Shown here piece after piece: positions 1 through 64,000 of a stretch of DNA of 64,000 nucleotides (positions are counted from its first letter, which is position 1; the number at the start of each line of letters is the position of its first letter). The notes under the pieces are model-generated. The model was not told the origin of the DNA. It did not search any database and saw nothing but the letters and a program-made list of their open reading frames with translations. Origin of the DNA: Sediminibacterium sp. (GTDB lineage Bacteria; Bacteroidota; Bacteroidia; Chitinophagales; Chitinophagaceae); NCBI GenBank assembly GCA_017537025.1, contig JAFWCB010000008.1, positions 62,001 through 126,000 of the forward strand. Direction: 5' to 3'. A program made the translations under genes and the position numbers.

Positions 1-146
1 AAATGTATGAAATGCGTTATCAGTACGACAGGGATTATTATTTCGATAGCGCTAAATTTAATAGCCATTTTAGTTATACACCTACAACAAACGCAGATGC
101 GGTAAAACAAACCGTTGCTGTATTGAAAATGAATAGTGGCGTATAA
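1..146 (+). CDS. C-terminal end of an epimerase/dehydratase-like protein (partial)
   Basis: The frame starting at base 3 is open from the window edge to a TAA at 144-146 and gives 47 residues. The stretch FDSAKFNSHFSYTPT followed by a short helix-like tail resembles the C-terminal end of NAD-dependent epimerases of the extended SDR family, where a phrase of this kind precedes the last helix. The rest of the gene is outside the window, so the assignment is weak. It reads in the same direction as the heme operon but is separated from it by about 150 bases. Confidence 0.45.
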   Translation, partial: MYEMRYQYDRDYYFDSAKFNSHFSYTPTTNADAVKQTVAVLKMNSGV

Positions 147-263
147 GGAATAAGATTTGCTTGGTAACCGAGCCTCAAAACGCAATCTGAGCAAGGCTAA
201 AGCGACTTTTGTCATATTATTGCCACATTTTCATTTCCGGGCTTTCCATCTTGCCTTTGTCAA

Positions 264-271
264 TAAATTTG
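264..271 (+). promoter_or_regulatory. Putative -7 promoter element of the heme operon
   Basis: TAAATTTG matches the Bacteroidota housekeeping -7 consensus TAnnTTTG and lies 24 bases before the hemA ATG. A clear -33 TTTG is not present; the nearest candidate is TTTC near 243. The rest of 147-295 shows no gene or stable hairpin. Confidence 0.45.
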
Positions 272-295
272 CAGTGAAAATACACACCTGCGTAG

Positions 296-1354
296 ATGGA
301 GAAATTAGAACAGGGTTTGGTAGTAGTTGGGGTAAATTATCGAAAAACATCGCTTGAAATAAGAAGCAAGTTTGCATTTACAACCGAGTTACTGAAAAGC
401 GTTTATCAAGAGCAAACGAGCCAGGATAACCGAAACTTTTTCATTCTGTCTACTTGCAATCGCACCGAAATTTATGGGGTGAATATACCTCCAACCAAAT
501 ATTTCGAAATACTCAAAAAATACACTACGGCTTCGGATGAAGATATTAAGACATTTACTTTTGTAAAGCAGGGCAATGAAGCCATGAATCATTTGTTCCG
601 TGTTTCTTCTGGCTTAGATTCACAAATACTAGGTGATTACGAAATTATTGGGCAGCTAAAAAATGCATTTTCTTTAGCAAAGACATGCGGCTGCGCAGAT
701 GGTTATTTAGAAAAATTGGTGAATAGTGCATTACAAGCATCTCGCCAGGTTCGGAACCGAACATCTATTTCGGATGGCACAACTTCTGTTTCATATGCTG
801 TGATTCAGCAATTGAGGCAATTCTTTGGTGATACCGAATCCCAAAATGTTTGTTTATTGGGTATGGGTAAGTTTGGTGAGCTTACATTAAAAAATTTAAA
901 ACACTATCTACCCCAGCACAATTTGATAGTGTTAAACAGAAACGAACTTCGTTCAAAAGAGATTTCTGACAACTATAATGTTTCTTACGATTCCATTGAA
1001 AATATTGATCGTGTCATCAGAAATGCTGATATACTAGTTGTTGCCACAAGTGCCGATCACCCCCTCATTACCAAAGAACAGATTGAAAATTCGAGTGTAA
1101 AAGTTGTTTTTGATTTATCCGTACCATCGAATGTGAGTGCCGATGCAAAGTTGTTGGATGGGGTTACATTTTTTGATATTGACTCTCTTTCGGTGATAGT
1201 CAATGAAACTATGGCTAAACGCACAAACCAAGTTCCTTTAGCACTTACAATTATTGACGAACATATAGCGATATTCAGACAATGGGAAACAAGAAGATTG
1301 CTATATACTTCACCCGTTGAACCGAAAGTGCTTCCCAACATTGTTTTTAATTAA
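296..1354 (+). CDS. hemA: Glutamyl-tRNA reductase
   Basis: First committed enzyme of the C5 heme pathway: it reduces glutamyl-tRNA(Glu) to glutamate-1-semialdehyde with NADPH. The N-terminal catalytic domain has STCNRTEIY with the nucleophilic Cys54, then SGLDSQILGDYEI, typical of GluTR. A nucleotide-binding stretch LLGMGKFGELTL follows. The protein is 352 residues and stops soon after the helix FRQWETRR, so most of the C-terminal dimerisation domain found in the usual GluTR of over 400 residues is missing. The ATG follows a TAnnTTTG element, and hemC starts 5 bases after the stop. It is first in a nine-gene operon. Confidence 0.95.
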   Translation: MEKLEQGLVVVGVNYRKTSLEIRSKFAFTTELLKSVYQEQTSQDNRNFFILSTCNRTEIYGVNIPPTKYFEILKKYTTASDEDIKTFTFVKQGNEAMNHLFRVSSGLDSQILGDYEIIGQLKNAFSLAKTCGCADGYLEKLVNSALQASRQVRNRTSISDGTTSVSYAVIQQLRQFFGDTESQNVCLLGMGKFGELTLKNLKHYLPQHNLIVLNRNELRSKEISDNYNVSYDSIENIDRVIRNADILVVATSADHPLITKEQIENSSVKVVFDLSVPSNVSADAKLLDGVTFFDIDSLSVIVNETMAKRTNQVPLALTIIDEHIAIFRQWETRRLLYTSPVEPKVLPNIVFN

Positions 1355-1359
1355 GAAAA

Positions 1360-2304
1360 GTGAGTAGAACCATTCGTATAGCAACTCGCGGCAGTGCATT
1401 GGCTTTGTGGCAGGCGAACGCAGTTAAAACTGCGCTGGAAGCGAGGGGGAATAACTGCGAGATCATTCCAATCAAAAGCAGCGGTGATATAAATCTCACT
1501 CAGCCTATCTATACCATGGGGATTTCCGGAGTTTTTACAAAAGAGTTGGATATTTCGTTATTGAATAACGAAACGGATATTGCTGTTCATTCGCTAAAAG
1601 ATGTACCTACCCAACTTGCGGAAGGTTTAGAACTTGTATCGGTATTACCAAGAGGATCATATCAAGATGTAGCGCTTATTAAAAATAAAGCTATTCTAGA
1701 AAATTCCGGCATACCTGCTAATATTGCCAGCAGCAGCTTAAGAAGAAGGGCACAATGGCTGGCAAAATACCCACATCATACAGTACAAGATATCCGCGGT
1801 AATGTGCAAACGCGTCTTCGAAAATTTCAAGAAACGCAGCAAATAGATGCCGTAATTTTTGCAAAAGCAGGATTAGAAAGATTAAACCTATTACCGGAAG
1901 ATGCGATGGTTTTAGATTGGATGCTTCCTTCTCCTGCCCAGGGAATTGTGGGAATTGTTTGTCGCGATAACAACGAGTCAATCAAAAGAATATGTAGCGA
2001 AATCAATCATAAACCTTCATTTATAGCAGGAAGTATAGAAAGACAATTCATGCAAACACTCCAGGCAGGTTGTTCGGTGCCTGTGAGTGCATTAGCTGTT
2101 TTGAATGATGAAGAAATTGAGTTTCGGGGAGCCATGCACAATTTTGATGGCACTCAATGTTTCGAAGTAAATATTCCTTTTAATAGGAGTGAATGGGAAA
2201 CAGCCGGAAAAAAGAGTGCAGATATGTTACTAAAAGAAGACGGCGCCCATGACTTGCTGGCAGTAATAAAGAATAAAAAATGGAAGGATGAAGCAGATTC
2301 TTAG
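1360..2304 (+). CDS. hemC: Hydroxymethylbilane synthase (porphobilinogen deaminase)
   Basis: Polymerises four porphobilinogens into hydroxymethylbilane. The N-terminus IRIATRGSALALWQAN is the family signature, and QAGCSVPVSA carries Cys238, which by family knowledge anchors the dipyrromethane cofactor. The SSLRRRAQ and DIRGNVQTRL arginine motifs that bind the growing chain are present. At 314 residues the length is normal. The start is GTG at 1360, five bases after hemA, and no ATG lies closer to the conserved N-terminus. The 3' end overlaps hemD by 17 bases, which suggests translational coupling. Confidence 0.96.
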   Translation: MSRTIRIATRGSALALWQANAVKTALEARGNNCEIIPIKSSGDINLTQPIYTMGISGVFTKELDISLLNNETDIAVHSLKDVPTQLAEGLELVSVLPRGSYQDVALIKNKAILENSGIPANIASSSLRRRAQWLAKYPHHTVQDIRGNVQTRLRKFQETQQIDAVIFAKAGLERLNLLPEDAMVLDWMLPSPAQGIVGIVCRDNNESIKRICSEINHKPSFIAGSIERQFMQTLQAGCSVPVSALAVLNDEEIEFRGAMHNFDGTQCFEVNIPFNRSEWETAGKKSADMLLKEDGAHDLLAVIKNKKWKDEADS

Positions 2305-2980
2305 TACTAAAAAGCTTACAGCACAGGAGTTGATTCATGCGCAATCCTTATCGCAGGAAGTGACATGTGTGGATGTGATCCGAACACAAGCGATTCCATT
2401 CGCCATCCCCCATACAGATCGCTTCGACAGTCTGGCTTTTACCAGTACAAATGGGTTGAAATATTTTCTAACAGATGAACAGGGTCATATATTATTGAAA
2501 TACAAAACTATTTTTTCAATATCCGGAAAAAGCCAACAAACATTAACTGAGCAAGGATATAAAACTGCTTTAACAGCAGAAAATGCAGCGCAACTGGCTG
2601 TAAAAATTTCACAATCTACTGCTTCATCAGTATTGCATCCTTGCAGTAACGCGAGGCTAAATGATTTAGAAATCGGGCTTAGTAAAACAGCTATCAATTA
2701 CATTCCTCTTCCGGTTTATGAAACACAATATGTTGATGTAGAAATTGACTCGAAAGAATATGATGCATTACTCTTTTTTAGCCCTAGTGGAGTAGCGAGT
2801 TATTTGAAGCAAAATACAATTCCTCCAAATGCAATTTGCTGTTGTATTGGTGAAACAACTGCAAGTTTTCTTCAAAATAAACAGGATAGTAACCCTATTA
2901 TTTACCCCGAGTCGCCAAGTGTATACGCTATGCTGAGTTTGGTGGCAGGTCAAATAAATTTTAAACACAAACATGAGTGA
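2288..2980 (+). CDS. hemD: Uroporphyrinogen-III synthase
   Basis: Cyclises hydroxymethylbilane with inversion of ring D. The protein is 230 residues, and the family is very divergent. Supporting signs are the [10 protein letters not shown] stretch near residues 52-61, the later SPSGVASYL and the [10 protein letters not shown] motif, which are the usual weakly conserved HemD blocks. Position between hemC and hemE, with overlaps on both sides (17 and 8 bases), makes the assignment firm. The ATG lies inside the end of hemC, right after GGAAGG. Confidence 0.88.
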
Positions 2981-4007
2981 ACTAAAGAACGATTTATTAT
3001 TAAAAGCATTGAGAGGGGAAGCGGTAAAACGTCCACCCGTTTGGATGATGCGTCAGGCTGGACGCTATCTGCCGGAATATATGCAACTACGCGCGAAGTA
3101 TGATTTCTTTACCCGGGTAGAAACACCGGAGCTGGCATGCGAAATTACGCTGCAACCCATTGATATTGTGGGAAGTGATGCTGCCATTATTTTCTCAGAT
3201 ATTTTGGTGATTCCACAAGCACTAGGTGTAGAGGTTTTAATGGAAGAAGGTAAAGGCCCGCTCTTGCCTAAAACCATTCAAACACAAGAGCATATAGACA
3301 ATCTAAAAACGGAAGGCGCGGCAGAAAGATTAGATTATGTATCTAAAGCTATTGCGCTAACCAAACGTGAACTCAATGGTCGTGTACCACTAATTGGTTT
3401 TGCCGGCGCCCCATTCACCATTTTATGTTATATGGTGGAGGGCAAGGGTAGTAAAACATTTGATAAGGCAAAACAATTTTGCTTTACGCAGCCACATTTA
3501 GCACATCAGTTATTACAAAAAATTACAGATGCCACTATCGATTATTTAAAAGCACAGGTTGCTGCCGGTGCAGATTGTGTGCAGGTCTTTGATAGCTGGA
3601 GTGGGATGTTATCTCCGGTAGATTTTAATGTATTTGCACTGCCTTATTTGAAACAGATTTCCGATGCACTTGCTCCTCTTTGTCCGGTTATACTTTTCCC
3701 CAAAGGAAGTTGGTATGCCTTAGCAAATATTTCAAACACTGCTGCTTCGGCGGTAGGGATTGACTGGACGGTAACTCCTGAATTTGCGCGTGCGCAAACC
3801 AAAAACAATATTACTATTCAGGGAAATTTCGACCCCATAAAATTATTACTCCCAATACCTGAGATCAAAAAATTGGTCAAGGAAATGATTGATGCTTTTG
3901 GTGCGCAGCGATATATTGTAAACCTCGGGCATGGTATTTTACCACATATTCCTGTTGACCATGCAAAGGCATTTATAGATGCCGTTAAAGAATATCATAA
4001 TGAGTAA
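2973..4007 (+). CDS. hemE: Uroporphyrinogen decarboxylase
   Basis: Removes the four acetate carboxyls of uroporphyrinogen III to give coproporphyrinogen III. The signature [16 protein letters not shown] is present near residues 21-36, with GFAGAPFT around residue 143 and the C-terminal [15 protein letters not shown] block. The length of 344 residues is standard. The ATG overlaps the end of hemD by 8 bases, and the stop overlaps the hemF start by 8. Confidence 0.97.
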
Positions 4008-4920
4008 ACTAATAAGTTATAAAGAACCTTTTGCGGCTTTTATTAAACAGTTGCAGGACGAGATTTGCAATGCTTTAGAGCAGTCAGACGGCAAAAATCT
4101 TTTTCAGGAAGATCTTTGGCAGCGTGAGGGAGGTGGGGGTGGCAGAACACGGGTGATTACTAATGGACAAGTTTTCGAAAAAGGGGGTGTAAACATTTCT
4201 GAAGTATATGGTACTCTTCCCGAAACTATGGTGCAGTATTTGAAGGTAAAGCATAACCAATTTTTTGCCTGTGGTATTTCACTAGTGATACATCCCTTCA
4301 ATCCCTTTGTGCCAACAGTTCATGCCAACTATCGATACTTCGAGTTATATGATAATGATGGAAATGTTGTGGATCAATGGTTTGCAGGAGGAGCAGATTT
4401 AACACCTTACTACCTGTTTGAAGAAGATGCTGTTCACTTCCATAAAACACATAAAGAAGTGTGCGATAGTTTTGATCCAAGCTACTTCAAAAATTATAAA
4501 AAAGCCTGCGACAACTACTTCCATAATCACCATAGAAATGAAGCAAGGGGAATAGGAGGGTTATTTTTTGATTACTTGCGCCCTACCGCTGAAAAGCCCT
4601 CACAGCATTGGTTCGATTTTACTACTGCCTGTGGTAAAGCATTCTTACCAGCCTATTTACCAATTGTTGAAAAGCGAAAAGCGCATACTTTCAACGAACA
4701 ACAAAAACACTGGCAGGAAATAAGAAGAGGTCGCTATGTGGAGTTCAATCTCATACATGATAAAGGGACTTTGTTTGGTTTGAAAACCAATGGAAGAATA
4801 GAATCTATTCTGATGAGTTTACCTGCAACAGTTCGTTGGGAATACAATTATCAACCTACTGCAAACTCAGAAGAAGAAAAATTGTTACATGTTTTACAAC
4901 AACCTAAAGAATGGATTTAA
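4000..4920 (+). CDS. hemF: Oxygen-dependent coproporphyrinogen III oxidase
   Basis: Converts coproporphyrinogen III to protoporphyrinogen IX using O2. The glycine-rich [12 protein letters not shown], the [21 protein letters not shown] block and [16 protein letters not shown] are all HemF hallmarks. I chose the ATG at 4000 (MSKLISYK, 306 residues) over an in-frame ATG at 3979 because it sits in the 8-base overlap with the hemE stop and the conserved region begins soon after. The radical-SAM alternative HemN is not in the window, so the operon is built for aerobic synthesis. Confidence 0.95.
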
Positions 4921-4921
4921 T

Positions 4922-5893
4922 ATGCTTATAAACAGACCCCGCATCCTTCGTCAATCGCCTGCCATCCGAGCTATGGTAGCCGAAACACGCCTTAGCGCCG
5001 AACAGCTGATCGCTCCACTTTTCATTGTGGAAGGTGAAGGTATTGAAGAACAAATTCCTTCCTTACCCGGCTATTATAGGCGTAGCCTGGATCTAACGTT
5101 GAAAGAAGCCGAATTACTATTTAGCATCGGTATTCGCTCAGTGCTACTATTCGTAAAAAGCAAGGATGAATATAAAGACAATTTAGGTACGGAAGCGTTG
5201 AATGAGAATGGCTTAATGCAACGCAGCATTCGCGCCATCAAAGGCGCTGTTCCGCAGCTATGTGTGATGACTGATGTGGCACTCGATCCCTATTCTTCAT
5301 TTGGTCATGACGGTATTGTGAAAGGGGAAGAAATTGTAAATGACGAAACGGTAGCAGTATTGGCTAAAATGGCGGTAAGTCACGCAAAAGCAGGAGCCGA
5401 TTTTGTGGCACCAAGTGATATGATGGATGGGAGAATTGCAGCCATACGTAAAGCATTAGAAGAGGATCAATTGTACAACATAGGTATCATGGCATACAGT
5501 GCAAAATATGCTTCATGTTTTTACGGACCTTTTCGCGATGCCTTAGATTCTGCTCCGGGCTTTGGCGATAAAAAAACATATCAGATGAATCCTGCAAATC
5601 GCCTCGAAGCTATACGCGAAGCAAAGTTAGATGTTGCAGAAGGGGCTGATATCATCATGGTGAAACCTGCATTGAGTTATCTGGATATTATTCGCGAAGT
5701 AAAAAATGACGTGTTAGTTCCAGTAAGTGCTTATCATGTTAGTGGCGAGTATGCCATGATAAAAGCAGCAGCTCAAAAAGGTTGGTTGAATGAAGATGCT
5801 GCTATATTGGAAACTACGCTCAGTATCAAACGGGCAGGTGCCGATTTGATAGCCACTTATTTTGCAAAAGATATTATTAGACTACTATCTTAA
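4922..5893 (+). CDS. hemB: Porphobilinogen synthase (delta-aminolevulinate dehydratase)
   Basis: Condenses two 5-aminolevulinates into porphobilinogen. MAYSAKYASCFYGPFRDA holds one active-site lysine, and IIMVKPALSYLDI holds the Schiff-base lysine. The metal region reads DVALDPYSSFGHDG, where the three zinc cysteines of the E. coli type are absent, so this is the Mg-type variant. I start at 4922 (MLINRPRILR, 323 residues), one base after hemF. An in-frame ATG at 4889 would add 11 unconserved residues inside hemF. Confidence 0.95.
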   Translation: MLINRPRILRQSPAIRAMVAETRLSAEQLIAPLFIVEGEGIEEQIPSLPGYYRRSLDLTLKEAELLFSIGIRSVLLFVKSKDEYKDNLGTEALNENGLMQRSIRAIKGAVPQLCVMTDVALDPYSSFGHDGIVKGEEIVNDETVAVLAKMAVSHAKAGADFVAPSDMMDGRIAAIRKALEEDQLYNIGIMAYSAKYASCFYGPFRDALDSAPGFGDKKTYQMNPANRLEAIREAKLDVAEGADIIMVKPALSYLDIIREVKNDVLVPVSAYHVSGEYAMIKAAAQKGWLNEDAAILETTLSIKRAGADLIATYFAKDIIRLLS

Positions 5894-5895
5894 TT

Positions 5896-7182
5896 ATGGA
5901 GAATAAATACAAAAAAAGCGAACAATTAATACAAGAAGCTGCAAAGCATATACCCGGGGGAGTAAACTCTCCTGTACGTGCATTCAAAAGTGTAGGAGGA
6001 AGTCCGGTATTTATGAAACGTGCGAAAGGAGCTTATCTATTTGATGAAGACGGCAATCAATACATTGACTATATTAATTCCTGGGGGCCCATGATACTCG
6101 GACATAATCACCCGATTGTAACAGAAGCCATACAAGAAAAACTGCAGGATGCTTTGTCGTTCGGAGCACCTACCGAGCTGGAAGTAGAGATGGCGAAACT
6201 CATTAAAAGTATGGCGCCAAATGTAGATTTGGTGCGCTTAGTGAGTAGTGGCACAGAGGCTTGTATGAGTGCGTTACGCATAGCACGAGGCTATACCGGC
6301 AAAAACAAATTCATCAAATTTGAGGGCTGCTATCATGGACATGCAGATGCCTTTTTAGTAAAAGCCGGAAGCGGCTTGGCTACATTCAATATCCAAACAG
6401 TTCCGGGTATTACAGCAGGCGCAGCCAACGACACACTTACTGCCGCTTACAATAATTTGGATGAAGTGAAATCACTTTTTGCGCAGTATGAAAATGAAAT
6501 AGCTGCGGTTATCATAGAGCCTGTTGCCGGTAATATGGGTTGTATTATTCCACAACCGGGCTTCTTAGAAGGTATACGTTCACTTTGCGATGAGCATAAA
6601 GCATTATTGATTTTTGATGAAGTGATGACCGGCTTTCGCTTAGCAAAAGGAGGAGCACAGGAGAAGCTAAAAATAAATGCAGACTTGGTAACCTATGGAA
6701 AAGTAATTGGCGGAGGTTTACCTGTTGGTGCATTTGGTGGTAAGCGCGAAATAATGGAATCTGTAGCTCCTGTAGGTAAAGTATACCAAGCCGGTACTTT
6801 GAGTGGAAACCCGATTGCTGTGTCGGCAGGGTTTGCAACGCTAAGTTATCTTAACGAAAACCCCGAACTGTATACACAGTTGGATAAAACCGGAGAACTA
6901 CTAAAAAACCTCATAGGTGAAAGTTTGTTTAAAAAAGGAATTGAACATACGATCAACCAACTCGGTAGTATGATAAGTGTTCACTTTGGTGAAAATGCAG
7001 TAACTGATTTTAAAACGGCGTCGGAAAGTAATATTTCATTATTCAACAAATTCTTTCACCATATGTTAGATGAAGGTGTGTATTTACCTCCTTCAGCCTA
7101 TGAAAGTTGGTTTTTTAGTATAGCTATTACACAAAACGAAATTGAAAAAACGATTAACGCTATAAACAAGTTTGAAGCATGA
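5896..7182 (+). CDS. hemL: Glutamate-1-semialdehyde 2,1-aminomutase
   Basis: Converts glutamate-1-semialdehyde to 5-aminolevulinate with PLP/PMP. PGGVNSPVRAF near residue 20, the VSSGTEACMSALRIAR phosphate-binding stretch, the FDEVMTGFR aspartate and Lys269 in TYGKVIGGGLPVGAFGG all match HemL rather than the related ornithine or acetylornithine aminotransferases. The length of 428 residues is typical. It starts 2 bases after hemB and overlaps hemH by 4 bases (ATGA). Confidence 0.97.
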   Translation: MENKYKKSEQLIQEAAKHIPGGVNSPVRAFKSVGGSPVFMKRAKGAYLFDEDGNQYIDYINSWGPMILGHNHPIVTEAIQEKLQDALSFGAPTELEVEMAKLIKSMAPNVDLVRLVSSGTEACMSALRIARGYTGKNKFIKFEGCYHGHADAFLVKAGSGLATFNIQTVPGITAGAANDTLTAAYNNLDEVKSLFAQYENEIAAVIIEPVAGNMGCIIPQPGFLEGIRSLCDEHKALLIFDEVMTGFRLAKGGAQEKLKINADLVTYGKVIGGGLPVGAFGGKREIMESVAPVGKVYQAGTLSGNPIAVSAGFATLSYLNENPELYTQLDKTGELLKNLIGESLFKKGIEHTINQLGSMISVHFGENAVTDFKTASESNISLFNKFFHHMLDEGVYLPPSAYESWFFSIAITQNEIEKTINAINKFEA

Positions 7183-8195
7183 AAAAAGCGATTCTATTAA
7201 CGAATCTTGGCTCTCCTGATTCCACAGAAGTGAAAGATGTAAGAAAATACTTGAATGAATTTTTAATGGATGAGCGTGTAATCGATATCCCTTATCTGGT
7301 TCGCTTGTTATTAGTGAAAGGAATTATCGTTCCTTTCCGGGCACCTAAAAGTGCTGCGAAATATAAAACTATTTGGACGAAAGATGGCTCACCATTAGTT
7401 CATACTACTTCTCTGTTGACTGAATTAGTAGCAACCGAAACTAATTTACCGACCTATTTTTGTATGCGCTATGCTAACCCAACACCCGATGTTGTTTTCA
7501 CTAAGCTAACTACTGAAAATCCGGATCTGGAAGAATTAATCGTAGTTCCGCTCTATCCGCATTATGCTATGAGTAGTTATGAAACAGCCGTTGAGCATAT
7601 AAAAATGTCTTACCAAAAAGGTGGCTTTACATTCAAGTTATCAGTAGTACCCCCATTTTATCAAGATGAAAAATATATTGAAGCCCTTGCTGCTTCTATT
7701 CAACCATTTTTAGAGAATCAATACGATCATGTGTTGTTTAGTTACCACGGCATTCCGGAGAGGCATGTTAAGAAAACAGATCTAACCAAAAATCATTGCC
7801 TGATGGTAAATGACTGTTGTAATAAATCTTCTGAAGCGCATAAATACTGCTATCGCCATCAAGTAAAAACTACTACTGAAAAAGCTGCAGAAGTACTTAA
7901 ATTACCCAAAGAGAAATATAGTTTTTCTTTTCAATCTCGCTTGGGGGCAGATGCCTGGTTAAAACCCTTTACAGTAGAAGAATTACAACGGATGCCCAAG
8001 GCAGGGATCAAGAAATTGCTGGTGCTTAGTCCCGCATTTGTAAGCGATTGCCTGGAAACTTTAGAAGAGATTCATGTAGAAGGAAAGGAAGATTTTCTGA
8101 AAGCGGGAGGTGAGGTTTTTGATGTGGTTCCTTGCTTAAATACCAATGAGCAGTGGGTGAAAACAATTCATCACTTAATAGAACAGACACAATAA
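7179..8195 (+). CDS. hemH: Ferrochelatase
   Basis: Inserts Fe2+ into protoporphyrin IX. LLTNLGSPDS opens the protein, FSYHGIPERHVKKTD has the metal-site histidine, and LVLSPAFVSDCLETLEEI has the conserved C-terminal glutamates. Between these, residues about 207-226 carry HCLMVNDCCNKSSEAHKYCY with four cysteines; several bacterial ferrochelatases bind a [2Fe-2S] cluster through such internal cysteines, so a cluster is possible here. The 4-base overlap with hemL and 1-base overlap with hemJ show tight coupling. Confidence 0.95.
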   Translation: MKKAILLTNLGSPDSTEVKDVRKYLNEFLMDERVIDIPYLVRLLLVKGIIVPFRAPKSAAKYKTIWTKDGSPLVHTTSLLTELVATETNLPTYFCMRYANPTPDVVFTKLTTENPDLEELIVVPLYPHYAMSSYETAVEHIKMSYQKGGFTFKLSVVPPFYQDEKYIEALAASIQPFLENQYDHVLFSYHGIPERHVKKTDLTKNHCLMVNDCCNKSSEAHKYCYRHQVKTTTEKAAEVLKLPKEKYSFSFQSRLGADAWLKPFTVEELQRMPKAGIKKLLVLSPAFVSDCLETLEEIHVEGKEDFLKAGGEVFDVVPCLNTNEQWVKTIHHLIEQTQ

Positions 8196-8722
8196 TGAAC
8201 TTCCTCTACGTTAAGGCATTGCACATCATATTTGTGGTAACATGGTTTAGTGGTATGTTTTATTTATGCCGTCTTCTCATTTACAATAGAGAGGCAAATG
8301 ATAAACCGGAACCTGACAAAACCATTTTACAGCAGCAATACAAAATCATGATCAAACGGCTGCTTTACGGAATTACACTACCTTCTGCAATTCTTACTTT
8401 GATTTTTGGTATATGGATTTTAATACTTTACCCGAGTATTCCATTATGGCTCTATATCAAAATGGGATTGGTACTTTTATTATTTGTTTATCACTTTTCC
8501 TTACATGTTATTTCTAATCAGCAACTTCGGAATAATTTTAAATACGGTAGCAATCAGCTCAGGATCTGGAATGAAGTACCTACCATTTTTTTAGTTGCCA
8601 TAGTAATGCTGGTAGTTGTAAAACAAGAAATCAGTTTATGGTATGGACTGCTTGGCCTGGCAGCATTGATATTTGTATTAATGACTGCAATAAAAATATA
8701 CAAAAGAATTAGAAAGGCATAG
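8195..8722 (+). CDS. hemJ: Protoporphyrinogen IX oxidase, HemJ type
   Basis: Membrane protein that oxidises protoporphyrinogen IX to protoporphyrin IX. The start FLYVKALHIIFVVTWFSGMF with an early histidine in helix 1 is typical of HemJ (formerly UPF0093). About four to five hydrophobic helices cover the 175 residues. The ATG at 8195 shares a base with the hemH stop (TAATG); an upstream in-frame ATG at 8153 would sit inside hemH and lacks family support. No hemG or hemY is in the window, so HemJ fills this step. Confidence 0.9.
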   Translation: MNFLYVKALHIIFVVTWFSGMFYLCRLLIYNREANDKPEPDKTILQQQYKIMIKRLLYGITLPSAILTLIFGIWILILYPSIPLWLYIKMGLVLLLFVYHFSLHVISNQQLRNNFKYGSNQLRIWNEVPTIFLVAIVMLVVVKQEISLWYGLLGLAALIFVLMTAIKIYKRIRKA

Positions 8723-8747
8723 CGTGGTGCCCGGCCCGGTTACACAT

Positions 8748-8774
8748 AATATCCTACAGTCGGATATTTTTTTT
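8748..8774 (+). terminator. Rho-independent terminator of the heme operon
   Basis: AATATCC (8748-8754) pairs with GGATATT (8762-8768) around a 7-base loop and is followed by a run of T to 8774. It lies 26 bases after the hemJ stop. The remaining bases to 8880 show no further structure. Confidence 0.75.
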
Positions 8775-8880
8775 GGATCGATGCATATAGCGACCCAATG
8801 CTGATGAAGTAGCTTTTTAGACAAAATAAAGCGAATCATAAAAGATAAAATTGTGATTATTATCGTTCTAAAATTTAACA

Positions 8881-9798
8881 ATGTATATGGAAGCAATTAA
8901 ATTAGCAATAGACTGGACGCCCAATGTGAATCATATAGGATTCTTTGTTGCAAGAGATATAGGACTGTATGAAAAAAACGGTATCACACTTGAAATACAT
9001 AACCCGTTAGACGATAATTATCGGATAACACCTGCCAAAAAACTAGAACTCGATCTCGCCGATTTTGCCATTGCACCTTTTGAAACAATCATTAGCCTGA
9101 ATAATAAAATAGATAAAGTAGATGCCATTGGTGTTTTTGCTATTTTACAAAATGATCTTAGCTCCATTGCAACTTTAAGGGAATCAAATATAAACTCTCC
9201 ACGCGACCTTGATAATACAATATATGCTTCCTATAAAGCAAGGTATGAAGATCAAATTGTGAAGCAAATGATTATCAATGATGGTGGTACAGGTAATATC
9301 CATATTATATATCCTGATAAACTAGGTATTTGGAATACCTTATTGGAAGGTAAAGCAACCGCTACTTGGATTTTTGATAATTGGGAGGGTATTGAGGCAG
9401 AAACAAAAAATATACAACTTCAGAAGTTTAAAATGAGTGATTTCGGAATTCCCTATGGCTATTCCCCTGTGCTACTAACAAAGCAAACAAATATTACAAC
9501 TAAAAAAGACCTATATATAAGATTCTTGAAAGCTACTAAAGAAGGGTTTTTATATGCAAAAAATAATATCGATGAATCCATAAGTATTTTACAGAAATAC
9601 CTAACAGCTTATGATTTGCAGCATATAGACCTGATAAAGTCTTTTAAAGCCACAGTACCTCATTTTGGAGATGAAAAAAATTGTGGGGAAATGGAGGAAG
9701 ATAGGGTAATCTCTTTTTTAGAATGGATAGTGGAACAGCAATTAGAAACTAAGCTTATTCTTGAACAACATTTATATACCAATGAGCTTCTCGAATGA
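8881..9798 (+). CDS. THI5/NMT1-like substrate-binding-fold protein without signal peptide
   Basis: The 305-residue protein begins MYMEAIKLAIDWTPNVNHIG and continues FFVARDIGLYEKNGITLEI, the opening of the SsuA/THI5 family (ABC-transporter solute-binding proteins and eukaryotic HMP-phosphate synthases). It lacks a signal peptide or lipobox, so it should be cytoplasmic, and no permease or ATPase gene is adjacent. The CCCFC cysteine motif of yeast Thi5 is not seen. It may bind a pyrimidine-like or other small ligand; the function is open. It stands alone between the hem terminator and the aldehyde dehydrogenase. An alternative ATG is at 8887. Confidence 0.75.
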   Translation: MYMEAIKLAIDWTPNVNHIGFFVARDIGLYEKNGITLEIHNPLDDNYRITPAKKLELDLADFAIAPFETIISLNNKIDKVDAIGVFAILQNDLSSIATLRESNINSPRDLDNTIYASYKARYEDQIVKQMIINDGGTGNIHIIYPDKLGIWNTLLEGKATATWIFDNWEGIEAETKNIQLQKFKMSDFGIPYGYSPVLLTKQTNITTKKDLYIRFLKATKEGFLYAKNNIDESISILQKYLTAYDLQHIDLIKSFKATVPHFGDEKNCGEMEEDRVISFLEWIVEQQLETKLILEQHLYTNELLE

Positions 9799-9897
9799 TG
9801 ACGGATATCAGGCATAAATGGGCTTTTGCGCCTTTTTTTCTAATTGTTAGTTGAGAAGAGGCTTGAATTAGGTATCTTAGGATTCTAATTATACCTT

Positions 9898-11274
9898 ATG
9901 GATGCTTTGCTAAAACAACTTGCTGCCATGCGCCAATTTTTCAATACAGGCGCTACCAAATCATATCAATTCAGGAAAGAGCAAATTCAAAAATTACGGA
10001 AAGTAGTGGAAGCCCATGAAGAGGAAATTTATGAAGCCCTATATACTGATTTACATAAAAGCAAAGAGGAATGCTGGGCCACAGAAAATGGTTTTTTTCT
10101 TACCGAGTTGAAAGAAACGCTTTCTAATTTAAAATATTGGATGGAGCCCGAACCGGTAACCACCAACTTATTAAATCTTCCTTCCAGCAGTAAAATTATT
10201 CGTGAGCCACTTGGGGTTGTATTAACTATTGGCCCTTGGAATTATCCATTTCAGTTACTATTCACGCCACTTTTAGGTGCTATTGCAGCCGGTAATTGTG
10301 TGGTGCTCAAGCCAAGTGAATTCGCCCCTGCTACGGCTGCTATCATGCAAAAAATGATTGAAGCTACGTTTGCTCCTGAGTATATTTTATATGTTCCGGG
10401 TGATGGGGCTACGGTGATCCCTGCCATGATGAATAACTTTAGTTTTGATCATGTATTTTATACGGGAAGTACTGCCGTTGGTAAAATCATCTACAAAATG
10501 GCAGCAGAAAAATTGGTACCCGTTACATTAGAGTTGGGAGGTAAGAGTCCTGCTGTAGTAGAAGACGACGCAAATATCAAAATTGCGGCAAGGCGGATTG
10601 CTATGCCAAAGTATTCCAACGCCGGACAAATGTGTGTAGCACCCGATTATGTACTGGTGCACAAACATAAAAAAGAAGAACTTATAACAGCACTTAAAAA
10701 TACAATTCCTCAATTTTATGGTACGGATCCTGCCAATACAGAGGGGTATGGACGTATCATCAATCAAAAGCAATTCAATAGAATTATCAGCTACTTAGAT
10801 AATGGAAAAATTATTTACGGAGGTAAATATGATGCTGCTAATTTATTTATTGAGCCAACCATAATAGATGATGTATCAGTTGATGCACCTATTATGCAAG
10901 AAGAAATATTCGGTCCTATACTACCTATACTTAGTTTCGATAGTATAGAAGAAGCAAAAGCTATTATTGCACGTAATCCTAACCCATTAGCTTTTTATGT
11001 ATTTACTTCTTCAACAAAAAAAGAACAATATTGGATTGATACCATTCCTGCAGGTGGGGTATGCGTAAATAATGCCAGTGTACACTTAATGAATCCGCAT
11101 TTGCCTTTTGGTGGTAGGGGTTTCAGCGGAACGGGCGCCTATCATGGTAAAGCCAGTTTCGATTGTTTCAGCCATAAAAAGTCGGTCATGAAAACACCAA
11201 CCTGGTTCGATCCGAATGTAAAATATCCACCGTTTACAGGTAAGTTGAAGATGCTGAAGTGGATGATTGGGTAA
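9898..11274 (+). CDS. Aldehyde dehydrogenase, class 3-like
   Basis: NAD(P)-dependent oxidation of aldehydes to acids. IGPWNYPFQL (residues 111-120), LELGGKSP with general-base Glu212, and NAGQMCVAP with nucleophile Cys246 are all present. The length of 458 residues and the short N-terminus fit the class 3 group (fatty or aromatic aldehyde dehydrogenases related to human ALDH3 and CALDH) rather than the longer class 1/2. It is monocistronic; downstream lies a heptamer array and a REP-like element. The substrate cannot be told from sequence. Confidence 0.92.
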   Translation: MDALLKQLAAMRQFFNTGATKSYQFRKEQIQKLRKVVEAHEEEIYEALYTDLHKSKEECWATENGFFLTELKETLSNLKYWMEPEPVTTNLLNLPSSSKIIREPLGVVLTIGPWNYPFQLLFTPLLGAIAAGNCVVLKPSEFAPATAAIMQKMIEATFAPEYILYVPGDGATVIPAMMNNFSFDHVFYTGSTAVGKIIYKMAAEKLVPVTLELGGKSPAVVEDDANIKIAARRIAMPKYSNAGQMCVAPDYVLVHKHKKEELITALKNTIPQFYGTDPANTEGYGRIINQKQFNRIISYLDNGKIIYGGKYDAANLFIEPTIIDDVSVDAPIMQEEIFGPILPILSFDSIEEAKAIIARNPNPLAFYVFTSSTKKEQYWIDTIPAGGVCVNNASVHLMNPHLPFGGRGFSGTGAYHGKASFDCFSHKKSVMKTPTWFDPNVKYPPFTGKLKMLKWMIG

Positions 11275-11309
11275 GGCCATAGGTCATAGACCATAGACGA
11301 TAGAATGAA
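11275..11309. repeat. Degenerate heptamer array A
   Basis: Five consecutive 7-base units of the form GRNNATA (for example GGTCATA, GACCATA) begin right at the aldehyde dehydrogenase stop. They share the register seen in the other arrays of this window. A REP-like element follows 19 bases later. Confidence 0.65.
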
Positions 11310-11327
11310 ATGACTTTCATAATAAGT

Positions 11328-11350
11328 GTCATGCTGAGCTTGTCGAAGCC
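11328..11350. repeat. REP-like element copy 1 (CTGAGC...CGAAG)
   Basis: The core CTGAGCTTGTCGAAG is flanked by GTCATG and CC. The same core occurs at 49736-49750, and a variant with GCAG in the middle occurs at 42955-42972. Similar short palindromic units are dispersed in many bacterial genomes. It lies 15 bases before the glutathione peroxidase start. Confidence 0.65.
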
Positions 11351-11365
11351 TTAAAAAAAATAAAT

Positions 11366-12025
11366 ATGCGTAAGTACATTTGGTTATCTATACTGGCATT
11401 ATTTGTAATAAGTATTTTATTTATTAAAAAGAAAGATATGACATGGCGGCAATCTATTATGAAAGCATTATATCCTTTAATAATGATGAAAGGGAAAATA
11501 TCAGGTAATGAAAAAAACATCAAGATGAATACAAATAATATTATACCGCCTGTTTCTTTTTACAGCTTACAGGCTATAAAAAATAATGGAGATACGCTCT
11601 TGTTCGAATCGCTTAAGGGTAAAAAGGTATTAATTGTAAATACCGCCAGCGATTGCGGATATACCGGACAATATGCAGATCTTGAAAAACTTAATCAGCA
11701 GTATAAAGATAAACTTGTTATTCTAGGCTTTCCTGCCAATGATTTTAAAGAGCAAGAAAAACGAAATGACAATGAAATCGCTGAGTTCTGTAAAGTAAAT
11801 TACGGCGTAACGTTTACTTTATTAAAAAAGAGCTCTGTAATCGCTTCTCCTGACCAAAACCCGGTATTCCAATGGTTAAGCAAGCCCGAACAAAACGGCT
11901 GGAGCAAATATGCACCTATCTGGAATTTTTGTAAATATCTGATTAATGAAGAAGGGAAATTAGAGGCATTCTACACCATGGAAGTTTCCCCATTGGATCC
12001 TTCTATTGTAGCATTAATTAAATAA
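11366..12025 (+). CDS. Glutathione peroxidase family protein, membrane-anchored
   Basis: Thiol peroxidase of the GPx family, probably reduced by thioredoxin. A hydrophobic segment at residues 4-20 looks like a signal anchor, and a linker follows before the GPx domain at about 60-219. Active-site elements are NTASDCGYT with Cys97, GFPANDFKEQE with Gln130, and IWNF with Trp186 and Asn187, so the catalytic tetrad is complete with Cys in place of selenocysteine. The N-terminal anchor makes the protein longer (219 residues) than the usual 160. The neighbours give no pathway. Confidence 0.88.
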   Translation: MRKYIWLSILALFVISILFIKKKDMTWRQSIMKALYPLIMMKGKISGNEKNIKMNTNNIIPPVSFYSLQAIKNNGDTLLFESLKGKKVLIVNTASDCGYTGQYADLEKLNQQYKDKLVILGFPANDFKEQEKRNDNEIAEFCKVNYGVTFTLLKKSSVIASPDQNPVFQWLSKPEQNGWSKYAPIWNFCKYLINEEGKLEAFYTMEVSPLDPSIVALIK

Positions 12026-12050
12026 CTACCCACTATCCACTAATTATCGC

Positions 12051-13088
12051 CTATACCGGGCACTTCTCATGATAATTGATTAGTTCAATAGGGGTTCGCT
12101 CAAATGCATAACCCTCATAGTGTTGCGCCATTTCATCGAGTACAGATTCAATTTCAGCAGGCTCCATTAATGTAACTAATCTGGCACGAAAATCTTTAAT
12201 ACTCGGTAAGCCTTTTAAATAATTGGTATAATGCCGGCGCATTTCAAAGATGCCTACTTTAGGGCCTTTCCACTCAACGGATTTACGTAAATGTTTTTTA
12301 CAGACCTCGATACGTTCAGTGAGTGTAGGCGCAGCTAATGTTTCACCTGTAGCCAGATAGTGTTTAATCTCTCTGAATATCCAGGGATATCCAATGGCGG
12401 CTCTACCTATCATCACTCCATCAACACCATATCTGTTTTTGTATTCTAATGCTTTTTGCGCACTATCAATATCTCCATTTCCAAAGATGGGGATATGTAT
12501 TCTTGGGTTATTTTTTACTTTGGCAATCAAACTCCAATCGGCTTCGCCCTTATACATTTGTGAGCGTGTGCGTCCATGAATAGCTAATGCTTTTATGCCT
12601 ACATCTTGTAGTCGTTCAGCCACTTCTTCAATATTCTTGGATCCTTCATCCCAACCTAATCTTGTTTTAACGGTTACAGGTAACTTGGTGCTTTTAACCA
12701 CTGCATCTGTTAAGCGAACCATCAAATCAATATCCTTTAAAACCCCGGCACCGGCTCCTTTTGTAACTACTTTTTTTACGGGGCAGCCAAAATTGATGTC
12801 CAATAAATCGGGGTTAACGGTTTCAACAATTTTGGCACTCAGGCTCATGGCTTCCTCATCGCCTCCAAATATTTGAATACCAACCGGGCGTTCGTATTCA
12901 AAAATATCCAGTTTTTGTCGGCTTTTAATGGCATCTCTTATAAGTCCTTCACTACTGATAAATTCGGTATACATTAGATCTGCACCATTATCTTTACACA
13001 CGGCACGAAAAGGGGGATCACTCACATCTTCCATAGGTGCGAGTAATAAAGGAAAATCGGGTAATGTTATTTGATCAATTTTAACCAT
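12051..13088 (-). CDS. dusB: tRNA-dihydrouridine synthase, DusB type
   Basis: FMN-dependent reduction of uridines in the tRNA D-loop. FPLLLAPMEDVSDPPFR is the Dus N-terminal signature, and DINFGCPVKKV carries catalytic Cys102. HGRTRSQMYKGEADW and GNGDIDS complete the FMN barrel, and the C-terminal helical tRNA-binding domain is present. I start at the ATG at 13088 (MVKIDQ, 345 residues); an ATG at 13106 adds six residues with no family support. It diverges from the CPBP gene, with about 40 bases between starts. Confidence 0.93.
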   Translation of the reverse strand: MVKIDQITLPDFPLLLAPMEDVSDPPFRAVCKDNGADLMYTEFISSEGLIRDAIKSRQKLDIFEYERPVGIQIFGGDEEAMSLSAKIVETVNPDLLDINFGCPVKKVVTKGAGAGVLKDIDLMVRLTDAVVKSTKLPVTVKTRLGWDEGSKNIEEVAERLQDVGIKALAIHGRTRSQMYKGEADWSLIAKVKNNPRIHIPIFGNGDIDSAQKALEYKNRYGVDGVMIGRAAIGYPWIFREIKHYLATGETLAAPTLTERIEVCKKHLRKSVEWKGPKVGIFEMRRHYTNYLKGLPSIKDFRARLVTLMEPAEIESVLDEMAQHYEGYAFERTPIELINYHEKCPV

Positions 13089-13129
13089 CTTGCAGCCAAA
13101 CCGCAAATTTACAACCTTATTTTTTATTG

Positions 13130-14038
13130 ATGAAAGAGTTGCCAGATAAACAGTATGCTACCGCTTTTGCGCTTTTGATAGGATTAATGGGAGTTTGCTT
13201 GATCGCCAGTGTTGGGTTAGCTTCCACACTAAGTGAATTTTTTATTAAAACACCCAAGCTAACACTACAACAAGCGCTTGCAAAACCGGAATATGTAAAC
13301 CTGAATAGAGTATTAAATACAGTTATCGCTTTTTTCTCCTTTTTTGTACCGGCTTTTGTGGTTGCCAGAAGATATAACGCAAAACCCTTTACCCAATTAG
13401 GGTTTAATACAAAACTATCACTCAAGCAGGTTGGGTTAGTGATTATTATAACTATAGGTGCTTTGTTTTTGAGTGGGGCATTAGCAAATATCAATGAACA
13501 AATTCCGATTTCTGCTGAGTTTAGAAAAACAGCAACTGCTTGGGAGAATAGTTATAAAGAGAGTGTACTGAATATCGCTACTATGAAAAATAGTAGTGAT
13601 TACTTAATTAGCTTGATAGTGATTGCTTTGCTACCGGCATTAGTTGAAGAGGTTTTCTTTAGAGGGTCTTTACAACCGATATTGATCGGCTGGTTTAAAA
13701 ATGTACATGTAGGAATAATTTTTAGTGCTGTTATTTTCAGCGCTATCCACGGTTCTTATTTCGGATTTTTACCCCGTATCGGATTAGGTCTAGTATTAAG
13801 TATCCTCTTTTACCAGAGTAAAAATTTATGGCTAAATATTTTATTACACTTTATTAATAATGCTATAGCTGTAACTCAAATTTATTGGCTTACGCAAAAA
13901 GGTACTTCTGTGGAGCAAGCTATGGATGAAGCAACGCCTTTGTGGACAGGCTTTATTGCACTTATTATCATTCCCGCTTTCTATTTTTTTCAGCAAGAAT
14001 CTAATCGTATTTTAGCAAAGAATAATGAAGTGGTATAA
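13130..14038 (+). CDS. CPBP family intramembrane glutamic endopeptidase
   Basis: Polytopic membrane protease of the CAAX-protease/bacteriocin-processing (Abi) family. The three motifs are visible: EEVFFRG with Glu173, Glu174 and Arg178, FSAIHGSYFGF with His207, and HFINNA. About eight hydrophobic helices are predicted by eye. The start is ATG at 13130, since the TTG just before it is in frame but unnecessary. It overlaps the next small gene by 14 bases. The role (prenyl-protein processing, peptide maturation or immunity) is not set by the context. Confidence 0.88.
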   Translation: MKELPDKQYATAFALLIGLMGVCLIASVGLASTLSEFFIKTPKLTLQQALAKPEYVNLNRVLNTVIAFFSFFVPAFVVARRYNAKPFTQLGFNTKLSLKQVGLVIIITIGALFLSGALANINEQIPISAEFRKTATAWENSYKESVLNIATMKNSSDYLISLIVIALLPALVEEVFFRGSLQPILIGWFKNVHVGIIFSAVIFSAIHGSYFGFLPRIGLGLVLSILFYQSKNLWLNILLHFINNAIAVTQIYWLTQKGTSVEQAMDEATPLWTGFIALIIIPAFYFFQQESNRILAKNNEVV

Positions 14039-14228
14039 AATTTTTGTAACCCGTAATCCCACCGAAGCCAGTATTGTTCAGGGCATGTTGGCCGACAATC
14101 AAATTCCGGTACAAGCTTTAAATAAGCAGGATAGCAGCTATCTGAATTTTGGTGAAATTGAAATTTATGTGCCGCTGCATTTAAAGGAAACAGCGAAACA
14201 ACTGGTAGAGAAATCGTTGTTAAATTAG
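14025..14228 (+). CDS. DUF2007-like small protein
   Basis: A 67-residue protein, MKWYKIFVTRNPTEASIVQG onward, with the pattern of the DUF2007 putative signal-transducing fold: a short beta strand, a helix carrying EASIVQGMLADNQIPV, then IEIYVPLHLKETAKQLVE. Members are ferredoxin-like and have no settled function. The 14-base overlap with the CPBP protease gene implies co-translation. Confidence 0.75.
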   Translation: MKWYKIFVTRNPTEASIVQGMLADNQIPVQALNKQDSSYLNFGEIEIYVPLHLKETAKQLVEKSLLN

Positions 14229-14237
14229 TTCATGAAA

Positions 14238-14311
14238 GTGAATAGTGGGTAGTGCATAGTGCATAATTTTGCATTATATTCACTATGCACTAATAACTAA
14301 ACACTACACAC
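14238..14311. repeat. Head-to-head inverted heptamer array B
   Basis: Four units of form GTGNNTA run from 14238 to 14265, then after 11 bases five units of form TANNNAC run from 14277 to 14311. The second block is the reverse-complement type of the first, so the two can fold together. The array ends 8 bases before the cdsA ATG and lies just after the DUF2007-like gene. Confidence 0.75.
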
Positions 14312-14319
14312 TGAGTTAT

Positions 14320-15009
14320 ATGCCATTAAATCTCAACACCTTCAAAACCCGTGTTATCACTGCTATTGTATATGTAGCTGTAATGTTAGCCGGTATTATG
14401 TATAACTCATTTAGCTTTCGAGCTCTTCTATTAATCATACAAGTGGGAGCCACCATTGAATTATTAGCCCTCATTCAACAATTTGATGAGAACTTTAAAA
14501 AATTTCCGCTCCCGTTACTTAAATACATAGTATTAGTATTCGTATATATTATCTTACCTGCAACAGCCTTATTTAATCTTTACGAAAAAAGCTACTTTTA
14601 TTTTGAAGGTCCACGCTGGGTTACCCCGATGCTCATTATCTCCTCAATATGGATCAATGATACCATGGCCTACTTAGTTGGCTCATGGATTGGCAAAACG
14701 CCTCTTTCTGTGATTTCACCTAAAAAAACATGGGAAGGTACCATCGGTGGCGTTCTGTTAGCGGTATTGATAGTAAGTTTTAGTGCTCGTGCCATTTGGA
14801 ATTTTGCGCTTATTCCCTTACTGATTATCAGCAGTACAGCAGCCATTTTCGGCACCCTAGGCGATTTATTTGAAAGCAAGCTCAAACGTATGGCTAATGT
14901 AAAAGATAGTGGTAACATTATGCCCGGACATGGCGGATTTCTAGATCGCTTTGATTCATTGCTCTTTGCGGCACCTGCTGTGTGGCTGGTTTTGTTCCTA
15001 TTTTACTAG
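14320..15009 (+). CDS. cdsA: Phosphatidate cytidylyltransferase
   Basis: Makes CDP-diacylglycerol from CTP and phosphatidate in the inner membrane. The CdsA signature is complete: SKLKRMANVKDSGN followed by MPGHGGFLDRFDSL at about residues 187-214. There are around six membrane helices in 229 residues. The ATG at 14320 (MPLNLNTF) is chosen because an in-frame ATG at 14269 falls inside the heptamer array and adds repeat-encoded residues. The next gene, psd, continues phospholipid synthesis. Confidence 0.94.
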   Translation: MPLNLNTFKTRVITAIVYVAVMLAGIMYNSFSFRALLLIIQVGATIELLALIQQFDENFKKFPLPLLKYIVLVFVYIILPATALFNLYEKSYFYFEGPRWVTPMLIISSIWINDTMAYLVGSWIGKTPLSVISPKKTWEGTIGGVLLAVLIVSFSARAIWNFALIPLLIISSTAAIFGTLGDLFESKLKRMANVKDSGNIMPGHGGFLDRFDSLLFAAPAVWLVLFLFY

Positions 15010-15029
15010 TAGTTTATATTATTTGGTAT

Positions 15030-15037
15030 TACCTTTG
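15030..15037 (+). promoter_or_regulatory. Putative -7 promoter element before psd
   Basis: TACCTTTG matches TAnnTTTG and ends 17 bases before the psd ATG. It suggests that psd can be transcribed independently of cdsA. Confidence 0.4.
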
Positions 15038-15054
15038 CCCTCTAAATTATTGCG

Positions 15055-15711
15055 ATGACGATTCATAGAGAAGGGTATAAAACTATCGCTATTACGGCTT
15101 TTTTATTTGGGCTGATCAATACGATCTCATTGAGTTTTTTAAGCGGACCTTTACCTTGGCTAGCAACTGCACTATTTATTATTACACTAGCATTGTTCCT
15201 TTTTATTATTTCTTTTTTTCGGATACCTAATCGCATTTTAACGATAGATGAAAAGAAATTGGTTTGTCCGGCCGATGGCAAAGTGGTTGTAATCGAAGAA
15301 GTGGTAGATGAGGAGTATTTTAAAGACAAAAGAATTCAGATAAGTATTTTTATGAGTCCGGCTAATGTGCATGTTAATCGAAATCCTATGGATGGTGTGG
15401 TTACTTATAATCAATATCATAAGGGTAAATATTTAGTGGCCTGGCATCCCAAATCTTCTACCGAAAATGAAAGATGGAGTGTGGCAGTAAAAAATAATTA
15501 TGGAGAAATACTATATAAACAAATAGCCGGGGCGTTGGCAAAGCGTATCTGCAACTATACTGCGGTGGGACAGGCTGTTAAACAGACCGAGGAATACGGG
15601 TTTATTAAATTTGGCAGCCGGGTAGATATTTTGTTGCCGATAGGTACCCAGGTAAACGTGCATTTGAACCAAGTGGTGAAAGGTGGTGTTACGGTATTAG
15701 CCAGCTGGTAG
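15055..15711 (+). CDS. psd: Phosphatidylserine decarboxylase, short proenzyme type
   Basis: Converts phosphatidylserine to phosphatidylethanolamine. Two N-terminal hydrophobic segments (about residues 12-54) anchor it. VCPADGKVV, FMSPANVHVNR and the C-terminal FIKFGSRVDILLP follow; the Gly-Ser in FGSRVD is the self-cleavage site that makes the pyruvoyl group. The 218-residue length fits the PSD-A (archaeal-type) subgroup common in Bacteroidota. Placement after cdsA supports a phospholipid role. Confidence 0.93.
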   Translation: MTIHREGYKTIAITAFLFGLINTISLSFLSGPLPWLATALFIITLALFLFIISFFRIPNRILTIDEKKLVCPADGKVVVIEEVVDEEYFKDKRIQISIFMSPANVHVNRNPMDGVVTYNQYHKGKYLVAWHPKSSTENERWSVAVKNNYGEILYKQIAGALAKRICNYTAVGQAVKQTEEYGFIKFGSRVDILLPIGTQVNVHLNQVVKGGVTVLASW

Positions 15712-15785
15712 ACTAGTTTTAACAGTTTTTGCGTAAGTTTTTCGCTTTTTACTCGTAATTTAGATTTATCAAATAATAAAACGAT

Positions 15786-15962
15786 ATGAAAAAATTATTC
15801 TTATTAGCTACAGCGGCTTTATTAGTAACTGGCGTAAGCTTTGCACACGGTGGCGATGGAAAAAAATGTGGCAAGTGCGATAAAGAGTGTTGCAAAAAAG
15901 GAGATAAAAAAGAAGTGAAGAAAGAAGAGAAAAAAGTAACAAAGCCAGCTGCTAAAGCCTAA
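15786..15962 (+). CDS. Small exported Cys- and Lys-rich protein
   Basis: A 58-residue protein with a clear signal peptide (MKKLFLLATAALLVTGVSFA) followed by HGGDGKKCGKCDKECCKK, giving Cys28, Cys31, Cys35 and Cys36 and one His in an 18-residue stretch, then a Lys/Glu-rich tail. The CxxC...CC arrangement suggests metal binding in the periplasm, but no named family is recognised. It lies 74 bases after psd and directly before a strong terminator, so it is the last gene of its transcript. Confidence 0.8.
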   Translation: MKKLFLLATAALLVTGVSFAHGGDGKKCGKCDKECCKKGDKKEVKKEEKKVTKPAAKA

Positions 15963-15984
15963 TAATTTCATTTACTGAATAGAG

Positions 15985-16016
15985 ATCCCGATTATTTGAT
16001 TAATCGGGATTTTTTT
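15985..16016 (+). terminator. Rho-independent terminator
   Basis: ATCCCGATTA (15985-15994) pairs perfectly with TAATCGGGAT (16001-16010) around TTTGAT, followed by six T. It ends the transcript of the small Cys-rich gene. The convergent HAD gene stops inside the T run. Confidence 0.9.
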
Positions 16017-16731
16017 ATAAGATATTTTCCAGTTCTTGTAAATGGTAGATCGTATAGGTTGGTACTATATCCGGGGAAGCCGAAATATGATTTACAAAGA
16101 TACAATCCCAGCCGGCACCCAGTGCCCCTTTAATATCCGCTTCAATATTATCCCCGATCATAATACTGTCTTTTACAGTAGCACCTGATTTGGTTAATGC
16201 ATAATCAAAAATTTCTTTATTTGGTTTTAAACTATTACTTGCTTCTGAAGTAATAACTTCTGTGAAGTAATGCGCAATACCACTGTTATTTATTTTATCA
16301 TACTGCACTTTTTCAAAACCATTTGTGATCAAATGCAGGGTATAACCTTTTTGCTTGAGGTATGCTAGTATCTCAACGGTATAGGGAAATAACTTTTTCC
16401 GAGAAGGGAGTAATGCTAAATATTGAACGCCCATAGCCCTTGCTAATGGCTCATCTGCAATTTTAAAATCGAGTAATGATAACCACATTCGTTTCCATCT
16501 CAACTCTTCCTGTTTAATAAAACCTTTTGAGTATCGATCCCATAATCGTTCATTGTGAAAACTGTAGCGGTCATGAAACTCTTCAAAATTGGGAATACCT
16601 TTTTCGGCTAAATTATTATGATCAAATAGCTGTTTAATCGTATCTTTTGAATTAGCTTCAAAATCCCAAAGTGTATGATCGAGATCGAAGAAAAGATGCT
16701 TGTAGTGGGTAGTGGGTAGTGAGAAGTGCAT
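16015..16731 (-). CDS. HAD-superfamily phosphatase, YjjG nucleotidase-like
   Basis: Probable noncanonical pyrimidine nucleotide phosphatase. Motif I is HLFFDLDHTLWDFE, motif II is HLITNG, the motif III lysine lies in SLKPNKEIF, and motif IV is SIMIGDNIEADI. The order and the LWDFE variant fit the YjjG group, at 238 residues. The first ten residues (MHFSLPTTHY) are encoded by a heptamer array, and conserved sequence starts right after them, so the repeat apparently supplied the present start codon. Confidence 0.88.
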   Translation of the reverse strand: MHFSLPTTHYKHLFFDLDHTLWDFEANSKDTIKQLFDHNNLAEKGIPNFEEFHDRYSFHNERLWDRYSKGFIKQEELRWKRMWLSLLDFKIADEPLARAMGVQYLALLPSRKKLFPYTVEILAYLKQKGYTLHLITNGFEKVQYDKINNSGIAHYFTEVITSEASNSLKPNKEIFDYALTKSGATVKDSIMIGDNIEADIKGALGAGWDCIFVNHISASPDIVPTYTIYHLQELENIL

Positions 16732-16743
16732 AGTGTGAAGTTA
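16702..16743. repeat. Heptamer array C (holds a start codon)
   Basis: Six 7-base units beginning GTAGTGG, GTAGTGG and then diverging run from 16702 to 16743. The - strand ATG of the HAD phosphatase (16729-16731) sits inside, and about 30 bases of the array are coding. Confidence 0.75.
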
Positions 16744-16744
16744 A

Positions 16745-16839
16745 TCTTCAGTCTTCAATCTATAATCTGATTGTAGCTAATAATTTATATTTGTTGTTTA
16801 TTGAAGGTTCCAGATTGAAGATTTATAATTAAAGACTAT
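16745..16839. repeat. Head-to-head heptamer arrays C2 (TCTNNNN / AGNNNNN)
   Basis: Four units starting TCT (16745-16772) face five units mostly starting AG (16805-16839). TTCAATCT at 16754-16761 is the complement of AGATTGAA at 16812-16819. The SDR start codon at 16838 lies in the last unit. Confidence 0.65.
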
Positions 16840-17536
16840 GATCATTATCATCACAGGCGCATCCAAAGGAATCGGAAGAGCCATAGCAGAAAAATTTGCA
16901 GCTGCTAATGCTACTTTATTGCTTTGTAGTAGGGGTGAAAAATCTTTATACGACACCGTACAAGACCTGCAGACGCAATACCCCAACGCCTTAGTTAAAG
17001 GAAGGCCCACAGATATGGCAGTTAGGGAAGAGATAAAAGCATTCGCAGAGTGGTGTTTGCAACAAGGTACTCCCGATATATTAGTGAATAATGCCGGCCA
17101 ATTCATTCCCGGTGCTATTCATGAAGAAGAGGAAGGATTACTGGAGCAAATGATCAATACCAATCTTTATAGTGCCTATCATCTTACCCGCGATATTTTG
17201 CCCGCTATGCTTGCAGCAAAAGCTGGCCATATTTTTAATATTTGCTCTATTGCCTCTTTGCAGGCTTATGCTAATGGAGGTAGCTATAGTATCAGCAAAT
17301 TTGCTTTATTAGGATTTAGTAAAAATTTGAGAGAAGAACTCAAACCAAAAGGTATAAAAGTTACTGCTGTAATGCCCGGTGCAACGATGAGTAATAGCTG
17401 GAGTGGCTCTAATATAGACCCTAAACGAATTATGGAAGCCAAGGATATCGCATCCATGGTATATACGGCAACTCATTTATCGCCTATGGCTGTTGTAGAA
17501 GATATTGTACTTCGCCCACAATTGGGCGATCTATAG
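16838..17536 (+). CDS. Short-chain dehydrogenase/reductase
   Basis: Classical SDR of 232 residues: cofactor motif TGASKGIGRA (residues 6-15), NNAG (84-87), catalytic Ser137 in NICSIAS, and Tyr150 with Lys154 in YSISK. PGATMSNSW follows. An NADP preference is suggested by Arg32 after the second strand (CSRGEKS). The substrate is unknown. The ATG lies at the very end of a heptamer array and diverges from the HAD gene. Confidence 0.9.
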   Translation: MIIIITGASKGIGRAIAEKFAAANATLLLCSRGEKSLYDTVQDLQTQYPNALVKGRPTDMAVREEIKAFAEWCLQQGTPDILVNNAGQFIPGAIHEEEEGLLEQMINTNLYSAYHLTRDILPAMLAAKAGHIFNICSIASLQAYANGGSYSISKFALLGFSKNLREELKPKGIKVTAVMPGATMSNSWSGSNIDPKRIMEAKDIASMVYTATHLSPMAVVEDIVLRPQLGDL

Positions 17537-17609
17537 CTGTTAACAGTAACATAATGTACCGCTAACATTCACTTCACATTACGATGGGAACTTTACAAAA
17601 CCCTTCGTT

Positions 17610-18467
17610 ATGGAACGTAGAGATTTGGACGTGGTAGTAATGAGTGATCTTCATTTGGGAACCTATGGCTGTCACGCTACAGAAATTGTAAACTACCTCA
17701 AGAGCATCCAACCACAAATATTAGTGCTAAACGGCGATATCATTGATATCTGGCAGTTTAATAAAAGATATTTCCCGGTATCTCATATGCAGGTGATTAA
17801 AGAAATCATGAACTTATTGAGTAAGGGAACAAGGGTTATTTATATTACCGGTAATCATGATGAAGTGCTGCGCCGATACAGTGATATGACCATGGGTAAT
17901 TTTCAACTTACCGATAAAGTGGTTATGGAGATCAATGGAAAAATGACATGGATTTTCCATGGTGATGTATTTGATGCAACCACAAAAGGAAGCGCTAAAC
18001 TTTTAGCTAAACTGGGTGGACACGGCTACGATTTACTGATACTCATCAATAGCTTTATTAACTGGTGCCTGAAAGCTATGGGTAAGGAGAAAATGAGTTT
18101 TAGTAAAAAAGTTAAAAACGGTGTGAAGAAAGCAGTTGCCTGGATTGGTGATTTTGAACAAACAGCAGCGGAATTAGCTATTGAGAAAAAATATGATTAT
18201 GTTATCTGCGGGCATATTCATCAACCACAAAAAAGAGAAATTACTACTAAAGATGGCTCTGTAACTTACTTAAACAGCGGTGATTGGATTGAAAATTTAA
18301 CTGCTTTGGAATATGTACACAATGAATGGACAATTTTCCAATACGATGAAAAACAATTTGCCAAGCAAGCAGCACCAGTAGTTACCATGGAAAAGAAGTT
18401 GCCGCAACTCAATGTAGTAACCGATGAGATAGCTTTATTTATTCATTCACTAGCTATACAGTCATGA
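17610..18467 (+). CDS. UDP-2,3-diacylglucosamine pyrophosphatase-like metallophosphoesterase
   Basis: Calcineurin-like phosphoesterase of the LpxH-type group. Metal ligands appear in order as SDLHLG, NGDIIDIW, GNHDEVLRRY, FHGDVFD and CGHIHQPQ. The length of 285 residues is longer than E. coli LpxH (about 240), with an insert around residues 130-190 including the basic KKVKNGVKKAV. Lipid A precursor hydrolysis is plausible but not proven. It overlaps the next glycosyltransferase by 4 bases (ATGA), so the two probably act in one envelope pathway. Confidence 0.8.
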   Translation: MERRDLDVVVMSDLHLGTYGCHATEIVNYLKSIQPQILVLNGDIIDIWQFNKRYFPVSHMQVIKEIMNLLSKGTRVIYITGNHDEVLRRYSDMTMGNFQLTDKVVMEINGKMTWIFHGDVFDATTKGSAKLLAKLGGHGYDLLILINSFINWCLKAMGKEKMSFSKKVKNGVKKAVAWIGDFEQTAAELAIEKKYDYVICGHIHQPQKREITTKDGSVTYLNSGDWIENLTALEYVHNEWTIFQYDEKQFAKQAAPVVTMEKKLPQLNVVTDEIALFIHSLAIQS

Positions 18468-19504
18468 AAATACTATACGCAGTACAAGCAACCGGTAATG
18501 GACATATCAGTAGGGCTATTGAACTCTTACCTTTTATTCAGCAGTATGGAGAGGTAGATATTTTTTTAAGTGGAAGTAACAGCCATCTACAAACCGAACT
18601 ACCTATAAAGTATAGAAGCAAAGGGTTGAGTTTATTTTATGGAAATAAAGGAGGGCTCGATTATTGGAAAATGTTGAAGGATTGTAGCATACTTTCTGTT
18701 TGGAAAGAAGCCCAAGCATTGCCTGTTGAAAAATATGATGTTGTATTAAATGATTTTGATTGTATTACGGCATTAGCCTGTAAGCTGAAAGGGAAGCCCA
18801 GCATAGGTTTTGGACATCAGGCCAGTTTTCAAAGCAACCTAACCCCACGTGCCCCAAAGAAAGATTTTGCGGGCGAATGGGTGTTACAACACTATGCTAA
18901 AGCCAGCGCCTATGTTGGATTACATTTTGATGCATACGACGATTTTATCGTTTCTCCTATTTTAAAATCTAATATCCTTACCGCAAACTCTATTAATAAA
19001 AAACATATAACAGTTTATCTATCTCATTATAGTGATGATGTATTAATGCATTATTTGCATCAACACCCCGATATACAGTTTGAGGTATTCTCTAAGAAAA
19101 TACCAGTACCTACGCGCATAAAAAACATACAATTCATACCTATATCGAATGATGCTTTTACAAAAAGTATGATAGCGAGTGAAGGGGTTATAACAGGAGC
19201 CGGTTTTGAAACACCCGCCGAGGCTTTATATCTAGGTAAGAAACTTTTATGTTTACCTATTAGGGGGCAATACGAACAACTATGTAATGCTGAGGCACTT
19301 AAAAAATTCGGAGTTACAATCGTAGATAAAATTGATACAGCGTTTGTTGGTCATGTTGCTACCTGGCTTTCTTCTTCAAACCCTACACCCTTAACCTTAC
19401 AACATACTACATACGAAATAGTACAGCGTGTTATGGAATTGGGGAGAGAGGCTAAAGGTATAAGCTTTGAGGTGGAAGGAGTAAATACTATGGAATTTAT
19501 ATAG
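18464..19504 (+). CDS. MurG-like glycosyltransferase family protein
   Basis: A 346-residue GT-B-fold protein opening MKILYAVQATGNGHISRAIE, with the glycine-rich acceptor loop typical of MurG-like and related glycosyltransferases. The C-terminal half has GVITGAGFETPAEALYLGKK and PIRGQYEQLCNA, the sugar-nucleotide binding region. No membrane segment is present. It is translationally coupled to the LpxH-like hydrolase. The sugar and acceptor are unknown. Confidence 0.82.
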   Translation: MKILYAVQATGNGHISRAIELLPFIQQYGEVDIFLSGSNSHLQTELPIKYRSKGLSLFYGNKGGLDYWKMLKDCSILSVWKEAQALPVEKYDVVLNDFDCITALACKLKGKPSIGFGHQASFQSNLTPRAPKKDFAGEWVLQHYAKASAYVGLHFDAYDDFIVSPILKSNILTANSINKKHITVYLSHYSDDVLMHYLHQHPDIQFEVFSKKIPVPTRIKNIQFIPISNDAFTKSMIASEGVITGAGFETPAEALYLGKKLLCLPIRGQYEQLCNAEALKKFGVTIVDKIDTAFVGHVATWLSSSNPTPLTLQHTTYEIVQRVMELGREAKGISFEVEGVNTMEFI

Positions 19505-19527
19505 TTTGATTGTAACTAATTATCCTT

Positions 19528-20442
19528 TTAGTTTGAACATGTTTTGATATAGAGATGGATAGCGGGTTTATGATATCTTTTCTCTTTTAAATAACGGCTT
19601 GGTAAAATCTGTATATCTTTAAATAAATCAAAACCTTCTTTTTCGTCAGTAACACTTGATCCTAGGAACCAGTTGTACTTAAAACGGAATTGTCTCGCTT
19701 CAATATCATCTTTTATCTCCTTGTATGCTTTAAAAATAGTAGAGGGGTAGATCATATCAAAGCCCAATACAATGCCTTTACTCCCGACAAAAATTCGCTT
19801 TTCAGGTATATCAATCTTATTCCAGCCATTTTTGTGTACAGCTACAATAATATTAGTATCAGTAATGTCTTTGCCTGGTTCTTTTTTCAATTCATCCCAT
19901 TCATACCAATGTATCCTTAGTTTGGCATCAGGTTGTTTTACTGAGCTTGCATAAAACTCAATGCTTGAAAGCCAACCCTCCTTACCGGTTTCATTCGGGT
20001 AAAAGCCTAATAATTTGATAGGTATATCGAAGCCTGCGCCATTCGAAGATTGAATGGTTCCATATTTATCCGTAATGCGGATTATCTCTTCTTCCTTACA
20101 ATCGCTAACAATTACCTCCCTTAACTGAAAAAAACTACGCTCTAATAGTATCTGATTCGAAGCCGCTAACATACTTCCGGTAACCAGCAATTTTTTATAA
20201 TTAATAAAACTAATTTCAAGGCTATCGTTTTGTTGAATCAGTTTTTCTTCAAGAAAAAGAGTACCGATACTATCGCTATAGCATACTTTACTTTCTTTTA
20301 TTAGTAGTACGGTTGCATAAGCCAACGGCTCTTTGGTTTGTTTATCTTTTATGAATATCTGTTTAAATTGAGCATTTAGTAAATGCCCATGCACTATAAA
20401 GATGACAATAGTTATAAGTCGCCTGCCAATAAAACTTGCCAT
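19528..20442 (-). CDS. Exported protein with carboxypeptidase-regulatory-like domain
   Basis: A 304-residue protein with an N-terminal signal (RRLITIVIFIVHGHLLNAQ) and then FIKDKQTKEPLAYATVLLI, the start of a carboxypeptidase D regulatory-like beta-sandwich common in Bacteroidota surface proteins. The remainder, containing FYPNETGKEGWLSSIEFYAS and FDMIYPST, looks like a second beta-rich domain of unknown function. No TonB barrel follows. The start overlaps the 3' end of the flavin reductase-like gene by 31 bases. Confidence 0.7.
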   Translation of the reverse strand: MASFIGRRLITIVIFIVHGHLLNAQFKQIFIKDKQTKEPLAYATVLLIKESKVCYSDSIGTLFLEEKLIQQNDSLEISFINYKKLLVTGSMLAASNQILLERSFFQLREVIVSDCKEEEIIRITDKYGTIQSSNGAGFDIPIKLLGFYPNETGKEGWLSSIEFYASSVKQPDAKLRIHWYEWDELKKEPGKDITDTNIIVAVHKNGWNKIDIPEKRIFVGSKGIVLGFDMIYPSTIFKAYKEIKDDIEARQFRFKYNWFLGSSVTDEKEGFDLFKDIQILPSRYLKEKRYHKPAIHLYIKTCSN

Positions 20443-21299
20443 GCTTCTATAACTTTATTTTGATTCAGTAAGTTCGCTGCATATTTATGAAGCTCTTGCT
20501 CCATTTCGGCCGGGTTGATAGCATAATATTGAATAATATTTTTGAGGGTATCGTCAGTGTAAGAAGGATCAACAACGGGTGTTTCGTTTATATTACCCAA
20601 CTGCCCCAAATGATTACCTGTTAGTATTTTACTATTACGAACACTTTCGGGTAATGCATCTATGCCAATTCCCAACTCCGTATTCGGCTTAGCCACTTTA
20701 AACATATTCTCTTTACTCACCTTGCAATACCAATCGCCTCCAAGTCTTGCTACCAATTCGATCTTTCCCTGATCAATCATTGTTTTATCTTCATTCAAAA
20801 TAGTATCATCTATATGCATCAATAATACTTCCGCAATTACTAACTGCCCGGCACCGCCTTGTTCCCCTAAACTCTTTGTTTCAAGTACTTTACATTCCAT
20901 TTTAATTTTCGCTTCTGCAACCATAGGGGGCTTAACCACTGATGCAGGTGTTTTAGTAAAGCCGGCTTTAATAAATTCATCTGTTCCTTTCGGGTATTCG
21001 CAACTCGATAAACTAACCTGCTGTACCATATTATAATCAACGATATTAATTACACATTCCGCAACTTCATAAATATTCTCTAAAGTATGTTTTAGGGTAT
21101 TATCCCTTCCTTTTCGTGACGGTGAAAAAACTACTATAGGCGGATTGGAAGAGAATAAATTAAAGAAACTAAACGGACTCAAATTCGGGTTTCCTTTTTT
21201 ATCGATGGTACTGGCAAAGCAAATAGGCCTTGGGGCAATGGCATGTTGGAGCCAGGCTTGTTTTTTGGAGATGGATAGAGTAGAAAAATCAACTGTCAT
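20412..21299 (-). CDS. Flavin reductase-like FMN-binding protein
   Basis: Member of the DIM6/NTAB flavin reductase family, 295 residues. The core is APRPICFASTIDKKGNPNL, SPFSFFNLFSSNPPIVVFSP and the later GQLVIAEVLLMHIDD; this split-barrel binds FMN. I start at the ATG at 21299 (MTVDFSTLS). An in-frame ATG at 21353 would begin inside the inverted repeat of the neighbouring GxxExxY cassette and adds repeat-encoded residues. It may reduce flavin or act as an oxidoreductase; the partner is unknown. Confidence 0.85.
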   Translation of the reverse strand: MTVDFSTLSISKKQAWLQHAIAPRPICFASTIDKKGNPNLSPFSFFNLFSSNPPIVVFSPSRKGRDNTLKHTLENIYEVAECVINIVDYNMVQQVSLSSCEYPKGTDEFIKAGFTKTPASVVKPPMVAEAKIKMECKVLETKSLGEQGGAGQLVIAEVLLMHIDDTILNEDKTMIDQGKIELVARLGGDWYCKVSKENMFKVAKPNTELGIGIDALPESVRNSKILTGNHLGQLGNINETPVVDPSYTDDTLKNIIQYYAINPAEMEQELHKYAANLLNQNKVIEAWQVLLAGDL

Positions 21300-21327
21300 A
21301 GTATAAATATAACATTTAAGTGAGTAA

Positions 21328-21357
21328 TTAACCACGAAGGCACGAAGACACAAAGAA
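21328..21357 (+). repeat. Left inverted repeat of the GxxExxY cassette
   Basis: It starts TTAACCACGAAGG and ends CACAAAGAA, made of octamers CACGAAGG, CACGAAGA and CACAAAGA. It lies between the cassette gene stop and the flavin reductase-like start. Confidence 0.85.
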
Positions 21358-21362
21358 AAAAA

Positions 21363-21752
21363 TCAATAACCGTTAATAATTCTCCTTATACCATTTTTTA
21401 ATAAGGGCACATTAAAATTGATAAGAAAACCTAGCCTTTTGTTCGCTAGTTTGAGATACGATAGTAATTGTGCTTGATGTACAGGAGCAATAATATCTAC
21501 CGCTTTTATTTCTATAATTATTTGTCCATTAACAAAAATATCAATATAGAAGTCTTTAGATAAAACATAGCCTTTATATTCAAGAGGAATTTTTTGTTGG
21601 GTAGTATGGGCAATATTTCTCAGTGCCAGCTCTTTTGAAAGACAATATTCATAAACAGACTCTAAAAGACCCGGTCCCATGTTTTTATGAACTTCAAATG
21701 AAGCATTAACTATTTCTTTTGCTAATGCTTCTAAATGGTCTTTAGTGTACAT
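21363..21752 (-). CDS. GxxExxY protein, PD-(D/E)XK nuclease-like
   Basis: A 129-residue protein with the GLLESVY signature (Gly28, Glu31, Tyr34) that names the GxxExxY family. FYIDIFVNGQIIIEIKA gives Asp71, Glu81 and Lys83 in PD-(D/E)XK spacing, and HQAQLLSYLK gives the following glutamine helix of RecB-like nucleases. The family is widespread, patchily distributed and of unknown function. Here it is bracketed by inverted repeats within a few bases of both its ends, unlike any other gene in the window. Nuclease activity is inferred from motif only. Confidence 0.88.
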   Translation of the reverse strand: MYTKDHLEALAKEIVNASFEVHKNMGPGLLESVYEYCLSKELALRNIAHTTQQKIPLEYKGYVLSKDFYIDIFVNGQIIIEIKAVDIIAPVHQAQLLSYLKLANKRLGFLINFNVPLLKNGIRRIINGY

Positions 21753-21753
21753 A

Positions 21754-21783
21754 TTCTTTGTGTCTTAGTGCCTTAGTGGTTAA
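21754..21783 (-). repeat. Right inverted repeat of the GxxExxY cassette
   Basis: On the - strand it reads TTAACCACTAAGG to CACAAAGAA, 28 of 30 identical to the left repeat. It ends one base upstream of the GxxExxY ATG, so it must also lie in the promoter or 5' leader. Confidence 0.85.
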
Positions 21784-21856
21784 AAGACAAAAGAATAAAA
21801 ATCATTTATTTTTTTTAACGTATATATACGCTAACAATATTGATTTTTCACGGTAT

Positions 21857-22861
21857 TTATTTTTTCAGCTTTAAAATCGAAAAATCTTCCTCCTCTTTTA
21901 CGATTGTGCTTTTCAATCTGCCTAATCCTTCAATTTCCATCTCTACCACATCACCGGGCAGTAGCCATTGTTCGCTATAATTAGGATCATTGAGTTTACC
22001 GGTACCATTTAATTCTAAGAAACAACCTGTACCCACTGTACCACTTCCAATGATATCTCCGGGATGTAAAGTAACACCATAGGCACACCGCTCTATGATT
22101 TCTGCGAAAGTCCAATCCATATCGCCTAGATTCCCCTCACTCACTTGTATATCATTCACCCAACATTTCATGGATAAATTCCAAGCCTTACCCGTATGAT
22201 TTTCCTTACAAGCAACTTCATAGTTTTCTAATTCATCTAAAGTAACCAAGCAGGGACCAATGACCGTTGAAAAATCTTTTCCTTTAGCCGGCCCCAAGTT
22301 TAATAACATTTCTTCCATTTGCAACCTACGTGCGCTCATATCATTCATGATCATGAGTCCGCCTATATAAGAATCGGCCTCTTCCGCTTTAATATTTCTT
22401 CCCGCTTTGCAAATTACAATAGCTGCCTCTAACTCAAAGTCAAGTTTCTCAAAATGGTCGGACATGCAAAGAATATCACCCGGACCTTGAATGCTATTAT
22501 GATTAGTAAAATAAAAAATGGGGTATTGATCGAATTCTGGGATCATGTCTACCTTACGATTTCTGCGTGCTGCCGCAACATGCTGTCTGAATGCATATCC
22601 ATCTCTGCATGAGGTTGGAAATGGAACAGGTGCTAGTAACTGGATGCTATTTAGGTCAATTCCCTTTTCCTTACCAATCCTTCCTTCTGTAATCGCCGTA
22701 TTGGTTTTTTGGGCAATAGGAAACATTTCCTCCCAGTACTGTAAGAACATATTCATACTATTCGGCAGCTCGGGATGTACTAAATCACAATCGAATAAAA
22801 ATCCATCAACTAAAAATGCCAACTGATCATGGCCATTATTTAAATAAGAAACAAGTTTCAT
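21857..22861 (-). CDS. Fumarylacetoacetate hydrolase family protein
   Basis: FAH-fold hydrolase of 334 residues. DFELEAAIVI supplies the metal-binding glutamates and GGLMIMNDMSARR the aspartate. DIIGSGTVGTGCFLE and PGDVVEMEIEGLG are C-terminal family blocks. In Bacteroidota this long form is usually linked to tyrosine or aromatic degradation, but no hmgA or maiA is adjacent here, so the substrate is uncertain. A 7+7 palindrome lies immediately upstream of the ATG. Confidence 0.88.
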   Translation of the reverse strand: MKLVSYLNNGHDQLAFLVDGFLFDCDLVHPELPNSMNMFLQYWEEMFPIAQKTNTAITEGRIGKEKGIDLNSIQLLAPVPFPTSCRDGYAFRQHVAAARRNRKVDMIPEFDQYPIFYFTNHNSIQGPGDILCMSDHFEKLDFELEAAIVICKAGRNIKAEEADSYIGGLMIMNDMSARRLQMEEMLLNLGPAKGKDFSTVIGPCLVTLDELENYEVACKENHTGKAWNLSMKCWVNDIQVSEGNLGDMDWTFAEIIERCAYGVTLHPGDIIGSGTVGTGCFLELNGTGKLNDPNYSEQWLLPGDVVEMEIEGLGRLKSTIVKEEEDFSILKLKK

Positions 22862-22877
22862 AAGGCAAGTTTGCCTT
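22862..22877. promoter_or_regulatory. Palindrome directly upstream of the FAH-family gene
   Basis: AAGGCAA (22862-22868) and TTGCCTT (22871-22877) are perfect inverted arms separated by two bases, beginning at the base next to the - strand ATG. Its position fits an operator or a short 5' leader hairpin that could cover the start codon. The TTATTTTCG just upstream is a poor match to a -7 element. Confidence 0.35.
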
Positions 22878-22904
22878 GCGAAAATAAGTGAATTCTAGTG
22901 TTAT

Positions 22905-23189
22905 TTACCAGCTATCTTCCGGCTTATCTGGCGGTGCTTGTTTGTATTTTTCTTTTGCAATTTTTTTTTCTGATTGTCTGGTGATAATAGCATCAGCTAT
23001 CAGATTGGCAGCGTTAATGTCGCTTCTATTTTCCAATAAATCTCTAATCTTATGTTCAGATACATCTATTCTATATAAGACATATATCAATCTTTCAAAA
23101 TCGTTTATGATTAAATAGTTAATAGTATCAATCAATTCCTGTTTACTCAATTGATCTACCGTGGCAATATCTAAATTGTATTCAATCAC
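22905..23189 (-). CDS. Conserved-looking hypothetical protein
   Basis: A 94-residue, mostly helical acidic/basic protein, MIEYNLDIATVDQLSKQELI onward, with no signal peptide or membrane segment and a charged C-terminal tail KYKQAPPDKPEDSW. I do not recognise a family. It starts 9 bases downstream of the stop of the TIGR02757 gene on the same strand, so the two are probably co-transcribed. Confidence 0.7.
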   Translation of the reverse strand: MIEYNLDIATVDQLSKQELIDTINYLIINDFERLIYVLYRIDVSEHKIRDLLENRSDINAANLIADAIITRQSEKKIAKEKYKQAPPDKPEDSW

Positions 23190-23198
23190 TTCACTAAG

Positions 23199-23966
23199 TT
23201 AATATTTCTCCATTACGCCTAATCCAAATAAAGCAAAGTCGTATTTTACCGGGTCATGAGCGTCAAGTTTGCGTAAATAGGTAGTTAATTCTTCCGCAGC
23301 CTGCCAATCTATTTGCTTACGCTCTAATAATCCGAAACGTTTTGCCACACGAGCTACATGTACATCGATCGGACAAATTAATTGACCCGGTTTTATCTTT
23401 TTCCATATTCCCAAATCAACACCTGATTTATCGTGCCTAACCATCCACCTTAAAAACATATTCAAGCGTTTGCAGGTTGACCCTTTTGCAGGATTAGCAA
23501 TATGTTTATGAGTACGAGCAGGCGCATCCGGTAAAGAAAAGAAATACTGATGAAATTGTACTAATGCATCATAGATAGTATCAGGTTTTTTACCGCCGGG
23601 TAGGAAAGCATGCTCTAATGAATTATGATAGGTATAGTGATGACGAAAGAATGTTATACAATAGAGTAAATCTGTTGCATTAAAAGTTCGATGCTTAAAG
23701 CTTAGTAATTTCTGCAAATCGGTTTTACCGGCATGTAAGCAAAATTGATATGGTTGCATATCCATCCATTGCATGAGCTCCTTAGATTTATTGATAATCG
23801 TGGTTCTATTACCCCAAGCAAAAATAGCTGCGAAAAAAGCGCTTATTTCAATATCGGGTTTTTGTGAAAATAAATGTGGAATACAAACAGGATCGTTGGG
23901 AACAAAAGATACCTGATTATATTCTGCCACTTTTTTATTAAAAAAATCAATAAGCGATGCTTGCAT
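23199..23966 (-). CDS. TIGR02757/DUF2400 family protein
   Basis: A 255-residue protein with the family pattern: NDPVCIPHLFSQKPDIEISAF near residue 24, FFAAIFAWGNRTTIINK, then NMFLRWMVRHDKSGVDLGIW and CPIDVHVARVAKRFGLLERK. The helical repeat and VHVARVAKR motif are reminiscent of helix-hairpin-helix DNA glycosylases, but the function is not known. It is followed by the 94-residue hypothetical gene and preceded by a cystathionine synthase-like gene one base away. Confidence 0.85.
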   Translation of the reverse strand: MQASLIDFFNKKVAEYNQVSFVPNDPVCIPHLFSQKPDIEISAFFAAIFAWGNRTTIINKSKELMQWMDMQPYQFCLHAGKTDLQKLLSFKHRTFNATDLLYCITFFRHHYTYHNSLEHAFLPGGKKPDTIYDALVQFHQYFFSLPDAPARTHKHIANPAKGSTCKRLNMFLRWMVRHDKSGVDLGIWKKIKPGQLICPIDVHVARVAKRFGLLERKQIDWQAAEELTTYLRKLDAHDPVKYDFALFGLGVMEKY

Positions 23967-23967
23967 A

Positions 23968-25107
23968 TTAAGCTAATGCCTGCTCCAAATCGGCAATAAG
24001 GTCATCTGCATCTTCTATACCCACACTCAACCGAATTAAGGTATCTGTTAATCCATTGGCAATTCGTTTTTCGCGAGGAATAGATGCGTGCGTCATAGAG
24101 GCGGGGTGGTTGATTAAGCTTTCCACACCTCCTAAACTCTCTGCCAAAGAGAATAGATGTGTAGCGGATAAGACTTTTTTAGCGGCTTCGAGGGTATCGT
24201 TTTTTAATTCAAAAGATAGCATGCCACCAAAATCACGCATTTGTTTTTTTGCGATAGCGTAATTCGGATGATCTTCAAAACCGCACCAATACACTTTTGC
24301 AACGGCCGGATGGTTACGCAGCCAGTGGGCAATTTTTTGTCCGTTTTCGCAGTGGCGCTGCATACGTAAGTGTAATGTTTTTATGCCTCTTAAAACTAAA
24401 AAGCAATCCATCGGCCCGGGAACGGCACCGGAACTTTTTTGAATGAAATAGAGTTGTTCGCGCAAACTATCATCGTTAACGATCAGGCAACCCTGGATTA
24501 CATCACTATGGCCGCCAAGATATTTGGTAGCGGAATGCATAACAATATCTGCGCCTAAATCTAAAGGGTTTTGCAGATAAGGAGAGGCAAAAGTATTATC
24601 TACACATAGCAAGGCATTATTGGCTTTTGCAATTTTTGCTACGCTTTCAATATCAGTAATATTCATCAATGGATTGGTTGGGGTTTCAATCCATATCAGT
24701 TTTGTTTTTGAAGAAACAGCTGCCTGAACAGCTTGAATATCTGTTGTATCAATATAGGTAAAAGTGATACCGAATTTCTCAAAAACCTTGCTGAATAATC
24801 TATAAGTACCACCATACATATCATTAGCAGCAATTACTTCATCACCCGGTGATAGTAATTTGATAACGGCATCTGTTGCTGCAACACCGCTGCTAAATGC
24901 TAGGCCGTGTTTACCATTTTCAATTTGCGCATAGGCTTCTTCCAAAGCTTTGCGGGTAGGGTTTTGGCTACGTGCGTATTCAAACCCTTTGTTTACTCCG
25001 GGAGCTTCCTGAACATAAGTAGAGGTTTGATAAATGGGTGTCATAATCGCACCGGTAGAAGGATCAGGCTCCATGCCTGCATGTATATATTTTGTGGCAA
25101 TCTTCAT
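23968..25107 (-). CDS. Cystathionine gamma-synthase/lyase family PLP enzyme
   Basis: Trans-sulfuration enzyme of the Cys/Met metabolism family. TPIYQTSTYVQ, YARSQNPTR, SGVAATDAVI and MYGGTYRLF mark the N-terminal half. The PLP lysine is in HSATKYLGGHSDVI, and SLGGVESLINHPASMTHAS is the C-terminal signature. The length is 379 residues. Sequence alone does not separate gamma-synthase from gamma-lyase. It follows the DUF2911 gene by 3 bases. Confidence 0.93.
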   Translation of the reverse strand: MKIATKYIHAGMEPDPSTGAIMTPIYQTSTYVQEAPGVNKGFEYARSQNPTRKALEEAYAQIENGKHGLAFSSGVAATDAVIKLLSPGDEVIAANDMYGGTYRLFSKVFEKFGITFTYIDTTDIQAVQAAVSSKTKLIWIETPTNPLMNITDIESVAKIAKANNALLCVDNTFASPYLQNPLDLGADIVMHSATKYLGGHSDVIQGCLIVNDDSLREQLYFIQKSSGAVPGPMDCFLVLRGIKTLHLRMQRHCENGQKIAHWLRNHPAVAKVYWCGFEDHPNYAIAKKQMRDFGGMLSFELKNDTLEAAKKVLSATHLFSLAESLGGVESLINHPASMTHASIPREKRIANGLTDTLIRLSVGIEDADDLIADLEQALA

Positions 25108-25110
25108 ACA

Positions 25111-25686
25111 TTAAGATATTTTTTTAGAAACAGTAATAGGTAAGCTGACTTTCACATCATCCCATAAAAATATGAGGTTTGCGGTATCGGCAGTATCATC
25201 AAAATAAATCGTGAAAAATTCTACAGTCTCGACGTTTTTTTCTGTTGGAATTTCTATTCTAATAACATCTTTTTTAGTATCATAAGTAAAGCTACCCCAA
25301 CAGAAATTATCTTTATTAAAGATCAATGTCCATTTAGTTTCAGTAGGTATGCAATATAAAGTATATCTCCCAGGGGATATCTTTTTGTCTCCCAGTTTTA
25401 CATTAGTAAAAAACTCAATCTCAGTAGCTTCATTAGCTCCCAAACGCCATAAGTCTCCATATTTAACAATACCTCCAAAAATTGTTCTGCCTCCTTTTGC
25501 AGGGCGACCATAAATAATTCGGGCAGTAGGCTGAGATTTAACTTTACCGCCCATTTTAAGAATAGGATAATTAGCCGGCCAATAACTCATATCCATAGGA
25601 GATTTGTCGAGCTCGGTTGGCTTTTGCTGTGCCAGTGCCATAAATGATAAGCCAATACAAAAAATACCTATTACCAATTTCTTCAT
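25111..25686 (-). CDS. DUF2911 family exported protein
   Basis: A 191-residue protein with a signal peptide (MKKLVIGIFCIGLSFMALAQ) and the DUF2911 pattern: SQPTARIIYGRPAKGGRTIFG, LWRLGANEATEIEF and GRYTLYCIPTE. The domain is a beta-rich periplasmic or surface module of unknown function. I place the start at 25686 because a TATCTTTG promoter element occupies 25702-25709, where a longer in-frame ATG (25704) would lie. Confidence 0.88.
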   Translation of the reverse strand: MKKLVIGIFCIGLSFMALAQQKPTELDKSPMDMSYWPANYPILKMGGKVKSQPTARIIYGRPAKGGRTIFGGIVKYGDLWRLGANEATEIEFFTNVKLGDKKISPGRYTLYCIPTETKWTLIFNKDNFCWGSFTYDTKKDVIRIEIPTEKNVETVEFFTIYFDDTADTANLIFLWDDVKVSLPITVSKKIS

Positions 25687-25701
25687 ATATAATGGTTTGC
25701 G

Positions 25702-25709
25702 CAAAGATA
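25702..25709 (-). promoter_or_regulatory. Putative -7 promoter element before the DUF2911 gene
   Basis: On the - strand the bases read TATCTTTG, a full TAnnTTTG match, 15 bases upstream of the chosen ATG. It implies a very short leader and an independent promoter inside the cluster. Confidence 0.5.
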
Positions 25710-25714
25710 GGTGG

Positions 25715-26305
25715 CTACCGGCCTTTTAGCTTAGTAAATTCTAATTGCACAAAGTTTTTAACATCTTTTAAAAAGGGGGCAGCTTGTTCGGAAATGGCTT
25801 GGTAGTTAGCTTCGAATAATGAAAAGCAACTATTAGGTAAGTTGAGATATTTAGCCCTTCTGGCAACACCTTCAAAACTTTTTTCTATACCCCAACGAAA
25901 ACGGTAGTTATAGAGCCAGTTTTGAGATCGCATATAGGGGAACATTTTTTGGAATCGCTGAGGAAAAAGAGTAGTATTTGCTTCCAGTGAAATATAGGTT
26001 CGCTGTGTAAATTCATACCACTCATTATCGCTTTTTTCATCTCCAATAGCTAGGAAATGATCATATACAACATCTGTAAATGCGCCGGCATATAAGCGTA
26101 CTTCGGGAGCGAATATTTTTTTTATTTCTTTTGTAGCCGCATGCGCATCTGTGAAACTATCAATTTGTCTGTGTAAACGAATTCCAGCCTGAACCTCCTT
26201 TGGGAAGGTATATTGTTTGCTCCCCTTGATATAGTCGCTAATCATATTACCCAATAGAATATCGGGATCTTCAAAAGAATAATAAGCGTGTGCTAAATAG
26301 TTCAC
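25715..26305 (-). CDS. acpH: Acyl carrier protein phosphodiesterase-like protein
   Basis: A 196-residue all-helical HD-like hydrolase. The opening MNYLAHAYYS with DPDILLGNMISDYIKGS, GIRLHRQIDSFTDAH and AFTDVVYDHFLA are the AcpH motifs, with His and Asp residues that bind the metal used to remove 4'-phosphopantetheine from holo-ACP. It begins 9 bases after the upstream alpha/beta hydrolase gene, so it may be read from the sdpR-sdpI transcript. Confidence 0.87.
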   Translation of the reverse strand: MNYLAHAYYSFEDPDILLGNMISDYIKGSKQYTFPKEVQAGIRLHRQIDSFTDAHAATKEIKKIFAPEVRLYAGAFTDVVYDHFLAIGDEKSDNEWYEFTQRTYISLEANTTLFPQRFQKMFPYMRSQNWLYNYRFRWGIEKSFEGVARRAKYLNLPNSCFSLFEANYQAISEQAAPFLKDVKNFVQLEFTKLKGR

Positions 26306-26314
26306 ATTATCAAG

Positions 26315-27433
26315 TTACATCAATTTCTTTTCTTTTAGCCAATCTGTAATATATACCAGTACTTCGGGTGCAAATGTTTCTTCTAATTCAGGATATTCCT
26401 GTACCGTGCATTTTGTACAATGTTGAAATAAATGATTCAGCCCCGGGAATATTTTTGTAGTAACATTTTTGTTGCCGGCTTTCATGAGGGAAGTAGTAAT
26501 AGCAGTAATATTTTGATCCGGGTACACTTGAATGTCTTTCTCTCCATTCAAGGCTAAAACAGGACATTTCACCTTACTCCAAAAATCGTTAGGTTCCGTT
26601 GCAATAAAGTATTTATACCAAGGAATCAGTTCTGCTTTAATTTGTCGATTCGCGTATACTTCTGCACTCACATTTTTTGCATTAAGTTTTATAAGCGTAC
26701 TATCATCGTGATTCGTCTTCCATTTCGTGAAAATAGTTTTTACATTTTCTAATATTAGTGAATCGGATAAAGAGTAGTTATTATGGATCACAGCTAATGT
26801 TTGTTGTGTAAGATCTGCGTAAGCATTAAAAACTTTTTCGGATGCTACATTTTTTAGCGGATCTGTTTGTTGCTTGAATAATATTTCTGCACCCGAAACG
26901 CCGGTTCCTGCTAGCGAAATAATAAATGCAAGTGAAGGAAATTTTGTATAAATCATGGGGGCAATAAGGCCCCCTTCACTGTGCCCCATTACCCCAATTT
27001 TACGTTTATCTATCTCTTTTCTGGTTAATAAGTAATTGATACTGGTCATTACATCATTAGCATAATCTGCACTTGTAGCTGTTACTATATTTCCTTTGCT
27101 TAGCCCTTTCATTCTATCATCCACACGTAGAACAGCTATTCCATGTTTCGTTAAATAATCAGCAATAACTGCAAAAGGTTTATGACCTAAAATGGTTTCA
27201 TCGCGATCCTGCTGACCACTGCCTGTAATCATTACAACAGTAGTGAATGGCCCCTTTGTTTTTGGATAGGTTAATGTTGCGCCAAGATGTACCGTTTTAT
27301 CTGTGTTATCGTATTCAACACTATCGATATTATAATCGAAAGGAGGAGCCGGTGTTTGTGGTTTAATTTTCGGTTGGGTGTAGGCAAAGATGGATATAAT
27401 CATCAGTGCTATATAAATTATACCTTTTTTCAT
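26315..27433 (-). CDS. Secreted alpha/beta hydrolase
   Basis: A 372-residue hydrolase with an N-terminal signal (MKKGIIYIALMIISIFAYTQ). The oxyanion region is VVMITGSGQQDRDE, the nucleophile elbow is GVMGHSEGG, the acid lies in LALNGEKDIQVYP, and the catalytic His is in PGLNHLFQH. The fold and TYPKTKGPF linker resemble the dienelactone hydrolase/BAAT-related S9-like group. It overlaps the SdpI gene by 4 bases (ATGA), an unusual partnership. The substrate is unknown. Confidence 0.87.
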   Translation of the reverse strand: MKKGIIYIALMIISIFAYTQPKIKPQTPAPPFDYNIDSVEYDNTDKTVHLGATLTYPKTKGPFTTVVMITGSGQQDRDETILGHKPFAVIADYLTKHGIAVLRVDDRMKGLSKGNIVTATSADYANDVMTSINYLLTRKEIDKRKIGVMGHSEGGLIAPMIYTKFPSLAFIISLAGTGVSGAEILFKQQTDPLKNVASEKVFNAYADLTQQTLAVIHNNYSLSDSLILENVKTIFTKWKTNHDDSTLIKLNAKNVSAEVYANRQIKAELIPWYKYFIATEPNDFWSKVKCPVLALNGEKDIQVYPDQNITAITTSLMKAGNKNVTTKIFPGLNHLFQHCTKCTVQEYPELEETFAPEVLVYITDWLKEKKLM

Positions 27434-28098
27434 GAATGGTTATTTGCTTGATTTTTAAAAAGAAGATAAGAATAACGAACAGGGAGTATTATAATTATGG
27501 TTAATACTACAAATAATACTATGATACCAACTAAAAAACTGGTAAATAGACCGGTTATAAAGATGATAATTCCACCGATAACCCAATACTTACTCATGTA
27601 TTGGTGGGTTTTTCTCCAGTTGTCTTCGTTTTCTAAAGTCCATGGTAAACGCAATCCAATAAAGTAGTTTGGTTTAATACTAAACATATAATTGCCAATC
27701 AATGTAAATAATAAACCGATTGCCGGTACTAATGTTTTATTCAAAATTGTGGTATTCCCTGTAGTTGCCTGGATCATAGCGATTTGTATAAGTGCTAGAA
27801 ACACGGCTAAAAAAGTACTTAGTTTAGCTAACATTGAGGGCGATTGAGCAGCCGATTTTTTGGGATCAATCTTAGGAAGTGCTTTAAATAAAAAATGTAT
27901 GCCAATGTTCATCAGGGAAAAAATAACTACTGGTATCCAGATTGTAGTTTTTTCATCATAAGCATCTATTTTACCTGAAATATTATAATGGGTTGGGACT
28001 TTATCGGGTAACGATGGGTATAGATAGGCTAAATAAGCCAGTGGTATTATCGCCAGTATTAGAACCAGCCAGGTTTGAAAAGGAGATTTATGTTGCAT
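27430..28098 (-). CDS. SdpI/DUF1648 family membrane protein
   Basis: A 222-residue membrane protein with about six helices. LPDKVPTHYNISGKID is the DUF1648 motif, and FIGLRLPWTLENEDNWRKTH is the SdpI motif. In Bacillus SdpI is the immunity protein and signal receptor for the SDP toxin, working with the repressor SdpR. The gene directly upstream here is an SdpR-like ArsR regulator, so the module is conserved. No SdpC-like toxin gene is seen nearby. Confidence 0.9.
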   Translation of the reverse strand: MQHKSPFQTWLVLILAIIPLAYLAYLYPSLPDKVPTHYNISGKIDAYDEKTTIWIPVVIFSLMNIGIHFLFKALPKIDPKKSAAQSPSMLAKLSTFLAVFLALIQIAMIQATTGNTTILNKTLVPAIGLLFTLIGNYMFSIKPNYFIGLRLPWTLENEDNWRKTHQYMSKYWVIGGIIIFITGLFTSFLVGIIVLFVVLTIIIILPVRYSYLLFKNQANNHS

Positions 28099-28103
28099 AT
28101 TAT

Positions 28104-28361
28104 TTATTTCTTTTTAAACTGAAGAATCCATTTGAGCATTTCATCCATTACGGTGGTATTGATAGAATAAAAAATGAATTGCCCTTCTTTAACCGATACA
28201 ACCAGTTCTGCTTGCTTGAGTAAATCGAGGTGATGTGAAATACTTGGCTTGGATATATGAAACTGATCGGCTATTTCACCTGCGGTCATATCTTTTTTCT
28301 TCAATAATTCTAGTATCTCGCGGCGGGTAGGATCGTTTAAAGCTTTGAAGATGATATTCAA
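28104..28361 (-). CDS. ArsR-family repressor, SdpR-like
   Basis: An 85-residue winged-helix protein: ALNDPTRREILELL, then helix-turn-helix MTAGEIADQFHISKPSISHH and the wing LVVSVKEGQFIFYS. It lacks the cysteine metal site of ArsR/SmtB, as expected for the autorepressor SdpR type. It is first in an operon with SdpI (5-base gap). A 9+9 palindrome lies 14 bases upstream of its start, consistent with autoregulation. Confidence 0.92.
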   Translation of the reverse strand: MNIIFKALNDPTRREILELLKKKDMTAGEIADQFHISKPSISHHLDLLKQAELVVSVKEGQFIFYSINTTVMDEMLKWILQFKKK

Positions 28362-28375
28362 GATTAGATGTTTAT

Positions 28376-28399
28376 ATATTTAGACAAATATCTAAATAT
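28376..28399. promoter_or_regulatory. Operator palindrome of the sdpR-sdpI operon
   Basis: ATATTTAGA (28376-28384) and TCTAAATAT (28391-28399) are perfect inverted arms separated by six bases, just upstream of the ArsR-type gene. Length and symmetry fit a dimeric winged-helix repressor site. Confidence 0.7.
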
Positions 28400-28440
28400 T
28401 AAATTAATATTTTACTAATTAAATTATATTTAATGAAAAT

Positions 28441-29208
28441 TTAAGATTTTGTAAGTTGGTGATAGGCATCCATAGTAATAAAATCGCCATGTGTAGAGAG
28501 GGTTTTAAGCAGATCGGATATCCTTTCAATAAATGCTTGTCCGGCAAACCTTCTTGTATAAGTTGGCAAGCCAAAACCCTTGATATCAGTAAATTCCCAG
28601 GGATGAAAATACAAACAAAGTACCCCATCTTTTTTGAGTGTTTGCATGCACAGTTGTTTATAAATAGCTAGGGGTATGTTTTTCGCGCTCAACCAAAAAA
28701 GGGGTATTCTGAGGTGCGGTGTTACCGATGCAGGAATACGCCACATGGGAGAATCGAAGTATTTCACTCTAGGTAAGTGAAGGTTATTATATTTACCGGG
28801 TAAAAAAGTTGGGTTAACAGAAGAATCATAATCATAACCTGCCTCAGCTACAGCGTGCATAGATACGGATCGCATACGCGGCATACGTAATCCCTTAATT
28901 TTTTTTTCAGTGATAGCTTCTAATCTTAGTTTAGACTCTAGGAGATGCCCATCTTCGTAATAGCCATGGTAATAAGTATGAGAAGCTATTTCATGTTCAT
29001 TGGCTAAAGCTTTAATCTCATTGGGGAAATGATCGGCGAAGTTTGCAGTGGTGAAAAGTGTTGTGGTATAATTCTCTAGTAGAGGTGTGATGGCATCTAA
29101 ACCTAATTTCCCTATATGTATTTGTTCGGATGGAGTGATGGGTTTTTTAAATTCAAGTGGGATATCAAACTCTTCCACATCAAAGCTCAATAATATATAT
29201 CGGCTCAT
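28441..29208 (-). CDS. Polysaccharide deacetylase family protein
   Basis: A NodB-fold deacetylase-like protein of 255 residues. LLSFDVEEFDIP supplies the first Asp pair, HEIASHTYYHGYYE the His motif, and LYFHPWEFTD the C-terminal His. The pattern is that of deacetylases in exopolysaccharide loci. No signal peptide is seen, so the site of action may be cytoplasmic. It is the last gene of an eight-gene - strand glycan operon and overlaps the GT2 gene by one base. Confidence 0.82.
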   Translation of the reverse strand: MSRYILLSFDVEEFDIPLEFKKPITPSEQIHIGKLGLDAITPLLENYTTTLFTTANFADHFPNEIKALANEHEIASHTYYHGYYEDGHLLESKLRLEAITEKKIKGLRMPRMRSVSMHAVAEAGYDYDSSVNPTFLPGKYNNLHLPRVKYFDSPMWRIPASVTPHLRIPLFWLSAKNIPLAIYKQLCMQTLKKDGVLCLYFHPWEFTDIKGFGLPTYTRRFAGQAFIERISDLLKTLSTHGDFITMDAYHQLTKS

Positions 29209-30149
29209 TATACAATATTAGATTCTTTAACGATATAATGGGGGCGATGTTTACTTTGCATAAAAAGCTTACCCAGATACATGCCTATAATACCAAGGAT
29301 CATTAACTGAAGACCGCCAAAAAAAGCAATAGTAGCAATTACTGATGGCCATCCTAATACCATAGTTCCAAAGAAATAACTATAAATGATGTAAGGAATA
29401 TAGAGTAAAGAAAATAAGGAAAAGAAGAAACCTAAATAAGCGGCAATGTACAAAGGCCTTGTACTGAAAGAGGTGATACCTTGTAATGCGAACCGCAGCA
29501 TTCTTTTGAGCGTATATTTAGATTCACCCTGATAACGAAGTGCTGATGTATATTCAATACCGATTTGAGGGAATCCCATCCATTTTACTAAGCCACGCAT
29601 AAAAATATCCGACTCAGTAAATGTTCTGAAAACATTTACCACTTTTTTATCCATCAATCTAAAATCCGCAGCTCCTTGTTCTAATTCAATATCGGATAAG
29701 TTATTGATCACATCATAAAATAAATTAGAGGTTCTTTTTTTTAATAAAGGAATTTCCTGATGATCGTTACGAATCGTATATACGATATCATAGCCTTTTT
29801 CCCAATGGGCGAGTAATTCCGGTATTAACGATGGGGGATGTTGCAAGTCTCCATCCATCATAATAACAGCATCGGTGTCGGCTCTATCCAATCCTGCTTT
29901 TAAAGCATTTTGGTGACCAAAACTTTTAGTGAGCGAAATATAAAATATATGATTATGTGCAGTGGCTTGTTGTTTAATATATTCTAAAGTTCCATCAGTA
30001 CTACTGTCTTCTACAAAAATAAAGGATAGCTTATAGGGTAACGAAGCAAAAACAGCCTCTACCTGTTCTATTAATAGGGGCAAGTTGCCCCTTTCATTCC
30101 AAACAGGTACAACAACAGATACAGTTTTTTGAATAGCGGGGGTTTGCAT
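29208..30149 (-). CDS. Family 2 glycosyltransferase with two membrane helices (GtrB/DPM1-like)
   Basis: A 313-residue protein. SVVVPVWNERGNLPLLIEQV opens the GT-A domain, with EDSSTDGT and VIMMDGDLQHPPS providing the Asp motifs, and ALRYQGESKYTLKRMLRFA following. Two C-terminal hydrophobic segments (about residues 233-260 and 265-300) anchor it. This layout is that of enzymes moving a sugar onto undecaprenyl phosphate. It belongs to the glycan operon. Confidence 0.9.
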   Translation of the reverse strand: MQTPAIQKTVSVVVPVWNERGNLPLLIEQVEAVFASLPYKLSFIFVEDSSTDGTLEYIKQQATAHNHIFYISLTKSFGHQNALKAGLDRADTDAVIMMDGDLQHPPSLIPELLAHWEKGYDIVYTIRNDHQEIPLLKKRTSNLFYDVINNLSDIELEQGAADFRLMDKKVVNVFRTFTESDIFMRGLVKWMGFPQIGIEYTSALRYQGESKYTLKRMLRFALQGITSFSTRPLYIAAYLGFFFSLFSLLYIPYIIYSYFFGTMVLGWPSVIATIAFFGGLQLMILGIIGMYLGKLFMQSKHRPHYIVKESNIV

Positions 30150-30172
30150 ACCAATATAAAGGTATGGTTAAT

Positions 30173-31021
30173 TTATGATTGACTAAGCGCTAGTAGCTGA
30201 CGAATCCCGTCTTCAAAATTTATGGTTGGTTGCCAATCTAATTCTTTTTTTGCTAAACTAATATCGGCAACAGTATCCATAATTTCAGCCCTACGAACCT
30301 CTGCATCACTGATAACAGGTAAATTTCTTTTTGTGATATTTTGAACGATATCAATGATTTCTTGAACAGAATAGCTTATCCCCGAACCCACATTAAAAAT
30401 ACCCGATTTTTTATAGTCAATACAAGCTATGATAGCAGCTATTAAATCGTGTAAATGAATATAGTCTCGTTTGGGTGTTAAATCCTTTACTCGAATAGTA
30501 CTGTTATACAAGGCCTGATGAATAATATGGGGTATTAAAAAAGATGGATTTTGATTTGGGCCGTAAACATTGAATGGACGAAGAATAATCGTATTGACCT
30601 GATAAGCGGTACTATAGAAAGTGCAAAAATCTTCCGCTGTTTTTTTTGACTGTGCGTATGGATTCGGCGTGTATAAGGGGGCCGTTTCGGGAATCGGTAA
30701 ATGTTCCGGATTGCCGTATAAGTAAGAACTTAAGAAAATGAATTTGGCCTTATGTTTTCTACAGTATTCTAATGCATGTAAAGTACCGGTAGCATTGGTG
30801 GCCATAAATGCAGCAGGGTGTTCCCAGCTATCGGGTACGAATGTACGGGCAGCTAAATGAATCACAATATCAGTAGGTGGGATTGATTGCCAAGTAAACA
30901 TATCTTCTACTTTGCCATCGCGTTGTGAAAGTAAATGAACTGTATGCCCCAGCGTTTTTAATTGCCGATGTAAAGCTGTACCAATAAAACCTGTTGCGCC
31001 GGTTAGCAAAATCTTATACAT
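30173..31021 (-). CDS. NAD-dependent epimerase/dehydratase (extended SDR)
   Basis: A 282-residue extended SDR: LLTGATGFIGTALHRQL near the N-terminus, IHLAARTF, FLSSYLYG, catalytic Tyr and Lys in YAQSKKTAE, and RPFNVYGPNQNPS, which is typical of nucleotide-sugar epimerases and reductases. It overlaps the nucleotidyltransferase gene by 8 bases and probably modifies the sugar that enzyme activates. The exact reaction is not determined. Confidence 0.88.
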   Translation of the reverse strand: MYKILLTGATGFIGTALHRQLKTLGHTVHLLSQRDGKVEDMFTWQSIPPTDIVIHLAARTFVPDSWEHPAAFMATNATGTLHALEYCRKHKAKFIFLSSYLYGNPEHLPIPETAPLYTPNPYAQSKKTAEDFCTFYSTAYQVNTIILRPFNVYGPNQNPSFLIPHIIHQALYNSTIRVKDLTPKRDYIHLHDLIAAIIACIDYKKSGIFNVGSGISYSVQEIIDIVQNITKRNLPVISDAEVRRAEIMDTVADISLAKKELDWQPTINFEDGIRQLLALSQS

Positions 31022-31724
31022 ACAAGAATTTGTCTTTTAATTCATCAAATGTTTCAATAGCTTGTAAATAATCATCAGGTCGGCCAATATCAAGCCATAA
31101 CCCAGTAAATGCTTTTACGGCTACTTTTTCTTTTTCGGCTAATAAAGCAAGCATTAAATGATCGAAACCATAAGGGGTATTATCCGGAATTTTTGTTACC
31201 ACTTTTTTATTAAGCATATAAATGCCCATGCTCACTTCATAACTGCTCTTTGGTTTTTCTCTAAAGCCCGTTAGTATTCCTTTATCAGTATCAAGTACTC
31301 CGTAATCAATCATTTCTTCTCTTTTATGAGATGAAATGGTAAAAATATTTTGTTCCGCAACATGGGTATCAAAGAACTCACCATATTTCAAGTCGGTCAA
31401 AATATCTCCATTCATCACTAAAAAATTTTCTGGTAATTCGTCGATTAATTTTAATGGACCCATAGTGCCAAGTGGTTGATCTTCTAAGGAGTAGCGAATG
31501 GTGACTCCCCATTTTTGACCGTCTCCAAAAAAAGCCTTGATCAGTTCAGCTTGGTGATTTACCGCCATAGTAATATGTGTAAACCCTTGCGCACAAAGCT
31601 GCCGTACGATCACTTCTAAAATAGGATATTCACCAATAGGCATTAGTGGTTTGGGTAGTACAACCGTATACGGTCTTAACCTTTTTCCTTTACCACCTGC
31701 CAGTATTACTGCATGTTTTTCCAT
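31014..31724 (-). CDS. Sugar-phosphate nucleotidyltransferase
   Basis: A 236-residue protein with the NTP_transferase signature ILAGGKGKRLRPYTVVLPKP at the N-terminus, VMNGDILTD as the metal-binding Asp, and GLWLDIGRPDDYLQA at the C-terminus. It lacks CBS or acyltransferase domains. It activates a sugar-1-phosphate, perhaps with GTP or CTP if the pathway is a nonulosonate or heptose type; the nucleotide is not set by sequence. It lies between two SDR genes. Confidence 0.9.
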   Translation of the reverse strand: MEKHAVILAGGKGKRLRPYTVVLPKPLMPIGEYPILEVIVRQLCAQGFTHITMAVNHQAELIKAFFGDGQKWGVTIRYSLEDQPLGTMGPLKLIDELPENFLVMNGDILTDLKYGEFFDTHVAEQNIFTISSHKREEMIDYGVLDTDKGILTGFREKPKSSYEVSMGIYMLNKKVVTKIPDNTPYGFDHLMLALLAEKEKVAVKAFTGLWLDIGRPDDYLQAIETFDELKDKFLYV

Positions 31725-31735
31725 TGGTAATCATT

Positions 31736-32731
31736 TTAGATATTATACCTATCGGTTTTATATTTTGCTAAATTCTCTTTATCAAGAAACCATTCAATCG
31801 TTTTGACTAATCCTTTTTTGAATCCTTCTTCTCCTCCAAATAATGGTTCCCAGCCCATAGTAGCTTTGGCTTTCTCGTAGCTGGCGAATAATCTTTCTAC
31901 TTCACTTTTTTCCGGACGTACTCTCTCTTCATCTAGTTCGAAGTGAATATTTTTTCCCATTAAAGAAGCAATAAGTTTAGCTGTATCATGGACAGATATT
32001 TCAAATCCACTTCCTATATTGGTTACCGTTCCGTTGGTAGCATCGGTTTCCATGGCTTTTATAAAACCGCGAGCCGTATCTTCTACAAAAGAAAAATCGC
32101 GTGTAGGGGTTAATGCGCCTAATTTAATGGTTGTTTGTCCGGATGCTATTTGAGAAATAATAGTAGGTATCACTGCCCGTGCCGATTGTCTCGGACCATA
32201 AGTATTAAACGGACGTAGCACAGCAACCGGTGTATTAAAGGCACTATAGAAAGAAAGGGCCATTTGGTCGGCGCCGATTTTACTGGCTGAGTAAGGCGAT
32301 TGTCCTTGCAGGGGATGTTCTTCTGTAATGGGTACAAATCTTGCTGTACCGTATACTTCGCTGGTAGATGTATGAACTACTTTTTGAACACCTAATTCAC
32401 GTGCAGCCTGAACAATATTCAACGTGCCTTTTACATTGGTATCTACATACGTATCGGGAGAATGATACGAGTAGGGTATAGCAATTAAGGCGGCTAAATG
32501 TAGTACTGCATCACAACCTTTCATAGCTGTTTTTACACCATGTGGATCTCGTATATCCCCCGCAAAAACTTCAAACTTATTTTTTACGGCAGGATCACAA
32601 TGATCGAGCCAGCCCCAAGTGTTAAACGAGTTATACAAAACAAATGCGCGTACATCGTATCCTTGTTTTACCAACAATTCGGTAAGATGTGATCCAATAA
32701 AACCATCTGCGCCGGTTACCAATACTTTCAT
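31736..32731 (-). CDS. Nucleotide-sugar 4,6-dehydratase-like SDR (LegB-like)
   Basis: A 331-residue extended SDR: VTGADGFIGSHLTELL, HLAALIAIPYSYHSPDTYVD, HTSTSEVYGTA, YSASKIGADQMALSF and LRPFNTYGPRQSARAVIPT. The AIPYSYHSP and RQSARAVIP phrases and SEVERLFASYEKAK near the C-terminus fit the LegB-like group known from legionaminic acid synthesis. No LegI-type synthase is in the window, so another amino sugar is equally possible. It overlaps the upstream membrane protein gene by 4 bases. Confidence 0.85.
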   Translation of the reverse strand: MKVLVTGADGFIGSHLTELLVKQGYDVRAFVLYNSFNTWGWLDHCDPAVKNKFEVFAGDIRDPHGVKTAMKGCDAVLHLAALIAIPYSYHSPDTYVDTNVKGTLNIVQAARELGVQKVVHTSTSEVYGTARFVPITEEHPLQGQSPYSASKIGADQMALSFYSAFNTPVAVLRPFNTYGPRQSARAVIPTIISQIASGQTTIKLGALTPTRDFSFVEDTARGFIKAMETDATNGTVTNIGSGFEISVHDTAKLIASLMGKNIHFELDEERVRPEKSEVERLFASYEKAKATMGWEPLFGGEEGFKKGLVKTIEWFLDKENLAKYKTDRYNI

Positions 32732-33879
32732 ACTATTTTATTTTCCGATAGTGATTTAAACAGAAATAATTCTTTTATACAAACAGCCCATACGATAATA
32801 ACAGGTATTGCTTTTACATGATAATATGTAAAATATTCTTCTCTAATAAATTTGGGAAATATATCTGTTGGCGATAAACAAGTAAAAACAAATAAAATGA
32901 TCATCAGCCATTTTTCCCAACCAACTCTAGGCTTGTTAATATACCAAATGGCAGCGCCGGTAACGGCTATGATATAACTGGGCGATTCAACGCCGGGGTT
33001 AAAAACAACCGTAAATAGTAATATCCCCGCCAAATATAAAAGCCTATATTGAAGAGATTCATGCACTTGCTTTTTTAATAATACGAGCAACATAGTAATG
33101 GTTCCTGTAAGTATGACCCATTCTTGGGGAATGCTGGTGCTAATATGTTTGTTTATGATCCCCAATAAACTTAGGGCATCTCTTACGGCTTGGGCCTGAA
33201 GCCTAGTAAACCAACTTTGGTAAAGAAATAATAACTGATCCCAAGAAATAACGAGTAAGGGCATTAGAAAAAATAATAATCCCCATGCAATACTTTTCCA
33301 AATAAAGTCGCCCTTCTTTTTGTAGCACAAAAAGAATACTCCCGCAGTTAATACATATATTTTGAAAAAAGAACCAAACACAAAAAAGAAACTAGAGGTG
33401 GTAGTCTTTCCTTTTTGCTGAAAAATAAGTACCAACATTATAAAAGCGGTAACTGTAGCATTGGTTTGTACATTTTCTGCAGCTGTAATAAACTCAAGTA
33501 AGCAGAATACATATAAAAACCTTTTTTTGGTATCTGTAACAGGCATTTTATGTATGGCAAACAAAAAAGGAATTGTGTGTAAACCATTCCACAAAAAAAT
33601 ACCAAGCCAGTTCGGTAAATAGGCAAATAGTCCCATAAATAAAGCAAAGAAGGGGCTGTAATTATATTCCGTATGGTATTCTTTCGGGTAACTTAGGTAC
33701 AAATCTAAGTTCTTGATGAGGTGAAAATGCGATGCTTTAAAACAATCGTAATTATCACACGTTTCTAAAAAAACAATTTTAAGGCTGATAAGAATGCAAA
33801 CTGTTATATAAATAACAATCAAGTTTCTTTCATTGCTAAAGAATGGCTTACAAAAAAACAATCTTATTGTATCAATCAT
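32728..33879 (-). CDS. GT87/DUF2029-like membrane glycosyltransferase
   Basis: A 383-residue polytopic membrane protein with about nine to ten helices. The early periplasmic loop has YNYSPFFALFMGLFAYLP, and DNYDCFKASHFHLI precedes it; these resemble the GT87 family of polyprenyl-phosphate-sugar-dependent transferases. I begin at the ATG at 33879 (MIDTIRLFF), because a longer frame to 34026 would overlap the methyltransferase gene by about 100 bases and lacks hydrophobic or conserved features. Confidence 0.75.
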   Translation of the reverse strand: MIDTIRLFFCKPFFSNERNLIVIYITVCILISLKIVFLETCDNYDCFKASHFHLIKNLDLYLSYPKEYHTEYNYSPFFALFMGLFAYLPNWLGIFLWNGLHTIPFLFAIHKMPVTDTKKRFLYVFCLLEFITAAENVQTNATVTAFIMLVLIFQQKGKTTTSSFFFVFGSFFKIYVLTAGVFFLCYKKKGDFIWKSIAWGLLFFLMPLLVISWDQLLFLYQSWFTRLQAQAVRDALSLLGIINKHISTSIPQEWVILTGTITMLLVLLKKQVHESLQYRLLYLAGILLFTVVFNPGVESPSYIIAVTGAAIWYINKPRVGWEKWLMIILFVFTCLSPTDIFPKFIREEYFTYYHVKAIPVIIVWAVCIKELFLFKSLSENKIV

Positions 33880-33925
33880 AATACCTACTCGTTTTAAACA
33901 TAATAGCCTAGCAAATATATAGTTT

Positions 33926-34636
33926 CTAAAAACTGATACAAAAGCTGTTTCTACTTTTCTGAAGAGTAATTTTTGGTAAGAGTGAACAAGTGAAACCATT
34001 GTTTTTACAGAATTCTTCAATTTCATCTTTTGATAAACGCAATAGCTTATAATTATTTTTTACATTATTATAGTTTGAGAATTTTAATCTTGCCATAAAA
34101 AAAAGAAAGCTAATACAATAACCCTTTGCAATGCTATACATACCGTTACTCCATAAATCTTTCAATACTCCTCTTTCGTTTTCTAATATATCAGCTAATA
34201 TTATTTTTCCAGTTGGCTTTAATAAAGATTTGCTTTTTTGTAATAAGATAAATACATCTTCCTTACTATTAAAATATTGCACAACACTAAACACAATTAT
34301 ACGGTCGAACAACTGTTCCTGTTCTGAAAACTGCTTTAATTCATTAAAAGGGTTAGTACTACGTAAGTGAATAAAATGAAATTCAGGAAAAGCTTCCATT
34401 TTTTTCGTAGCCTCTTCAATATAGTTTTCCGAAATATCTACACCATAATAACTATTAATTTTCCCTTTTAAACCATTGGCTAAATTACCTGGGCCACAAC
34501 CATAATCGAGTATGTCATCGTTTTTTCCTATGAGTTTATATTTCAATAATTTATTGGAAAAGTACAAAGTACTATTCTCCATAACGCTCTTAAAAAGAGT
34601 AGGATTATTTGCCCAGTAAGATTTCCAGTTCTGCAT
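33926..34636 (-). CDS. SAM-dependent methyltransferase
   Basis: A class I methyltransferase of 236 residues. Motif I is ILDYGCGPGNLANGL, the acidic strand is YYGVDISENYIEEA, and motif IV is DRIIVFSVVQYF, followed by KPTGKIILAD. It is one base away from a second methyltransferase gene on the same strand, inside the glycan operon. The target is probably a sugar or lipid intermediate. Confidence 0.87.
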   Translation of the reverse strand: MQNWKSYWANNPTLFKSVMENSTLYFSNKLLKYKLIGKNDDILDYGCGPGNLANGLKGKINSYYGVDISENYIEEATKKMEAFPEFHFIHLRSTNPFNELKQFSEQEQLFDRIIVFSVVQYFNSKEDVFILLQKSKSLLKPTGKIILADILENERGVLKDLWSNGMYSIAKGYCISFLFFMARLKFSNYNNVKNNYKLLRLSKDEIEEFCKNNGFTCSLLPKITLQKSRNSFCISF

Positions 34637-34637
34637 A

Positions 34638-35399
34638 TTAATAAGGCTTTTTGAAAAATACCATGATAGAAACTCCTGCGGGAAAACGTAAACCCCATTT
34701 TAATAAATAGTAGTCAATCGAAAAAATACCCCCTAGTATGGGATTAAAAAGTCCTTCCGTTCCAAATATGGCATGGTCCGATTCAAGTTTTTCTTTTTGA
34801 GGGCCTTTTAGTTTTTTAATCAAGTTGGCCAATAACCGAAATGCTGCAATGGGAATAAAAAGGATTGAATTAAAATAGCTATGATAAATAATTTTTCCTT
34901 CGTGCTTTTTTAATAATCTCAATAGCCCCACTCTTGTATACCTTCTAAAATGATGATTAATAACATCGTGCTCACCCCATAAAAACGCATAAGCTGGAAC
35001 GGTAATGGCAATATGTCCACCTGGTTTACAAACACGAATCATTTCTTCAATCGCTTTAGCATCATCTTCAACATGTTCAATTACATCAAATGCACATACC
35101 AAGTCGTAACTATTATTTTCAAAGGGCAATTCGGTGATGGATCCTTGAATAATGGGAGTACTTAAAAATGTTTTGGTGTAGTTACAGCATTCTGCATCAT
35201 ATTCAACAGACATTACTTCTCCCAACTCGGATAACATATCTGAAGTAGTTCCTGTGGCAGCGCCAATATTTAAAGAGTGAATAGCTTTTGGACAATCCAA
35301 CAAATGATTAATTCTTTCTCGTAAGATTTTTATTCTAACAGTAAACCACCAGTTTACCCTCTCTAAATGATAGTATTCTTTAAAGTATTGTTGGTCCAT
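34638..35399 (-). CDS. SAM-dependent methyltransferase
   Basis: A 253-residue class I methyltransferase: SLNIGAATGTTSDML for motif I, MSVEYDAECCNYT for the acidic loop, and YDLVCAFDVIEHVEDDAKAI and CKPGGHIAITVPAYAFLWG for motifs II-III. The HDVINHHFRRYTR stretch is frequent in methyltransferases of polysaccharide clusters. It is the first gene of the operon running down to 28441. Confidence 0.88.
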   Translation of the reverse strand: MDQQYFKEYYHLERVNWWFTVRIKILRERINHLLDCPKAIHSLNIGAATGTTSDMLSELGEVMSVEYDAECCNYTKTFLSTPIIQGSITELPFENNSYDLVCAFDVIEHVEDDAKAIEEMIRVCKPGGHIAITVPAYAFLWGEHDVINHHFRRYTRVGLLRLLKKHEGKIIYHSYFNSILFIPIAAFRLLANLIKKLKGPQKEKLESDHAIFGTEGLFNPILGGIFSIDYYLLKWGLRFPAGVSIMVFFKKPY

Positions 35400-35528
35400 G
35401 ATTATATTGTAATAAAAAATTATGTATGAATAGTTAAGCTTTTAAATCGCAAGCATTTCAAAGGGTGGATAGCTGCAATTAACGAAAATTCTAGTGCAAT
35501 TTAAGGGATGCATACCAGTTAAAAAATT

Positions 35529-35536
35529 TACCTTTG
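35529..35536 (+). promoter_or_regulatory. Putative -7 promoter element before the deoxyhypusine synthase-like gene
   Basis: TACCTTTG is a full TAnnTTTG match, 18 bases before the ATG at 35555. It supports that ATG over the in-frame TTG at 35534, which lies inside the element. The rest of 35400-35554 shows nothing else. Confidence 0.5.
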
Positions 35537-35554
35537 CGGCTTAAATGGAAAAAT

Positions 35555-36532
35555 ATGAGTAATAAAGGACCGGTTTCTCAATTCATTCAACATCATTATC
35601 GTCATTTTAATGCGGCTGCCTTGGTGGATGCTGCTAAGGGTTATGAAACCCATTTATTAGAAGGTGGAAAAATGTTGGTGAGTTTAGCAGGTGCCATGAG
35701 TACGGCTGAATTAGGCATTAGTTTGGCAGAAATGATCCGTCAAGATAAAGTGGCAATTATTAGTTGTACAGGAGCTAATTTAGAAGAAGATATCATGAAC
35801 TTAGTTGCGCATTCACACTATAAAAGAGTGCCTAATTACAGAGATTTAAGTCCACAAGATGAATGGGATTTATTAGAGAATCATTATAATCGTGTAACTG
35901 ATACTTGTATTCCCGAGGAAGAAGCTTTTCGTCGTATTCAAAAACATATTCATAAAGTATGGGCCGATGCCGATGCTGCCGGGGAAAGATATTTTCCGCA
36001 TGAGTTTATGTACAAAATGTTATTGAGTGGTGCTTTGAAAGAATATTATGAGATTGATCCAAAGAATAGCTGGATGTTGGCTGCTGCAGAGAAAAATTTA
36101 CCCATTGTAGTACCGGGTTGGGAAGATAGTACTATGGGAAATATTTTCGCTTCTTATGTAATAAAAAATGAGTTGAAAGCCAGTACCATGAAGAGCGGTA
36201 TTGAATATATGGTTTGGTTGGCCGATTGGTATCGTCAAAATAGCGGCGGTAAAGGAGTAGGATTCTTCCAAATAGGTGGTGGTATTGCCGGTGATTTTCC
36301 TATTTGTGTGGTGCCGATGATGTATCAGGATTTGGAATGGCACGATGTTCCTTTCTGGAGCTATTTCTGCCAGATAAGTGATTCTACTACTTCTTATGGA
36401 TCTTATTCGGGAGCCGTACCCAATGAAAAAATTACTTGGGGTAAACTAGATATCCATACGCCAAAATATATTGTAGAAAGCGATGCTACGATTGTAGTGC
36501 CGCTGATTTTTGCTTATTTATTAGGTTATTAG
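35555..36532 (+). CDS. Deoxyhypusine synthase-like protein
   Basis: A 325-residue Rossmann-fold protein of the deoxyhypusine synthase family, in which true members transfer the aminobutyl group of spermidine. SLAGAMSTAELGISLAEMI, IISCTGANLEEDI and EKITWGKLDIHTP are conserved. Eukaryotic enzymes carry the catalytic lysine in GGGxxKHH; here the equivalent reads GGGIAGDFPI with no lysine. Bacteria have no eIF5A, so a polyamine-forming role such as homospermidine synthesis is more likely for this branch, but the missing lysine leaves the chemistry open. Confidence 0.85.
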   Translation: MSNKGPVSQFIQHHYRHFNAAALVDAAKGYETHLLEGGKMLVSLAGAMSTAELGISLAEMIRQDKVAIISCTGANLEEDIMNLVAHSHYKRVPNYRDLSPQDEWDLLENHYNRVTDTCIPEEEAFRRIQKHIHKVWADADAAGERYFPHEFMYKMLLSGALKEYYEIDPKNSWMLAAAEKNLPIVVPGWEDSTMGNIFASYVIKNELKASTMKSGIEYMVWLADWYRQNSGGKGVGFFQIGGGIAGDFPICVVPMMYQDLEWHDVPFWSYFCQISDSTTSYGSYSGAVPNEKITWGKLDIHTPKYIVESDATIVVPLIFAYLLGY

Positions 36533-36546
36533 GGGATAGGGATTCA

Positions 36547-36684
36547 GCTATAAGCCGTAAGGCATAAGTTGTAAGGTCATAGGTAAAAGATAATAGGTAA
36601 TTAAGATAGAGGTTATTTCTCGAACTTAATTACCTATTTCCTTTCTACACCCTACACCTTATAGCTTCTACCTTTCCCCTTTTC
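36547..36684. repeat. Head-to-head heptamer array D between convergent genes
   Basis: Eight units such as GCCGTAA, GGCATAA and GGTAATT run from 36547 to 36602. Complementary-type pyrimidine-rich units fill about 36628-36684. TAGGTAATTAAG (36594-36605) pairs with CTTAATTACCTA (36625-36636). The hairpin may end both convergent transcripts. This fills most of the gap between the two genes. Confidence 0.7.
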
Positions 36685-36685
36685 C

Positions 36686-38224
36686 CTACCTACTATTCGG
36701 CATATTCAAAGGGGTATCGCGCTTGAGCATATTATCTCTATTCGCCATTTCCCATGCGGTATGAAATACTAATTTTGTTCTCTTCTGCATTAATTCAAAA
36801 TTAATTTTCTCAACAGTATCTGTGGGCCGATGATAGTCTGCTTGTAACATACCATCATAGAAGAAAAGAATAGGCACTCCTTTTTTAGCAAAATTGTAAT
36901 GATCGCTTCTATAATAAATTTGATTCTGATCTTTAGGGTCATCGTATTTATAATCGAGGGTTAGGTTTGTATATTTTGTATTTACACCCTCATTGATAAT
37001 GGGTAGTTCACTGCTCAATTTATCATGACCAATTACATAAATATAATTTAAGGTATCAGCCGTTTTACGTTCAGTATCTACACGACCAATCATATCTGTA
37101 TTTAAATCGGCTGTAGTTTTATCGAGCGGAAAAATGGGATGTTCTGAATAATAATCAGAACCCCATAATCCTTTCTCTTCCCCGCTTACGGTCATGAATA
37201 CCAGTGTACGACGGGGTTTGTTGCCTTTGCGTGCTGCTGCTGAAAAAGCTTCTGCCATCTGCATTACGCCTACTGTGCCAGAGCCATCATCATCAGCACC
37301 ATAATAAATTACGTCACCTCTTTTGCCTAAGTGATCATAATGTCCGGTTAAGAACAAATATTCCTCTTTTTTATCGGTTCCGGGAATAATACCTACTACA
37401 TTGCTACTCTCTAGTGTTTCAACTGTTTTTTCAGTTTGAATCGTTACTTCCGAAACATAATTGCCCTTATCAAGGGCTTTTATTGCTGATAATTCCAGTG
37501 TTTTTGTTCTTCCTAACATGGCCGATGCAACAGCTGTTGAAATAGTACCGGAAATACTACCATTTGTGTTCGGCTTTAAGTACATATCTCCTTTTGTAGG
37601 TGTAGCCGTTTTTTTAGGAAAATCGGTTGTTACTACAAATACGGCGGCGGCACCTACACTACGTGCAGCGGCTATTTTCCCATTTGTAGAAGCAGGATTA
37701 ATAAATCTTCTTCCGGCACCTGCAGGAGGCTTATAACCTTCCGGTGTACCATCTAAAACCAGTACCAGCTTACCTTTTACATCTAGTCCGGCAAAATCAT
37801 TTATTTTCCCTTCTGTATCTATAATACCATATCCGGCGAAAACAACATTGTTATAAGTAAAGTTACCGAATGCCAATCCACGAAGCGGTAATACAAAATC
37901 TTTATCCCAAGCAAAGGGTTGTCCATTTACACGAAATACTGTTTTGCTTAATGAATCGCGATATACGGGATAAACTTGTTGGTAGCTATCGCCGTTACCG
38001 GGTTTAAGCCCCATGCGCTTAAATTCCGACTCTATATAAGCAGCCGCTTTTTTTTGTCCGGGTGTAGCCGTTTCTCTTCCTTCCATTTCGGCGCTGGCCA
38101 AAATAGTTAATTTGTCTTTTAGCCCTTGTGTAGTAATCAATTCAGCAAAACGAGCCGATTGATCTTTTTGGGCAGTGGCCACTACTGAAGCAATCAATAG
38201 TAATGGCAGCATCATTTTTTTCAT
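36686..38224 (-). CDS. Secreted M28 family zinc peptidase
   Basis: An aminopeptidase-like enzyme of 512 residues with a signal peptide (MKKMMLPLLLIASVVATAQ). A protease-associated insert spans roughly 110-290. The zinc ligands are in FLTGHYDHLGKRG, YYGADDDGSGTVG, VSGEEKGLWGSDYY and YYRSDHYNFAKKG, so both metal sites look intact. The start at 38224 is chosen at the signal peptide; an ATG at 38251 adds nine polar residues inside rpiB. It follows rpiB by 13 bases. Confidence 0.92.
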   Translation of the reverse strand: MKKMMLPLLLIASVVATAQKDQSARFAELITTQGLKDKLTILASAEMEGRETATPGQKKAAAYIESEFKRMGLKPGNGDSYQQVYPVYRDSLSKTVFRVNGQPFAWDKDFVLPLRGLAFGNFTYNNVVFAGYGIIDTEGKINDFAGLDVKGKLVLVLDGTPEGYKPPAGAGRRFINPASTNGKIAAARSVGAAAVFVVTTDFPKKTATPTKGDMYLKPNTNGSISGTISTAVASAMLGRTKTLELSAIKALDKGNYVSEVTIQTEKTVETLESSNVVGIIPGTDKKEEYLFLTGHYDHLGKRGDVIYYGADDDGSGTVGVMQMAEAFSAAARKGNKPRRTLVFMTVSGEEKGLWGSDYYSEHPIFPLDKTTADLNTDMIGRVDTERKTADTLNYIYVIGHDKLSSELPIINEGVNTKYTNLTLDYKYDDPKDQNQIYYRSDHYNFAKKGVPILFFYDGMLQADYHRPTDTVEKINFELMQKRTKLVFHTAWEMANRDNMLKRDTPLNMPNSR

Positions 38225-38237
38225 GTGTGTGTTAGTT

Positions 38238-38693
38238 TTAATTACAAGCAATCTTTCCTACGCGGTTGGCATGGCGCCCACCTTCGAAGGGAGTATTCAT
38301 AAATATGTCGATCATTTGTTGTGCCAGGGGCAATGCTACAAAACGTGCAGGAATACAAATCATATTCGCGTTATTGTGCATACGTATCAATTGTGCAACA
38401 TCATTTTGCCAGCATAGCCCTGCGCGTATACCTTGGTGCTTATTGGCAGTAATGGCAACTCCGTTGGCACTTCCACAAAGCAAAATACCAAAAGCCGCTT
38501 CTCCTTTTTCTACAGCAGATGCAGTTGGGTGTGCAAAGTCGGGGTAATCTACGGAAGCAGTACCATTGGTACCAAAATCAAGAACAGTATAGCCTTTGTT
38601 TTGCAACCAACTGATCAATGCAGTTTTGTATTCAAACCCGGCATGGTCGCAACCGATGGCAATGGGTTTTGTTGCGTCGAATTGATATGTCAT
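38238..38693 (-). CDS. rpiB: Ribose-5-phosphate isomerase B
   Basis: Interconverts ribose-5-phosphate and ribulose-5-phosphate. IAIGCDHAGFEYK, DYPDFAHPTASAV, GILLCGSANGVAI with the catalytic cysteine, and GIRAGLC are the RpiB motifs, in 151 residues. The ATG at 38693 (MTYQFD) is preferred; an ATG four codons upstream lies in the GTCAATG repeat region. The gene precedes the M28 peptidase on the same strand. Confidence 0.93.
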   Translation of the reverse strand: MTYQFDATKPIAIGCDHAGFEYKTALISWLQNKGYTVLDFGTNGTASVDYPDFAHPTASAVEKGEAAFGILLCGSANGVAITANKHQGIRAGLCWQNDVAQLIRMHNNANMICIPARFVALPLAQQMIDIFMNTPFEGGRHANRVGKIACN

Positions 38694-38700
38694 GGCATTA

Positions 38701-38756
38701 GTCATTAGTCAATGGTCAATGGTCAATGGTCAATGGTCAATGGTCAGTGGTAATTC
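38701..38756. repeat. Tandem GTCAATG heptamer array E
   Basis: Five perfect copies of GTCAATG (708-742 in the 38 kb block) are flanked by diverged units GTCATTA, GTCAGTG and GTAATTC. It is the cleanest heptamer array in the window and lies between rpiB and tatC, where it probably forms the rpiB leader. Confidence 0.9.
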
Positions 38757-38766
38757 ATAATTCTCT

Positions 38767-39621
38767 CTAGCTCCATTCTTCTTCTTCTCTTTCTTTTACA
38801 GCCTTATAAGCTCGAGCGGAAACTAAGATACTTAATTCGTATAAAGACCAGAGCGGTATGAATACGATTAATTGGCTCATCCAGTCGGGGCTTGGTGTTA
38901 TGAAGGCAGCAACCACCAGAATCACTACTACTGCATATTTACGAGTGGTGCGAAGGAAAGTAGGGGTAATAATGCCGATTTTAGTTAGTATAAAAGCTAA
39001 AACAGGCAGTTCAAATGCTAATCCGCATCCTAAAATGATATTGGTTAAGTTATCGAGATAATCAGAAAAAGTAGGTCTGGTTACAATCATATTTTCAGTA
39101 CCCAGTTGGAAGCCGGCTAAAAAATTAAATGTAAAAGGGCCCAGTAAAAAATAGCCGAAAGCAGCGCCACAAAAGAAGAAGAAAGAAACCCAAAAAATAA
39201 TAAAGCGCGTGTTTTTCAACTCTTTTTCTTTCAAAGCGGGTTTTACAAAACGCCAGAATTCCCAAAAGATAAAGGGGAAGGCAATGATAATGCCGCCGAT
39301 CAGTGCCATAGAAATACTGCTTAAAAACTGCCCGCCAAAAGTGGTACTTTGCATGGTTACTTCTACAGGAGGCATGCAGAGGGCATCGCCCAAATGTGCC
39401 CAGCGACTAAAATCGCAAAGGGCGCGATAGCTAATAAAATTTTTATTAATGGGACCGGTAATGATATTATCGAAAATCCAATTTCGATAAATAAAAATAA
39501 AGGCAGCGCCAATTAAAATGGCTATAACCGAGCGAATGATATGGGATCGTAGTTCCTCGAGATGATCGATGAAACTCATTTCCGATTTTTGGGTGTTGGA
39601 TGATCTGTTTAATAATGCCAT
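38767..39621 (-). CDS. tatC: Twin-arginine translocase subunit TatC
   Basis: Six-helix core of the Tat export system, 284 residues. The cytoplasmic N-terminus MSFIDHLEELRSHIIRS is the signal-peptide-binding motif, and FPFIFWEFWRFVKPAL, ending in the loop before KEKEL, is the other conserved block. TPSPDWMSQL near the C-terminus is typical. No tatA/E gene is adjacent. A probable Tat substrate, the class V aminotransferase, is at 55270. Confidence 0.95.
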   Translation of the reverse strand: MALLNRSSNTQKSEMSFIDHLEELRSHIIRSVIAILIGAAFIFIYRNWIFDNIITGPINKNFISYRALCDFSRWAHLGDALCMPPVEVTMQSTTFGGQFLSSISMALIGGIIIAFPFIFWEFWRFVKPALKEKELKNTRFIIFWVSFFFFCGAAFGYFLLGPFTFNFLAGFQLGTENMIVTRPTFSDYLDNLTNIILGCGLAFELPVLAFILTKIGIITPTFLRTTRKYAVVVILVVAAFITPSPDWMSQLIVFIPLWSLYELSILVSARAYKAVKEREEEEWS

Positions 39622-39680
39622 GGAGCGTTCTTACTAACGGCGCAAAGGTAGGGGTAAAGCTTACAAAATTGCCGTAATAC

Positions 39681-40940
39681 TTACCGTAAAACCTTCATTT
39701 TAACCATTTCTATACGAGTATCGCTTACGGTGAGAACATCGAAGCGGAAATTATTGATAATAATAGTTTCTTTCTGCTTGGGAATTGTTTCATGCTCGTT
39801 AATGATAAAACCGCTTAATGTTTCAGAATCTCCTTCGGGGAAATTGAGCTGGTATTTTTCATTCAGATAATCAAGCTCCAGTCTGCCACTAAAAATAAAT
39901 TCATCTTCTGCCAATTGTTTTTCTACAAACTCTTCAACATCGTATTCATCTTGAATTTCTCCGAAAATTTCCTCTAACACATCTTCCATGGTTACAATGC
40001 CTGCTGTGCCACCAAATTCATCTACCACCCAAGCAATACTCTTGCGTTCTTTGGTAAATTTATTGATAAGATCTGTAGCGCTCATACTCTCCGGTACAGC
40101 AACAATAGGGTGTAGTACGCTACGTATCTCAAGAGGCTTGTTAAATAAATCGAGTTGGTGAATATAACCAATGATGTTGTCTATATTACCTTCATATACA
40201 AGTAATTTACTCAGTTTCGTTTGAATAAATTGGGCACGGGCTTCTTCTACTGTTGCTGTAGCCTCAATAGCTTCGATTTCGGTGCGAGGTACTAAACACT
40301 GTCTTATTTTAATAGAGGGTAGGCTCAATGCATTTTCGAAGAGTTCAGTATTGAGCTCCTGTACTTCCTCGTCTTGTTCTTTGGTTTGCTGGTAGAAATG
40401 CTCAAGATCTACTTTAGTGAATGCTTCGTTTCTTGCGTTTACGCGTACATTGAAAATATATTTTAATATCCATTGCGACATATTCACGAATATATCGGTA
40501 AGCGGTAAGAAAAGGCTATGGAAGAAATTGGCCAACGGAGCAAAAAAACCAAGTAGTGAATCGTTTTTCGCTCTAAAAATAGCTTTTGGCAAAAATTCTC
40601 CGATGATCAATACTACAATCGTTGAAAGAAAAGTGTCGAAAGCCAATTTGAGATATTCGTTTTTTATATCCAGTGGATTCCAGATACCCATTTTCAGCAT
40701 TTCATCAAAGAGTAAGCCGTATATAACCAAAAAAATATTGAGCCCAATTAAGCATGTGCCTATAAAGCGAGCGGGATGCTCCATAAAGCCGGCAAGAATA
40801 ATACCGCTTTTTTTTCCCTGCTTCTTTTTTAGTTCAATACTCAAGCGGTTTGCTGTAACAAAAGCTATTTCATATCCCGCAAAAAAAGCAATAAATAATA
40901 GGGTAACAAGTATGCTTAGGAAAGTATAGATATGCTCCAT
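39681..40940 (-). CDS. CNNM/CorC-type membrane protein with CBS pair
   Basis: A 419-residue protein. The N-terminal DUF21 membrane domain has about four helices (residues 5-150), two CBS domains span about 195-330 (LVPRTEIEAIEATATVEEAR and SIAWVVDEFGGTAGIVTMED), and a CorC_HlyC domain closes the C-terminus. VDEFGGTAGIVT is the usual signature. Members are linked to Mg2+/Co2+ efflux or, in gliding Bacteroidota, to GldE; context here does not choose between these. Confidence 0.9.
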   Translation of the reverse strand: MEHIYTFLSILVTLLFIAFFAGYEIAFVTANRLSIELKKKQGKKSGIILAGFMEHPARFIGTCLIGLNIFLVIYGLLFDEMLKMGIWNPLDIKNEYLKLAFDTFLSTIVVLIIGEFLPKAIFRAKNDSLLGFFAPLANFFHSLFLPLTDIFVNMSQWILKYIFNVRVNARNEAFTKVDLEHFYQQTKEQDEEVQELNTELFENALSLPSIKIRQCLVPRTEIEAIEATATVEEARAQFIQTKLSKLLVYEGNIDNIIGYIHQLDLFNKPLEIRSVLHPIVAVPESMSATDLINKFTKERKSIAWVVDEFGGTAGIVTMEDVLEEIFGEIQDEYDVEEFVEKQLAEDEFIFSGRLELDYLNEKYQLNFPEGDSETLSGFIINEHETIPKQKETIIINNFRFDVLTVSDTRIEMVKMKVLR

Positions 40941-40997
40941 TACTTAAATGTACCGATTTTAGAATTACTGTAAAATTACAATAATAATACATAAGAA

Positions 40998-41019
40998 GCG
41001 CCCCGTGAAAACGGGGCGC
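40998..41019 (-). terminator. Strong GC hairpin downstream of the 41060 gene
   Basis: GCGCCCCGT (40998-41006) pairs with ACGGGGCGC (41011-41019) around a GAAA loop. It sits 40 bases after the stop of the 505-residue - strand gene. There is no real T run on either side, so termination is likely but not canonical. Confidence 0.5.
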
Positions 41020-41059
41020 GTACCGATTAATAACAACATGAGAAAACCGGCTGTGTTTC

Positions 41060-42577
41060 TTATTTAAAATCTACTGTACAATTCTGGCACTTCATATCTA
41101 TTTTCAAACCTTTTCCATCACCCACTACAGCCGAAAAACGAGTATTTGTATTTTCTTCAAAAGAAGTACGCTCAACAGCACGGTTTACGCTACGGATGGT
41201 ATTGGCAATATCGTCCTCTAATTTTGATTTGCTACTCCCAGTTGTTGCAGCTTTTGGCTCTTCTTTTAAAGGTATGCGATCGAAATTTCCATACACACTG
41301 CTATACGGCCCAACAAAATTGATAGCATAATTTTTTATGTTACGTAATGGCAGGCGAATGTCGGCGTATTTATTATCTATACGAATAAGACTTAAGTTAG
41401 CGCCAGCATTACGTACTTTGATATCTGCATTAGTACCATCTACTTCTAAGCTTGTATTCAGTTTAGTAATACGCATGTTACCATAATTTTTTCTACCTCT
41501 GATATCTCCTGCTTCTTCAATTTCATACTCATCATTGGTGCTGCGAAAAATAACTTTTTTTACGGCTGCAATTTCTACGGTTGAATATTTGGTATCTAAG
41601 TCGGCATCATCTACATTTTTAGCGCTAAAGCGCCCGTTAATAAATTCTACTTCGGCAGTTTCTGCGTCGTCCATAGACACATTTGAATATTTTGAACGTA
41701 AGATTAATTTATTGAAACTTCCGGCATCTAAATTTCCGTTTGTAATGTCGATATTAGCAGAACTGTATTTTCCATCAACCTGAACATCTGCATACTTACT
41801 TTCAATATCTAATTTTGCAGCAGATGGTACATAAACGGTAACTATTCTTTTTACATTTGATTTCGTGCCAATATTTTGTCCACTTCCGTTAAATACGGCT
41901 ACACCTCCTTGATTTCCACTACCCCCAACACTACTCCAACCATAGGTTTGGCCACTAATGGTATAACTACCACCACTGATACTGCCCGATTTAATTTTTA
42001 CGGAAGACCCTAGCATGCGTAAGCTAAGATTTAATTTTTCAAACCACTCTTCATCAGATAGTTTACCATCGCCTTCGTAAAAAACAGTAGTAGTAACTTT
42101 CACTTTTGGCTGATCCCACTGTTTAATCACAATATTGCGAGAGGAGTTATCAATATAGATATCAGCTGTTTTTGATACGCTTAATTCCTGACTTACTTCT
42201 TTCGATTTCACATCATCTGGATTTGTAAAATGATTACCGTTATTGGTATAAAATACAGCATCCGGCGCATCCGAAAAACGACTGCTACTCATTGGAGCCA
42301 GTGCAGCTATGGATTCCATGGCAGGCATCGGCGGCATGGGTGGTAAGGGTGCCATTGAAGCAACCACGTCAATATTTACATTTCTAGCAATATCATTTGC
42401 TAAACGAGTTGCCTTAGCTACCTGCTCGTTAATAACTGCTTGTATTTTTGCGTTTTGATCCGTAGTAGCTTTCGGACTCTCAGACTTTCGGACTTTCGGA
42501 CTTGTTTGCTGTGCAACGCTGCATAGGGATAGCACCATGCAAACAATAGGTAAGATGTTTAAAAAATAACGTTTCAT
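41060..42577 (-). CDS. Exported beta-helix-like protein (DUF4097-type)
   Basis: A 505-residue protein with a signal peptide (ending LCSVAQQ). From about residue 130 it repeats short beta-strand units such as ADIYIDNSSRNIVIKQW, AKLDIESKYADVQVDGKYSS and DADLDTKYSTVEIAAVKK, the pattern of the DUF4097 adhesin-like beta solenoid. A Pro/Met-rich stretch (residues 74-98) and an octamer-repeat-encoded segment (about 26-37) precede it. It is last in an ECF sigma/anti-sigma operon, so it is the likely regulated output. Confidence 0.78.
   Translation of the reverse strand: MKRYFLNILPIVCMVLSLCSVAQQTSPKVRKSESPKATTDQNAKIQAVINEQVAKATRLANDIARNVNIDVVASMAPLPPMPPMPAMESIAALAPMSSSRFSDAPDAVFYTNNGNHFTNPDDVKSKEVSQELSVSKTADIYIDNSSRNIVIKQWDQPKVKVTTTVFYEGDGKLSDEEWFEKLNLSLRMLGSSVKIKSGSISGGSYTISGQTYGWSSVGGSGNQGGVAVFNGSGQNIGTKSNVKRIVTVYVPSAAKLDIESKYADVQVDGKYSSANIDITNGNLDAGSFNKLILRSKYSNVSMDDAETAEVEFINGRFSAKNVDDADLDTKYSTVEIAAVKKVIFRSTNDEYEIEEAGDIRGRKNYGNMRITKLNTSLEVDGTNADIKVRNAGANLSLIRIDNKYADIRLPLRNIKNYAINFVGPYSSVYGNFDRIPLKEEPKAATTGSSKSKLEDDIANTIRSVNRAVERTSFEENTNTRFSAVVGDGKGLKIDMKCQNCTVDFK
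42469..42500. repeat. In-frame octamer repeat (CTTTCGGA)4
   Basis: Four 8-base units, three of them CTTTCGGA and one CTCTCAGA, lie within the coding sequence just after the signal peptide and encode the segment SPKVRKSESPK. Four octamers make 32 bases, so the frame after the array depends on copy number. Confidence 0.75.
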
Positions 42578-42587
42578 TTTTTTGTTT

Positions 42588-43319
42588 TTAAATACTTAAG
42601 AAATACGTGCGAACCGTATCTACCGATGCACGATTTTGTTTATAACGGTTGTTGGTTTTATTCATCTCCAGCTGCAGCTGTTTCAGAATATTTAGTTTTT
42701 GTTGATAGATATTGATCAATTGATCTAACAATTCATTCGTCATCCCTTTGCTTGATATATCTTTTTTAATCTCTGCTTCGTCTTTTTCCATCTGCCGCAT
42801 TTCTACTTTAAATGCATCAAAATAGGCAGCACTCTCCGCATACATCGGTGTGGTGCTGATACGGGCTTTTTGTAAATTAATTACTTGGGTGAAGTTGGTT
42901 TCGAGGTCGGTGATAGAAGATAGGTTATAGGGTATAGGGGATGAGGTTTTAGGTCCTTCGCTGCGCTCAGGGCGACTATTTTTTGTAGCTGTTGTGGCCA
43001 AAACTGGGTTATCGGGCTTCGTTCTACTCTTGGCAATATATCTATTGCCTTCAACCTTACTGCTTATACTTTCCTTCTTATTAACCAATGACTGGTTTAT
43101 AACTTTGGTCTCCGGTCTCCGGTCTAAAATACTCCAAGCGCCAACCCCCGCCAACACCACCACACATGCGGCTGCCGACCAGGCTACAATACGCATGATG
43201 TTGATTTTTTTTGCAGGCACAGGCAATTCTTTTTCGATACGCTCCCAAACCAAAGGGCGGGGAGCATCTGTATCGAGTGCTTCGCGATTTTCTTGTATAT
43301 ATTTTTTAAATGGATCCAT
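42588..43319 (-). CDS. Anti-sigma-factor-like single-pass membrane protein
   Basis: A 243-residue protein. A cytoplasmic segment (WERIEKELPVPAKKINIM) precedes one membrane helix at about 46-65 (AWSAAACVVVLAGVGAWSIL), followed by a periplasmic part ending in a coiled coil rich in Gln/Asn/Lys. The layout, the 14-base overlap with the ECF sigma gene and the following exported protein all indicate an anti-sigma role, although no ZAS motif is seen. Parts of the periplasmic linker are encoded by heptamer and REP-like repeats. Confidence 0.75.
   Translation of the reverse strand: MDPFKKYIQENREALDTDAPRPLVWERIEKELPVPAKKINIMRIVAWSAAACVVVLAGVGAWSILDRRPETKVINQSLVNKKESISSKVEGNRYIAKSRTKPDNPVLATTATKNSRPERSEGPKTSSPIPYNLSSITDLETNFTQVINLQKARISTTPMYAESAAYFDAFKVEMRQMEKDEAEIKKDISSKGMTNELLDQLINIYQQKLNILKQLQLEMNKTNNRYKQNRASVDTVRTYFLSI
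42909..42950. repeat. In-frame heptamer array I
   Basis: Six 7-base units (GGTGATA, GAAGATA and others) run into a REP-like core and encode part of the periplasmic linker of the anti-sigma-like protein (around SPIPYNLSSIT). Confidence 0.7.
42955..42972. repeat. REP-like element copy 2, in frame
   Basis: CCTTCGCTGCGCTCAGGG is the complement-type variant of the CTGAGC...CGAAG unit, with GCAG in the middle. It encodes PERSEG in the anti-sigma-like protein. Confidence 0.65.
43107..43127. repeat. In-frame heptamer triplet GGTCTCC
   Basis: Two copies of GGTCTCC and one GGTCTAA encode DRRPETK just after the membrane helix of the anti-sigma-like protein. Confidence 0.6.
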
Positions 43320-43863
43320 TGATCATGAGTTGTTTAGTAATACGTTCTTTTAATAGCTGTTTGGCTCGGTGATACTGGCTTTTACTGGTAGATTCTGAAA
43401 TACCCAGCTTATCAGCAATTTCTTTATGCGGGTAGTCTTCCAACACATATAGATTAAAGACTTGTCGACACCCATCGGGTAAGCTTTTTATCTCCTGATG
43501 AATCACTTTAAAATCTACGGTTTTCCACCATTCTATATCTTCTGTTACAAGCGTATCTTTATTAGATTCATCCCAGTCGTCCCAATAAAAATTTTTCTTA
43601 CTGAACCGAATACATTCATTTACCACGATTCGCTTCAACCAACCTCCAAACTGATTTGGGTCTTTTAGTTGCCCTAAATTTATAAAAGCGATTAAGAACG
43701 ATTCCTGTAAAAGATCTTCCGCATCGGCGCGGTTGCCGGTCATCCTGGAACATATATTAAACATGGCTTTGCTGTATTGCTCATATAACCACGATTGTGC
43801 TGCCCTGTCTCCTCGCGAAGCCTTAGTTATCACAGCCGTTTGTATGTTTATTACTTGTTCCAA
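43306..43863 (-). CDS. ECF-type RNA polymerase sigma factor
   Basis: A 185-residue sigma-70 family protein. Region 2 contains NICSRMTGNRADAEDLLQES FLIAF-like core binding and -10 recognition helices. Region 4 has LPDGCRQVFNLYVLEDYPHK then EIADKLGISESTSKSQYHRA, the -35 helix-turn-helix. It is first in an operon with an anti-sigma-like membrane protein and an exported beta-solenoid protein, a standard envelope-sensing arrangement. Confidence 0.93.
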   Translation of the reverse strand: MEQVINIQTAVITKASRGDRAAQSWLYEQYSKAMFNICSRMTGNRADAEDLLQESFLIAFINLGQLKDPNQFGGWLKRIVVNECIRFSKKNFYWDDWDESNKDTLVTEDIEWWKTVDFKVIHQEIKSLPDGCRQVFNLYVLEDYPHKEIADKLGISESTSKSQYHRAKQLLKERITKQLMINGSI

Positions 43864-43888
43864 GTAGTTTCCGTAAATAAGAGTGTAA

Positions 43889-43903
43889 GGTTATTAAAAG
43901 GTT
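43889..43903 (-). promoter_or_regulatory. Possible ECF-type -35 region (autoregulation)
   Basis: On the - strand the bases read AACCTTTTAATAACC, 26 bases upstream of the sigma gene start. An AAC(C)-type -35 box with downstream pyrimidine runs is common at ECF-controlled promoters, so autoregulation is plausible but unproven. Confidence 0.3.
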
Positions 43904-43915
43904 GGAATCTTTTCC

Positions 43916-43946
43916 AAAAAAAATACCCTCCAAATAGGAGGGTATT
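43916..43946 (-). terminator. Rho-independent terminator of the aldo/keto reductase gene
   Basis: On the - strand AATACCCTCC (43946-43937) pairs with GGAGGGTATT (43931-43922) and runs into eight T. It lies 16 bases after the stop of the aldo/keto reductase gene. Confidence 0.9.
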
Positions 43947-43962
43947 CATGTTATCAAATTTC

Positions 43963-44952
43963 TTAATATTCTGCTTGAATGGGCTTGTTACCCATAATGG
44001 TTTCTATTTTATCCATCACGGCATTATCTAATGCATTTACTACGTTCAAAGCGGTAAGATTATCGAGTAATTGCTCTTTTTTGGTTGCTCCTAAAATGGC
44101 AGTAGTTACATTCGGGTTTTTAATACACCATGCAATACTTAAAGCAGGTAAGCTCACATTAAGTTCATTGGCCAATGCTTGTAGTTGTTTTACTTTAGCA
44201 ATTTTTTCGTCGATTATCCAACGATCTTTTAACCAATCGAATCCCGGAATAGCAAGCCGGCTATCTTCAGGGATACCGTTATTATATTTTCCGGTAAGTA
44301 AGCCGGCTGCTAAAGGGCTCCAAATGGTGGTGCCTAAGCCTACATTTTTAAATACTTCGAGATAATCTTTTTCTACTTTCTCGCGCTCAAACAGATTATA
44401 TTGCGGCTGTTCCATAGCAGGGCCAATCAACCTATACGATTGAGCCACCCGATGGGCTTCCATAATTTCAACCCCACTCCATTCACTGGTACCCCAATAT
44501 AAAATTTTACCTTGTTGAATTAAGGTATTCATCGTCCATACTACTTCTTCTATGGGTGTGTTTTTATCGGGACGGTGACAAAAAAACAGATCCAAATAAT
44601 CAGTTTGCAAACGCTGTAATGCTTCATTACAGGCTTCTGTTAAATGTTTTCTGCTCAAGCCGGTTTGATTGGGCTTATTATTTTTACCCCTCCATCCAAA
44701 AAATGCTTTTGATGAAATGGTGTAAGAAGTACGATCCCAGTTCTTGGCTTTTAATACCCTTCCCATCATTTTTTCACTTTCGCCTAATGCATATACTTCT
44801 GCATTATCGAAGAAATTTATACCGGCATCATAAGCAATGCCCATCAGTTCATCGGCCAGACCATCATTAATTTGTTTATGAAATGTTACCCAACTGCCAA
44901 AGCTTAAAACGCTTAGCTGTAAGCCGGTTTTGCCCATTTTTCTGTATTCCAT
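43963..44952 (-). CDS. Aldo/keto reductase, voltage-gated channel beta-subunit-like
   Basis: A 329-residue TIM-barrel NADPH oxidoreductase. NFFDNAEVYALGESE has catalytic Asp and Tyr, SYTISSKAFFGW the Lys, and LDLFFCHRPDKNTP the His. The YLDLFFCHRPD and LGATKKEQLLDNL phrases fit the Kv-beta-like AKR6 group. The substrate is unknown. A heptamer array lies directly before its ATG and also holds the stop codon of the adjacent lptC gene. Confidence 0.9.
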   Translation of the reverse strand: MEYRKMGKTGLQLSVLSFGSWVTFHKQINDGLADELMGIAYDAGINFFDNAEVYALGESEKMMGRVLKAKNWDRTSYTISSKAFFGWRGKNNKPNQTGLSRKHLTEACNEALQRLQTDYLDLFFCHRPDKNTPIEEVVWTMNTLIQQGKILYWGTSEWSGVEIMEAHRVAQSYRLIGPAMEQPQYNLFEREKVEKDYLEVFKNVGLGTTIWSPLAAGLLTGKYNNGIPEDSRLAIPGFDWLKDRWIIDEKIAKVKQLQALANELNVSLPALSIAWCIKNPNVTTAILGATKKEQLLDNLTALNVVNALDNAVMDKIETIMGNKPIQAEY

Positions 44953-44953
44953 A

Positions 44954-44981
44954 TAGTAGTGTTTAGTGAGTAGTGGTTAGT
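44954..44981. repeat. Heptamer array F (holds the lptC stop codon)
   Basis: Four units (TAGTAGT, GTTTAGT and two more ending AGT) fill the gap between the lptC stop (TAA at 44977-44979, on the - strand) and the aldo/keto reductase ATG at 44952. Confidence 0.65.
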
Positions 44982-45570
44982 TTTTTTTGGTACTGTCGGG
45001 GGGGATGATAAGATAGCTGCCTTCCACAGCTTCAAAGTAAGTAATACTACTCAAATCTTGAGTTGCGCGGAATCCTTTGCGCGCATAAGTTTTTTGTTCT
45101 GTAAATCTTTGTACAGTAGTTACTGGTTTATCCGTATAAAAAATACCGGCAGTTTGATCCCAAAACATTTCGCTGGTATATAAGGTATCTCCGGTGTGTA
45201 TTCTAATGATCACTACACTATCTCTTAAGTAAACCTTGTTTTCTTGTTCTAAATAGCGGCCGTATTTGGCTCTTAGTTTGCTTTCGATTTTAGTACTATC
45301 GTTAAAAAACTCCACATATAAAGATTGAGGAAATTCGGATTTCAAAGCGCTATCGCCTTGGTAACGAAGCAGGAGAGGTGCTGTTAATTTCGCTTTCATT
45401 TTCCCCCCAACACTTAAATAACTAACAATATTTCTTCCTTCTTCAATACCTGTTTTTCTAACGCTCAAATTTTTTACTTCATTTACATCATTTTCACAAG
45501 CCATAATAAAAAAGCAGCCCAAGGCAAGAGCTGCTATAATTCTTTTAGTATGGGTGTTAACACTAGTCAT
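44977..45570 (-). CDS. lptC: LPS export protein LptC
   Basis: A 197-residue exported protein with an N-terminal hydrophobic segment and lipobox-like FFIMACEN, so probably a lipoprotein. The beta-jellyroll pattern is seen in MKAKLTAPLLLRYQGDS, LYVEFFND, LRAKYGRYLEQENKVYLRDSV and ARKGFRATQDLSSITYFEAV, typical of Bacteroidota LptC, which passes LPS from LptBFG to LptA. It overlaps the upstream outer-membrane protein gene by 8 bases. Confidence 0.88.
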   Translation of the reverse strand: MTSVNTHTKRIIAALALGCFFIMACENDVNEVKNLSVRKTGIEEGRNIVSYLSVGGKMKAKLTAPLLLRYQGDSALKSEFPQSLYVEFFNDSTKIESKLRAKYGRYLEQENKVYLRDSVVIIRIHTGDTLYTSEMFWDQTAGIFYTDKPVTTVQRFTEQKTYARKGFRATQDLSSITYFEAVEGSYLIIPPDSTKKN

Positions 45571-46939
45571 ATCTTCTTTTGATAAACCAAATATCGCTTA
45601 AACTGAAGCCTACCGAAAACTGAATATAGGTTTCCGTAATATTATTGGAGGCCGAACCACGTTTTCCTATTTGTAGAGCCGTTTGCATTGTTGTGTATTG
45701 GGTTTCATATGCCCTCCATTTACGAATGGGCAAGCCGGCACCTAATGATACGGCAAAAACTTTTAACCCTTTACCGTCGGCATTGATGTAATCCTGACCA
45801 TAATTGAATCCGATTCGATAGTTAATGCTTCTTAAATAGTTATTGCTGGCAATAGGGTTGGGACTAATTTGAGCACCCAGTTTTAACATCCAGCTATTAT
45901 TTAAAGCATCCGGTTGATTGTAAAAACGATAGCGTGTCCACTGCGTTGTCGTATATTCTAAACCAACAGACCATAATTCAAAAACTCCGGCCGTGGTACC
46001 GATTCTTTTCTGCAAACTGGCACCGGCTTCATATGTAGCGGGAATAACAACGGATCCCTTTACATTATCTACACTTTCAACAGTATCAATACCTATTATG
46101 GCTCCGGAAGATAAGTACCCAAAAGTGTATTTCTCTCTGTTTTGAGTGGCACTTAAATTTTGTTGAAAGGAAGCAACAGCACCTAAACGTACAGAATACA
46201 GTTCACTTGTTTTTGCTATTTTATCTTCTTTTTTAGCAACATCAAATTCATATTGTAAACCCGCTTGTAAAAACATTTTTCCATAATTCGTTTTTACAGA
46301 TTGATTAGACTGATGATAACTAACAGTATCGTTTAAGAATGTAGTTTGTGTATTCGTTTCCCTTCTCCCGAAAGTATATCCGGTATTGAACCCGATATTA
46401 AATTTCTTCCATCTTTTACCAATACCAATAAATGCTTGGTTTAAGCCTCCTGTTCCATTATAAGAAGTACCAACACTATCACCGGCAACTCTTGTATTGC
46501 TGGTTACAGAATAATTGATCCGGCTGATGGGTTTCAACCCGAAAGCGAAACCTAATCCTTTTGATTTGCTAAGGGGCATAGCTACTGCGGCATAAGCGGG
46601 AATAAAATAAATAGAGCTAAATGAACCTGCCGGATTTGCGCTTTTTAGATTTCTGGAATCTATCAGTAGGCCTAAATCATAAGTAACCAAGTTAAATAAG
46701 TTCCCATAAGAAGCGGGGTTATTGAAATTGATCGACTGTCCGATATTTCCCGTTAATCCATCTGCATAAGCGGCTTGTAACCCTCCCATTCCGCGCGAAA
46801 CGGTATGTTGGGAACCTACAAGGTTACCTATACCATATCTGGAGAAAGGAGAATTCACCTGAGCAAATGAAAAAACGGTAATTAACATGCAACTAACCAC
46901 ATAAGCCAGCCTACCTGTTGTTGAACTCACAAATTGCAT
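45563..46939 (-). CDS. Outer-membrane beta-barrel protein
   Basis: A 458-residue protein with a signal peptide (VVSCMLITVFSFAQ) and then NSPFSRYGIGNLVGSQHTVS and RGMGGLQAAYAD, followed by strands ending in a barrel-like WFIKRRYD. The opening SPFSRYG is a pattern shared by a Bacteroidota outer-membrane protein that is often found between coaX and lptC. It overlaps both neighbours (29 and 8 bases), so it probably serves envelope assembly. The exact function is unknown. Confidence 0.75.
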   Translation of the reverse strand: MQFVSSTTGRLAYVVSCMLITVFSFAQVNSPFSRYGIGNLVGSQHTVSRGMGGLQAAYADGLTGNIGQSINFNNPASYGNLFNLVTYDLGLLIDSRNLKSANPAGSFSSIYFIPAYAAVAMPLSKSKGLGFAFGLKPISRINYSVTSNTRVAGDSVGTSYNGTGGLNQAFIGIGKRWKKFNIGFNTGYTFGRRETNTQTTFLNDTVSYHQSNQSVKTNYGKMFLQAGLQYEFDVAKKEDKIAKTSELYSVRLGAVASFQQNLSATQNREKYTFGYLSSGAIIGIDTVESVDNVKGSVVIPATYEAGASLQKRIGTTAGVFELWSVGLEYTTTQWTRYRFYNQPDALNNSWMLKLGAQISPNPIASNNYLRSINYRIGFNYGQDYINADGKGLKVFAVSLGAGLPIRKWRAYETQYTTMQTALQIGKRGSASNNITETYIQFSVGFSLSDIWFIKRRYD

Positions 46940-47639
46940 ATAAGCCTTTATAAATTAGATTTTGGTCGGCAAATATCCTGTTTTTTAGGTGCGGCACAAA
47001 AAAAGGCATATCTCCCCCGGTTAATAGCACGTTAAAGTTGCTGTATTTTTCGCTGTAAGCATCAATAATACCGTCTATTTCCTTCGACATGCCCAAAATA
47101 ACCCCACTCAGCAAATTTGTTCGGGTATCGTAACCTACAAGCGGAAAATCATGGGCAGCCTCAATAATGGGCAATAAAGCCGTATGTTCATGCATAGCCC
47201 GAAAACGCATTTTCATACCCGGAGAAATGGACCCTCCTAAAAATTCACTCCGGTTATTAATAAAATTATAAGTAATACAACTACCCAAAGCAATTACTAA
47301 ATTGTGCATGCCGGGGAATAGATGAACCGCTGCAGCTACTAGTGCCAGTCTATCGGCACCAATGGTTTCAGGCTTTCCAACAGGGGTAGTTAAGGGTAGT
47401 TTACTGGTATGATCGAGTTTATGAAAGGAAGTAGTGCTCTTAAGTATGTCTTCTACGTGTATAGGATGATGAATGACGGAAGATAAAATACTAAATTGAG
47501 GTTGGTAATCTGCGATCAACTGAGAAATGGTATGAGCCTCTAAGTCGGGAACAAGAACTTCCTTAAGAAAATCACCGTTATTAAAAACAGCAATTTTTGC
47601 TCTTGTATTCCCTAAATCTAAACAAATGGTAATAGCCAT
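46911..47639 (-). CDS. coaX: Type III pantothenate kinase
   Basis: Phosphorylates pantothenate, the first step of CoA synthesis. ICLDLGNTRAKIAVF is the ASKHA phosphate-binding loop, GADRLALVAAA and ALGSCITYNFIN are CoaX motifs, and GGSISPGMKMRFRAMHEHT and LTGGDMPFF complete the set, in 242 residues. The start is ATG at 47639 (MAITICLD); an ATG 17 codons further out overlaps the LON-domain gene. Confidence 0.93.
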   Translation of the reverse strand: MAITICLDLGNTRAKIAVFNNGDFLKEVLVPDLEAHTISQLIADYQPQFSILSSVIHHPIHVEDILKSTTSFHKLDHTSKLPLTTPVGKPETIGADRLALVAAAVHLFPGMHNLVIALGSCITYNFINNRSEFLGGSISPGMKMRFRAMHEHTALLPIIEAAHDFPLVGYDTRTNLLSGVILGMSKEIDGIIDAYSEKYSNFNVLLTGGDMPFFVPHLKNRIFADQNLIYKGLYAICEFNNR

Positions 47640-47646
47640 AATTTTA

Positions 47647-48288
47647 CTAAGCGTCAAAGTTAAAGCCTTTAAGTTCGCGGAAGTGCCCATTTAACTTAAT
47701 CTTGTCTTTTAAAGATTCCATACCTGCTACAATGGGAATGACTTTGTTTAAATGGCGTTTTAAATATTCGAGTCGTTGCGCTTCCTCTAAAAGACCTAGA
47801 AATTCATATTCTTCTTCAACGGATAACCCTGCATGATGTGCAATATCATAGCTGAATAGTTCTTCTTCCTTCTTTTTAAAGTCTTTACTAATGTTTAAAA
47901 ATTTATGTAATTCTCTAATAGAAGCGATTACTTTTCGTATGAATGCTAGGTCGTGCTTCATATTGTTATCAGGATAATTTACAATGGCGCCACTATATAG
48001 CTTCTCCGGGATCGATTTTATCAGTTCTAAAATGCTAAAGACTTTGAGTCCGCGTGTACGAATATCCATTTTACCATCTTCGTGAACAGTAACGATCTCT
48101 GTTATTTCAACTAAAGTGCCCAGGTCGGCAATCCCTTTTTGTAATACGGTGGGTATGCCAAAGGGTTTTTGTTCAGCAAAACATTCTTGAATTAACTGCC
48201 GATAACGTGGCTCAAATATGTGCAGATTGAGGGTTTCGCCTGGAAACACTACAATTGATAATGGAAAAATTGGTATAAAGTTTATCAA
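47647..48288 (-). CDS. LON peptidase substrate-binding-domain protein
   Basis: A 213-residue protein with only the Lon N-terminal (substrate-binding) domain: FPLSIVVFPGETLNLHIFEP, RYRQLIQECF, TRGLKVFSI, and a C-terminal helical bundle. The ATPase and protease parts are absent, as in the stand-alone family. It is the first gene of the operon with coaX and lptC, 7 bases apart from coaX. The role is unknown, perhaps as an adaptor. Confidence 0.88.
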   Translation of the reverse strand: MINFIPIFPLSIVVFPGETLNLHIFEPRYRQLIQECFAEQKPFGIPTVLQKGIADLGTLVEITEIVTVHEDGKMDIRTRGLKVFSILELIKSIPEKLYSGAIVNYPDNNMKHDLAFIRKVIASIRELHKFLNISKDFKKKEEELFSYDIAHHAGLSVEEEYEFLGLLEEAQRLEYLKRHLNKVIPIVAGMESLKDKIKLNGHFRELKGFNFDA

Positions 48289-48320
48289 AAAGTTCGTTCT
48301 TTGACCACAATTTAGGGAAA

Positions 48321-49193
48321 ATGAAAATTGCAGGATTCACGATTATTAAAAATGCTGTTAAGAACGACTATCCGATTGTAGAAGCTATTCGTTCCATTTT
48401 ACCGGTTGTGGATGAAATGATTGTATTGGTAGGAGATTCTGAAGATGATACTATCGGGTTGATAAAAGCTATTGACGATGATAAGATAAAAATCCACCAT
48501 TCAATATGGGATCAATCTTTGCGCAGTGGCGGAACGGTATTGGCAGAAGAAACGAACAAGGCTTTTGATTTAGTTAGTGATGCCTATACTTGGGCATTTT
48601 ATATTCAAGGAGATGAAGTGATCCATGAGAAATACCACGATGCGATACGAACGGCTTGCGAACAATATGAAAATGATAAGCGTGTAGAAGGGTTACTGTT
48701 TGAATACCTGCATTTTTATGGTTCTTATGATTATGTGGGGGATAGCAGAAAATGGTATAGTCATGAAGTACGTATTATCAGAAACGATAAATCTATCCGA
48801 TCTTTTAAAGATGCGCAAGGCTTTAGAAAAGACGGGCAAAAAATAAAAGTAAAAGCTATTGATGCAATGGTGTATCATTATGGCTGGGTAAAGGATCCGG
48901 CACAAATGATGAAGAAACAAAAAGATGTTGCTGTTTTTTGGAATGATGAAGAAGGAATGAAAAATTATGAGGGTATACCGGATAGTTATGATTTTACGGA
49001 ATACGATTCATTGGCAAGGTTTACAGCCACACATCCGATAGTAATGCAGGAGAGAATCGCCCGAAAGAATTGGCAGCTCGAATTAGATACCTCGAAGAAA
49101 AAATTTTCTGTAAAAGAAAAAATATTGTATCGCTTTGAAAAGTTAACGGGTATCCGATTATTCGATTTTAGAAATTATAAATTGTTGCGTTGA
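48321..49193 (+). CDS. Family 2-like glycosyltransferase
   Basis: A 290-residue GT-A protein opening MKIAGFTIIKNAVKNDYPIV, with VDEMIVLVGDSEDDT giving the first Asp motif and AFYIQGDEVIHEKYH the DxD-like acidic motif. It is soluble apart from a basic C-terminal region. The sugar is unknown. It overlaps the convergent O-antigen ligase-like gene by 19 bases at their 3' ends, and diverges from the LON-domain gene. Confidence 0.82.
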   Translation: MKIAGFTIIKNAVKNDYPIVEAIRSILPVVDEMIVLVGDSEDDTIGLIKAIDDDKIKIHHSIWDQSLRSGGTVLAEETNKAFDLVSDAYTWAFYIQGDEVIHEKYHDAIRTACEQYENDKRVEGLLFEYLHFYGSYDYVGDSRKWYSHEVRIIRNDKSIRSFKDAQGFRKDGQKIKVKAIDAMVYHYGWVKDPAQMMKKQKDVAVFWNDEEGMKNYEGIPDSYDFTEYDSLARFTATHPIVMQERIARKNWQLELDTSKKKFSVKEKILYRFEKLTGIRLFDFRNYKLLR

Positions 49194-50407
49194 TCACTTC
49201 TGATTCCAAGCCATAATGGCCAAGCATGAAGGGCAATGCCAAATTGATAGCTCAAATTGGATTCTACCAAACAGCTTACGGCAATAGCTATACTCCAAAT
49301 AATCCATGCTTTTTGTTTTGTTTGCCGGCCTAGCCATATGGGAAATAATAACCAAGCGATAGAACAAAGTAAGCCGATGATTCCGGCGCCTAGTAGCCAA
49401 AAAAGGTACTGAGAAAAGGGCCAGCCAAAGGGTGACGGTTGGTGGTATTGTTGTTGAAAGTATTGTTGAATAGTTGGGTTTATTTCACTCCAACCCACAC
49501 CTCCTACAAAATTATTTTCTACTGCTTTGATGCTTACATGATTAACGGCTCGCCTTACCCCATCAGAATAGTTAGGATCATAGCCTTTGGTATTAAATTG
49601 CTGATAATCGTACAGCGTGTAGTTGAGTTTTTGGTAGAGAAGTGGGAGGGAGAAGAGCAAGACGAGACAATAGATGATGGACGATGGACGATAGAACGTA
49701 GACGAGAGACGGTAGACGGTAGACCGTTTGTCACCCTGAGCTTGTCGAAGGGCGACGTTCCGACGATTCCACCACTGACCAATGACTACTGACCAATGAC
49801 TAATAAATATTATCGCAGCTAATATGATTCCCGTTCTCACACTCAGCAATAGTATGGCCGTGAGGAAGAAGAGAATGAGGATTCGTTTTATTTTTTTGTT
49901 TTCAAGCGAGAAGCTAAGAAGCAATGCTGAAGCGAGATATATACTAAAGCGAAGATGGTCGTTATCCATGAATACCGCAATGGCTTTACCTGTTTTGATA
50001 AGTGTAAGCGCATTGGTAATATGTAGTAGAAGCCATAAGACCGGGTAAAGCGCCGCTATCGCGGCGCCATAGATCCATATTTTTCGGCAAACAGATGCCA
50101 CGCCTACGGCGTGGATAACTATGGCTCCCAATGCTATTGCTGGATATGCCAGCCAGCTTAATAATAGATCATAGTTTGTATTTGCAAATGGCGCTTGCCA
50201 TAAACCGGGTAGCCATAATGCCAAAGCAGAAAGACTCCATATCCATAAAGGCTCATGCTTGAAGTTGAGTTGTTTTTTATACAAACATACCAATGCCACT
50301 ACGAACCATAATCCTGCACTAATAGAAAGTAAAGCCCTACTCCATATTAATCCGACTACGGTGAGCAGGAATATTATTATCACTATATTTTTTCTACTTA
50401 CTTGCAT
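49175..50407 (-). CDS. O-antigen ligase-like membrane protein with repeat-derived insert
   Basis: A 410-residue polytopic protein. About ten helices are seen, and after them a periplasmic loop contains VGGVGWSEINPTIQQYF with the Gly-Trp motif typical of the Wzy/O-antigen ligase family. Residues about 200-246 (SHWSVVIGQWW to SSIIYC) are encoded by a heptamer array, a REP-like element and a second inverted array, all in frame; they lie between helices, where insertion is tolerated. Two GC-rich palindromes encode other stretches (HAVGVAS and GAAIAALYP). The repeat-rich coding is unlike its neighbours. Confidence 0.8.
   Translation of the reverse strand: MQVSRKNIVIIIFLLTVVGLIWSRALLSISAGLWFVVALVCLYKKQLNFKHEPLWIWSLSALALWLPGLWQAPFANTNYDLLLSWLAYPAIALGAIVIHAVGVASVCRKIWIYGAAIAALYPVLWLLLHITNALTLIKTGKAIAVFMDNDHLRFSIYLASALLLSFSLENKKIKRILILFFLTAILLLSVRTGIILAAIIFISHWSVVIGQWWNRRNVALRQAQGDKRSTVYRLSSTFYRPSSIIYCLVLLFSLPLLYQKLNYTLYDYQQFNTKGYDPNYSDGVRRAVNHVSIKAVENNFVGGVGWSEINPTIQQYFQQQYHQPSPFGWPFSQYLFWLLGAGIIGLLCSIAWLLFPIWLGRQTKQKAWIIWSIAIAVSCLVESNLSYQFGIALHAWPLWLGIRSDQRNNL
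49666..49728. repeat. In-frame heptamer array G, forward half
   Basis: Nine 7-base units of form GANNNNR (for example GACGATG, GACGGTA) lie inside the O-antigen ligase-like gene and run directly into a REP-like element. Confidence 0.8.
49732..49754. repeat. REP-like element copy 3, in frame
   Basis: CACCCTGAGCTTGTCGAAGG and the following GCG share the CTGAGC...CGAAG core with 11328-11350. The arms CCCT and AGGG are complementary. It encodes ALRQAQGD. Confidence 0.7.
49774..49808. repeat. In-frame heptamer array G, inverted half
   Basis: ACTGACC and AATGACT alternate twice, then AATAAAT. The units read as the reverse-complement type of the forward arrays and complete a head-to-head element with the REP core in the middle. 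Confidence 0.8.
50050..50067. repeat. GC-rich palindrome 1 inside a coding sequence
   Basis: GCGCCGC and GCGGCGC are perfect inverted arms around TATC. In an AT-rich genome a seven-base GC-only arm is striking. It encodes GAAIAAL in the O-antigen ligase-like protein. Confidence 0.7.
50098..50114. repeat. GC-rich palindrome 2 inside a coding sequence
   Basis: CCACGCC and GGCGTGG are perfect inverted arms around TAC. It encodes HAVGVA in the same protein, 31 bases from palindrome 1. Confidence 0.7.
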
Positions 50408-50434
50408 GGAGTTGCCATAAATTTACACCCGGGC

Positions 50435-51337
50435 ATGCAACAATATAAGGAAATAACAACAGCTCTTACAGCAGGCGATCGGCGCGCGCTGGCGCGCGCC
50501 ATATCAATCGTAGAAAACGAAGTGCCGGGATTTGATCAAATACTCCTATCACTACCTGCCGGAAATGCTCCTATATTAGGCATCACGGGCCCCCCCGGTG
50601 CAGGCAAAAGTACCTTGGTAGACGCACTGATCGAAACCTATGTGCAACAAGAAAAAAAAGTAGCTGTACTCTGTGTAGACCCTTCCTCACCCTTTAACCT
50701 TGGCGCACTGCTCGGCGATCGTATTCGTATGAGCCAATGGTACAATCACCCCCATGTATTCATTCGCTCCCTGGCAACAAGAGGTGCATTGGGAGGCTTA
50801 CACCCTTCCATCATTGAAATTACAGCACTCTTGCAGGCAGCCGGCTTTGATCATATTATTGTAGAAACCGTAGGGGTCGGACAAAGCGAAGTAGAAATAG
50901 CCGGACTCGCAGATACCACTATCGTAGTGGTTGTTCCCGAAGCCGGCGATGAAGTGCAAACCATGAAAGCCGGACTCATGGAAATAGCCGATATTTTTGT
51001 AGTGAATAAAGCCGATAGGCCCGATGCAGACAGCTTTTTACGCAATCTTAAACTAATGATGGCACCAGCATTCGCGCTGGAAAAAAATATCGCCATCCTT
51101 AAAACCGTCGCAGCCCATAAAGAAGGCATCGAAGCATTAGTTACTGCTATCAACAATCATTTGCAAACAACACAACATCAAGAAAAAAAATATTGGCTAT
51201 ATACCGAGAAAGTATTTCAACTGATTCAAAAAAATAAAATGCGCGATATCTCTAAAGCATCGCTAAAAAAAGATATTCAATTCGCTATGCAAGAAAATAA
51301 TTTTCAACTCTATCGCTTTACCCAACAATATCTATAA
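50435..51337 (+). CDS. meaB: MeaB/ArgK-family GTPase
   Basis: A 300-residue P-loop GTPase that by family role guards and loads B12-dependent acyl-CoA mutases. GITGPPGAGKSTLVDALI is the Walker A region, VDPSSPFNLGALLGDRIRM the MeaB signature, RSLATRGALGGL the switch, and VVNKADRPDA the G4-type motif. The start is ATG at 50435 (MQQYKE); the TTG at 50402 is not needed. No mutase gene is adjacent; the neighbours are glycosyltransferases. A perfect GC palindrome encodes RRALARA near residue 20. Confidence 0.93.
   Translation: MQQYKEITTALTAGDRRALARAISIVENEVPGFDQILLSLPAGNAPILGITGPPGAGKSTLVDALIETYVQQEKKVAVLCVDPSSPFNLGALLGDRIRMSQWYNHPHVFIRSLATRGALGGLHPSIIEITALLQAAGFDHIIVETVGVGQSEVEIAGLADTTIVVVVPEAGDEVQTMKAGLMEIADIFVVNKADRPDADSFLRNLKLMMAPAFALEKNIAILKTVAAHKEGIEALVTAINNHLQTTQHQEKKYWLYTEKVFQLIQKNKMRDISKASLKKDIQFAMQENNFQLYRFTQQYL
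50481..50500. repeat. GC-rich palindrome 3 inside meaB
   Basis: GGCGCGCGC and GCGCGCGCC are perfect nine-base inverted arms around TG, located in the N-terminal helix region of meaB. It resembles the two palindromes in the neighbouring gene. Confidence 0.75.
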
Positions 51338-51344
51338 CAATAAC

Positions 51345-52286
51345 ATGAATGATTACCCCCTTATTTCAGTTGTTGTAGCCACCTATAATGGTGCTAAATT
51401 TATTGGGGCACAATTAGATAGTATCATAACACAAACCTATCCGAATATAGAAATCATTATTGTAGATGATAATTCTACAGACGAAACACAGCAGATCCTA
51501 CATCAGTATGCTGCTACCTACGAAAATATTAAAGTACACATCAATGCCACGAATCTGGGCTATGTAAAAAATTTTGAGAAAGGAATGGTATTGGCTACAG
51601 GCGATTTTATCGCACCCAGTGATCAAGATGATATATGGCTGCCAGAGAAACTAAGTACCCTCATGCATGAAAGAGGAGATCATGTAATCGTATATTGTAA
51701 CTCCATTTTGATCGACGAACAGAATAACAAAATCGGAAAAAAATTATCGGATATAAAAAGACTCATTTCTTACGATAATCCCATAATGTTTGCTGTTGGA
51801 AACGCAGCTCCCGGTCATGCTATGCTTATTAAAAAAGAGCTGATCACCAAAACAATTCCTTTTCCTAACATGATCCCACATGATTATGCCTTAGGATATA
51901 TGGCTTGCTTTTTTGGTGGATTAAAATATGTAGACCAGCCTCTTGTTTTATATCGGCAGCACCAAAATAATGTATTTGCAGCCGTTAAAATAGCGGATTC
52001 CCAAACACAACGTTCCAGAAGAACAAGAGAAAAAAAGAAAGCTGCAGAAACGGAGAAAATAAGAGAAAGGGTTACCTGGTTGTACAATACCTGTGCTGAA
52101 ACACATATAACAGAAAAAATATTTTTCAAGCGCATGCTGGATGCTTATAGTAGTTTTTCATTTCTAAATAATTGCAGTAGGGTAGCGCTTTTTTTAAAAT
52201 ATCGGGATCTTATTTTAGCTCATAAGAATAGAAGTGAGCTAAGAAAAATTTTATACGCTTTCAAGCTTTTTTTTAAAATAGTATAA
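51345..52286 (+). CDS. Family 2 glycosyltransferase
   Basis: A 313-residue GT-A protein: SVVVATYNGAKFIGAQLDSI, IIVDDNSTDETQQI, and FIAPSDQDDIWLPEKL with the Asp pair at the usual place. The phrase SDQDDIW is typical of rhamnosyl-type or related O-antigen transferases. The C-terminal region has a basic linker (RSRRTREKKKAAETEK) and ends in a hydrophobic-basic tail. It starts 7 bases after meaB and overlaps the next gene by one base. Confidence 0.88.
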   Translation: MNDYPLISVVVATYNGAKFIGAQLDSIITQTYPNIEIIIVDDNSTDETQQILHQYAATYENIKVHINATNLGYVKNFEKGMVLATGDFIAPSDQDDIWLPEKLSTLMHERGDHVIVYCNSILIDEQNNKIGKKLSDIKRLISYDNPIMFAVGNAAPGHAMLIKKELITKTIPFPNMIPHDYALGYMACFFGGLKYVDQPLVLYRQHQNNVFAAVKIADSQTQRSRRTREKKKAAETEKIRERVTWLYNTCAETHITEKIFFKRMLDAYSSFSFLNNCSRVALFLKYRDLILAHKNRSELRKILYAFKLFFKIV

Positions 52287-53359
52287 TGCGAATGAAAGAG
52301 CGAAAATCAATTGTATTTGATGCAGAAAGGCTAAAGTATCCTTATACAGGTCTTTATACTTTTTGCTTATCGCTCGGAAAAGCGTTGACTGAATTACAGA
52401 CGTATCATCAAATCGACCCATTATTCTATGTCCCAAGTACAGCCAAAGGATTATTTGGTTCAACAGCCGATTATTTAATTCAGAAAAACACACATAAAAT
52501 ATTTTTGCCGAAGCCCCAAAATATTGCGCTATGGCATGCCACACATCAACAAACTGATTATTTCCCTTTTAAAACTAATATTCCTGTTTTATTAACGGTA
52601 CATGATCTGAATTTTTTATACGATCAAACAAAAAACGAAAAGAAGAAACAAAAATACCTGCACGATCTGCAACAAAAAATAAAAAGAGCTACTGCCATCG
52701 TAACTGTTTCAGCTTTTACGGCAGATGAATTAGCAAAAAATATCGATCTAGGTACAAAGAAGCCAACCATCATTTATAATGGTATCGATACTCAAATGAC
52801 AGATGAGAATCATGCTCCAACATATATACCCACAAAGCCTTTTATTTTTTCTATCGGGACTATCGTACCTAAAAAAAATTTTCATGTACTGCCGCAATTA
52901 TTAAAAAATAACAACTATGAATTGATAATCGCTGGGATCGTGAATGACGTTGAATATAAAAAACAAATTATTGCAGAAGCACAGCAACTTGGTGTTGCCA
53001 ATAGGCTACAGTTTACCGGTACTATTACAGATGCTGATAAAATTTGGTACTACAAGCACGCCCTATGTTTGGCGTTTCCTTCATTGGCGGAAGGATTCGG
53101 ATTGCCGGTTGTTGAAGCCATGCATTGGGGCACACCACTTCTTTTATCACAAATGGGTTCTATACCTGAAATTGCCGGTGATGCAGGTGTATATATTACT
53201 CATTTTGAAGCAGATCACATGCAAGCTCAGTTAGCTAACTTGCTGCAAAAAGCGTCGGAGCCTGATTATAAAGATGACTTAAAAAATCGTGCTGAGAAAT
53301 ATACCTGGCAAGCAGCAGCCACGAAATATATGGAATTATATGAAGAATTAATAAGCTGA
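52286..53359 (+). CDS. Family 1 (GT4-like) glycosyltransferase
   Basis: A 357-residue GT-B protein. NIPVLLTVHDLNFLYDQ and IVTVSAFTADELAKN occupy the N-terminal half, FIFSIGTIVPKKNFHVL is the hinge, and ALCLAFPSLAEGFGLPVVEA carries the EGFGLPVVE nucleotide-sugar motif. This is the common GT4 pattern for mannosyl or glucosyl transfer. The stop touches the stop of the convergent methyltransferase gene without a gap. Confidence 0.9.
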   Translation: MRMKERKSIVFDAERLKYPYTGLYTFCLSLGKALTELQTYHQIDPLFYVPSTAKGLFGSTADYLIQKNTHKIFLPKPQNIALWHATHQQTDYFPFKTNIPVLLTVHDLNFLYDQTKNEKKKQKYLHDLQQKIKRATAIVTVSAFTADELAKNIDLGTKKPTIIYNGIDTQMTDENHAPTYIPTKPFIFSIGTIVPKKNFHVLPQLLKNNNYELIIAGIVNDVEYKKQIIAEAQQLGVANRLQFTGTITDADKIWYYKHALCLAFPSLAEGFGLPVVEAMHWGTPLLLSQMGSIPEIAGDAGVYITHFEADHMQAQLANLLQKASEPDYKDDLKNRAEKYTWQAAATKYMELYEELIS

Positions 53360-54091
53360 TTATTTTTTTGCATAGCCCCATAAACCCGAGGGCATTGTAT
53401 GATTCTGGAAATCTGTATAGGTTAATGTATTCGTTGAATAGGCGTGATCATTTTTTATGAGTTTTTTATGAAAACAAAACATAAAAAACTTAACGCAAAG
53501 CCTTATAAAACCCTTACTGCCTGCCTGTTTCGCCCATAAGCTCATCATAATTAAAAGACTGTAATTAAACCCACCTCTGGGATATATCTCTGATGATATA
53601 AAGCCGGTTTTCTCGAAAGTAGTTTTTAAAGCATAGGGAGTGAATCGATGATGATCATAAGGCACTTCATGTAAACTATATATAAAGGGTACGGAGAAAA
53701 ATAATTGCCCACCCGGTTTTAGCACTCTTCTAATTTCTGTTAATATATGTGCCGTATCGTAGTAATGCTCCAAAAACTCAGTTGCTATTACAAAATCAAA
53801 TTCATTATCGTTAAAAGGTATGGTATAACCATCCCAATAAGCATCAGGAACCACTTTATTATGGTATTCGGAGTTAGCCAAATCTATTCCGGTATATTTT
53901 GTGATCGTTCCAGCTTCCAATAAAAATTGTTTGTAAGGCATCACACCACAACCTAAGTCGAGCACATTTCCATGAATGATCTGTTTGAGATTCTTTACTG
54001 CCTCAATTAAAGATTTTTGGATTAAATAATACCCATAGCCCAACTTTAATGTTGGTTTTATATATACTTTATTAATTTGATCAATATTCAT
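53360..54091 (-). CDS. SAM-dependent methyltransferase
   Basis: A 243-residue class I methyltransferase. NVLDLGCGVMPYKQFL is motif I, YTGIDLANSEYHNK the acidic loop, and DFVIATEFLEHYYDT and LKPGGQLFFSVPFIYS motifs II-III. HEVPYDHHRFTPYALK is a phrase common in methyltransferases of polysaccharide clusters. The start is ATG at 54091 (MNIDQIN); the longer frame overlaps the GT2 gene further. It overlaps that gene by 11 bases. Confidence 0.85.
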   Translation of the reverse strand: MNIDQINKVYIKPTLKLGYGYYLIQKSLIEAVKNLKQIIHGNVLDLGCGVMPYKQFLLEAGTITKYTGIDLANSEYHNKVVPDAYWDGYTIPFNDNEFDFVIATEFLEHYYDTAHILTEIRRVLKPGGQLFFSVPFIYSLHEVPYDHHRFTPYALKTTFEKTGFISSEIYPRGGFNYSLLIMMSLWAKQAGSKGFIRLCVKFFMFCFHKKLIKNDHAYSTNTLTYTDFQNHTMPSGLWGYAKK

Positions 54092-54929
54092 GAAAACGAT
54101 TTTTTGCTTTTTCAATCGGGCTTTTTGCAAGGCCGAGTATATAAGCAAGATAAATAAATGGGGTTACTAGAAAACGGATCATATCAATTTGGTAGCGCTC
54201 TCTGATATATGCCAGTTGCACTGTTTTTTGGAGAAAAAAATGGCTGTGTTTTTGGGCAATATACCGGTGGTTAGCTACTTTTCTATCATTTTCATTGGCA
54301 TAACCGGTAATAACAGAACCCTCATTGATCCTATAGTAATATAATAGCTCTCTTAAATAATAAAACCTGAATTTGTTTACCGAAGCGTGAATCCAAAATT
54401 CCCAATCTTCAAATCCATGAAAGGGAATTGCGGTATCGTATCCCTTATTTGCGATCCAAACCTCTTTTTTATACACGGCACAAGCATCGGCAAAATTTCC
54501 GGTTATCACGGCCAGCTCATCATACTTCCTTACTTTAAATTCTCTTTTTTTATTACGCTCACCGAAAAATATAGGCTTGGCATATACAATATCATATTCA
54601 CCCGATTCCAGAAGGGGAATGGCTTTTCTTAAATAGTCGGATTTGATTTTATTATCGGCATCAATAGGTAAAATATAGCTTCCGCTGGCATTTTCTAGTC
54701 CGGTATTTCTTGCCTTTGCCGGACCCCCATTCGCTTGTTTGATAATGCTGATACCTTGTTTTGCAAGCTTATCATATATGGATAGTGTGATAGCGTCTGT
54801 TGAACCATCGTCTACAACAATAATTTCAACAGGCCATGGTAATGTATCTGCTTCAATACTATGTATAGCTTCTTCAATATACTTCCCATGATTAAAACAG
54901 GGTATAATAACTGATATTAATGGTTTCAC
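54081..54929 (-). CDS. Family 2 glycosyltransferase
   Basis: A 282-residue GT-A protein: SVIIPCFNHGKYIEEAIHSI, EIIVVDDGSTDAIT, and SYILPIDADNKIKSDYL for the acidic motif, then FHGFEDWEFWIHASVNKFRF, the usual catalytic helix. It is the first gene of a two-gene operon with the following methyltransferase. The sugar is unknown. Confidence 0.88.
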   Translation of the reverse strand: MKPLISVIIPCFNHGKYIEEAIHSIEADTLPWPVEIIVVDDGSTDAITLSIYDKLAKQGISIIKQANGGPAKARNTGLENASGSYILPIDADNKIKSDYLRKAIPLLESGEYDIVYAKPIFFGERNKKREFKVRKYDELAVITGNFADACAVYKKEVWIANKGYDTAIPFHGFEDWEFWIHASVNKFRFYYLRELLYYYRINEGSVITGYANENDRKVANHRYIAQKHSHFFLQKTVQLAYIRERYQIDMIRFLVTPFIYLAYILGLAKSPIEKAKNRFHEY

Positions 54930-54978
54930 AAACCAAATGTACTGCTAATCGTATAAAGCAAAAGGGAGGTTATGGTAA

Positions 54979-55197
54979 CTATAATTTCTTTTCCTGCTTC
55001 CACCATCTCCAACCAATAAAACCCATAATGGCAAGTGGGGCGAATGCCAAATAAATAATGGCAGAATTCAATGCGGATGCCGGCCCTTCACCTAATTGGG
55101 AAGCTGTTTTTGTGCATATTGAGCATTGGGCAAAAAGGCTACTGGTAAAGGAAGAAGCTAAGAGCCATAATGATAGTAATGCAGTTTTTCTCCTCAT
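54979..55197 (-). CDS. Small membrane protein with Cys pair
   Basis: A 72-residue protein with a signal peptide (LLASSFTSSLFAQ), then CSICTKTASQLGEGPASALN, and one membrane helix IIYLAFAPLAIMGFIGW. The CSxC pair after the signal is conserved in similar short Bacteroidota proteins as far as I recall; the function is unknown. A TACCTTTG promoter element at 55214-55221 makes the ATG at 55197 more likely than the ATG at 55206, which would be leaderless. Confidence 0.7.
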   Translation of the reverse strand: MRRKTALLSLWLLASSFTSSLFAQCSICTKTASQLGEGPASALNSAIIYLAFAPLAIMGFIGWRWWKQEKKL

Positions 55198-55213
55198 ATC
55201 ATCCATTTCAATA

Positions 55214-55221
55214 CAAAGGTA
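55214..55221 (-). promoter_or_regulatory. Putative -7 promoter element of the small membrane protein gene
   Basis: On the - strand the bases read TACCTTTG, matching TAnnTTTG, 16 bases upstream of the chosen ATG. Confidence 0.45.
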
Positions 55222-55269
55222 AACCCTAAAAACGAAAAGATTGTTTACCTTACCATCTAAAATTTTCAG

Positions 55270-56571
55270 ATGGAGCCTCGCAGATCTTTTCTTCGCAAAG
55301 CCGGTGCCCTTTCGGGTTTGGCCTTCGGGCATGGTTTTTTTAACCATTTGCATGCTGCTAATGTAGCAGATGCAGAGGAAAAAATTGCGCATCTCTCTCC
55401 TTTTGAAGCTGCCGCTGAAGAGGATTATTGGCAAGTAATTCAACAAGCCTATACGGTAAATGCCAATTTTATCAATCTGAATAATGGCGGCGTAAGCCCT
55501 TCGCCCAAATCGGTTCAGGAAGCGGTTGAGCGTTATAATGCACTCAGTAATCAGGGGCCTTCTTATTACATGTGGCGTATCCTCGATCAGGGGCGCGAAC
55601 CATTGCGGCATAAGCTCGCACACTTGGCAGGCACTTCGGCAGAAGAGATTGCCATTAACCGAAACGCTACAGAAGCATTAAATACGGTTATCTATGGAAT
55701 TGATCTAAAAAAGGGTGATGAAGTGATTGGTACCAAGCAAGATTACCCCAATATGATCCAGGCTTGGAAACAAAGAGCCTTACGCGATGGTATTGTATAT
55801 ACGCAACTCAATTTCAATTTCCCCATTGAGGATGCGGACACTATTGTGGCTGCTTTTGAAAAAGCCATTACACCTAAAACAAAGCTTTTACATATCACGC
55901 ATATTATTAATTGGGTGGGACAAATTCTTCCGGTACAAGCTATTTGTAAAATGGCAAAAGCGAAGGGGGTAGAAGTAATTGTAGATGGTGCCCATTCATT
56001 TGGATTACTTGATTTTAAAGTATCTGAACTGGGATGTGACTATTTTGGTACAAGCCTGCACAAATTTTTGAGTGCTCCTATCGGGAGCGGTATGTTATGG
56101 ATCAAAAAAGAAAAAATTGCCAAAATATGGCCATTGATATGCAATGATAATCCCAATGGTACCGATATCCGAAAGTTTGAAACCCTTGGTACACGTAGCT
56201 TCCCAATAGAGCAAGGTATCGGGGAAGCTATTCAGTTTCATCAGGCTATCGGGTCTAAACGCAAAGAAGAAAGGATCCGGTATTTAAAAAATTACTGGGC
56301 AAAAAAAGCTATTCAGATACCGGGCGTAAAAATTCATACCTCTTTAAAAGATGAATGGTCATGTGCTATTTGTGGTGTAAGCGTGAGCGGACTAACACCG
56401 GCTGAGTTAGATCAAAAACTTTTTAGCACCTATAAAATTCATACAGTAGGTATTGTTTGGGAGAATATAAGTTGTGTTCGCGTTACGCCGCATGTATATA
56501 CAACACTAAATGATTTGGATACTTTGGTGCAAGCTTTAGGAGAAATTGCCGGAGCTGTTAAGAAGGCATAA
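55270..56571 (+). CDS. Tat-exported class V aminotransferase-like PLP enzyme
   Basis: A 433-residue fold type I PLP protein of the isopenicillin N epimerase/cysteine desulfurase-like group. The N-terminus MEPRRSFLRKAGALSGLAFG is a twin-arginine signal with RRSFLRK. NRNATEALNTVIYG, VDGAHSFG and the PLP lysine in YFGTSLHKFLSAPIGSG follow. Export by Tat fits an enzyme folded with its cofactor in the cytoplasm; tatC is in this window. The substrate is unknown. Confidence 0.88.
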   Translation: MEPRRSFLRKAGALSGLAFGHGFFNHLHAANVADAEEKIAHLSPFEAAAEEDYWQVIQQAYTVNANFINLNNGGVSPSPKSVQEAVERYNALSNQGPSYYMWRILDQGREPLRHKLAHLAGTSAEEIAINRNATEALNTVIYGIDLKKGDEVIGTKQDYPNMIQAWKQRALRDGIVYTQLNFNFPIEDADTIVAAFEKAITPKTKLLHITHIINWVGQILPVQAICKMAKAKGVEVIVDGAHSFGLLDFKVSELGCDYFGTSLHKFLSAPIGSGMLWIKKEKIAKIWPLICNDNPNGTDIRKFETLGTRSFPIEQGIGEAIQFHQAIGSKRKEERIRYLKNYWAKKAIQIPGVKIHTSLKDEWSCAICGVSVSGLTPAELDQKLFSTYKIHTVGIVWENISCVRVTPHVYTTLNDLDTLVQALGEIAGAVKKA

Positions 56572-56593
56572 AAAAACCGGCAACTAACCGGTT
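56571..56593 (-). terminator. Terminator of the THX gene
   Basis: On the - strand AACCGG (56593-56588) pairs with CCGGTT (56580-56575) and runs into a stretch of T. It lies 6 bases after the THX stop and may also mark the end of the convergent aminotransferase gene. Confidence 0.6.
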
Positions 56594-56599
56594 CTATTA

Positions 56600-56707
56600 T
56601 TAAGCTTTTTTCTTAGCTGCTTTTTTTGCAGGCTTGGCAGGGCGTGATTTACCGAATGAACCCTGTGATCTCTTACCTTTTGCCGTTTTTTTGTCGCCTC
56701 TTCCCAT
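56600..56707 (-). CDS. 30S ribosomal protein THX
   Basis: A 35-residue very basic protein starting MGRGDKKTAKGKRSQGSFGK followed by SRPAKPAKK and an AKKKA end. The MGxGDKKTxxGKR and GSFGxSRP pattern is that of ribosomal protein THX, which fills a cavity in the 30S head. It is too short for most gene callers. It lies just downstream of the HU gene, behind a hairpin, on the same strand. Confidence 0.85.
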   Translation of the reverse strand: MGRGDKKTAKGKRSQGSFGKSRPAKPAKKAAKKKA

Positions 56708-56743
56708 GATTGTTTTTTTAATGATTGGTTGAATTACAAAAAT

Positions 56744-56767
56744 AAAAAAAACCCCGAATTCTCGGGG
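56744..56767 (-). terminator. Rho-independent terminator of the HU gene
   Basis: On the - strand CCCCGA (56767-56762) pairs with TCGGGG (56757-56752) around a four-base loop and runs into a T-rich tract. It lies 20 bases after the HU stop. Confidence 0.85.
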
Positions 56768-56786
56768 CTTAATTCTTTTAACCCAA

Positions 56787-57056
56787 TTAGAGTTTAGCGC
56801 TTAATTCTTTACCTGCTTTGAAGCGGGCAACTTTTTTCGCTTTGATCTTAATGGTTTCACCTGTTTGTGGGTTACGACCGGTACGCGCAGCGCGTTTAGA
56901 TACCGAGAAAGTACCGAAACCTACTAATGTTACTTTATCACCTTTTTTTAATGTTTTCGTTACAGCATCAATAAAAGAATCTAAAGCGGCATTCGCTTGT
57001 GTTTTGGTAATACCAGCATCATCAGCAAGCTGGGCAATTAATTCTGCTTTGTTCAT
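56787..57056 (-). CDS. HU-family DNA-binding protein
   Basis: An 89-residue histone-like protein: [60 protein letters not shown] and [19 protein letters not shown]. This is the full HU/IHF fold with the Arg-rich arm and no IHF-specific extension. It is monocistronic with its own terminator and a promoter-like pair at 57085-57114. Confidence 0.96.
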
Positions 57057-57084
57057 AGAAGAGTATTTAGTTTTATAACAGAAA

Positions 57085-57114
57085 CAAATTTATTCGCTTT
57101 TGCTCATCAACAAA
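57085..57114 (-). promoter_or_regulatory. Putative Bacteroidota-type promoter of the HU gene
   Basis: On the - strand TTTG (57114-57111) and TAAATTTG (57092-57085) are separated by 18 bases, matching the -33/-7 layout of the phylum. The -7 element lies 28 bases upstream of the HU ATG. Confidence 0.5.
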
Positions 57115-57232
57115 ATATTTTAGCCTTTTTTTTATAACCATTTTATGCAGTAAAACCCCTATAAATAAAGGGTTCGGGCATTATGCTGGTATGCAAAATA
57201 GCTACAAACTAAATCTTCGATTTCGTTAAAAG

Positions 57233-57248
57233 CCTTTACTGGTAAAGG
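57233..57248. other. Perfect dyad in the HU upstream region
   Basis: CCTTTAC (57233-57239) and GTAAAGG (57242-57248) are inverted arms around TG. Nearby, CAGGCA and TGCCTG also pair, and AAGG(G)TTTCAGG occurs twice (near 57245 and 57282). Bases 57115-57348 carry no gene; this cluster of small dyads is all I see. Confidence 0.4.
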
Positions 57249-57348
57249 TTTCAGGCACTATTAGCTGAAATTCAATGCCTGCAAGGGTTTCAGGGGAATA
57301 TAAGGAAGATTCCGAATAATCAAATTTGTTTTCAAAAACTATCCACAC

Positions 57349-57654
57349 TCAATTCACAAGTTGCATAAGTGAGCGAAAAGCAATCATTTGCTCCCCCCAT
57401 TTGGTTATCGTTTCTTGTTTAAGCGCAGGGGCAAACTGATCTATATACTGATCATAATCTGCTTTTGTTTCAGCATAATATTGTACCGCATAGGTAGGCC
57501 CTTCACTATCATCAATATCTAATAGTCGAAGTATATTGGCTTTTGTAAAACAACCCGTTGCCAGTACATCCGGTATATGAACATCACGCATCCATGCTAA
57601 CCAATCTTCATGAATGGTATGTGTTATTTTAGTTGTTACGTTGTAGATAAGCAT
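57349..57654 (-). CDS. DUF4286 family protein
   Basis: A 101-residue protein: MLIYNVTTKITHTIHEDWLA, WMRDVHIPDVLATGCFTKAN, and GPTYAVQYYAETKADYDQY. The pattern is that of DUF4286, a small ferredoxin-like domain found in Bacteroidota, with no known function. A heptamer array begins directly at its start codon. Confidence 0.85.
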   Translation of the reverse strand: MLIYNVTTKITHTIHEDWLAWMRDVHIPDVLATGCFTKANILRLLDIDDSEGPTYAVQYYAETKADYDQYIDQFAPALKQETITKWGEQMIAFRSLMQLVN

Positions 57655-57702
57655 AAAGGTATAAGGTGTAAGGTGTGAGGTATAAGGTGTGAGGTGCGGC
57701 TT
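57654..57702. repeat. Heptamer array H
   Basis: Seven 7-base units of form NNRAGGT (for example ATAAGGT, GTGAGGT) lie immediately upstream of the DUF4286 start. Confidence 0.75.
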
Positions 57703-57704
57703 AA

Positions 57705-57732
57705 AGCTTCTAGCTTCTCCCTTACACCTCTA
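57705..57732. repeat. Inverted partner of heptamer array H
   Basis: AGCTTCT occurs twice, then CCCTTAC and ACCTCTA; these are pyrimidine-rich units of the opposite sense. The stop codon of the exonuclease III gene lies inside. Confidence 0.6.
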
Positions 57733-58492
57733 TCTCTACATATACCGGACAATGATCACTGTGTTTCACGTCGGGGTAAATAGCGGCTAATTTAATTTTT
57801 TTTGCAAGCGTATCGGTTACACAAATATAGTCGATACGCCAGCCTTTGTTTTGCAACCTTACGGATGGAAAGCGTTGGCTCCACCAGGAGTAAGCACCGG
57901 TGGTTGTAGGATGTAGATGTCGAAAACTATCTATCCAGCCGGAGGCTAGAAATTTAGTCATCCATGCTCTCTCTTCAGGTAAAAATCCGGAAGAATTTTT
58001 ATTACCTTTCGGATCGTGGATATCAATGGCTTCGTGTGCGATATTATAATCCCCTGTTACAATAATATTCGGTCGTTTCTTTCGCAATTTTTTTAAATAA
58101 TCAGCAAACTCATCCAGCCATTGGTATTTATAAGTTTGCCGCTCATCGCCACTGGTACCCGAGGGATAATAGGCATTTACTAAAGTGATATTTCCGAAAT
58201 CGGCTCTTATTACTCGGCCTTCAAAATCGCTCTGTTCAATCTTATTACCATATTCAACCAGATCGGGCTTTATACGCGTAAAAATAATAACACCACTATA
58301 CCCCTTTTTTTGTGCCGAAAACCAATAGCTGCTATAACCTGCTTTTTCAAATAATGATAGGTCGATATCTTCTTTGGCAGCTTTACTTTCCTGTATACAA
58401 ATAATATCTGCCGGGTTAGTGGCTACCCAGTCTATAAATCCTTTTTTAATTGCAGCTCTGATGCCATTGAGATTGTAGGAAATGATACGCAT
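57722..58492 (-). CDS. xth: Exodeoxyribonuclease III
   Basis: AP endonuclease and 3'-5' exonuclease of 256 residues. IISYNLNGIRAAIKKGF, CIQESKA with the metal-binding Glu, VTGDYNIAHEAIDIHDPKGN with catalytic Asp and Asn, GWIDSFRH, and SDHCPVYVEI with the catalytic His are all conserved. The gene ends inside a heptamer array. It is 5 bases downstream of the stop of the following - strand gene. Confidence 0.94.
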   Translation of the reverse strand: MRIISYNLNGIRAAIKKGFIDWVATNPADIICIQESKAAKEDIDLSLFEKAGYSSYWFSAQKKGYSGVIIFTRIKPDLVEYGNKIEQSDFEGRVIRADFGNITLVNAYYPSGTSGDERQTYKYQWLDEFADYLKKLRKKRPNIIVTGDYNIAHEAIDIHDPKGNKNSSGFLPEERAWMTKFLASGWIDSFRHLHPTTTGAYSWWSQRFPSVRLQNKGWRIDYICVTDTLAKKIKLAAIYPDVKHSDHCPVYVEIEV

Positions 58493-58497
58493 ATTGA

Positions 58498-59967
58498 TTA
58501 ATTGTTATAATGATATTCAACTCTTGGATAAAAATTATATGATTCCGGTAATGGAAAGAGGGGAAAATATTCTGAAAATCGCAGTTGCATTCCGGCGGAA
58601 TACAATCGTGTTAAACTCTTTGAACTAAAATAACTATGATACGAAAATAAAATCATACAGTTTAATAAGGGAGTATTATCAAATGTATTTGCTAGTACAA
58701 ATTTTTCCGGCTCTATATCACCAAACACGGTTGCCACTAATGTATCATCTATCCAAATTTCTCTTATATATTGATATCCATAGATTTTAACGATGAAATT
58801 ATGTTTGTAAATGGTTCCCTTTACTACATAATCATATTCTACAGGAACTTTATTGGGTGTTTGTATAATATTTGTAATAGAACTTGTATCTATCCCGTTC
58901 GATATGCTATTCGTATAAAATGATTTATTGCTATCAGTGCCGCCTTTGCTAATACTAAAATAGCCAATGGTATCTTTATCCTCCATAATCCGATGATGCG
59001 CGCCTTGTAATGCTGCTAAAGTAGTTTGCCCGAAAGTACCAGTATTTACCTCATTCCAAAATTTGGCAGGCATTACAATTTCATAATTCTTATTATGTAC
59101 TGCATCTCTCAAACTTTGTTTCAAATAGATAAAAATGGGGCTACTATTTTTCTTTTCATTTTTAATTTCCGCGGCTAAACTGTCGTTCAGTTGTGTTTTA
59201 TTTTTTCCCGACTCAATAATCTCCTGATAGCCGGGAGGGTTCCATCTTATAATTTGCGTTTCGCCGCCTAAGGAATAAATGGCACTATTTTTCTTAATAT
59301 TTATTTGTATTCTCGGCTTCCCTACGTTAGCGGCTAAAATAAAATTATCGGAAGCGAAAAGTCCGGATACCTTCATTTCTAAACTTTGTAGCGAATCATT
59401 GGGATTTAGTAAATGGGGGAGGGATTTTTCAATCAGTTCTAATAACCCTTTTTGGCTTAAAGCCAAATTTGCAATTGGCAGCCCGATGCCATTGCTGATT
59501 CCTTTCTTTAAGTATATTTCTAAATCTTTTTCTATTTTGGGTGCACCTCTTGCGTCGGTGAGTAATAAACTCATTTGAATACAAGAGATAACCCCGTTTA
59601 AAAATGCAGAATCTTCTTTAGTTGTGGGGGGCGCAGCGGTTAATAAAAAAGCAGGGGAGTATTCAATGATTCGGAAGTTGATAGAAGATACAGCAGGTGA
59701 TGGTTTCAGTTTGGATGATAATAGCTGTTTAGGATCTATCTTTTCAAAAATAATTTTTTCAGGCGCTGCTAATCTGATTTTTGTTTGGCTATATAATATG
59801 CTATCTAAAATATTTGCGAAAGACTTAAGGGTATTCGGATTATCCCAATAATTCATCAGAGGTCCTACCATAGAAGCTGCTTTAAAACTTCCGGTATATA
59901 CTTTTTCTTGTGCATTCAACAAAACGCTAAAAATAAAGACACAAGCAGTAGCGATGATTTTTTTCAT
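58498..59967 (-). CDS. Exported protein of unknown function
   Basis: A 489-residue protein with a signal peptide (MKKIIATACVFIFSVLLNAQ). I recognise no domain. The middle is mixed alpha/beta (ISCIQMSLLLTDARGAP, KKGISNGIGLPIANLALSQK), and the C-terminal half is beta-rich (VPVEYDYVVKGTIYKHNFIV). There are no repeats or cysteine clusters. The start is set at the signal peptide; a longer frame to 60036 crosses the divergent LOG gene start. It lies directly upstream of xth. Confidence 0.7.
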   Translation of the reverse strand: MKKIIATACVFIFSVLLNAQEKVYTGSFKAASMVGPLMNYWDNPNTLKSFANILDSILYSQTKIRLAAPEKIIFEKIDPKQLLSSKLKPSPAVSSINFRIIEYSPAFLLTAAPPTTKEDSAFLNGVISCIQMSLLLTDARGAPKIEKDLEIYLKKGISNGIGLPIANLALSQKGLLELIEKSLPHLLNPNDSLQSLEMKVSGLFASDNFILAANVGKPRIQINIKKNSAIYSLGGETQIIRWNPPGYQEIIESGKNKTQLNDSLAAEIKNEKKNSSPIFIYLKQSLRDAVHNKNYEIVMPAKFWNEVNTGTFGQTTLAALQGAHHRIMEDKDTIGYFSISKGGTDSNKSFYTNSISNGIDTSSITNIIQTPNKVPVEYDYVVKGTIYKHNFIVKIYGYQYIREIWIDDTLVATVFGDIEPEKFVLANTFDNTPLLNCMILFSYHSYFSSKSLTRLYSAGMQLRFSEYFPLFPLPESYNFYPRVEYHYNN

Positions 59968-59997
59968 ATATTTTAGAGGATTAAATGTAAACAACTT

Positions 59998-60729
59998 ATG
60001 GTAAAAAGCACAAGAATCATACCGGCAAAAGAGCATGTGTATTTAGAAGGCCCCAAACCAAGAATTTATGAATTAGGTTTTGCTTTTGAGGTATTATGGC
60101 AGTTTATCAAAGGTTTTCGCACACTGCATTTTGTAGGTCCATGTATTACGGTTTTTGGCAGTGCTCGTTTTAAGGAAGATCATCCGTATTATAAGGCGGC
60201 TGTGCAAATGGGTAAAGCTATTGCTGATTTAGGTTTTACTACGATGACCGGTGGAGGCCCGGGTATTATGGAAGCGGCTAATAGAGGAGCTTATGAAAAT
60301 GGAGGAACCTCTGTCGGGGTAAATATCAAATTGCCTTTTGAGCAACATATAAACCCTTATGTACACAAATCGATTACGATCAATTATTTTTTTATCAGAA
60401 AAGTATTATTAGTAAAGTATTCTTATGCTTTTATTATTATGCCCGGCGGTTTTGGTACCATGGATGAATATTTTGAAACGCTCACCCTTGTACAAACAAA
60501 AACGATTAATGATTTTCCGATCGTATTATTCGGGAAGGAATATTTTCAACCTTTAATGGATTATTGTGCGTATATGGTAGAGCAAGGTACTATTTCACCT
60601 GAAGATATGAACCTGGTTTTAGTAACCGATGATATCAATGAAGCTGTTCAGCATATCCAACAATATGTACAAAAGAATTTTACCGTTACAGAGAGGAGAA
60701 GTATAAGTTGGTTATTCGAGAAGCGGTAG
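59998..60729 (+). CDS. LOG family nucleotide phosphoribohydrolase
   Basis: A 243-residue Rossmann-like protein of the TIGR00730 (LOG) family, which cleaves cytokinin-type or other nucleoside monophosphates. ITVFGSARFKEDHP, MTGGGPGIMEAANRGAYENG and MPGGFGTMDEYFETLTLVQT are the signatures, including PGGxGTxxE. The N-terminal extension (residues 1-45) is longer than in plant LOG. It diverges from the unknown exported gene, 30 bases apart. Confidence 0.9.
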   Translation: MVKSTRIIPAKEHVYLEGPKPRIYELGFAFEVLWQFIKGFRTLHFVGPCITVFGSARFKEDHPYYKAAVQMGKAIADLGFTTMTGGGPGIMEAANRGAYENGGTSVGVNIKLPFEQHINPYVHKSITINYFFIRKVLLVKYSYAFIIMPGGFGTMDEYFETLTLVQTKTINDFPIVLFGKEYFQPLMDYCAYMVEQGTISPEDMNLVLVTDDINEAVQHIQQYVQKNFTVTERRSISWLFEKR

Positions 60730-60747
60730 GTTGATAGGCTTCTTTCT

Positions 60748-61386
60748 CTAGAGCATACCAACGGATTTGAGTTTGTTTAGCATTGAAATGCAATCCTCGG
60801 TTCCTGTTTTTTTAAATAAGGCAGCTCTTTTTTTGCTGGCTACCGATTCTGAAATATTCATTTGATGGGCAACTTCTTTAAGGGGTAGGCCTTCGTCTAA
60901 TAATTGAGCCAATCTCATTTCTCGGGGTGTTATGCTTTCTAACCATTCTATCGGGGTATTTTGAATGTTAATGATATCTTGCTCCGTAAGTCCAAAAGAT
61001 GTTGGAAAATAATAATCATTATGAATAACCGCATGAATAGCACAGGTAATTTCATCTGAAAAATAGTCCTTACTGGTATATGCTTTAACGCCGTATCTAA
61101 TCATACCCTCCATAACCTGTTTGTCTCCGAAAATTGTATTTACAATAATTTTTATATCCGGATGGTATATTTGCAAGTGTTTGGCAACATCATAGCCATT
61201 CATGCCTTTTAGCATTTGAACGTCTAGTATTAATATGGTAGGCTCTTGGTTTTCTTTACAATATGCCAAACATGCTTCTCCACTATACACCGGAGGAAGA
61301 ATTTCATGTTCAGTTTTTAAGTGCAGATAGTCGGCTAAGGAGTTGGCAACTCTTTGATTATCGTCGCAGATTAGTATGGAAATCAT
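60748..61386 (-). CDS. Response regulator with LuxR-type DNA-binding domain
   Basis: A 212-residue NarL/FixJ-like regulator. The receiver domain has Asp8 and Asp9 in ICDDN, phosphoacceptor Asp55 in ILILDVQML, and Lys106 in YTSKDYFSDE, so it looks phosphorylatable. The LuxR-type helix-turn-helix is in ITPREMRLAQLLDEGLPLK and EVAHQMNISESVASKKRAAL. No histidine kinase is adjacent. It diverges from the VKOR-thioredoxin gene, and two similar dyads lie between them. Confidence 0.9.
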   Translation of the reverse strand: MISILICDDNQRVANSLADYLHLKTEHEILPPVYSGEACLAYCKENQEPTILILDVQMLKGMNGYDVAKHLQIYHPDIKIIVNTIFGDKQVMEGMIRYGVKAYTSKDYFSDEITCAIHAVIHNDYYFPTSFGLTEQDIINIQNTPIEWLESITPREMRLAQLLDEGLPLKEVAHQMNISESVASKKRAALFKKTGTEDCISMLNKLKSVGML

Positions 61387-61471
61387 AGGGGTGGTTTAAA
61401 TTTTTTGAAATCTCTTGGAATTTGCGATACTTATAGAACGAATATATTGAAATTATTTTTAATAAAGAAGA

Positions 61472-61538
61472 GGGGATACTTTTGTATCTTTTTTTCAATT
61501 TTCATAAAAAAGGGACTTTTGTACCCCCTTTTCAATTT
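61472..61538. promoter_or_regulatory. Tandem dyad repeat with -7-like elements
   Basis: Copy A (61472-61501) contains GATACTTTTGTATC and copy B (61512-61538) contains GGGACTTTTGTACC; both end in CAATTT. The cores CTTTTGTA are 37 bases apart. TACTTTTG at 61477-61484 matches TAnnTTTG. The region lies between the response regulator and the fusion gene at 61586, so it may be the regulator's binding site plus promoter. Confidence 0.5.
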
Positions 61539-61585
61539 GGTTGTTACTATTTTCTCTCCGAAGTTTATATTCTAACGATTTAAAC

Positions 61586-63199
61586 ATGATTGCCGGTTCG
61601 ATTTTTAAAAGCTTGTATGAAAATCAAGTATTGATTGTAAAAGCTTTATTACAACAACTAAAAGTGAAGGTAAATATCAATACCATTGATGATACTTTAC
61701 ATAACCACCCCGATTACCCAAGTTTTTTATCTATTACCGATTCCTTACAGAAATGGAATGTAGAAAGTTTAGCGATACAAACAAGTGCAGATAAGTTGGA
61801 TGAAATACCTGTTCCTTTTATCACAAGTTTAAAGTCAGGCGTTTTTGTAACGGTTATTGCTGTTGATAATCAAAATATAAATTTATGTAATCAACATGGG
61901 AAGAAGGAATTGATTGAAAGGGAATCTTTTTTGAAAATCTGGACAGAAACCATTGTAGTAGCTGAAGCCAATGAAAAATCAGGTGAGCCTGATTATAAAA
62001 AGAAACTGAATCAATCCATTATTAAATCTATCACCTATAGCCTATTACCTATAACCTGCTTAGCATTTGTTCTATGGCCATTTATTAACGGTACAGATGG
62101 GCTTTTGCCAACAGCCTATTTGCTGCTAAAACTGGTTGGCTTAACTGTTTCGCTTCTATTACTTTGGTATGATATAGACAAGGGTAACCCGCTTTTAAAG
62201 CAAATATGTTCAGGTATACAAAAAGCTAATTGTAATGCGGTACTCAATACCAAAGCAGCATCTTTATTTGGTGTTTTAACTTGGAGCGAGGTTGGGTTTA
62301 TTTATTTTTCCGGTAGTTTGTTATTTGCATCATTTGCAGGTATTAAAGAGATAATGCCTGTATTATGTAGCTTATCGCTTTTAGCTTTTCCCTATATATT
62401 CTTCTCTATTTATTATCAATGGAGGATTGCGAAACAATGGTGTGTGCTTTGTTTACTTGTTCAGTCTGTATTATTATTAGAAACAGTTCTGGTATTAATA
62501 GGTACCCGTATATCAGTAGATACTGTTATAAATACAGTTAATAATTATTGGATTATAGCTATTATCTCTATAGCTATTCCCACTATAAGCTGGTTCTTAG
62601 TAAAGCCATTATTGAAGAAATTACAAAAAGCAAAGTATGAGAAAAGAAGCTATTTGCAGCTAAAGTATAACGATCAAGTATTTTGGTCTTTACTACAAAA
62701 ACAAAAGTCTATAGTAGAGCATGACACAGAAGGTTTAGGAATATTAATTGGTAACCCTAACGCTAACCATACAATTGTTAAAGTATGTAACCCATATTGT
62801 GGCCCTTGCGCTAACGCGCACCCTGAGCTAGAGAAGGTTATTGCACAAAATCCCAATATAAATGCTCAAATTATTTTTTCAGTGAGTAATAGCGAAGATG
62901 ACTATAGAGTGAAACCGGTAAAGCATTTATTGGCAATAGCCGAAAAGAGTAATGAGCAGCTAACACACAAAGCATTAGACGATTGGTATTTAGCCACCGA
63001 GAAAGACTATAACTCGTTTGCTAATAAATATCCGATGAATGGAGAGTTAAAAATGCAAACGGCAAAAATTGAGAAAATGAGCAATTGGTGTAATAATGTT
63101 GGCATTCAATATACCCCAACCCTTTTTATTGATGGCTACGAGCTACCAAAAAATTATCAATTAAAAGATATTAACTATTTTATCCATGAAGATATATAA
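61586..63199 (+). CDS. C39-like, VKOR and thioredoxin domain fusion protein
   Basis: A 537-residue membrane protein with three parts. Residues 1-125 look like a C39-peptidase-like domain (HNHPDYPSFLSITDSLQKW) without an evident catalytic Cys. Residues about 145-340 are a VKOR-type membrane domain with Cys208 and Cys216 and the QWCVLC pair Cys286/Cys289. Residues 370-537 are a DsbA/thioredoxin-like domain with CNPYCGPC (active Cys405, Cys408). Such a layout can form disulfides in exported peptides, and the next gene encodes an eight-cysteine peptide. The ATG at 61586 is preferred over a TTG at 61541. Four heptamers at 62030-62057 encode part of helix 1. Confidence 0.85.
   Translation: MIAGSIFKSLYENQVLIVKALLQQLKVKVNINTIDDTLHNHPDYPSFLSITDSLQKWNVESLAIQTSADKLDEIPVPFITSLKSGVFVTVIAVDNQNINLCNQHGKKELIERESFLKIWTETIVVAEANEKSGEPDYKKKLNQSIIKSITYSLLPITCLAFVLWPFINGTDGLLPTAYLLLKLVGLTVSLLLLWYDIDKGNPLLKQICSGIQKANCNAVLNTKAASLFGVLTWSEVGFIYFSGSLLFASFAGIKEIMPVLCSLSLLAFPYIFFSIYYQWRIAKQWCVLCLLVQSVLLLETVLVLIGTRISVDTVINTVNNYWIIAIISIAIPTISWFLVKPLLKKLQKAKYEKRSYLQLKYNDQVFWSLLQKQKSIVEHDTEGLGILIGNPNANHTIVKVCNPYCGPCANAHPELEKVIAQNPNINAQIIFSVSNSEDDYRVKPVKHLLAIAEKSNEQLTHKALDDWYLATEKDYNSFANKYPMNGELKMQTAKIEKMSNWCNNVGIQYTPTLFIDGYELPKNYQLKDINYFIHEDI
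62030..62057. repeat. In-frame heptamer quartet
   Basis: ATCACCT, ATAGCCT and two more units of form ATNNCCT encode residues about 149-158 (ITYSLLPIT) of the fusion protein, in the first membrane helix of the VKOR domain. Confidence 0.65.
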
Positions 63200-63204
63200 C
63201 CTTA

Positions 63205-63233
63205 TTTCTTTTTGCTTAGTACCCAAAAAGAAA
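63205..63233. other. Intercistronic hairpin
   Basis: TTTCTTTTTG (63205-63214) pairs with CAAAAAGAAA (63224-63233) around a nine-base loop, between the fusion gene and the peptide gene. It might stabilise or attenuate the downstream message. Confidence 0.5.
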
Positions 63234-63328
63234 AGTACAACGGTACTACACTTACAAAGTGGTTGTGCGAGCCAATTATCTGCTGATGCTTTAAGCTGCA
63301 GGAATTTATCTAACTTTAATTTATCAAA

Positions 63329-63556
63329 ATGAAGCAGAAATTTCAAAACTTGGGGATTCTAATAAGTAGAAGTGCTCAAAAAAAGCTGATCGGAGGTGAT
63401 GAGACTCTTGGTGATGGTACTGGATCTTGTAGTGGCAATACATCTTCTGATACATGTTCAAACACATGTACTGTCACCTGCAATGGTACAAGTACTAGTG
63501 GAAACTGTAAGTGGAGTACTACTTATAGTAAGTGTTACTGTGTTGCGGGCTGCTAA
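63329..63556 (+). CDS. Double-glycine-leader, eight-cysteine secreted peptide precursor
   Basis: A 75-residue peptide. The leader MKQKFQNLGI LISRSAQKKLIGG ends with Gly22-Gly23, the cut site of C39-type peptidase transporters. The core is rich in Thr, Ser and Gly and has cysteines at 34, 43, 47, 51, 60, 69, 71 and 75, enough for four disulfides. I do not recognise the core. It sits 129 bases after a gene encoding a disulfide-forming fusion, and has its own terminator. A bacteriocin, signal or RiPP-like product is inferred. Confidence 0.75.
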   Translation: MKQKFQNLGILISRSAQKKLIGGDETLGDGTGSCSGNTSSDTCSNTCTVTCNGTSTSGNCKWSTTYSKCYCVAGC

Positions 63557-63578
63557 AACTAGCTTTTTTATTAAAATT

Positions 63579-63615
63579 AAAACAGGGTTATACTCTTTCA
63601 TTATAGCCCTGTTTT
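63579..63615 (+). terminator. Terminator of the peptide gene
   Basis: AAAACAGGGTTATA (63579-63592) pairs with TATAGCCCTGTTTT (63602-63615) with one G-T wobble. It lies 22 bases after the peptide stop; the final T run is only four long. Bases 63616-63737 show nothing further. Confidence 0.65.
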
Positions 63616-63737
63616 GATTGCATGTATGCTTCTATTGTTTTATTAATAAACCAAATACTTGAGTGGCTAGATTAAGCTAAGAAGAATACCTACTCAGAAA
63701 AAGTAATAATTATACCTTAATCAGTTTTCTACTAGTT

Positions 63738-64000
63738 ATGTTCAATTTAATTTCATCAGGTAATTTAAAGTTTAAAACTATAGTACTGATAGTTTATTTG
63801 TTATTTATACTTTTAAATTCAAGGAATTTTGTTTATTGCCAAAATTACAAAGTTCCTATGTTGAATGTAGGGGATAAGGCGCCCTCTTTAGGAATAAGTA
63901 AATGGCTTAAAGGAGATACTATTTATAAATTACAAAAAGGTAAGGTATACGTATTAGAGTTTTGGGCTACATGGTGTAAGCCTTGTATTGCATCAATGCC
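63738..64000 (+). CDS. TlpA-like thioredoxin (partial, N-terminal)
   Basis: The frame from ATG at 63738 is open to the window edge. It starts with a hydrophobic signal or anchor (TIVLIVYLLFILLN), then LNVGDKAPSLGISKWLKGD and FWATWCKPC, the CxxC active site of TlpA/ResA-type periplasmic thioredoxins. It follows the Cys-rich peptide gene and so could provide reducing or isomerising power for it. The 3' part is outside the window. Confidence 0.85.
   Translation, partial: MFNLISSGNLKFKTIVLIVYLLFILLNSRNFVYCQNYKVPMLNVGDKAPSLGISKWLKGDTIYKLQKGKVYVLEFWATWCKPCIASM

What the first reader, a model, noticed from the sequence alone, without database searches (positions are those of the whole stretch)
60748..64000. 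Candidate dedicated pathway for a disulfide-rich exported peptide
A response regulator, a C39-like/VKOR/thioredoxin fusion, a double-glycine eight-cysteine peptide and a TlpA-like thioredoxin follow one another. VKOR fused to thioredoxin is known to form disulfides, and C39 domains recognise GG leaders. The combination suggests that the fusion protein binds the leader through its C39-like part and oxidises the core during export. I do not recognise this as a named system.
Basis: partly seen in the sequence, partly recalled or inferred. Interest (0 to 1): 0.85.

Follow-up and report, generated by a model that had tools for sequence, protein, structure and literature searches.

The report
Dedicated disulfide maker for exported peptides
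Many Bacteroidota bacteria carry a membrane enzyme that appears to grip small cysteine-rich export peptides by their leader and tie their disulfide bonds, probably inside the cell before export; it seems not to have been described.

Summary
The window ends in a 537-residue protein joining a protease-dead C39-like domain, VKOR and a DsbA/thioredoxin domain, then a double-glycine peptide with eight cysteines, then a TlpA-like protein. Past the edge lie an intact C39 ABC transporter (PCAT), HlyD and three more GG/Cys peptides. The pairing recurs: 68 of 88 distinct full-length fusions have a GG-type ORF with at least 4 cysteines within 1.5 kb downstream; in the first kilobase there are 84 on the fusion's strand, 2 on the other. 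Cysteine counts are even in 84 of 89 peptides. In 26 PCAT loci lacking the fusion the density is at background. All six redox cysteines are present in 88 of 88. Leader binding, topology and disulfides are inferred, not shown. New variant of a known kind.

The parts
61586..63199 (+). C39-like / VKOR / DsbA-thioredoxin fusion, 537 aa
   Evidence: Pfam hits; homologues; own-genome place G000:C23:123586-125196
61586..61978 (+). C39-like domain (residues 1-131) without the catalytic Cys-His-Asp motif
   Evidence: PF03412 residues 17-130; hhalign to PCAT C39 domains 99.1; His counts
62036..62095 (+). Extra transmembrane helix (about residues 151-170) between the C39-like domain and VKOR
   Evidence: hydropathy of 88 fusions; predicted in 80 of 88
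62117..62494 (+). VKOR domain: loop cysteines C208 and C216, S234, CxxC C286/C289
   Evidence: PF07884 residues 178-303; the four cysteines in 88 of 88
62738..63184 (+). DsbA/thioredoxin-like domain with C405-G-P-C408
   Evidence: PF13462 residues 385-533; both cysteines in 88 of 88
63329..63556 (+). Precursor peptide: 23-aa leader ending GG, 52-aa core with 8 cysteines
   Evidence: coding-type conservation against the L003 homologue
63575..63619 (+). Inverted repeat just after the peptide gene, possible end of the fusion-peptide transcript
   Evidence: 18-nt arms, 89% complementary, (L002:3576-3620); not listed by the terminator scan
63738..64000 (+). TlpA-like thioredoxin protein, continues past the window (L002:3739-4914); neighbour, not core
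   Evidence: similar protein in 6 of 88 loci
60748..61386 (-). LuxR-type response regulator, divergent; possible local regulator, not core
   Evidence: same place in 7 of 88

Best explanation
The fusion is a dedicated disulfide-forming enzyme for double-glycine, cysteine-rich export peptides (probably bacteriocin-like). Proposed steps: (1) the protease-dead C39-like domain, in the cytosol, holds the precursor by its GG leader; (2) the DsbA/thioredoxin domain, also facing the cytosol, oxidises the core cysteines; (3) electrons pass to the VKOR loop cysteines, to the VKOR CxxC and on to a membrane quinone; (4) the oxidised precursor goes to the PCAT, whose intact C39 domain cuts after GG and exports the core through HlyD and an outer-membrane channel. 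Shown by sequence: domain make-up, conservation of all six redox cysteines, loss of the protease motif, co-occurrence with GG-type peptides of even cysteine number, and a charge asymmetry opposite to that of plain VKORs. Inferred: leader binding, cytosolic orientation, direction of electron flow, disulfides in the product, and their order relative to export.
For: Pairing: 68 of 88 fusions have a GG-type ORF with at least 4 Cys within 1.5 kb downstream; 84 such ORFs in the first kb against 2 on the other strand. After grouping fusions at 60% identity, 40 of 58 groups have one by the stricter leader rule, at 45% 26 of 39. Cys counts even in 84 of 89 leader-rule peptides, 72 of 76 after redundancy removal. 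Controls: 26 PCAT loci without the fusion 0.023/kb against 0.021/kb on the other strand, 9 of 26 with at least one; fusion loci 0.134 against 0.025/kb, 75 of 83 with at least one; 28 plain-VKOR loci (only 1.5 kb each side held) no leader-like peptide by eye. Chemistry: six redox cysteines in 88 of 88. C39 homology, dead protease, leader pattern matching most groove contacts reported in PMC6363468. Full PCAT in 60 and HlyD in 57 of 88 neighbourhoods. Topology: K+R mean 15.3 on the active-site side against 0.9, 88 of 88; plain VKORs the reverse in 14 of 15 scorable. No LanC or LanB in the own genome.
Against: 15 of 88 fusions show no peptide in the stretch searched by any of my rules (L022 among them has only 460 bp held). 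28 of 88 have no full PCAT in the fetched stretch, some near contig ends. Five of the 26 fusion-free PCAT loci hold GG/Cys peptides that look real (L183, L185, L187, L190, L191), so the fusion is not required at the same locus. Leader to C39-like co-variation beyond general relatedness was inconclusive (partial r 0.089, permutation p 0.07; VKOR-Trx part 0.148). The window leader has Gln, not a hydrophobic residue, at -7. One plain VKOR (L168) also shows the inverted sign, and a truncated relative without the C39-like part (L208/L209) keeps a Lys-rich active-site loop, so the charge bias is not strictly tied to the C39-like domain. The cytosol is reducing, so stable disulfides there need a special reason.
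Confidence: 0.62

Rival explanations
1. One reading: a dedicated oxidase with the usual VKOR orientation, whose thioredoxin domain and VKOR cysteines act in the periplasm as or after the peptide leaves the PCAT.
For: A VKOR-DsbA fusion complements E. coli dsb mutants, i.e. works in the periplasm (PMC12453122, passages seen). The bacteroidetocin thiol oxidoreductase is proposed to make disulfides in its peptides (PMC6671954, passages). The periplasm is the usual oxidising compartment.
Against: Lys/Arg on the active-site side in 88 of 88 fusions, the reverse of 14 of 15 plain VKORs. With the extra helix a periplasmic thioredoxin domain would also put the N-terminal C39-like domain in the periplasm, where leaders are not expected because PCATs cut them on the cytosolic side (recalled).
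Confidence: 0.22
2. The C39-like domain docks the oxidase onto the PCAT or another partner rather than onto leaders; the enzyme oxidises what that transporter handles.
For: The degenerate C39-like domain of HlyB recruits a substrate without a GG leader (discussed in PMC6363468, passages). Leader co-variation with the C39-like domain was not significant.
Against: C39-fused VKORs sit beside GG peptides while plain VKORs do not. Of 28 fusions with no full PCAT in the fetched stretch, 24 still have the peptide beside them.
Confidence: 0.22
3. The enzyme works in the reducing direction, keeping precursor cysteines free for thioether or other cross-links made by another enzyme.
For: CGPC, typical of reducing thioredoxins, is the commonest thioredoxin motif (39 of 88). 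One locus (G481, L132) has LanB and LanC within about 3 kb of the fusion.
Against: No LanC or LanB anywhere in the window's genome; among 60 fusion-bearing genomes, LanC-like within 10 kb of a fusion only in G481, G643 and G377, LanB only in G481 and G680. A quinone-coupled VKOR is an electron sink, and even cysteine numbers fit full pairing. Radical SAM and YcaO enzymes were not searched across loci.
Confidence: 0.06
4. A general disulfide oxidase that lies near peptide genes by chance or through shared accessory islands.
For: The locus is patchy: 3 of 60 relatives, 40 of 396 genomes of the order.
Against: Strand- and position-specific pairing, 84 against 2 ORFs in the first kb, and repeated fusion-peptide pairs in one stretch (L003, L006).
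Confidence: 0.04

Closest known systems
Bacteroidetocin region (Coyne et al. 2019, PMC6671954; sections 7 and 14 read, passages elsewhere)
   Same: Bacteroidota; GG-leader Cys peptide, C39 ABC transporter and a thiol oxidoreductase in one region; deleting the oxidoreductase attenuated toxin activity and the authors propose that it makes disulfides
   Different: Leaders of 15-16 residues, cores of about 42-48 residues with at least two, mostly four cysteines, a separate oxidoreductase and a separate five-TM protein; here one protein joins C39-like, VKOR and thioredoxin domains and cores mostly have 6 or 8 cysteines
VKOR-thioredoxin / VKOR-DsbA fusions (Synechococcus type; PDB 4NV5, 4NV6)
   Same: VKOR with loop cysteines and CxxC fused to a thioredoxin-like domain; the fusion profile matches 4NV6 at 4.5e-4
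   Different: C39-like domain and extra helix at the N terminus; charge distribution predicts the opposite orientation
Aeropyrum pernix VKOR acting in two compartments (Hibender et al. 2017; title seen in a reference list; paper not held)
   Same: By its title, a precedent that VKOR topology can differ so that disulfides form in two compartments
   Different: Archaeal; not fused to C39 nor tied to peptide export (recalled)
C39 peptidase domains of PCATs (LahT, PCAT1) and the dead C39-like domain of HlyB (PMC6363468, section 9 and passages read)
   Same: Sequence homology to PCAT C39 domains; loss of catalytic residues as in HlyB
   Different: There the domain is part of an ABC transporter; here it is fused to a redox enzyme
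NCBIfam NF047798 leader_Chryseo 'bacteriocin-like protein'
   Same: One fusion-linked peptide (from L131) passes its cut-off, 39.8 bits against 23.5
   Different: The window peptide and its three neighbours match no such model at cut-off; the family describes peptides only

Membership tests
VKOR-thioredoxin oxidases | VKOR domain over the Pfam cut-off | tested here: met
   52.0 bits against 27.5
VKOR-thioredoxin oxidases | Loop cysteine pair, VKOR CxxC and thioredoxin CxxC | tested here: met
   six cysteines in 88 of 88
VKOR-thioredoxin oxidases | Five TM helices with a periplasmic thioredoxin domain | tested here: not met
   extra helix in 80 of 88, charge bias reversed in 88 of 88; prediction only
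VKOR-thioredoxin oxidases | Quinone-dependent disulfide-forming activity | not testable with these tools
   needs an assay
C39-like domains | Homology to PCAT C39 domains | tested here: met
   PF03412 2e-10; hhalign 99.1; PCAT1 6.9e-4
C39 peptidases (active) | Catalytic Cys and His | tested here: not met
   no DCG motif in the alignments; His at any of residues 82-91 in at most 3 of 88; a Cys somewhere in the 38 residues before H41 in 17 of 88
Bacteroidetocins | Leader of 15-16 residues, core of about 42-48 residues, about four cysteines | tested here: not met
   23-residue leader, 52-residue core, 8 cysteines (definition)
Bacteroidetocins | Separate five-TM protein and separate thiol oxidoreductase | tested here: inconclusive
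   nine downstream ORFs scanned with Pfam: TlpA-like oxidoreductase present, no five-TM protein recognised; the bacteroidetocin proteins themselves were not compared
GG-leader substrates of C39 domains | Hydrophobic -12 and -4 and a GG-type site | tested here: met
   window leader I-12, L-4, GG; in 85 peptides -12 hydrophobic in 80, -4 in 82; the search rule partly presupposes -12 and the GG site
GG-leader substrates of C39 domains | Hydrophobic -7 | tested here: not met
   window leader has Gln; 47 of 85 hydrophobic, Gln in 33
Lanthipeptides | LanC-like or LanB enzyme in the genome | tested here: not met
   no PF05147 or PF04738 match in the own genome

The most novel reading that the evidence does not exclude
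A cytosol-facing (inverted) VKOR-thioredoxin enzyme uses a dead C39 domain as a leader clamp to build disulfides in peptide precursors inside the cell, before leader cleavage and export: in effect a leader-dependent disulfide-installing enzyme, and nearly the only form of VKOR in class Bacteroidia (20 of the 21 VKOR-bearing genomes of that class, counting the own one).
Probability: 0.55. Interest if true: 0.88.

Novelty: new variant of a known kind. Interest (0 to 1): 0.74.

Why it matters
Disulfide formation in bacteria is taught as an envelope process. If this enzyme faces the cytosol, Bacteroidota make disulfides in the reducing compartment by clamping the substrate's leader, which turns disulfide formation into a leader-guided modification step like those of other ribosomal peptides. 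It also gives a genomic marker (C39-like/VKOR fusion) for finding thousands of mostly unannotated disulfide-rich peptides, and a possible tool for making disulfide-rich peptides in the cytosol of E. coli. The cytosol-or-periplasm question can be decided by standard topology reporters.

Tried and rejected
Structure prediction of the fusion: switched off, so no fold search. Leader to C39-like co-variation test: inconclusive. The idea that large proteins after peptides 2-4 (611, 406, 806 aa) are part of the system: homologues in only 5 of 83 fusion loci and 2 of 26 control loci, dropped. Response regulator and TlpA-like protein as core parts: dropped. Lanthionine use of the cysteines: rejected for the window genome. 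Bacteroidetocin membership: rejected on leader, core and gene set. First topology control (10 proteins): 3 of 10 had the inverted sign, namely L210, which is a fusion split into two ORFs, and L208/L209, where my script had taken wrong cysteines as anchors (seen); I therefore rest (15 scorable of 28 plain VKORs; 13 not scored for lack of anchors; one, L168, inverted). An earlier run of that script failed and one search printed its results before stopping with an error. Dropped before counting: 13 partial or split ORFs and 1 duplicate out of 102 ORFs hit by the fusion model. The leader rule was written after seeing the peptides. Genome counts are lower bounds because only three candidates per genome were scored. 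Terminator scan did not list the inverted repeat after the peptide.

Literature: ten searches. 'vitamin K epoxide reductase' with C39 peptidase and Bacteroidetes, with double-glycine, with Bacteroid, thioredoxin and fusion: no paper; with bacteriocin and VKOR with bacteriocin: one unrelated paper each, seen as listing; VKOR with C39: no paper. (at least 4 of 6 terms; 51 papers, 25 listed): none of those listed holds VKOR. Searches gave the background papers. Only open-licence PMC papers are in that library.
Full report
What is there. The window is G000:C23:62001-126000, in a genome of the same GTDB-type genus as Sediminibacterium records: places of G243, G291, G327 and G011 match L009, L008, L007 and L005 (inference from coordinates). 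Beyond the edge (L002, position = window position minus 59999) come the rest of the TlpA-like gene, a C39 ABC transporter (4994-7252) whose C39 domain keeps DCG, NHF and DP motifs, an HlyD protein (7258-8595), and three more GG-type peptides with 8, 6 and 6 cysteines (8797-9000, 11631-11864, 14570-14734).

The fusion. It has Peptidase_C39, VKOR and Thioredoxin_4 domains. Among close relatives it is patchy, 3 of 60. From the fetched neighbourhoods 88 distinct full-length fusions were kept; 13 partial or split ORFs and one duplicate were dropped. The VKOR loop cysteines, the VKOR CxxC and the thioredoxin CxxC are present in 88 of 88. S234 is Ser in 82 of 88. The C39-like part aligns with PCAT C39 domains (probability 99.1) but has no DCG motif, and His occurs at any of residues 82-91 in at most 3 of 88, so it is a dead, C39-like domain.

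The peptides. 68 of 88 fusions have an ATG ORF of 35-150 codons with GG, GA or GS and at least 4 following cysteines within 1.5 kb downstream. Three more appear with the leader rule (L087, L093, L114) and two by eye (L084, L107), leaving 15 with none found, one of which (L022) has 460 bp left on the contig. By position, 84 ORFs fall in the first kilobase on the fusion's strand and 2 on the opposite strand; elsewhere the opposite strand holds about 0-0.08 per kb. With a rule that ignores cysteines, 89 distinct peptides have 0:1, 1:1, 2:2, 4:14, 5:1, 6:45, 7:3, 8:22 cysteines, 84 of 89 even. After removing similar cores and those with under 3 cysteines, 72 of 76 are even. Leaders read L-[ST]-[RK]-x-E-[QML]-K-x-[IV]-x-G-G; in LahT residues -12, -7 and -4 of the leader enter a hydrophobic groove far from the active site (PMC6363468 section 9). 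The -7 position is hydrophobic in only 47 of 85 and is Gln in the window peptide. Stretches such as L003 and L006 hold several fusion-peptide pairs. The window peptide has a homologue there under purifying selection.

Controls. In 26 PCAT loci without the fusion (picked from the best matches to the window's PCAT in 119 genomes of the class), the same ORF rule gives 0.023 per kb on the PCAT strand and 0.021 on the other, 9 of 26 loci having at least one; five of these (L183, L185, L187, L190, L191) hold peptides that look real. Fusion loci give 0.134 and 0.025, 75 of 83. Whether the control genomes hold a fusion elsewhere was not tested for most. For 28 VKORs without the C39-like part (no match to model positions before 162), held with 1.5 kb each side, the rule gave several hits, mostly in G+C-rich frames, none leader-like by eye; the two fusions in the same set, L160 and L178, did show peptides. 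In one search, of 21 genomes of class Bacteroidia with a VKOR (own included), 20 carry the fusion and one (G083, L177) a plain VKOR-type protein.

Topology. Hydropathy over the family shows six helices: one extra helix before VKOR helix 1 and five as in VKOR-thioredoxin proteins; my script predicts the extra helix in 80 of 88. Lys and Arg lie before the extra helix, in the loop with C208/C216, beside the CxxC and after helix 5: mean 15.3 on that side and 0.9 on the other, 88 of 88 in the same sense. Plain VKORs scored the same way have more on the other side in 14 of 15 (means 2.9 and 8.7); 13 of 28 could not be scored. The exception, L168, is a 161-residue VKOR with its own extra N-terminal helix. 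By the positive-inside rule the C39-like domain, all six redox cysteines and the thioredoxin domain of the fusion therefore face the cytosol. Fisher p is 2e-16 but treats related sequences as independent. A relative without the C39-like part (L208/L209, identical) keeps a Lys-rich active-site loop and has no leader-like peptide nearby.

Mechanism. The most economical reading is a leader-clamped, quinone-coupled disulfide-forming enzyme that works on the precursor in the cytosol and hands it to the PCAT, found in 60 of 88 fetched neighbourhoods, with HlyD in 57. The response regulator (7 of 88) and TlpA-like protein (6 of 88) are optional. Lanthionine chemistry is unlikely: the own genome has no LanC or LanB domain, and among 60 fusion genomes such domains lie within 10 kb of a fusion only in G481, G643, G377 (LanC-like) and G481, G680 (LanB).

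What is known. The nearest described system is the bacteroidetocin region, where a separate thiol oxidoreductase is needed for full activity and proposed to make disulfides (PMC6671954). VKOR-DsbA fusions act in the periplasm of E. coli (PMC12453122, passages), and a 2017 title reports an archaeal VKOR acting in two compartments (reference list only). No paper in the searched library holds both VKOR and C39, and the other searches found nothing on this fusion. A review of VKOR phylogeny has no mention of C39, peptidase or Bacteroid- (PMC4555120, word search).

Verdict. Observation confirmed; interpretation partly supported: dedicated pathway yes, oxidation during export probably not. New variant of a known kind, with a cytosolic-disulfide reading that would be surprising if shown.

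Noticed in passing
L002:8797-17252 (own genome, past the window): Peptides 2, 3 and 4 are each followed by a large protein (611, 406, 806 aa) without Pfam match; such proteins are rare at other fusion loci (5 of 83).
   Followed up: partly
L002:13148-14146 and 18501-18947: A partial second HlyD gene and a repeated outer-membrane-like fragment suggest duplications or remnants inside the locus.
   Followed up: no
class Bacteroidia genomes: VKOR in Bacteroidia is nearly always the C39-like fusion: 20 of 21 VKOR-bearing genomes.
   Followed up: partly
L168 (1500-base surroundings of G432:C21:6172-6555): A 161-residue VKOR without C39 but with an extra N-terminal helix and inverted charge bias; possibly another cytosol-facing VKOR.
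   Followed up: partly
L119 and L120: Neighbourhoods with 19 and 17 GG-type Cys-rich ORFs, i.e. large peptide arrays around one fusion and PCAT.
   Followed up: no
L003:3969-21557: Array of fusion-peptide pairs in Sediminibacterium salmoneum, with a lone 273-codon C39-type ORF (8960-9781) and masked stretches.
   Followed up: partly
L132 (G481:C1:2257956-2264217): LanB and LanC genes directly beside a fusion, possibly a locus mixing lanthionine and disulfide chemistry.
   Followed up: no
L208 and L209 (G317, G263): Identical VKOR-thioredoxin proteins of this family without the C39-like part and without a leader-like peptide nearby.
   Followed up: partly
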